Shown piece after piece: positions 1-25,970 of a stretch of DNA of 25,970 bases. A program made the translations under genes and the position numbers. Origin of the DNA: a bacterium (GTDB lineage: Bacteria; SZUA-182; DTGQ01); assembly GCA_023512255.1 (NCBI GenBank), contig JAILZY010000047.1:1-25970 (forward strand). Direction: 5' to 3'. The first letter of the stretch is position 1. Every line of letters starts with the position of its first letter. Under the pieces are notes generated by a model, which searched no databases, was not told where the DNA came from, and saw only the letters and a program-made list of their open reading frames with translations.

Positions 1-22
1 TAATAAGAGCTAAGCCCCTTCG

Positions 23-66
23 AGGGTTTATGGTTGTTCTGATATAGGGTTTATGGTGTCTGATAT
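23..66. repeat. Imperfect tandem duplication (23 + 21 nt)
   Basis: Two adjacent near-identical units, 23-45 and 46-66, both begin AGGGTTTATGGT and end CTGATAT; they differ by two single-base indels. The in-frame TGA that closes the reading frame of the following gene (61-63) lies in the second unit. The duplication therefore sits at the broken 5' edge of that gene. Function unknown; it looks like slippage. Confidence 0.7.
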
Positions 67-423
67 ATAAGAGCGAAAAAATTTATCAACAAGGGAGAGC
101 TAAATGAACTGGAGGAGCAGGGATTAATTCAGGCATTCGAGTACACCTTCGAGTTAGCCTGGAATACCCTGAAAGATTATTTGGAGGCCCAAGGCGAGAC
201 CGAAATACACGGCAGCCGAGATACCCTACGGCTGGCATTTCGCCGAGAATTGATTGAAGATGGCGAGATATGGATGGACATGATCCAAAGCCGCACCTTG
301 ACCACTCATACCTATAACGAAGATCTTGCCCGCAAGATTGCAGATGCTATTTTCAAGCAGTATTTTCCACAATTTGTAAAATTGCATGATAAATTCTCGC
401 TGCTCAAAGGAGAGGCAGAATGA
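64..423 (+). pseudogene. 5'-truncated HI0074-family nucleotidyltransferase substrate-binding protein
   Basis: The family forms a four-helix bundle that pairs with a minimal nucleotidyltransferase, encoded by the next gene. The frame is open from 64, after TGA at 61-63. Recognisable family sequence begins around 100 (LNELEEQGLIQAFEYTFELAW) and continues through HTYNEDLARKIADAI and FPQFVKLHDKF near the C-terminus. No ATG, GTG or TTG occurs in frame before TTG at 181, which would discard the conserved LIQAFEYTFELAW helix. The N-terminal ~30 residues usual in the family are absent, and a short tandem duplication lies at the break. I read this as a gene that lost its 5' end. A non-canonical start (for example CTG at 109) cannot be excluded. 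The stop overlaps the start of the next gene (ATGA), as in intact pairs. Confidence 0.6.
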
Positions 424-758
424 GCCTTCGCTTTGGCTTAAAAGAGGAGGTTATCAAAAAACTCTGCCAGGTCTTTGCCCGCTATCCCCAGGTGAAAAAG
501 GCTATTTTATACGGATCGCGCGCCAAGGGCACATACAAGCGAAGCTCGGATATTGACCTGACACTGCTGGGAGGCGATGATCTGACTTTGAGTGTGCTCT
601 TAAAGATCATGAATGAGCTCGATGACTTGCTCCTGCCATACATGATTGACCTATCTATCCTAAAAAGCATTACTGATCCTGAGGTTATCGAGCATATTCA
701 GCGGGTAGGCGTTGTATTTTATGAACGTTCGGATGAAGTGGGCCAGGATGGACCTTAA
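420..758 (+). CDS. Minimal nucleotidyltransferase (MNT/HI0073-type, pol-beta fold)
   Basis: A 112-residue single-domain protein. It shows the nucleotidyltransferase signature GSRAKG (about residues 32-37) followed by SDIDL (about 43-47), whose aspartates bind the metal ions. A third acidic position is plausible at IDLS (about residue 79). The length is normal for stand-alone MNT proteins, which transfer a nucleotide to an unknown target; some relatives are antitoxins that AMPylate HEPN toxins. ATG 420 overlaps the TGA of the upstream HI0074-type gene by four bases, implying translational coupling, although that partner looks truncated here. The family assignment is secure; whether the pair works as a toxin-antitoxin system is not shown. 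Confidence 0.85.
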   Translation: MSLRFGLKEEVIKKLCQVFARYPQVKKAILYGSRAKGTYKRSSDIDLTLLGGDDLTLSVLLKIMNELDDLLLPYMIDLSILKSITDPEVIEHIQRVGVVFYERSDEVGQDGP

Positions 759-1034
759 TTAAAGCCTAAGGGCTAGAGGAGATAGCGTGAAAATATATCA
801 ATATTAGTTAAAATATATCAAATACTTATTGAGGCAAAAGCTGCTTCTAGTTGATGAGAGCCTAAAAATTGTCTATAATCATGACTATCTTCTTTCTGCA
901 AAACACTTCTCTCTCTGGCCTATCCCACCAAGAAGTCCGCAGCGAGCAGACTATATACCTGCAAGATAGGCAGATGAGATAGCCTGCCTGCAAGGCTCAA
1001 GGCGCAGACGAATGAAATGGCTTGTGAGGTAAAG
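759..1034. other. Spacer upstream of the recCBD operon
   Basis: Non-coding spacer. It contains a 12-nt direct repeat (AAAATATATCAA at 790-801 and 810-821), the recC promoter at 851-879, and AGGCAG/CTGCCT inverted arms between about 969 and 991 that could fold in the leader. No credible protein-coding frame was seen; the antisense frame running into recC is a shadow. Confidence 0.6.
851..879 (+). promoter_or_regulatory. Sigma70-type promoter for recC-recB-recD
   Basis: -35 TTGATG (851-856), a 17-bp spacer, and a perfect -10 TATAAT (874-879). Predicted transcription start near 886, giving a 5' leader of about 170 nt before the recC ATG. Confidence 0.7.
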
Positions 1035-1082
1035 ATGCTTTGTGAGGCTCAAGATGGCAGGTTTTCGGGTTTTTGTCAGTAA
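1035..1082 (+). other. Possible 15-codon leader ORF overlapping the recC start
   Basis: TGAGG (1025-1029) lies 5 nt before an ATG at 1035 that opens a 15-codon frame ending TAA at 1080-1082, overlapping the first codons of recC in another frame. The segment 1021-1037 (CTTGTGAGG...AAGATG) is nearly duplicated at 1038-1056 (CTTTGTGAGG...CAAGATG), and the second copy is the recC ribosome site and start. It may be a duplication by-product; translation is unproven. Confidence 0.3.
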
Positions 1083-4000
1083 CCGGCTGGAGGCTCTGGC
1101 CGACTGCCTGGCTGAATTGATAGAGAGCAAGCCGCTTTCCTCCCCCCTGATGCGGGAGCAGATCGTGGTCCAGAGCAAAGGGATGGAGCGCTGGCTATCA
1201 ATCAGGCTGGCCCAGCGCTTTGGCATCTGGGGCAACTGTTGCTATCCATTCCCCAATAAAATCATCTATGACCTGATCCGTCTGGTTGTGCCTAATATGC
1301 CAGATCAGGATCTCTTTGAGCCCCGGATTCTAACCTGGAGGCTGGCCAAACACCTTTCCGCTTGCCGCCTTAGACCTGAGTTTGAAAGCCTGCGCAACTA
1401 CCTCACTCCTGAAGAGGGTGAAGATAGCGGCAGCGGTCAAAAAGAAGCTTGCTTGACTCTGAGGCAACTTCAGTTGGCCAGGCGCCTGGCCGATACCTTC
1501 GACCGCTACCTCATGTTTCGACCTCAATGGGTGCTGGCCTGGGAAAGAGGCGAGGAAATTAAAAACCGAGGCAAGGATACTCACTGGCAGGCCGAGCTTT
1601 GGCGGGAGCTGGTCAAGGAGATAGCTGCTACCCACCCGGCTACAGAAGCTGATCAGGCCTGGGCGGCCCACAAGGCAGCCATCCTGCAAAAGTTCCTGAA
1701 CAGGATCAGCGAGCTAAGCCCTGATGAGCTCCCATCTGGCCAAGCCTTCGAGCGCATCTGCATTTTTGGTATCCCAAGCCTTCCTCCGCTACATCTTAAG
1801 GTTTTTTACGCCATATCTAAATTCCTTGATGTAAATCTCTTTCTCATCAACCCCTGCCAGGAATACTGGTTTGATATTGCTTCAGACAAAGATCTAGTCA
1901 GGGTGCATAAAAAATTTGCTAGCCGCGCTCACCCCTTGACTCAGACCAGCCCTGAAAAAGCGACCGAGCCCCCACCAGCAGGGGTGAGCAGTGAAGAAGA
2001 GCTTCACTTTGAAACCGGCCATCCCCTCCTTGCCTCCCTAGGGAAGCACGCGGCCCATTTTTTCGATACCCTCTTCGATCTTCCCCTGATTGAAGAAGAG
2101 AGTCGATTTGAGGACCCAGGTGAGGGTTCACTTCTGTGTTGCCTTCAGTCCGACATCCTTTTTTTGCAAGATCGCGGCCGGCAGAAAGAGAAAAAGATCA
2201 TTGCTGCCGATGATGACTCTATCCAGATCCATGTCTGTCATAGCCCCATGCGTGAGGTTGAGGTTCTGTATGATTGTCTGCTTGATCTTTTTAATCGAAA
2301 ACCTGATCTTGAGCCAAGAGATATCATCGTCATGACCCCTGAGATCGAAACCTACGCCCCCTACATCGAGGCAGTGTTTGCCACCTGCCAAGACCTTAGT
2401 CGGAAAATCCCCTACAGCATTGCTGATCGCAGTGCTCGGCGGGAGGGGCAGCTCGTCGAAGTCTTCTTTAATATCCTCGACCTATGTAGAAGCCGCTTTG
2501 GCCAGAGTCAGGTGCTAGACATCCTGGAGACACCTTGCATTCAGCGGCGCTTCGGCCTAGAGGGGGAGGGAATAATGTGCGTGCGGCGATGGGTTGAGCA
2601 GACGCGGATTCGGTGGGGAGTAGATGCCGAAAGCCGCAAGAGGTGGGGAGTGCCTGATTTTCAGGAAAACACCTGGCGGGCAGGACTCGATCGGCTCCTT
2701 TTGGGATATGCCCTGCCGGCTACCGAAGACAAGCGAATGTTTGCCGAAATCCTCCCCTACGATAGCATCGAGGGAGAGGAGGCGGCTATTCTGGGACGGT
2801 TTCTTGAATTCATCGACCAGCTCTTTAACCAGACCAAGGAGCTTGAGCCGCCCAGGTCCTTGGCCGAGTGGGCCGCAAGCTTGCAGCAGCTTATGGACCG
2901 GCTTTTCCAGCCCGATGAGGCTGAAGAGATTCAGCAGGAGGCGATTCAGGAGGTCTTGCAGGAGCTAAGAGAGATTCAGCAGAAGGCTGATTTTGAGGAC
3001 AAGGTTAGCCTTAAAACCATCAGGGCCTATCTAGCCGATCGCCTGGAGAATAAAAAGCCAGCCTACGGCTTTCTCTCTGGCGGAGTAACTTTTTGTACCC
3101 TGCTTCCCATGCGCAGTATTCCCCACCGAGTGGTGGCACTTTTGGGTATGGGAGATGGGCTTTTCCCCCGCATAGCGCGGCCTGCTGGATTCGACCTTAT
3201 GGCCAAAGAGCCGCGAAAAGGAGACCCTTCCAAGCGGGATGAGGACCTATATCTTTTTCTGGAAGCTATCTTGTGCGCCAGAGAACACTTGCTGATCAGC
3301 TATGTCGGCCAAAGCATCAGGGATAACAGTCAAATTCCCCCATCCGTGGTGGTCAGCGAGCTGATCGAGGCTATCGAGCGGGGATTTGAACACCCGCAAG
3401 GTAAAATTCTCGATCGGATCATCACCACACATCGCCTTCAGGCTTTCAGCCCAGCCTATTTTCAGCCCGACGGCCCTCTGTTTAGCTTTTGCCAGGAAAA
3501 CCTAAATGCCCTACTAACCCGAAGCCGAAACAGCAGCCAGCATAACTTGAGCCAAGATCAAGATAATAAGCCTAAAGAAGAAACAGAGACAAAAAGGCCT
3601 CCCTTTATCCTATTTCCCCTTCCCTATACTTGGGGAGGAGAAAGAAAAACAGTCAGTCTCAGCCAATTGATCCAATTTTTGGCCAATCCAGCCAAATTTT
3701 TCCTGATCAGTCGGCTGGGAATCAGGCTTGATGATTCTCTCCTTGCCCTGAATGAGCGCGAGCCGTTCGAAATTTGCGGACTTGACAGATACCAAATCGA
3801 GCAAGAGCTAGTGCAAAGAAAACTTCAGGAAGAGGACCTTGAGGATCACCAGGCCACAGTCAGGTCCAGGGGCATGTTGCCGCACGGGGCTATGGGTAAG
3901 ATAGCCTATCAGGACCTTTGCACCACTGCGGCCAGACTTGCAGCCATAGTATTACGCTATACTCAAGGTGCGAAGGAGATGCCACCCCTCGATGTGGACA

Positions 4001-4530
4001 CAGAACTTGCAGGATTCCATCTCACCGGCAAAATCTGTGGCCTTTGGCCAAAAGGGCTGATCCGCTACCGGTGTGCAACCATCAAGCCGCAGGATTGGCT
4101 AAGAGTGTGGATCGAGCATCTAGTGTTGAATTTTTTGCCAGAAGGCACTCACCACCCCAGGGAAAGCCTGCTGATCGGCAGCGATGGCCAGTGGTATTTG
4201 CCTCCTATTCCAGATAGCGAAAAAATCCTAGAGCGCATCCTGAACTACTACCAGCAAGGAATGAGCTTTCCTCTCCCCTTCTTTCCAGCCACCTCCTTCG
4301 AGTATACCGAAAGGATCATCACGAAGGGCCAGGCTGAGGGAGAAGCCAGGCAAATGGCCAGAAAGATTAAGTGGGAAGGAAATAACTTCAGGTCGGGTGA
4401 GGAAGGTGAGCGAGAAAACCCATACCTTCGCCTGTGCTTCGGCCAGACCGATGATCCACTAAATCAAGATTTCGCCACCCTGTCTCAGGATATCTACGGG
4501 CCTATCCTTCGTTATAGAAGGCAGGATTGA
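1054..4530 (+). CDS. recC: Exodeoxyribonuclease V gamma subunit RecC
   Basis: The RecC subunit of the RecBCD helicase-nuclease repairs double-strand breaks; it splits the duplex and recognises Chi in characterised enzymes. Family hallmarks are QSKGMERWLSIRLAQRFG near the N-terminus, the PMRSIPHRVVALLGMGDGLF segment about residues 685-705, and RDEDLYLFLEAILCAREHLL shortly after. No Walker A motif is visible, as expected because RecC carries degenerate helicase and nuclease folds. The length (1158 residues) is close to E. coli RecC (1122). I start at ATG 1054, with GAGG six bases upstream; a GTG at 1042 would add four residues. It is first in an operon with recB and recD, the common recCBD order. 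The stop is followed at once by a 15-bp-stem hairpin. Confidence 0.95.
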   Translation: MAGFRVFVSNRLEALADCLAELIESKPLSSPLMREQIVVQSKGMERWLSIRLAQRFGIWGNCCYPFPNKIIYDLIRLVVPNMPDQDLFEPRILTWRLAKHLSACRLRPEFESLRNYLTPEEGEDSGSGQKEACLTLRQLQLARRLADTFDRYLMFRPQWVLAWERGEEIKNRGKDTHWQAELWRELVKEIAATHPATEADQAWAAHKAAILQKFLNRISELSPDELPSGQAFERICIFGIPSLPPLHLKVFYAISKFLDVNLFLINPCQEYWFDIASDKDLVRVHKKFASRAHPLTQTSPEKATEPPPAGVSSEEELHFETGHPLLASLGKHAAHFFDTLFDLPLIEEESRFEDPGEGSLLCCLQSDILFLQDRGRQKEKKIIAADDDSIQIHVCHSPMREVEVLYDCLLDLFNRKPDLEPRDIIVMTPEIETYAPYIEAVFATCQDLSRKIPYSIADRSARREGQLVEVFFNILDLCRSRFGQSQVLDILETPCIQRRFGLEGEGIMCVRRWVEQTRIRWGVDAESRKRWGVPDFQENTWRAGLDRLLLGYALPATEDKRMFAEILPYDSIEGEEAAILGRFLEFIDQLFNQTKELEPPRSLAEWAASLQQLMDRLFQPDEAEEIQQEAIQEVLQELREIQQKADFEDKVSLKTIRAYLADRLENKKPAYGFLSGGVTFCTLLPMRSIPHRVVALLGMGDGLFPRIARPAGFDLMAKEPRKGDPSKRDEDLYLFLEAILCAREHLLISYVGQSIRDNSQIPPSVVVSELIEAIERGFEHPQGKILDRIITTHRLQAFSPAYFQPDGPLFSFCQENLNALLTRSRNSSQHNLSQDQDNKPKEETETKRPPFILFPLPYTWGGERKTVSLSQLIQFLANPAKFFLISRLGIRLDDSLLALNEREPFEICGLDRYQIEQELVQRKLQEEDLEDHQATVRSRGMLPHGAMGKIAYQDLCTTAARLAAIVLRYTQGAKEMPPLDVDTELAGFHLTGKICGLWPKGLIRYRCATIKPQDWLRVWIEHLVLNFLPEGTHHPRESLLIGSDGQWYLPPIPDSEKILERILNYYQQGMSFPLPFFPATSFEYTERIITKGQAEGEARQMARKIKWEGNNFRSGEEGERENPYLRLCFGQTDDPLNQDFATLSQDIYGPILRYRRQD

Positions 4531-4586
4531 GGGGAAAAACCTTTTGAAAAAGGTTTTTCCCCTAAACCCCTTTTCTAAAACTTTTA
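4531..4586. repeat. Partial copy of the composite hairpin element between recC and recB
   Basis: Immediately after the recC stop, 4531-4562 is a perfect inverted repeat with 15-nt arms (GGGGAAAAACCTTTT) and a 2-nt centre. It is followed by a linker and half-palindrome (CTAAAACTTTTA, 4575-4586) that match the H3-H2 part of the full element at 18320. The matching right half of H2 and the H1 hairpin are missing. One arm position differs from the full copies (C to A) with the paired change in the other arm. It could stabilise the recC 3' end or partly terminate transcription inside the operon. Confidence 0.75.
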
Positions 4587-4620
4587 ACTACTTAACCCTA
4601 AACCATCAAAAAGGGGAGAA

Positions 4621-4644
4621 AAATCAAAGCTGAAATCAAAGCTG
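4621..4644. repeat. 12-nt perfect tandem duplication upstream of recB
   Basis: AAATCAAAGCTG is repeated twice back to back (4621-4632, 4633-4644), followed by a partial third unit. It lies 22 nt before the recB ATG. No function recognised. Confidence 0.75.
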
Positions 4645-4666
4645 AAAGCTATAAGGGTAGACAAAA

Positions 4667-7600
4667 ATGACCCACTTTGACCTACTCACTAGCCCCCTTG
4701 AGGGACGCAACCTAATCGAGGCGAGCGCTGGTACTGGTAAAACCTACACCATCGCCGGACTATATCTTCGCCTGCTGCTTGAAAAACGCCTCTCTGTGGA
4801 TCAAATTCTAGTTGTTACCTTTACTGTAGCCGCAACCGAAGAGCTTCGCGGCCGAATCCGCCAAAGAATTCGCCAGGCCTTGGCTGCCTTCGCTGGCCAA
4901 GAAAATAATGATGAATTCCTAGCTGGTCTAGTTAAAAAAGTAGGCAACAGTCGCCTGTCCTTGACCCTGCTAAACGATGCACTCTACTGTCTTGATGAGG
5001 CAGCGGTGTTCACCATCCATGGATTTTGCCAGCGAGTTTTGCAAGATAAGGCCTTTGAGTGCAGCCTACTGTTTGATACTGAACTAATCAGCGATCAGAG
5101 CGCTCTGGTACAAGATGTAGTAGATGATTTTTGGCGAATCCATATCTGCCAGGCTTCAGAGATGTTTATCAGCTTTCTGAAGACAAAAAAGCTGACCCCT
5201 GAAAGCCTGGCTTCATTCGTAAGCTCTAGCTTGGCCAAACCCAACCTGCGGATAATCCCTGAGTGCGATGAGCTCACGCCCCCAAGGGAGCTTGAAGAGG
5301 CTACTCTCAAGGTCTTTGATCAACTGCGCACCATCTGGCCCAAACAGCGGGATCAGGTGGCAGAGCTTCTGTCGGCAGGCCAAAAATTGAATCACAATAA
5401 GTATCCTCCCGATAGCATTAGCCACTGGATCGAAGAGATGGATCAGTGTCTGGCTACAGGCAATCCCTTTGCCTGCTACGAAAATAAAAAACGCGACAAA
5501 CTCAAAAAATTTTGCTCCTCTAGCCTCAATAAGGCGGTCAAAAAAGGTGGCCAGCCTCCCCAAAACCAGGTTTTCATCCTGACCGAGGAATTATTCTCTT
5601 CTCTTAGCAAGCTTGAGACTACCTATAAGCAGCAGCTTGTAGCTCTAAAGCGGCGCCTTCTGGCCTTTGTCCGGCAGGAGCTTGACAAAAGAAAAAAAGA
5701 GCGCAATATCCGCTCCTTTGATGATTTGCTCTCCTCTCTTCAGGCTGCTCTTGAAAGAGATCAGGGAAAGAGCCTAGCCAAGGAAATTAGAGAAAAGTAT
5801 CGGGCAGCCCTAATCGATGAATTTCAGGACACTGACCCGATTCAGTATGCCATTTTCAAAGCCATCTATCCAGACCAAGAGAGCATCCTGTTTCTTATCG
5901 GCGACCCAAAGCAAGCTATATACAGCTTTCGCGGTGCAGATATTTTCGCCTATCTTGAGGCGGCCAAAAATGTAGAGGCCCGCTATACCCTGGGCACCAG
6001 TTGGCGGTCTTCGCCCGGGCTGATCAAGGCAGTCAATAGCTTGTTTTCAAGCCGAAATAACCCTTTTATTTTCCATGAGATTCCCTTTTATCCAGTCGAT
6101 CCCCCTCCTGAGGAAAAGGGCGGTGGAGCAAGAGGTGGCCTTACCTTCGGCGGCCAGCCGGATAGCGAGCCTCTTCAGATCTGGTTTCTAAGCGGTGATG
6201 ACCACAGCGGCACTATTAGCCGAGAGGATGCAGAGAAAAAATTGACCGAGGCCGTGGCCAGCGAAATCATTCGTCTGCTAAAGGCCGGCCAGGTGGGTGA
6301 GGCCTTGATCGAAGGCCGTCCGGTGGCCTGTGGCGATATCGCTGTCCTGGTCAGAACTAACCAGCAGGCCAGCCGCTTGCAGGAGGCCCTCCGGAGGCGA
6401 AACATTCCCAGTGTGCTCTATAGCTCGGAGAGTCTGTTTGCCTCCAGGGAGGCAGCGGATCTTTTGCAAGTTATGACTGCTGTAGCCGAGCCGAATCAGG
6501 AGGAGAAAATCAGGGCAGCTCTGGTTACCGAGCTGATAGGCAAAAGCGGTAATGAGCTAGCCAGGCTGATTGAGGATGCGACTGCCTGGGGAGAAGTGCT
6601 AAATGAGTTCAGGCTTTATCATGAGCTTTGGCTGCGGCCTAGGCAGGGATTTATGATCATGGCGGCTGCCCTTATAGCCCGCCGGGGGATCAAAAGCCGC
6701 CTTCTGGCTTATCCTGATGGCGAGCGTCGGCTTACTAACCTCCTGCATTGCCTTGAGGTTCTCCACCAGGTGGCCTTGGAGAATGGTTTTGGGATAGATG
6801 GGCTGCTGAAGTGGTTTGCCCGGCAGATCAATGAACGTCCAGAAAAGGAGGAGTATCAAATAAGGCTGGAGACAGATGAGCTTGCCGTCAAGCTGGTTAC
6901 TATCCACAGAAGCAAGGGGCTAGAGTATCCGATCGTTTTTTGTCCCTATACCTGGTATACCTACGGAGGACGGCAAGATGGAGAAGATAAGCCGGCCTTT
7001 TTCCATGATCCTGAAAACGGCTGGCAGCCTACCTTGGTTCTCAATCCTCAAGACCAGGAGAGGGCAAAATCTTTGGCCGAGCAGGAGGCTCTGGCCGAAA
7101 ACCTGCGCCTGCTCTACGTTGCCCTGACTAGGGCTAAGTATCGCTGCTATCTTGCCTGGGGAAAGATCAAGGCTACGGAAACCTCGGCTCCGGCCTACCT
7201 ATTCCACGCAGGCAAAGATGAGGATGAAAGCGATCCGATCAAGGCGACCGCAGCCCGAATCTCCAGTCTCGATGAGCGCAGCATGTTGGATGAGCTTAAC
7301 AGCCTGGCTCAAAAAGCGCACAAAACTATCCGGGTCTGTCCCCTGCCAGCTCCTTCTTCGGAAAGCTACCAAGCGCCGGCGCTACAGGTGGAAAAACTCT
7401 CCTGCCGCACCTTTTCAGGCACAATTGCGAATGATTGGCGGATAGCTAGCTTCTCCTCCCTGGTCTCTGGCAAGGAGGAAGAGCACTGGGATAGGCCAGG
7501 CCGGGATGAGAGTCATGATCTTCCTCCCTCGGGGATTCAGAAGAATGACAGGGAGATTGAGAGCCTGGATCAGGCTTTGCTTTCAGCCAGTGATTTCCCG

Positions 7601-8392
7601 GCTGGGGCAAGAGCCGGAACCTGTCTCCATGAGATTTTAGAGCATCTTGATTTTTCTGGAAAAAACTCAGAATCAAACCGCCAGATGATCAGCGAGCGGC
7701 TCTCTTTCCACGGCTTTGATCAGACCCTAGCTCCTTCGGTCTCATCGCTCCTTGATCGGGTGCTGGCTACACCACTGATAGAAGGCCGACCTGATTTCAC
7801 CCTCTCTGCCCTAAGCTCCTCGGAGCGGCTGGAAGAGATGGATTTCTATTTCCCCTTGGAGCGGATCACCTGCCGGGGACTTGGGGAGATTTTCTCGACC
7901 TGGGGAGGCTCTGAGCTAGTCAGGGAATTTGGCAGTCTGCTTGAAAAACTCGATCAGCATTCGCCAGGCCACGCCCCTTGGGCAGAGGAAGACAAAAGCT
8001 TTGCCATTCGCGGACTGCTTAAAGGCTACATTGACCTTGTGCTTTGCTTTGATGGCCGCTATTTTCTGGTTGATTACAAATCTAATTATCTTGGCCCAAG
8101 GCTTGAAGATTACTCCCCAGCAGCCCTAGCCGAGGTCATGAAACGGGAGTATTATATTCTTCAATACCATATATATACTCTGGCTCTTCACAAGTACCTG
8201 GCTCAAAGGATTCGAAACTACAGCTACCAAAGACACTTTGGCGGTGTTTTCTATATTTTCTTGCGGGGAATGAACCCAGTGTGGGGGCCGCACTTTGGGG
8301 TCTATCAGGACCGTCCGCCTGAGACCCTGATCAATGCTCTCAACCACTACCTATGTGGCTATAAGGCCGAAAGAGAGGAGTGGAACGACTAA
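4667..8392 (+). CDS. recB: Exodeoxyribonuclease V beta subunit RecB
   Basis: The 3'-5' SF1A helicase and only nuclease of RecBCD. The N-terminal UvrD-like helicase has Walker A ASAGTGKT (K25) and motif II DEFQDTD (384-390). These are followed by GDPKQAIYSFRGAD (motif III), a TIHRSKGLEYPIVF segment (motif V) and LLYVALTRAKY (motif VI). The C-terminal RecB-type nuclease domain shows GTCLHEILEHLDF, then D1123, and D1136-Y-K1138 in LVDYKSN. The 13- and 2-residue spacing equals the E. coli D1067/D1080/K1082 catalytic set, so the nuclease should be active. At 1241 residues it is a little longer than E. coli RecB (1180). The 136-bp gap from recC holds a strong hairpin, so recB may be expressed by read-through or separately. 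The stop overlaps the recD ATG by one base. Confidence 0.96.
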   Translation: MTHFDLLTSPLEGRNLIEASAGTGKTYTIAGLYLRLLLEKRLSVDQILVVTFTVAATEELRGRIRQRIRQALAAFAGQENNDEFLAGLVKKVGNSRLSLTLLNDALYCLDEAAVFTIHGFCQRVLQDKAFECSLLFDTELISDQSALVQDVVDDFWRIHICQASEMFISFLKTKKLTPESLASFVSSSLAKPNLRIIPECDELTPPRELEEATLKVFDQLRTIWPKQRDQVAELLSAGQKLNHNKYPPDSISHWIEEMDQCLATGNPFACYENKKRDKLKKFCSSSLNKAVKKGGQPPQNQVFILTEELFSSLSKLETTYKQQLVALKRRLLAFVRQELDKRKKERNIRSFDDLLSSLQAALERDQGKSLAKEIREKYRAALIDEFQDTDPIQYAIFKAIYPDQESILFLIGDPKQAIYSFRGADIFAYLEAAKNVEARYTLGTSWRSSPGLIKAVNSLFSSRNNPFIFHEIPFYPVDPPPEEKGGGARGGLTFGGQPDSEPLQIWFLSGDDHSGTISREDAEKKLTEAVASEIIRLLKAGQVGEALIEGRPVACGDIAVLVRTNQQASRLQEALRRRNIPSVLYSSESLFASREAADLLQVMTAVAEPNQEEKIRAALVTELIGKSGNELARLIEDATAWGEVLNEFRLYHELWLRPRQGFMIMAAALIARRGIKSRLLAYPDGERRLTNLLHCLEVLHQVALENGFGIDGLLKWFARQINERPEKEEYQIRLETDELAVKLVTIHRSKGLEYPIVFCPYTWYTYGGRQDGEDKPAFFHDPENGWQPTLVLNPQDQERAKSLAEQEALAENLRLLYVALTRAKYRCYLAWGKIKATETSAPAYLFHAGKDEDESDPIKATAARISSLDERSMLDELNSLAQKAHKTIRVCPLPAPSSESYQAPALQVEKLSCRTFSGTIANDWRIASFSSLVSGKEEEHWDRPGRDESHDLPPSGIQKNDREIESLDQALLSASDFPAGARAGTCLHEILEHLDFSGKNSESNRQMISERLSFHGFDQTLAPSVSSLLDRVLATPLIEGRPDFTLSALSSSERLEEMDFYFPLERITCRGLGEIFSTWGGSELVREFGSLLEKLDQHSPGHAPWAEEDKSFAIRGLLKGYIDLVLCFDGRYFLVDYKSNYLGPRLEDYSPAALAEVMKREYYILQYHIYTLALHKYLAQRIRNYSYQRHFGGVFYIFLRGMNPVWGPHFGVYQDRPPETLINALNHYLCGYKAEREEWND

Positions 8393-10329
8393 TGAGCGAC
8401 CAAAACGGCTGGATGACAGCTTTTGACTCCTGGCAGGAGGGTGCGAAGATCAGTAGGCATTTTGCCCGCTTCATGCATCGGCTGGCTGGCGAAAATTGTC
8501 CTGAGCTCTTTTTGGCCGCCGGCCTGCTCAGCCGTTATACAGAAGAAGGCCATGTGTGTCTTGATCTTACCCAAGTTGCCGGCAAGCCCCTGGCCGAAGT
8601 GCTGGACGGCACCGAATGCCGAAAAAGTTGCCCGCAGCTAGCTCACTGGATCAAGGTTTTGAGGGAAAGCAAGGTTGTGGGTTACCCAGGTGAATATAAA
8701 CCCATGATCCTCGATGATGCAGGCCGGCTCTATCTTTACCGCTACTGGGAATATGAGCAGATTGTGGCTGACAACCTTACCCAAAGAGCCTCGCGGCCAT
8801 GTCCTGGGGTTGACCGCGCGCTCCTTGAGGATGGGCTCAGGCGGCTTTTTCCAGAACCGAGCGGAGGAAGTGAGACTAATACAGGTGAGCCCAACTGGCA
8901 GAAGATCGCGGCCATGACTGCTGTTTGCCGAATGTTCTGTGTTATCTCTGGCGGTCCTGGGGCAGGGAAAACCTCAACTGTGGTCAAGGTGCTGGCCCTT
9001 CTCATCGAGCAGGCCAAGGGAAAGCCGCTGCGCATCGCCCTAGCCGCGCCTACTGGCAAAGCCGCCAAGCGCCTTCAGGAATCCATCCGAGAAACCAAAG
9101 GGAAACTAGCTAGCCCAGCCGAAATCATCCGCCTGATTCCCGATGAGGCATCAACTATTCACCGGCTGTTAGGTATAGGCCATAGCTTTTCACGACCGCA
9201 CTACCATGAGGGAAATCCCCTACCCTACGAGGTAGTAGTGGTGGATGAAGCCTCAATGATCGACCTTCCCCTCATGGCTAAACTGGTCCAGGCAGTTGCC
9301 CCCGCAGCCCGACTGATCATCCTTGGGGATAAGGACCAGCTAGCTTCAGTTGAGGCAGGAGGTGTGCTAAGCGATATCTGCGGTCTTGGCCTAAAGTGGC
9401 CTTCTCATGTGGTGGCCAGCGATGGCGGGACCAATGCCGGGCAAGGGGAAATCCCCCTCAGACAAGAGGGCTTGAGCTTTCTGGCCATCCTGGGCAAAAG
9501 CTACCGCTTTGGCTCAGATAGCGGCATTGGTATGCTCAGCCGCTCGGTCAAAGAGGGTGAGGGAAAGCGGGCGCTCAGCCTCATGAAAGGCCTCACAGCC
9601 AATAAATACCAGGATATTGCCTGGCGGCCATGCCCGCCTGCAGCCGCACTGCCAAAAGCCATTGCTGAGCGCGTTATCCAGGAGTATGCCGACTATTTCA
9701 CAGCCAAAGACCCAAACGAGGCCTTTCAGCGTTTCAATCGCTTTCGCCTCCTTTGCGCCATGCGCCAGGGGACCTATGGGGCCGAGCGGGTAAATGCTCT
9801 GATAGAGGATGAGCTTCGGCGGGCCGGTCTGATCAAGAGCAGAAACCGCCGCCACTATCCAGGGCAGCCGATCATGATTTCCTGCAATGATTATCAGCTT
9901 GGGCTTTTTAACGGCGACCTCGGCCTTATTCTGTCTGATCCGACAGCCCCAGACACTACCCTGGCAGCCTATTTTCCCACCTCTGATGGAGCCATGAGAA
10001 AAATTCCCCCAAGTCTCTTGCCTGGGCATGAGACCGTCTATGCCATGACCGTTCACAAGAGCCAGGGCTCGGAGTTTGACCGCATCCTGCTCCTTCTGCC
10101 CGACACAGACGCTAAAATCCTAACCCGGGAGCTGATCTACACCAGCATTACCAGAGCCAGAAATTATGTTGAGGTGTGGAGCCAAGAAGAAATCTTTCTA
10201 AGCGCTGTCTCACGGCGTATCGAGCGACAGTCTGGACTCCAGGATGCCCTGCTAATGCGGGTTGTTGAAATTGGAAGGAACCCTTATTCAATAAGGGTTC
10301 CTTCCCAAACCATCCTCCCAAAACTTTAA
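8392..10329 (+). CDS. recD: Exodeoxyribonuclease V alpha subunit RecD
   Basis: The fast 5'-3' SF1B helicase of RecBCD. Walker A GGPGAGKT (187-194, K193), Walker B VVVDEASMIDL, GDKDQLASVEAGGVL (motif III), and TVHKSQGSEFD with SITRARNYVEVWS (motifs V/VI) are all present. ATG 8392 overlaps the recB TAA by one base with AGGAG 11 nt upstream; a GTG at 8380 would add four residues but leaves no room for that ribosome site. The length (645 residues) exceeds E. coli RecD (608). The last ~19 residues (RNPYSIRVPSQTILPKL and flanks) are encoded inside the hairpin element starting at 10273, so the native C-terminus has probably been replaced or extended by repeat sequence. It is convergent with yifB. 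Confidence 0.96.
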   Translation: MSDQNGWMTAFDSWQEGAKISRHFARFMHRLAGENCPELFLAAGLLSRYTEEGHVCLDLTQVAGKPLAEVLDGTECRKSCPQLAHWIKVLRESKVVGYPGEYKPMILDDAGRLYLYRYWEYEQIVADNLTQRASRPCPGVDRALLEDGLRRLFPEPSGGSETNTGEPNWQKIAAMTAVCRMFCVISGGPGAGKTSTVVKVLALLIEQAKGKPLRIALAAPTGKAAKRLQESIRETKGKLASPAEIIRLIPDEASTIHRLLGIGHSFSRPHYHEGNPLPYEVVVVDEASMIDLPLMAKLVQAVAPAARLIILGDKDQLASVEAGGVLSDICGLGLKWPSHVVASDGGTNAGQGEIPLRQEGLSFLAILGKSYRFGSDSGIGMLSRSVKEGEGKRALSLMKGLTANKYQDIAWRPCPPAAALPKAIAERVIQEYADYFTAKDPNEAFQRFNRFRLLCAMRQGTYGAERVNALIEDELRRAGLIKSRNRRHYPGQPIMISCNDYQLGLFNGDLGLILSDPTAPDTTLAAYFPTSDGAMRKIPPSLLPGHETVYAMTVHKSQGSEFDRILLLLPDTDAKILTRELIYTSITRARNYVEVWSQEEIFLSAVSRRIERQSGLQDALLMRVVEIGRNPYSIRVPSQTILPKL

Positions 10330-10400
10330 TTAATTTAATTAATTAAAGTTTTGGGAAAAGGGTAAAAGGGGAAAACCCTTTTTCAAAAGGGTTTTCCCCT
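10273..10400. repeat. Composite three-hairpin element, copy A (H1-H2-H3), between recD and yifB
   Basis: Three consecutive palindromes. H1 is 10273-10305: arms GGAAGGAACCCTTAT and its complement, 3-nt loop. H2 is 10317-10355: perfect 19-bp A/T-rich arms around one central base, edges CCC/GGG. H3 is 10368-10399: arms GGGGAAAACCCTTTT, 2-nt centre. Linkers contain AAACCATCCTCC and GGAAAAGGGT. The recD stop (10327-10329) lies inside H2; the yifB stop is 30 bp past the end. A further half-hairpin (10406-10423, AAAGGGTTTTCCCCTTAT) repeats one H3 arm plus the linker as found in copy B. Its place between convergent genes suggests bidirectional termination or mRNA 3'-end protection. Confidence 0.85.
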
Positions 10401-10429
10401 CAAACAAAGGGTTTTCCCCTTATCACGCC

Positions 10430-11986
10430 TTAGCGCCAGTAATCCCCACGGTCAAGGCTTCGGTACTGGATGGCCTCAGACACATGGCTAGGGCTGATTC
10501 TCTCTTCTCCAGCCAAGTCAGCAATAGTTCTAGCCACTTTTAGGATCCGATCATAGGCTCTTGCGCTCAGGCCAAAGTTATTGATAGCCGCTTCGATGAG
10601 TTTTGAACAGTCGGCATCAAGGGTGCAATATTTCTTGATCTGCTTGCTGTTGAGCTGAGCATTGCAGAAGATGCTCTGCTCACCCATTCCGCCGTTGGGG
10701 TTACGATAGCGCTCTTCCTGCACCTTTCTGGCTCGATTGACCCGTTGGCGAATCTGCTGTGAGCTCTCACCATCCGTCTGGCCGATCAGGTCCTGGTACT
10801 CCAGGGCTGGCACTTCGATGTGAAGGTCGATCCGATCAAGCAGAGGACCTGAGACACTGGACAGATACTTTCTAATCTCCCGAAAGGTACAGCGGCATTG
10901 CCTGGTGGGATGTCCCAGAAAGCCGCACTTGCAGGGATTCATGGCTGCCACAAGTAAAAAGCGGGCCGGAAAGGTTAAAGAGATGCTCGATCGACAGATG
11001 GTAACCGAGCCATCTTCAAGGGGCTGGCGCATGACCTCAAGAGTGCGGCGGTCAAACTCGGTCAGCTCATCCAGAAACAAAACCCCATGATGGGCTAGGG
11101 AAACCTCACCAGGCCTGGGGATGTTTCCGCCACCGATCAGCCCGGCGTTAGTAATGGTATGGTGTGGAGCCCGAAATGGCCGCGAGGTTATCAGGGCTTG
11201 TTCCCGCCTCAGCAGCCCGGCGATACTATGAATCTTGGTGGCCTCGATAGCCTCCTGCCGGGTCATATCGGGGAGAATGGTTGTAAGCCGTTTTGAGAGC
11301 ATGGTCTTGCCAACTCCCGGAGGGCCGATCAAAAGGACATTATGCCCGCCAGCAGCCGCAATCTCAAGAGCCCGCTTGACATGCTGCTGCCCCTTGACAT
11401 CACGAAAATCAACCTCTTCAACCCGATCCGAAAGAAAGATCTTCTCCCGATCTATCTGCCGCGGGGCGATTTCCAGTAGGCCATTTAAGAATGCATTAGC
11501 CTCAAGGAGCGAGCGAACCGGGAAAATGTTTATCCCCTCAACCACCGCGGCCTCATTAGCATTATCTGTGGGCAAAATGAATCCACAGAGGCCTAGTTGC
11601 CGAGCTAACATGGCCATAGCCAAAGCTCCCTTAATAGGCCGCACTGCACCGTCGAGCGAAAGCTCGCCAGCTATCAGGTACTGATCGAGGACCTTGGCCG
11701 GAATCATTCCCTGAGCTGACAAAAGACCAATGGCAATCGGCAGGTCATAAACCGTCCCCTCTTTACGGATATCAGCCGGAGCCAGATTGATGGTAATCTT
11801 CTGGGAGGGGAAAGTGAAGCCGGAGTTATTCAGGGCGGATTTGACCCGCTCTTTGCTCTCTTTGACCGCAGTGTCTGGAAGCCCAACAGTGGTCAGGTTG
11901 GGAAGCCCTCTAGCTAAATCCACTTCTACTTGAACTGGATAAGCATCTATACCCAGGATAGCACCACTTAGAATTTTCGAAATCAT
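10430..11986 (-). CDS. yifB: YifB/ComM-family Mg-chelatase-like AAA+ ATPase
   Basis: In characterised relatives ComM is a hexameric helicase that aids branch migration during natural transformation; YifB is its orthologue in many bacteria. An N-terminal Lon-S16-like ChlI domain (KILSGAILGIDAYPVQVEV onward, about residues 1-170) precedes an AAA+ module. That module has Walker A GPPGVGKT near residue 220, Walker B VLFLDELTEF, and the cysteine-bearing NPCKCGFLGHPTRQCRC insert typical of YifB. The C-terminal Mg-chelatase domain ends in a short helical region. I place the start at ATG 11986 (MISKILSG), where family similarity begins; an in-frame ATG at 12043 would add 19 unmatched residues. Neither start has a clear ribosome site. 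It is monocistronic and convergent with recD; both genes handle recombining DNA, though no operon links them. Confidence 0.93.
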   Translation of the reverse strand: MISKILSGAILGIDAYPVQVEVDLARGLPNLTTVGLPDTAVKESKERVKSALNNSGFTFPSQKITINLAPADIRKEGTVYDLPIAIGLLSAQGMIPAKVLDQYLIAGELSLDGAVRPIKGALAMAMLARQLGLCGFILPTDNANEAAVVEGINIFPVRSLLEANAFLNGLLEIAPRQIDREKIFLSDRVEEVDFRDVKGQQHVKRALEIAAAGGHNVLLIGPPGVGKTMLSKRLTTILPDMTRQEAIEATKIHSIAGLLRREQALITSRPFRAPHHTITNAGLIGGGNIPRPGEVSLAHHGVLFLDELTEFDRRTLEVMRQPLEDGSVTICRSSISLTFPARFLLVAAMNPCKCGFLGHPTRQCRCTFREIRKYLSSVSGPLLDRIDLHIEVPALEYQDLIGQTDGESSQQIRQRVNRARKVQEERYRNPNGGMGEQSIFCNAQLNSKQIKKYCTLDADCSKLIEAAINNFGLSARAYDRILKVARTIADLAGEERISPSHVSEAIQYRSLDRGDYWR

Positions 11987-12086
11987 CGGATCATTCAACC
12001 AAAAGCAAGATGCTGAAAAAGATTGATCCTGTTTGATCTCCATTAAATTAGACTGAAGTGATAAAATTTATTCTTTACTATTTATT

Positions 12087-12116
12087 AATATATTATACTT
12101 TTGCTATCTTTGTCAA
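12087..12116 (-). promoter_or_regulatory. Sigma70-type promoter for yifB
   Basis: On the minus strand a perfect -35 TTGACA (12116 to 12111) is followed after 18 bp by TATATT (12092 to 12087). A TATAAT also occurs but only 13 bp from the -35. Predicted start near 12080, upstream of both candidate yifB starts. Confidence 0.6.
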
Positions 12117-12197
12117 ATGAAATTGAAAATATATAAAACCCGCTACTTTGAATAAGAGAAAAGTTGAAAAGTTTAAGAGAAGGTAGAGAATTATTGA

Positions 12198-13526
12198 TTA
12201 CAGCAGCAGGCCAAGGGAAAAAGAGAATATCTGGTTGTCGTAGTCTGATCCTGCCTCACCTCCGCTGGATTGTCGGTGCCTGTTCTCAAACCTCAAATCC
12301 GCAGCCAGCCACTCCTGAGGCTGGTATCTCAGCCCTATCCGCCAGGCATAGATCGAATCCCGCCGAGGATTCTGCGGCCGGCCATACCTGTTGACTGTAT
12401 TGCGGTACTTGTCAAACTCATAGGTGAAGCCTGAGAGAGCTCTGAGCTTGTAGGTCAATTGATGATCCAGGGAGATTCTGGCCTGATGCAGGGTATATTT
12501 ATTGAAATCTTCAACCAGATTTCCGCTTTTATCCATCTTGAGCCAGGAGTATTCCCGATCCCCCTTCTCAAGCCCAAATTCAAACCTGGTGCGCTCAGAC
12601 AGCCGATGGGTAAGATTAACCGTAGCTACAGTCATATTAATCTCTTCCCCTTCCTGATATTTCTTGCGGGAAAATCCAAACCTGATCTGGCCAGAGAGCC
12701 TAGCTGTTGCCTCCCAGCGGATCCCCGGCCCCAGAATCCAGGTGCTGGAGTCATCGGTATATCTCCTCGAATCCCGATAGTCGATCTGATAATACTGGCC
12801 CAAGAGAAAGATAGTAGTCTTTGGTTTGATCCGCATATTAACTGAGGTTTCGTAGTGATCCTCATTTCGGTTGTCCAGGCTTAGCGCACTGTCACTGTAG
12901 CGGTAGGTGGCCAGGCTGTATGAGAAATCCAGTCTGAGATTATCGTTGCAGTTTAGGCCAAGCTTAGAAGAATATCGGTTTTCTGTGCGCATTCGCCGGC
13001 CTTCTGTCAGTTCGGCAGGCTCATCGATCTTGTTTTGAACATGGCCAAGGTCAAGGGCAAGCTGTCTGCCTCCCTGTCCAAAAAGAAAATTTCCCGTGGT
13101 GGACAGCCTCCATCCATCGTAGTCCCAGTCTGAATGTTCCCGATAGTGCACAAAATCCCATAACCAGTCAGCTTTGATCGTATGTCGCCTAATCGGCCAC
13201 TCTGCCCTAAGGCCAGGGGAGTAGGCCGAGACCAGATCTGCCCCCCTTTCGGGATAATCCACATCAACCATCTTATAGTATGTTTCCCTAAGCATAAAAC
13301 CGGGATGGATTTCCATCTGACCTAAATGCAAATTGCCTACTGCCCAGCCTGGCCGGATTTGTAAAAGAAGCAGAATAGTAATAATCATCAGGGCAGCAAA
13401 AAATACTCTCCTTTGCTGCCCCAATCCTTCTCCTTCTTTCTTTTGCCCCCAACCTCCTTTCTTTGATGCCGATTCCTTGTCTTCGCTCATCCAATATCTT
13501 CGCTCATGCAACAAACTCCTCATCAT
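12198..13526 (-). CDS. Putative outer-membrane beta-barrel protein (BBP2-like)
   Basis: An exported protein of 442 residues. A charged N-terminus is followed by a hydrophobic stretch (FFAALMIITILLLLQ, about residues 41-55) and a probable signal-peptidase site after GWA. The mature part is a series of amphipathic strands rich in Tyr, Trp and Arg with short polar turns, as in 14- to 18-stranded barrels. It resembles the beta-barrel porin 2 type often found near exopolysaccharide genes; that link is from overall character, not a defining motif. The last residues SFSLGLLL alternate like a terminal strand but lack the usual final Phe/Trp. I choose ATG 13526 because GGAGAGGAAGA lies directly upstream; an in-frame ATG at 13490 is an alternative and would shorten the long n-region. 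It lies 132 bp after the DUF4139 gene, probably in one operon. Confidence 0.65.
   Translation of the reverse strand: MMRSLLHERRYWMSEDKESASKKGGWGQKKEGEGLGQQRRVFFAALMIITILLLLQIRPGWAVGNLHLGQMEIHPGFMLRETYYKMVDVDYPERGADLVSAYSPGLRAEWPIRRHTIKADWLWDFVHYREHSDWDYDGWRLSTTGNFLFGQGGRQLALDLGHVQNKIDEPAELTEGRRMRTENRYSSKLGLNCNDNLRLDFSYSLATYRYSDSALSLDNRNEDHYETSVNMRIKPKTTIFLLGQYYQIDYRDSRRYTDDSSTWILGPGIRWEATARLSGQIRFGFSRKKYQEGEEINMTVATVNLTHRLSERTRFEFGLEKGDREYSWLKMDKSGNLVEDFNKYTLHQARISLDHQLTYKLRALSGFTYEFDKYRNTVNRYGRPQNPRRDSIYAWRIGLRYQPQEWLAADLRFENRHRQSSGGEAGSDYDNQIFSFSLGLLL
13480..13507. repeat. 11-nt direct repeat covering two start-like contexts
   Basis: TCTTCGCTCAT (minus strand ATGAGCGAAGA) occurs at 13480-13490 and 13497-13507, a 17-bp period. 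The inner ATG (13490) is in frame with the barrel protein; the outer one (13507) is not. It looks like a slippage duplication of an initiation region. Confidence 0.6.
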
Positions 13527-13658
13527 TCTTCCTCTCCTGCTCAAATATAGATAGTTAGGTGGCCTTTGGGCATCCCTTTTTCGTCATGTGCGGATAAAAC
13601 TACTTGCATCAACTCGCTTCTTATGTGACCTTGGGGAATAATTCTCAAAAACAAGCTA

Positions 13659-15170
13659 TTAAAATTCCACCCTGATCCGATAGGTAAGTTTAGCCTCTCC
13701 CCTGGCTGGCACAGGCACGGAAAAGCCAATTTTATAGGCCTCAAGCCGCTCATAGGGATGGGAGCTGCTCAAAATTTTCCACTCACCCTGCACCGGCTCA
13801 ATCACCTGAACCACAACCTTCTCATCCCGACGGTTCCTTAGCTCAACCTGCCAGCTGCTCTCATACACCTGGGCAGCCACCTTCTGCCACTCCATTTGCT
13901 TTTGTACCCCAAGCACATCAAAAGCGCTGCCGATCTGGATCCGCACAGTCTCATCAGGCGGTGTATCCATGAGGCGATCTTCGCCAATAAACTCAAAATG
14001 AGTGCGACTTGCGCCTGAGCCAGCAGCAGCCTGGTAAACCCTGATCACCCCCTGCGGCAGGGGAAGCCCAAGGTGATGCTCCTTCCTATTTTCCAGCTTG
14101 AGGTATACCCGAGTAGGTCTTGGCGGCGGCTGCGGCAAATCCCGCTGACTGCGCTGATATATTCCCTCTCCTAGAAAGATATATTCTTTCTGAATAGGGA
14201 TTTTGGTCGCCTCGATAAAGGAAATCTGGGTAGTCTGCTGGTCTTTGAGGGTTGAGGGCTTATCTAGCGTATAGAGGTGATACTCGGCCAACGCCTCCTC
14301 ACGAAAAGGGGAAGGCTGGGCAGCAGTGTCTACCTCAAGGCTTTCAGCAGCTAATCCTTTTCGCCTAATGCCGTATCTGACCTCTTCGGCCCGCTTTACC
14401 TCTCCAGCCACCAGTTTGATTTTGGCCGCAGGGAAAGTAACTCCGCTCTGATTGTCGATGGTTACCCAACTGAATAGATTACCCTCGGCTGCTTTCTGAT
14501 CGAGCCGCAGGAGATAATTGGCTGTCCAGTTTAGGCCGCGAGACAAATAGGATACAACAATCGGCTTCTCCTGCGCCTTTCGGAGCGAATTTTTCACCAG
14601 CCACCGCAAGGTTGGCCGAGCAACCATCTGCTCGGGAATTTTGGGCAGCACAAGGGTGCCAGCCGGATACCCAAGATATATTTCTCCCTTGATCTGATAA
14701 ATAGGTTGATTGTTATGATAGCTCACCAGCTCTGCCTCAAGCAAGCTCTTTTCACCCGTCTTTGGATTTTCCGTCAAAATCTTAAGCTGTTTTCCCACAT
14801 ACTGCTTCAGCAAATTCTCCTGAGTGATGAGGTCATATTCGAACTTCTGCTCCAGGATTTTGATTTCCCGATCTTGAGTCTCAATAAAGACTGTCTCTGG
14901 CTCGATCTGGGCAGGCACATCCATAAATAGCACCTCCTGACTCTCCTCAGGAGAAAAAGCCACCTTTCGCTCCTCTCTAATCAGGCCGTAATTTTGATTG
15001 TAAATAGTTAAGGACAGCCAGCTTCTGCTTTCTCCGCCGCTTCGGATGATCGAGTTTTTCGAATATTCTGCTTTAGCAGATTCCACAACAAGGAGAATAA
15101 CCATAGAGATCAGCCCAACGAGGGCTAATCCTGCCCTGGTCTTCAAAATCATATTAATGATCGTACTCAT
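13659..15170 (-). CDS. Exported DUF4139-domain protein
   Basis: 503 residues with a signal peptide: hydrophobic LALVGLISMVILLVV, then cleavage likely after SAKA (about residue 34). The mature protein is beta-rich and follows the DUF4139 pattern: an early TIYNQNYGLIREER strand pair, the YLSRGLNWTANYLLRLD segment, then WVTIDNQSGVTFPAAKIKLVAGEV, and a C-terminal half of immunoglobulin-like strands with PVPARGEAKLTYRIRVEF at the end. No catalytic motif is visible; the family has no settled function and is periplasmic or surface-exposed by inference. ATG 15170 has GGGAGGG about 10 bp upstream. It is first gene of a minus-strand pair with the outer-membrane barrel and divergent from the polysaccharide phosphatase gene. 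Confidence 0.85.
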   Translation of the reverse strand: MSTIINMILKTRAGLALVGLISMVILLVVESAKAEYSKNSIIRSGGESRSWLSLTIYNQNYGLIREERKVAFSPEESQEVLFMDVPAQIEPETVFIETQDREIKILEQKFEYDLITQENLLKQYVGKQLKILTENPKTGEKSLLEAELVSYHNNQPIYQIKGEIYLGYPAGTLVLPKIPEQMVARPTLRWLVKNSLRKAQEKPIVVSYLSRGLNWTANYLLRLDQKAAEGNLFSWVTIDNQSGVTFPAAKIKLVAGEVKRAEEVRYGIRRKGLAAESLEVDTAAQPSPFREEALAEYHLYTLDKPSTLKDQQTTQISFIEATKIPIQKEYIFLGEGIYQRSQRDLPQPPPRPTRVYLKLENRKEHHLGLPLPQGVIRVYQAAAGSGASRTHFEFIGEDRLMDTPPDETVRIQIGSAFDVLGVQKQMEWQKVAAQVYESSWQVELRNRRDEKVVVQVIEPVQGEWKILSSSHPYERLEAYKIGFSVPVPARGEAKLTYRIRVEF

Positions 15171-15238
15171 AAATAAACTTCCCTCCCTTTAAGTTCTGTA
15201 ATTTAAAATTAAGATTAGATTAAGATGTTCTTTACCCT

Positions 15239-15267
15239 ACTATATCATAAAGTATGAGTTTTCAAAA
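15239..15267 (-). promoter_or_regulatory. Possible promoter for the DUF4139 / beta-barrel pair
   Basis: On the minus strand TATAGT (15244 to 15239) lies downstream of an A/T tract offering TTTTGA at 17 bp, TTTGAA at 16 bp or TTGAAA at 15 bp. The -10 is good, the -35 only fair. The 250-bp divergent spacer otherwise holds the CpsB promoter. Confidence 0.4.
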
Positions 15268-15306
15268 AAATTATTTACTTTGCCGCTTCAAAAGGCGATC
15301 CTATTC

Positions 15307-15335
15307 TTGCCATAGGCATCATTTGCATGTATAAT
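15307..15335 (+). promoter_or_regulatory. Sigma70-type promoter for the CpsB-type phosphatase gene
   Basis: -35 TTGCCA (15307-15312), 17-bp spacer, perfect -10 TATAAT (15330-15335). Predicted transcription start near 15342, leaving a leader of about 79 nt. Confidence 0.7.
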
Positions 15336-15420
15336 CGTCTGCACAATATGTGTTTGCAGAAACCTCTAGACTTTTTAGACTGGGGGGACTATACCTGATT
15401 AAATAAGGATTTTCAACGTC

Positions 15421-16200
15421 ATGATGATTGACTTACATTGTCATATCTTGCCTGGCCTGGATGATGGAGCAAAGGATATCGAAGAATCTCTCCGCATGTG
15501 CTATCTGGCTGCTTTGGACGGGATCGGCAAGATTGTGGCCACTCCTCATACCATGAACGGGGTGTATGTCAATAAAACCGAGACCATAAAGCAGGCAGTG
15601 AGGGAATTAAACGATCTTTTGACCCAGGAGGGAATCGGCCTTGAGATACTGCCAGGTGCCGATGTTCATATTCATCCCAACCTGCTGAAGCTGATCGAAA
15701 CGGAGAATATTACTACAGTCAATGATAATCACCGCTATCTTATGCTTGAGCTGCCTCACCAGCTGGTTCCTCCAAATTTCAAAAATCTGGTCTTCGAGTT
15801 GAACCTGCAAGGGATCATCCCTATCCTTACCCATCCAGAGCGAAACTCAATTCTGCAAAACGATATCAACCTGATCTATGAGCTGGTAGAGCAGGGTGTG
15901 CTGATCCAGATCACTTCGCTAAGCCTGATCGGAGAGTTCGGGTCAAAGCCGGAAGATTGCTGCCACAAGCTGCTGAAATATAACCTAGTTCATATCATCG
16001 CCACAGATGCCCATTCATCCAAGATCCGGCCTCCTCTGCTTTCTCCTTCCGTAGAGGTGGCTAGCAAAATCATCGGAGAACAGGATGCCCTTGACCTGGT
16101 AACTACTAATCCTCTGGCCATCATTGAGGGGAGGGATATTCCCAATCCGAAGGAGCCGGAAAAGCCGCGGCGATCTTTTTTCCGGCGGCTCTTTGGCTAA
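15421..16200 (+). CDS. CpsB/CapC-family PHP-domain tyrosine phosphatase
   Basis: Metal-dependent phosphatases of this family dephosphorylate the tyrosine-rich tails of bacterial BY-kinases that control capsule and exopolysaccharide chain length. The sequence opens with the PHP motif DLHCHILPGLDDGA (H6, H8, D14, D15) and continues with ATPH, the GADVHI strand, LTHPERN and TDAHS, all carrying expected metal ligands. The length (259 residues) is usual; the basic tail RRSFFRRLFG is a possible membrane-contact end. ATG 15421 (a second ATG follows) has AAGGA about 11 bp upstream. No BY-kinase or polysaccharide export gene is in the window, so the substrate is unknown. It probably shares a transcript with the glycosyltransferase 56 bp downstream. 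Confidence 0.9.
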   Translation: MMIDLHCHILPGLDDGAKDIEESLRMCYLAALDGIGKIVATPHTMNGVYVNKTETIKQAVRELNDLLTQEGIGLEILPGADVHIHPNLLKLIETENITTVNDNHRYLMLELPHQLVPPNFKNLVFELNLQGIIPILTHPERNSILQNDINLIYELVEQGVLIQITSLSLIGEFGSKPEDCCHKLLKYNLVHIIATDAHSSKIRPPLLSPSVEVASKIIGEQDALDLVTTNPLAIIEGRDIPNPKEPEKPRRSFFRRLFG

Positions 16201-16256
16201 GAACTCGGAAAGTAAAACCCAATAATTAAAGATAATCAGTGGAGATCAAAACAATT

Positions 16257-18338
16257 ATGGAATCATCACCCGCTGGGGCCAAATCCTCTCATCCTACTGG
16301 TTGTCCTTCTTTAGAAAAACTTTTATCCCCAGAAAGGCTTTCACCCACCCGGCTTGCCCTAACCATTGCCCTCCTGCTGATCCTGGGCAGCCTCTGTTAC
16401 GCTAATTCCCTAAAAAACTCCCTGCTCCAGTGGGATGATCATCGCTATATCCTGGATAATCCCTATATTCGGGCCATTTCCTGGCCCAATATCAAGGCTC
16501 TTTTGACCAAGCCCTACTTCAAAAACTATTCTCCGCTCCATGTTCTCTCCTATCAGATAGATTATCATTTTTGGAAATTCCGACCCGAAGGCTACCGACT
16601 GGTGAATATCCTGCTTCACCTTGCCAGCACCATTCTGGTTTTCCTTCTAATTTTTGACTGGTATAAGACCTATTCAGCTGCCCTCACCGCTGCGGCCATA
16701 TTTGCCGTGCATACCATCCATGTGGAGTCAGTGGTCTGGATTTCGCAGCGAAAAGATGTTCTGTCCGCGCTCTTCTTCTTCCTCTCCCTATACGGATATA
16801 GCCGATTCAGAAATTGTCAGCCTCGACCCCTGGCAAAATGGTCCTGGTATGCCGCCTCCCTTCTGGCCGCAGGGCTAGCTTTACTCAGCAAGCCAGTGGC
16901 TATAACCCTGCCCCTGATTCTGATACTTTGTGAGGTTTGCTTTCGCCGACCAAAAGAGCCTATTCACTTTTGGTCTAAAGTCCCCTTTTTTCTCTTCTCC
17001 GCTCTTGTGGCTGCCGCTACTTACTGGGCCCAGCGAGCCGAGGTCATGCATTATGTAGGTGACAGTTTCTGGCTCTCTCTCCTTTTGACTGTAAAGATAC
17101 TGGGCCTCTATCTTGGAAAGCTCTTTTTGCCCATTGGCCTGTCAAACCGCTACCTATTCTCGGCAAGCAAAGTGTCTGAGCTTATCACTCCCTCTTGGCT
17201 ATTGGCCAGTGGTTTTTTCCTACTCTTTTTGGCCGGAGTAGTATTTCTATGGTTTTGGAATAAATCCTTAGCTTTTCCCGGCTGCTGGTTTCTGATCACC
17301 TTGCTGCCAGTAGCTAACCTTGTGCCCACCAGCACCCAGATGGCTGACCGCTATCTGTATCTGCCCTCGGTTGGCTATTGCTTGGCCATTGGGCTTGTGG
17401 TTTCGGCCTTGATCAGAAGAGGGCGGCAGCAGTCAGCGGGCCTAGGCCAAGGGAGAATTATTAAAACCGTGGTTGTCTTTCTGGTAGCTGGGCTAGTTGT
17501 GCTCTATGGGGCCTTGACCTTAGCCAGAAATCGCGTCTGGCGCGATGATCGTACCTTGTGGGAAGATGCCCTGGCCAAGGATCCCGCCAATTACTGGGCA
17601 GCTACCTACCTAGCCAATACCTATCTGCTCGAGGCCCAAAAAAATCAGGATCTTAAGGGAAGAGAGGAAAATATCAACCGGGCTAAGGGGCTCTTCCTCC
17701 AGGCTATCAGGCAGGAGCCTAATTTTGCTCAGGCTCTTTTGGGAATGGGCAGCGCCCTGCTTGACGAAGGTAATACGCAACAAGCCATAGCCTACCTGTG
17801 GCAGGCCAGAAGGTGGAGCACTGAACAGCAGCAGGCGCTTCGAATCGAGCACAATCTTGGCGTTGCGTATGCCAAGCTCAATCAGTTTGAGGCCGCAGAA
17901 AAGATCTTTACCTCTATTATCAAGCAGGATCAAACCTTTTATCCCGCCTACCTTTCCCTAGGCAAACTCTACCTCTCCTGCGGCACCCTGGCTGGCTATC
18001 AGATGGCGGCTGAGCAGTATAGCCGGGCTATTGCCTCATCACCCTATGATCCGCGGGGCTACCTCTTCCTCGGCATAGTCAAAGAGCTGCTCGGAGACTA
18101 CCAGACGGCCTTGATAAATTACCACCAGGCGCTGCAACTAGCCGCCGGTGAGGGAGGCTCTCCTTTTATCGGCTTGGCCGCTGATATTCACCTAAGTCTA
18201 GCCGGACTCTACCACCGCCTAGGAGATTATCCAAAGGCTATCGACCATTATACTCGCTTCCTTGAGCTCGCGCCCAGACATCCAAAAGCTGACCTGGTGC
18301 GCTCAATAGTGCTTGAGTTAAGGGGAAAACCCTTTTGA
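16257..18338 (+). CDS. TMTC-like membrane glycosyltransferase with C-terminal TPR repeats
   Basis: A GT-C-type multi-membrane protein resembling bacterial relatives of the eukaryotic TMTC O-mannosyltransferases. Hallmarks are QWDDHRYILDNPYI after the first membrane helix (acidic pair in the first outer loop), YSPLHVLSY, the VESVVWISQRKDVLSALFFF motif, and MADRYLYLPSVGY. About ten hydrophobic segments occupy roughly residues 30-430. Then come TPR-like repeats (about 445-690) with recurring LG..Y...G....A...Y..A patterns; these usually bind protein acceptors. Donor and acceptor cannot be read; a polyprenyl-phosphate sugar is the family norm. I use ATG 16257, with GGAG 12 bp upstream; GTG 16239 would add six residues. 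The last codons and stop lie inside hairpin element copy B, so the tail RGKPF is repeat-derived. Confidence 0.85.
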   Translation: MESSPAGAKSSHPTGCPSLEKLLSPERLSPTRLALTIALLLILGSLCYANSLKNSLLQWDDHRYILDNPYIRAISWPNIKALLTKPYFKNYSPLHVLSYQIDYHFWKFRPEGYRLVNILLHLASTILVFLLIFDWYKTYSAALTAAAIFAVHTIHVESVVWISQRKDVLSALFFFLSLYGYSRFRNCQPRPLAKWSWYAASLLAAGLALLSKPVAITLPLILILCEVCFRRPKEPIHFWSKVPFFLFSALVAAATYWAQRAEVMHYVGDSFWLSLLLTVKILGLYLGKLFLPIGLSNRYLFSASKVSELITPSWLLASGFFLLFLAGVVFLWFWNKSLAFPGCWFLITLLPVANLVPTSTQMADRYLYLPSVGYCLAIGLVVSALIRRGRQQSAGLGQGRIIKTVVVFLVAGLVVLYGALTLARNRVWRDDRTLWEDALAKDPANYWAATYLANTYLLEAQKNQDLKGREENINRAKGLFLQAIRQEPNFAQALLGMGSALLDEGNTQQAIAYLWQARRWSTEQQQALRIEHNLGVAYAKLNQFEAAEKIFTSIIKQDQTFYPAYLSLGKLYLSCGTLAGYQMAAEQYSRAIASSPYDPRGYLFLGIVKELLGDYQTALINYHQALQLAAGEGGSPFIGLAADIHLSLAGLYHRLGDYPKAIDHYTRFLELAPRHPKADLVRSIVLELRGKPF

Positions 18339-18445
18339 AAAAGGGTTTTCCCCTTATAACCCTTTTCCTAAAACTTTAGCTAATTAATTAAAGTTTTAGG
18401 AGGATGGTTTGGAAGGAACCCTTTTTCAAAAGGGTTCCTTCCAAA
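18320..18445. repeat. Composite three-hairpin element, copy B (H3-H2-H1), inverted relative to copy A
   Basis: The reverse-complement arrangement of the 10273 element. H3 is 18320-18355 (17-bp arms, core GGGGAAAACCCTTTT). H2 is 18367-18400 (CCTAAAACTTTA arms, two central mismatches). H1 is 18408-18445 (core GGAAGGAACCCTTTT, 18-bp arms with flanking T/A pairs). Both linkers match copy A; overall identity is roughly 85-90 % by eye. H1 here and H3 of copy A share an identical 20-nt core while their outer bases differ as matched pairs. It lies between two convergent genes, overlapping the stop at 18336-18338 and ending 5 bp before the stop codon of the minus-strand gene. Likely a bidirectional terminator or 3'-end stabiliser. 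Confidence 0.85.
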
Positions 18446-18450
18446 ATTAA

Positions 18451-19221
18451 CTAAATTACTGGCGGCGTTAAAGTAAGTGAGAATGAACCTGTCCCGATGA
18501 TCGAGGTACTATTGATCTGGGTATAGGTACCTGTCATTTCCGTGGGAGAGATCAGGGTGCAAACTAGGTCAAGCTGGATAGTCTGGCTGCCAATCCCAAT
18601 TGCTGAACCGGAGAGAATGATCTGGCTATTGAGTATTTCTCCAGTAACAGGTACCAAAACTCCGAGGTTCGGGTTACCTACCATCTGAGCGTAACCGGTA
18701 ACCGTAGTGGTCAGAACAGGATCTACCACTAGGTTCAAAGTCATGGGCCCGGTAACATAAGCTACTGTTTTAGTAGAGCCGCTCCAGGTACCTGTCCATG
18801 TTCCGGCCTGCTCGGCTAGACCATATCTTAGACCTAAGCCTCCAAGGCCATACAGGCCGCCATACAAGCCGCCATACAGACCATACAGGCCACCCAAGCC
18901 GCCATACAGGCCGCCGTACAGGCCGCCGTACAGACCATACAGACCACCGTACAGGCCGCCATACAGACCACCGTACAGGCCGCCGTACAGACCACCGTAC
19001 AGGCCGCCGTACAGACCGCCGTAGAGACCTCCATACAAGCCGTACAGGCCACCATACAAGCCGCCATACAGCCCCCCATATAGGCTGCTGCCGTACAAGC
19101 CATATAATCCACCATAGCCGTAGCTATAGTAGGCATGAGAATTTCTCTGGGGAATTACGGTCAAGATGAATAACAACATGGAAGAAATGAGCAAGAGTTT
19201 GCATTTGGCAGAATAATACAT
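18451..19221 (-). CDS. Secreted LYGG-repeat protein with C-terminal beta domain
   Basis: 256 residues, function unknown. The signal peptide (CKLLLISSMLLFILTVIP core) has probable cleavage after NSHA (residue 30). Residues about 35-134 are nearly pure LYGG/LYG repeats: about 22 units with occasional LYG shortening and two LGG variants. The repeat is followed by a non-repetitive region of ~120 residues beginning GTWTGTWSGST, rich in Thr, Val and Ile, with a beta-sandwich or lipocalin-like look and one Cys. ATG 19221 has GAGAGGAG eight bases upstream, so I reject a start 27 bases further out. The periodic tyrosines on a glycine background recall structural or adhesive proteins; that role is inference. 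Convergent with the glycosyltransferase gene. Confidence 0.85.
   Translation of the reverse strand: MYYSAKCKLLLISSMLLFILTVIPQRNSHAYYSYGYGGLYGLYGSSLYGGLYGGLYGGLYGLYGGLYGGLYGGLYGGLYGGLYGGLYGGLYGGLYGLYGGLYGGLYGGLGGLYGLYGGLYGGLYGLGGLGLRYGLAEQAGTWTGTWSGSTKTVAYVTGPMTLNLVVDPVLTTTVTGYAQMVGNPNLGVLVPVTGEILNSQIILSGSAIGIGSQTIQLDLVCTLISPTEMTGTYTQINSTSIIGTGSFSLTLTPPVI
18820..19119 (-). repeat. In-frame 9/12-nt repeat array encoding (LYGG)n
   Basis: About 300 bp of tandem units encoding LYGG (12 nt) or LYG (9 nt). Neighbouring units differ mostly at synonymous third positions. All unit lengths are multiples of three, so copy-number change would lengthen or shorten the protein without a frameshift. The low-complexity DNA also leaves long frames open in other phases. 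Confidence 0.9.
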
Positions 19222-19810
19222 AATTAATCTCCTCTCTCCGAGCCACAAGCCACTTTAACCCTTCTTGAAAATCAACTTCTTGAAAATTTCCCTCTTATGA
19301 TCTTCCTCAAAAGATATCCCCTTACTGTGAGAAGGGAAACGAGAATAACTTGATTTTTTGCTAGCTATACACCTCCCTTCCTTGAAAAGCGCTAGCCATG
19401 ATCATGCAGCCCCAGGTCTTATTCCCCCGCCGCGCTTGGCTCGATAGCCCACTCTTCCCCTTTAAGGTCAAAGGTATTGGCCGTGATATCACCAAACATA
19501 ATGATCAATAATGACCCCAAGAGCAGCAACATTGATACCAGGTCATGAACAAAAACAGCCGGAAGAGAAAAATTATCACCAATAATCAGGCTAGAATATG
19601 GAATTTTCTCTATCTGATTGCAGGGCGGGGTCTTATACAGATGCAGAATTTGAACAGGAGAGAAGGGTTTAAAAAATGAGCTTTTTGTCATAAACTCTAT
19701 AGGTTTTTTGTATTAAATTTATACCGAACAAGCCAAGCGGTTTGGGAGAAAAAAATGACTTATTTCTATCGCTTCTTAAAAATTTTTTGGCATAATTTTT
19801 GCAAAAACAT
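19222..19810. other. Spacer between the LYGG-repeat gene and carA
   Basis: It holds a 12-nt direct repeat (CTTCTTGAAAAT at 19261-19272 and 19276-19287), a doubtful small minus-strand frame (19419-19691), and a 12-bp palindrome TTTTTGCAAAAA at 19796-19807. I found no convincing promoter for the LYGG-repeat gene. Confidence 0.5.
19419..19691 (-). CDS. Doubtful small membrane protein (90 residues)
   Basis: An ATG-started frame with one clear hydrophobic segment (LVSMLLLLGSLLIIMFG, about residues 52-68) and an acidic tail. There is no good ribosome site, no recognised family, and the N-terminal half looks unstructured. It could be a real short protein, the remnant of a longer one, or chance. Confidence 0.25.
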   Translation of the reverse strand: MTKSSFFKPFSPVQILHLYKTPPCNQIEKIPYSSLIIGDNFSLPAVFVHDLVSMLLLLGSLLIIMFGDITANTFDLKGEEWAIEPSAAGE

Positions 19811-19866
19811 TACCATTTAAAGCAACCATTGCTTTAATGGTATAATATCTTTGTATAATATCTTTC
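19811..19866 (+). promoter_or_regulatory. carAB promoter region: hairpin/operator plus duplicated -10
   Basis: 19811-19825 and 19829-19842 form an inverted repeat (arms TACCATTAAAGCAA, one bulged T, 3-nt loop). Its right arm runs into the first of two tandem TATAATATCTTT units (19841-19852 and 19854-19865). Each unit is a perfect -10. TTGCTT (19829-19834) lies 19 bp before the second -10. The palindrome overlaps the -35/-10 zone, as an operator would. I do not recognise it as a known pyrimidine or arginine operator. Confidence 0.5.
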
Positions 19867-19892
19867 ATTTCTCAACAACGACAGGAGGTTGT

Positions 19893-20972
19893 ATGGGATT
19901 TAAAAAAATCAATGCCCGATTGGAATTAGAAGATGGATTCGTATTTTCCGGCTATTCCTTCGGAGCGCAAAAACCAGTGGCTGGAGAGGTAGTTTTCAAT
20001 ACCGGCATGGTTGGCTACCCTGAAAGCCTAACCGATCCATCCTATCATGGTCAGATTCTGGTTCTCACCTATCCTTTGATCGGCAACTACGGTGTGCCCG
20101 AAAAAAGGGTAATCGACAAACTGGATGAGTGGTTTGAATCTGACCGGATACATATCCTGGGGTTAATTATCTCTGAATACTCCTTTGATTTCAACCACTG
20201 GAGTGCTAGCAAAAGTCTAAACGATTGGCTACTAGAGCACGATGTGCCGGGTATATACAATATAGACACCCGGATGCTCACCAAACGTCTGCGCGAAGAG
20301 GGGACAATGCTGGGTCGGATCAGGTATTTCAATGAAGACTTAGATTTCATCGACCCTAATCAGGAGAATCTAGTCAAACAGGTAAGCATCCGAGAGCCAA
20401 TTGAATACGGCCCAAGAAATGGAAAAAGCAAAACCATCATTCTGGTAGATTGTGGTTGTAAGGAAAATATCATCAGAAGCCTATTGTCTCTTGGCCTTCA
20501 TGTTCGGCGAGTGCCATGGGACTATGATTTTACTCAGGATCGATGCGATGGTATCATGATTTCAAATGGCCCTGGCGATCCCAAGTCATGCCAGCAAACC
20601 ATCAAACATGTGCGTGCGGCTCTAGAGCGTGAAATACCAATTTTTGGTATCTGTCTAGGGAATCAAATTCTGGCTCTGGCCGCCGGAGCCGATACCTATA
20701 AGCTTAAATTCGGACACCGAAGTCAAAATCAGCCCTGTATCGAAGTTGGCACCAAGAGATGCTACATTACTTCTCAAAATCATGGGTTTGCAGTCGATGG
20801 ACGAACCCTGCCCGAGGGATGGAAAGCCTGGTTTATAAATGCCAATGATAATACCAATGAAGGCATCAGGCACGTATCAAAGCCGTTTATGAGCGTGCAG
20901 TTCCATCCAGAAGCCGCACCGGGACCGGTGGATACCCATATTTTGTTCGAAGATTTTCTGAGAATGTTATAA
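19893..20972 (+). CDS. carA: Carbamoyl-phosphate synthase small subunit (glutaminase)
   Basis: Hydrolyses glutamine and passes ammonia to CarB for carbamoyl phosphate, feeding pyrimidine and arginine synthesis. The N-terminal CarA domain shows LEDGFVFSGYSFG, VVFNTGMVGYPESLTDPSY and LTYPLIGNYGVP. The class I amidotransferase domain has nucleophile C254 in GICLGNQ, ITSQNHGFAVD, and H338/E340 in VQFHPEAAPGP. GNQ replaces the GHQ of E. coli, and FGHRSQNQPC replaces FGHHGGNHPV; both are forms I associate with Bacteroidota and eukaryotic CAD enzymes. The length (359 residues) is normal. ATG 19893 has AGGAGG four bases upstream; a TTG at 19851 lies in the promoter and is rejected. The last 17 nt, stop included, are tandemly duplicated in the spacer before carB. 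Confidence 0.96.
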   Translation: MGFKKINARLELEDGFVFSGYSFGAQKPVAGEVVFNTGMVGYPESLTDPSYHGQILVLTYPLIGNYGVPEKRVIDKLDEWFESDRIHILGLIISEYSFDFNHWSASKSLNDWLLEHDVPGIYNIDTRMLTKRLREEGTMLGRIRYFNEDLDFIDPNQENLVKQVSIREPIEYGPRNGKSKTIILVDCGCKENIIRSLLSLGLHVRRVPWDYDFTQDRCDGIMISNGPGDPKSCQQTIKHVRAALEREIPIFGICLGNQILALAAGADTYKLKFGHRSQNQPCIEVGTKRCYITSQNHGFAVDGRTLPEGWKAWFINANDNTNEGIRHVSKPFMSVQFHPEAAPGPVDTHILFEDFLRML

Positions 20973-20990
20973 ATTCTGAGAATGTTATAA
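20956..20990. repeat. 17-nt tandem duplication of the carA 3' end
   Basis: TTCTGAGAATGTTATAA occurs at 20956-20972 (final codons and stop of carA) and again at 20974-20990, one base apart. The second copy is non-coding and lies 30 bp before the carB ATG. Confidence 0.8.
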
Positions 20991-21020
20991 TAGAAAAAGA
21001 AAAGGTGAGGATATTATCAC

Positions 21021-24000
21021 ATGACCATGATGACTAGACCCCAAAAGGTATTGATTCTCGGCAGCTCGGCCCTTAAAATAGGCGAGGCCGGCGAATTCGA
21101 TTATTCCGGCAGTCAGGCCATCAAGGCTCTCAAAGAAGAGGGGATCACCGTTATCCTCGTCAACCCGAACATTGCCACCATTCAAACCTCGGATCATCTG
21201 GCTGATCAGGTTTACTTCCTGCCCGTAACTCCTTATTTTGTCGAACAGGTAATAAAAAAGGAAAAGCCAGATGGCATATTGCTCGGTTTTGGTGGCCAGA
21301 CGGCCTTAAACTGCGGGGTAGCCCTGGAAAAAGAAGGTGTGCTTCGCCGCTACGGGGTAAGCGTGCTCGGCACACCTGTTGAAGCCATTGTCAATACTGA
21401 AGACAGGGAGCTGTTCGTAACCAAATTGCGCGAGATCGATGTTAAGGTGCCTCGCAGCTTTGCAGTTACTAACATCGCCGATGCCTTGCGCCGGGCTGAG
21501 GAAATAGGCTATCCAGTCATGATGCGAATTGCTTATGCTCTTGGCGGGCTGGGCTCTGGAATCTGCTGGAGCGAAGAGGAAGTGCGGGATCGGGCTCAAA
21601 AGGCTTTCTCCTATACCAGACAGATTCTGATCGAGGAATATCTTTTGGGCTGGAAAGAGATCGAATACGAGATTGTGCGCGATCGGTATGATAATTGTCT
21701 GTCCGTGTGCAATATGGAAAATTTTGATCCAATGGGCATCCACACGGGTGAAAGCATTGTAGTCGCCCCAAGCCAAACCCTCACTAATCGAGAATACCAC
21801 ATATTGCGTGATATTGCCATCCGCACGGTCCGGCATCTTGGCATCATTGGCGAGTGCAATATTCAGTATGCGCTCAATCCCCGAAGTGAAGACTATCGAG
21901 TAATCGAAATCAATGCCAGACTCTCCCGAAGCTCTGCTCTGGCCTCGAAAGCGACTGGATATCCGCTGGCCGCAGTGGCGGCCAAACTGGCTCTTGGCTA
22001 CAGCCTGATTGATCTCAAGAATTCGGTTACCGCCGTAACCAAGGCTAGCTTTGAGCCTGCCCTTGATTACATCGTGGTCAAGATTCCGCGCTGGGATCTG
22101 AAAAAGTTTCGGCTTGTGTCCAACAAGCTTGGCTCTGGCATGAAATCGGTTGGCGAGGTCATGGCCATTGGCCGCAAGTTCGAGGAGGCGCTCCAGAAGG
22201 GCTTGCGCATGTTAGAGATCGGAGCCAAGGGGCTAGTGCTAAATAAAGAAATGGAATTTGGTGATCTTGAGCAGGAGCTAGCCGAGCCAACAGATTTGCG
22301 AATTTTTGCCATTCCCGAAGCGATGAAAAAAGGCATATCCATTGACAGAATCCATGAATTGAGCCACATTGATAAGTGGTTCCTGTACAAAATCAAAAAT
22401 ATCGTTGATCTGGAGCAGGCCTTAAAAAATGTTGGCGAGCAGCGGCTGCCGAAAGAGTTACTGCAAAAGGCTAAACAGCACGGATTTTCAGATGCTCAGA
22501 TCGGCTACGCGGTGGGGTTAAGTGAGGACGAGATCAGAAAACTGCGCAAGGATTATGGACTGACCCCTTATGTCAAGCAGATTGATACCCTGGCTGCCGA
22601 GTATCCGGCTCAGACAAACTATCTGTATCTGACCTACAACGGCTCAGAGGATGATGTCAGCTTCCGCGACCGCAATTCGATTATGGTCCTTGGCAGCGGT
22701 GCTTACCGGATCGGCAGTTCCGTAGAATTCGACTGGTGCTGTGTCAATTCTGTCAAGACCCTGAAGCAATTGAATTATCAAACCATTATGGTCAATTATA
22801 ACCCTGAAACCGTCAGCACTGACTATGATGAATGCGACAAGCTCTATTTCGATGAATTGACCTTTGAAACCGTAGTCGATATCTATGAAAAGGAAAAGCC
22901 TCTTGGGATCATCATTTCCATGGGCGGCCAGATTCCCAACAATCTTGCCCTCAGACTCCACCGGGCTGGAGTTCGGGTTCTGGGCACCAGCGCCCTGAGT
23001 ATCGACACGGCCGAAGACCGCCACAAATTCTCAAAGCTCCTCGATGAGCTCAAGATAGATCAGCCGCCGTGGAAGGAGCTGACCTCGATGCTCGAAGCCA
23101 AATCCTTTGCCCGCTCAGTGGGCTATCCTGTACTGGTTCGGCCCTCCTATGTATTGAGCGGTGCGGCCATGAGTGTGGCCTCTAACGATCAAGAACTTGA
23201 GAAATTCCTCAACAAGGCCTCGTACATATCGCAGGATCATCCGGTGGTTATCACCAAGTTCATTGAAAACGCAAAGGAAATCGAAATCGATGCTGTGGCC
23301 GGAGAAGGAGAGCTGATCGTTTTCGCCATTTCCGAGCATGTGGAAAATGCCGGTGTCCACTCTGGTGATGCCACCATGGTGCTTCCACCACAGCGCACCT
23401 TTTTGGAAACCACCCGGCGCATCAAAAAGATCGCCCGACAACTGGCCAAGGCCTTGATGATTAATGGCCCCTTCAATATTCAGTTTATAGCCAAGGACAA
23501 TGAGGTCAAGGTAATCGAATGTAACCTTCGGGCCTCCCGCAGTTTTCCCTTTGTGTCCAAGATCTTTAAAGTCAATTTCATCGACCTAGCCACCCGAATC
23601 ATCATGGGGCACCAAGTGCCCAAGGTAGATCGATCTGTATTTGATCTTGAATATGTGGGGGTCAAAGCGCCCCAATTTTCTTTTACCCGGCTAAGCGGTG
23701 CAGATCCAACCACCGGCGTAGAGATGGCCTCAACTGGTGAAGTGGGCTGCCTCGGAGATGATTTCGAGGAGGCATTTTTAAAGGCTATGATTTCAGTAGG
23801 CTATCAGCCAACCGTAAAGAGCATCTTGCTGTCGAGCGGCCCTCTTGAGAGCAAGATTGAATTCCTCGAGAGTGCAAGGAAACTGCAAGAGCTCGGCATA
23901 AAGCTTTATGCTACCCCAGGGACTGCCAGCTTCATGCAAAGCAATGGGATCGAGGCTACAGAACTGCACTGGCCCCTGTCGGAGAAAAAACCGAACATTA

Positions 24001-24218
24001 TGGATTATCTGACCGAGAGAAAGATAGACCTGGTGATCAATATTCCCAAAAACTACCAGGAGGAAGAATTGACCAATGACTATATCATTCGCCGAAAAGC
24101 TGTTGATTTTGCAATTCCACTCCTTACCAATATACAACTAGCTCGGCGCTTTGCAGAGGCTATCTGCAAAAAATCACTGAAGGATTTGCACATCAAGAGC
24201 TGGAGCGAATACCGATAG
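21021..24218 (+). CDS. carB: Carbamoyl-phosphate synthase large subunit
   Basis: Makes carbamoyl phosphate from bicarbonate, ammonia (from CarA) and two ATP. The 1065 residues (E. coli 1073) fold as two homologous halves. The first opens [21 protein letters not shown] with an ATP-grasp domain ending [20 protein letters not shown]. The second opens [19 protein letters not shown] with ATP-grasp residues [25 protein letters not shown] and [15 protein letters not shown]. The C-terminal MGS-like allosteric domain (about 930-1065) contains [11 protein letters not shown] and [28 protein letters not shown] and [16 protein letters not shown] match the Bacteroidota/CAD type rather than E. coli ([33 protein letters not shown]). 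ATG 21021 has GGTGAGG about 11 bp upstream; the 48-bp gap makes an operon with carA. Confidence 0.97.
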   Translation: [1065 protein letters not shown]

Positions 24219-24267
24219 AATCGCTATTTACTCAAAAGCTGACCCAAAAGACACTCGACAACCTCAA

Positions 24268-24307
24268 GGAGAGACAGCCGGACACACCTTGCCCTCGGCT
24301 TCTCTCC
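24268..24307 (+). terminator. Candidate hairpin terminator after carB
   Basis: GGAGAGACAGCCG (24268-24280) pairs with CGGCTTCTCTCC (24296-24307) with one bulged base and a 15-nt loop. It lies 50 nt past carB and 78 nt before the end of the convergent radical-SAM gene. No clear T-tract follows, so termination is only suggested. The hairpin is not related to the composite elements. Confidence 0.4.
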
Positions 24308-24384
24308 CCTTCCTCTTATGTCTTCAAGGGGATTTTTCGAGGGGAAGACCTTTTGCCTTGGATTCTCAAAGCAGGCGTGACTCC

Positions 24385-25365
24385 TTATTTTTGGTCAGCC
24401 AGATCTCCTTCTCCCTCGCTTTGAGCCTGATAGTAAGTCTGTCCATCGTGCACCCGGACCTTTAGCAGGTGTGATTGAACCATCTCATCGAGCACCTTGA
24501 CCAGCTCAAGGCGATGCGCTTCTCCAGGATGCATCCCTGCCGATTGAGCGATCTCAGCCAAGGTGCAAGGTCTTCGCTTCAGCATTTCAATGATCCGCTT
24601 GCGAAGCGACCGGGAGTAGGAAATACCCTGCTGGCTAGCAGCAGGGCAGTGCTGTCCAACGACCACGGCTTTCGACCCAAGGAGAGCGGCAATCTCTGCC
24701 AGCCGCTCAGGAGAGCTCGGCATTATCCCCTGAACAGCCGGGGGGCGAACTACCGTATTGAGTTGAATCTGCTCTGGTGAGATAGCCTCAACAGCCTTTT
24801 GCAGATGCTGAACATGCCTTGGCTGATCATTGATCATCTGGCAGAGCAGAATCTCTAGCCAGATCTGACCTCGAAACTCTCTCCGCAGGCTAACGAGGCC
24901 CTCGATAATCTCCTCAACCCTAATTCCTTCAAGCGGAAGGTTTACCTGCTCAAAAGTATCCTGCTCGGCTGCATCCAGCGAAGGGACAATTAGATCAACT
25001 TCGTGCAACTCCCTCCTGACCTCAGGATCAGAGAGCAGGGAACTGTTGGTCAAAACAGCTATTGGGATAGTGGTCAATCCCTTGATTTTCGATACCACAT
25101 CCCCAAGGTCAGCATTAAGAGTAGGCTCACCTGAGCCAGCTAGGGTAATATAGTCTACCTGCCCGCCAAGATACGCCAGCCGCTCTTTCAACTCCTCAAT
25201 AATAAGAGCCGGATCCAGAAACGATTTTCTCTGCATGGTCTTGCAGGTTGTCCGGCCAAGTTCGCAATAGATGCAATCGAAGGAGCAGGTTTTATACGGG
25301 ACCATGTCCACCCCAAGAGACCTGCCAAGCCTCCTGGAGAGAACCGGACCAAAAAGTACACCCAT
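24385..25365 (-). CDS. Radical SAM protein with C-terminal winged-helix domain
   Basis: 326 residues. The N-terminal radical SAM domain (about 1-230) binds a 4Fe-4S cluster through C27-x3-C31-x2-C34 in CSFDCIYC; GSGEPTL (about 77-83) is the usual SAM-binding GGE-type segment. The start FGPVLSRRLGRSLGVDMVP is typical of a COG0731-like subgroup, distantly related to TYW1, whose reaction is unknown. Residues about 245-315 form a winged-helix fold (LRKRIIEMLKRRPCTLAEIA, then a basic beta wing), suggesting nucleic-acid binding or regulation. ATG 25365 has GGGAGAAG about 8 bp upstream. It follows the four-cysteine gene by 31 bp, in one transcript. The substrate is not predicted. Confidence 0.85.
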   Translation of the reverse strand: MGVLFGPVLSRRLGRSLGVDMVPYKTCSFDCIYCELGRTTCKTMQRKSFLDPALIIEELKERLAYLGGQVDYITLAGSGEPTLNADLGDVVSKIKGLTTIPIAVLTNSSLLSDPEVRRELHEVDLIVPSLDAAEQDTFEQVNLPLEGIRVEEIIEGLVSLRREFRGQIWLEILLCQMINDQPRHVQHLQKAVEAISPEQIQLNTVVRPPAVQGIMPSSPERLAEIAALLGSKAVVVGQHCPAASQQGISYSRSLRKRIIEMLKRRPCTLAEIAQSAGMHPGEAHRLELVKVLDEMVQSHLLKVRVHDGQTYYQAQSEGEGDLADQK

Positions 25366-25396
25366 GAGCTACTTCTCCCGAAAAAAATAGCCTGCC

Positions 25397-25843
25397 CTAA
25401 AAGCAGCCTAACTGGCAGCCCTTGATCTTGATCTTCAGCTCATTCAGCAGGCTTCCCATTTCCTTGCGGGGAAGCTGATGTTCATCAGCCAGCCTGGTTG
25501 CTTCTTCACAGGTGATCTTTCCCTCACGAGCTACATTTTGAATTGCCGCAATCAATTTTTCCCGTTGTTCTTGGTGCATATTTCTCACCCTTTCCAGATT
25601 GAGTAGGAGAATATCTAATCTCCCCTGCTGAGGAGGATGCCGAAAAAAGGCTGCCAGCTCTTCAGGAGAAAAAAAAGATTTAAGATAAGCTTCTATGTCC
25701 ACATCGCTTCGATCCATCCAACAGATAACTAATCGAGGGCAGGCCTTCCCTTCTGCCTGCTTGCGACAATAGAAGAAAGGCACTTCCCCGCCCAAGGTGG
25801 GACAGCGGATCATCAGATGGTCAAAGCTTTCTCTTGTGATCAT
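25397..25843 (-). CDS. Small four-cysteine protein ending in CQLGCF (unknown function)
   Basis: 148 residues. C14, C26, C35 and C41 in RCPTLGGEVPFFYCR and ACPRLVICW are spaced like a small zinc-binding or redox domain. The middle is helical, and a C-terminal helical region resembles a short DNA-binding or docking module ending LLNELKIKIKGCQLGCF. I have seen this combination mainly in deltaproteobacterial genomes; its function is unknown. The frame stays open to the window edge, but family similarity begins at MITRESFDHLMIRCP. A consensus promoter ends just before this ATG, so I start at 25843 and expect a leaderless mRNA. There is no ribosome site; the ATG at 25909 has none either. Confidence 0.7.
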   Translation of the reverse strand: MITRESFDHLMIRCPTLGGEVPFFYCRKQAEGKACPRLVICWMDRSDVDIEAYLKSFFSPEELAAFFRHPPQQGRLDILLLNLERVRNMHQEQREKLIAAIQNVAREGKITCEEATRLADEHQLPRKEMGSLLNELKIKIKGCQLGCF

Positions 25844-25849
25844 AGTCAA

Positions 25850-25878
25850 ATTATACGAGAATTTCAGGAGAGTGTCAA
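25850..25878 (-). promoter_or_regulatory. Perfect-consensus sigma70 promoter giving a leaderless start
   Basis: On the minus strand TTGACA (25878 to 25873), exactly 17 bp, then TATAAT (25855 to 25850). With the last -10 base at -7, position +1 is 25843, the A of the ATG of the four-cysteine gene. Confidence 0.75.
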
Positions 25879-25970
25879 TTTCGCTCTTCGGCAGACAGAT
25901 GTTCCCCATGTTTAAATTAGGAGGAGGAGATAAGCCGCAGGGTAAGGGTATTGAGGTAAAAGACAATAGT

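Follow-up and report, generated by a model that had tools for sequence, protein, structure and literature searches.

The DNA studied here, called the window hereafter (the whole stretch of 25,970 nucleotides that was analysed), carries copies of a short element that belongs to a genuine family of composite palindromes of REPIN-like type, which has expanded in certain lineages and extends across phyla. The element is repeated many times in its host genome, lies in intergenic DNA and is organised as an inverted doublet, and its plan is found again in other phyla. A linker within it is complementary to the adjoining host DNA, the two halves of its central apex are complementary to each other, and its units show no association with Y1 transposases. 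We consider it probable that the family is mobile, that its arms are homogenised by DNA template switching and that it is mobilised in trans by an enzyme that is not of the Y1/RAYT type.

According to this model, a non-autonomous palindromic repeat made up of two facing half-units would be copied into intergenic DNA within genomes, the copying enzyme being supplied in trans and probably distinct from a Y1/RAYT transposase. The long stems would form DNA hairpins during replication, at which the polymerase may stall and switch template, so that one arm is rewritten from the other. Template switching could also copy the host flank into the linker, thereby extending the H3 stem, and duplicate the outer half-hairpins. 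The matched changes seen in the two arms would then mainly be a mutational signature.

Architecture of the element in the window

The element is about 130 bases long and contains three hairpins, H1, H2 and H3, in this order. As the original prediction had it, the three modules follow one another at 10273-10399 and are found inverted at 18322-18442, and a half-copy at 4531 consists of an H3 hairpin and its head. The features of the three copies and the genes adjoining copy 1 are as follows.

4531..4562, minus strand: H3 hairpin of a half-unit (singlet), immediately past the recC stop codon (4528-4530)
4563..4590, minus strand: head of this half-unit (AAACCCCTTTTCTAAAACTTTTAACTA); the second half is missing or decayed
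8392..10329, plus strand: recD, whose frame continues into the element for about 19 residues
10273..10305, plus strand: H1 hairpin of copy 1 (GGAAGGAACCCTTATT-C-AATAAGGGTTCCTTCC), within the extended recD frame
from 10306 up to the H2 start at 10317, plus strand: H1-H2 linker of copy 1 (AAACCATCCT)
10317-10355, plus strand: H2 of copy 1, paired inverted heads CCCAAAACTTT...AAAGTTTTGGG with an A/T palindromic apex; the recD stop lies inside and ends at 10329
10356..10367, plus strand: remainder of the head (AAAAGGG) and copy-specific H2-H3 linker of copy 1
10368..10399, plus strand: H3 hairpin of copy 1 (GGGGAAAACCC...GGGTTTTCCCC)
10406..10419, plus strand: additional outer half-H3 (AAAGGGTTTTCCCC) beside copy 1, a putative footprint of tandem duplication
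10430..12043, minus strand: gene for a yifB-like Mg-chelatase ATPase, convergent with recD
18322..18353, minus strand: H3 hairpin of copy 2, the element being inverted here with respect to copy 1; the TPR gene upstream ends at 18338, with its stop codon inside this hairpin
18367..18400, minus strand: H2 of copy 2 (CCTAAAACTTTAGCTAATTAATTAAAGTTTTAGG)
18411..18442, minus strand: H1 hairpin of copy 2

Each full copy is made up of two inverted half-units, each with a conserved head (AAAGTTTTNGGRAARGGG) and a G-rich hairpin. H2 is formed by the two heads paired with each other, and the two palindromes are H1 and H3. Read from the centre outward, a half-unit starts with the head, AAAGTTTTAGGAAAAGGG or AAAGTTTTAGGAGGATGG, and continues into the G-rich hairpin; GGTTT precedes H1 and a variable linker precedes H3. 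The two full window copies have folding z-scores of -10.8 and -10.2, and the half-copy at 4531 has one of -2.1. A scan of the window against Rfam 15 gave no match at the family gathering score.

The window encodes RecC, RecB, RecD, the yifB-like ATPase, a TPR protein and a glycine/tyrosine-rich repeat protein. Copy 1 sits between the convergent recD and yifB genes, and copy 2 between the TPR gene and the repeat-protein gene, also convergent. In three relatives, RecD ends in RQSGLQDALWG-stop (same genus, G001), RQSGLRDALWG-stop (same family, G002) and RQTGLREALWG (same family, G003). In the window, RQSGLQDAL is followed by about 19 residues encoded by H1 and H2, and the native DALWG-stop is lost. 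Since the frame enters H1 and H2 where the native stop has gone, the element, or a rearrangement involving it, replaced that stop. Beside copy 2, positions 18451-19248 encode a predicted protein with about 25 tandem repeats of GLYGG type, which a degenerate 12-base repeat encodes.

Copies in the host genome and in other lineages

The host assembly is a 3.83 Mb draft of 172 contigs (96.6% complete, probably metagenome-assembled), in which the window is contig C36. BLAST scores 40 near-full copies in this genome, and a search with a covariance model built from 30 copies gives about 57 full and about 35 partial or weaker ones, many of them half-elements. These data support the predicted dispersed, REP-like family. 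The full copies are about 90% alike, apart from the A/T apex of H2 and the H2-H3 linker. The apex is hypervariable, with 36 different short forms in a set of 45, and four apex haplotypes are each common to two to five copies at unrelated sites, sometimes with differing H1 loops. The H2-H3 linker, of 3-6 bases, is copy-specific, with 28 types in 49 copies; contrary to the proposal of identical linkers, this one differs between copies.

Solitary half-elements are of the H3 type (about 24) or of the H1 type (about 8), and the DNA on their inner side is unrelated. There is also a longer form of the element, in which about 50 bases are kept between the heads. Singlets are as conserved as doublets, with pairwise identities of 0.883 and 0.868, respectively. 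Five contigs (C4, C17, C61, C85 and C133) end at or within an element, mostly at H2, so that the true number of copies is probably higher than the draft assembly shows. A second interspersed palindromic repeat (GCTCTTATTTATTAGCTACCATTGAGAGACATAACCC...ATAAGAGCG) adjoins several half-units, on contigs C45 (L322, about 80-200), C39 (L124) and C97 (L110).

Among other genomes, no units were found in the same-genus G001 or in the same-family G002 and G003. In three genomes from other families of the class (G006, G007 and G008) and in one from another phylum (G040), the plan is the same and the head similar, with different arms. In G007, the H2 apex bears an additional hairpin of about 100 bases and an outer stem closes a cloverleaf. 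The elements of this genome (L068-L077) have a conserved apex palindrome, AAGGAATTTGGTTGGCGGCACAA...TTGTGCCGCCAACCAAATTCCTT, which resembles a second hairpin inserted into the apex.

A pattern made of the head and the start of the hairpin, run over 84,980 species genomes, matches at least 101 stretches. The groups among the matches listed are Clostridia, Desulfovibrionaceae, Desulfarculaceae, Planctomycetota, Hydrogenedentota, Verrucomicrobiota and one genus of Nitrospirota; half-units of a related kind are present in Nitrospirota, Planctomycetota, Verrucomicrobiota and desulfovibrios. With a looser pattern, which may tally palindromic matches and overlapping gap variants more than once, 80 units are counted in the host, 76 in Ruminococcus sp. 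YE71, 72 in Verrucomicrobiota JPAS_metabat.76, 50 in Magnetomicrobium and 48 in Planctomycetota J132; the reversed control pattern gives none in any of the 17 genomes searched with it. The Ruminococcus doublets carry the full three-hairpin plan. In Planctomycetota bacterium J132, head-to-tail arrays with several different hairpins in succession are seen (L192, L205, L209 and L215), and inverted doublets elsewhere. A model specific to the window matches in only 7 of 386 genomes, and therefore detects nearer forms only. A covariance model of the superfamily (R2) was set aside, as its predicted structure had lost H2.

It is quite possible, though we put it forward tentatively, that these units form one superfamily spread over at least five bacterial phyla and copied by a non-Y1/HUH enzyme that would recognise the head AAAGTTTTNGGRAARGGG beside a hairpin of free sequence. 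A head that is conserved across phyla while the arms differ is also what would be expected of a protein-binding site. The element could accordingly be a chromosomal host site, serving a nucleoid protein, gyrase or chromosome organisation and kept by selection on the head, and the lack of any unit in 2.9 million viral contigs fits such a role. However, the element is missing from close relatives, and half-units and doublets occur in any orientation, with no clustering or strand rule seen. A host site is, to our mind, quite improbable.

Placement relative to genes and matched arm changes

To determine gene context in stretches of the host genome, we used a home-made, codon-based gene caller, for which 426 kb of this genome served as training set. 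None of 80 typed copies lies inside a gene. The 50 typed strong copies are distributed over 30 tandem, 12 divergent and 8 convergent gaps, and these three types of gap make up 67%, 24% and 9% of the intergenic length, respectively. In tandem gaps, the median distance of a copy from the stop upstream is 8 nt and that from the next start 53.5 nt, a closeness to stops that exceeds random placement (p about 1e-4 or less); 10 of the 30 tandem copies include or touch the stop codon. For five divergent placements, Pfam confirmed the genes on either side, among them RecJ/UvrC and glycosyltransferase/methionyl-tRNA synthetase.

The element could be a selected RNA structure, either a bidirectional terminator or a protector of mRNA 3' ends, whose compensated changes would result from selection on the RNA fold. 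Indeed, the folds are very stable, the arms covary, tandem copies lie far nearer to stops than random and every convergent copy lies at two gene ends. However, the closeness to stops may also reflect avoidance of promoters and ribosome sites, and the share of copies between divergent genes is near the divergent share of intergenic length. Both orientations are used about equally (17 to 13 in tandem gaps), and the element is lineage-specific, being missing from the nearest relatives. Scans of both full window copies for terminators and promoters gave no site, and no T run follows a G/C-rich hairpin, so that the U-tract of a terminator is lacking. These data speak against the bidirectional terminator of the original prediction, and we find selection on an RNA element unlikely. 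The placement is consistent with insertion at any site outside promoters and coding regions, and not with a dedicated terminator. Because tandem copies lie so near to stop codons, a 3'-end stabiliser, the other role in the original prediction, is still conceivable, and some copies may possibly be of benefit at the 3' ends of genes.

All five G-rich hairpins of the window pair throughout, as had been noticed, but the rule is not absolute genome-wide: in the 30 copies, 97.2% of base-pair cells pair and 43 cells do not. In this set, nine pairs have changed on both sides, giving 41 cells against 15 in shuffles (a value reached in 0 of 500), counts that are inflated by the kinship of the copies.

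Three further patterns bear on how such changes came about. In 13 of 49 copies, the linker on the 5' side of H3 and the host sequence directly 3' of H3 are complementary, which lengthens the stem by 3-5 bases (TACA/TGTA, TAGA/TCTA and TTTG/CAAA, for example). The summed match length is reached in none of 20,000 permutations of the flanks, and complementarity is found again in an independent set of 23 singlet half-copies (p=0.013). The two halves of the apex covary, with a mean of 4.27 pairs against at most 4.18 in 2,000 half swaps. Finally, about 14 of 49 copies have a duplicate of an outer half-hairpin beside H1 or H3 (counting by pattern gives 10 on the left and 6 on the right, one or two of them being loose matches), in some cases together with flank, as for AAAGGGTTTTCCCC-TAAATTT, which is present twice. 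The H1 loop is inverted in one full copy of the set of 49.

That template switching can produce matched changes in stems, lengthen stems and invert loops has been published (PMC8794818). Because of the linker-flank complementarity, the apex covariation and the half-hairpin duplications, DNA synthesis is favoured over RNA selection, and judging from the sequences these patterns are probably footprints of template switching and slippage. The linker-flank complementarity could alternatively arise from selection for longer stems or from guide-target pairing. The fold had been thought to be maintained by selection or by a copying mechanism; copying explains the matched changes well and makes RNA selection unnecessary. 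At quasipalindrome loci, template switching likewise homogenises arms, extends stems and inverts loops with no need for selection on the fold (PMC8794818, PMC7202029, PMC8604942). These loci are the outcome of a mutational process and not a family of elements, whereas here the process would act on a dispersed repeat.

Search for a mobiliser and comparison with known systems

Several classes of bacterial repeats resemble the element. Bacterial MITEs such as ERIC, Correia/NEMIS and RUP are short, non-coding, hairpin-forming, intergenic and present in high copy number, as is the element. MITEs have the terminal inverted repeats of a known IS, whereas the element ends in complete hairpins, and neither a target-site duplication nor, near or between its units, a parent IS was found for it. 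BIMEs of Escherichia coli are, like the element, composites of inverted palindromic units near gene ends; the element differs in that it also occupies divergent gaps, is unrelated in sequence and lacks a RAYT. REP sequences have as their head a tetranucleotide of GTAG type, 5' of the palindrome. The head of the element is AAAGTTTTNGGRAARGGG, and no GTAG-type tetranucleotide was found 5' of its palindromes.

The element also resembles REPINs, which are dispersed extragenic palindromes that form inverted doublets and take on hairpin or clover shapes when folded, in dozens to hundreds of copies, with singlets also present (Bertels and Rainey, 2011; PMC3116915). The element could be a REP/REPIN family in the strict sense, with a RAYT (Y1) transposase providing its mobility in trans. 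Its extragenic inverted doublets with singlets match the REPIN definition (PMC3116915), and the host genome does encode one RAYT-like domain, a single Y1 domain located in a DNA-methylase frame. However, no unit adjoins this domain, and none of 31 Y1 loci has a unit closer than about 1.5 kb. Seven genomes, several of them incomplete drafts, carry units with no Y1 match (G008, G040, G389, G392, G395, G396 and G397); among these, the isolate assemblies of Fundidesulfovibrio agrisoli (G389) and Desulfocarbo indianensis (G392) point against a RAYT. Conversely, no units were found in four genomes that have Y1 genes (G001, G002, G003 and G005, the last searched with the window-specific model and an H2 pattern only). 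Each doublet also contains two different palindromes, the head family crosses phyla, and singlets are undecayed, whereas REP singlets are decayed. Mobilisation by a RAYT is hence quite improbable as well, and a general association with RAYT/IS200 was rejected after a test in 21 genomes. The element has the architecture of a REPIN and lacks the link to a RAYT; we file it neither as REP/REPIN nor as MITE because the defining features that were tested are not all present. In the open literature, searched also with sequence strings and exclusive of subscription papers and preprints, no description of the family was found.

The single Y1 domain of the host (C83:30598-30852) lies in frame within the ORF of an adenine-specific DNA methylase (1330-2943 of L031) and precedes a REP-like peptide, SAGWKPAP. 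The arrangement looks as if a RAYT had inserted into the gene, or else reflects a misassembly.

The neighbourhoods of the units yielded no recurrent protein, no common interior was found beside half-units that could mark an autonomous parent, and no parent IS was found near or between units in these fragmented metagenome-assembled genomes. Only host genes lie between closely spaced units; we take them from their sequences to be those of alanine racemase, GlgB, endonuclease V, RecX, SmpB and PriA. The flanks show no excess of common 8-mers or longer words that would indicate target-site duplication. A weak signal of shorter words was discarded, as it vanishes with longer flanks and is inconsistent in position.

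Mobility is supported by copies at unrelated sites and outside genes, by the recurrence of the plan in other families, in another phylum and in Ruminococcus, by its absence from the nearest relatives, by the lost recD stop and by apex haplotypes common to unrelated sites. Against it, no mobiliser gene was found beside the units, there is no target-site duplication, singlets are not decayed and no transposition event was seen. On balance, we infer a mobile family and a copying enzyme acting in trans.

If this is correct, a REPIN-like organisation would have arisen, or persisted, without RAYTs. The mobiliser would then be a definable target, since it should bind one conserved 18-base head from Ruminococcus to desulfovibrios. 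The family, with dozens of long and nearly identical palindromes scattered over unrelated sites in each genome, is also a natural test bed for weighing template switching against selection in hairpin compensation. The share of template switching in compensatory change bears in turn on the reading of covariation as proof of RNA structure.
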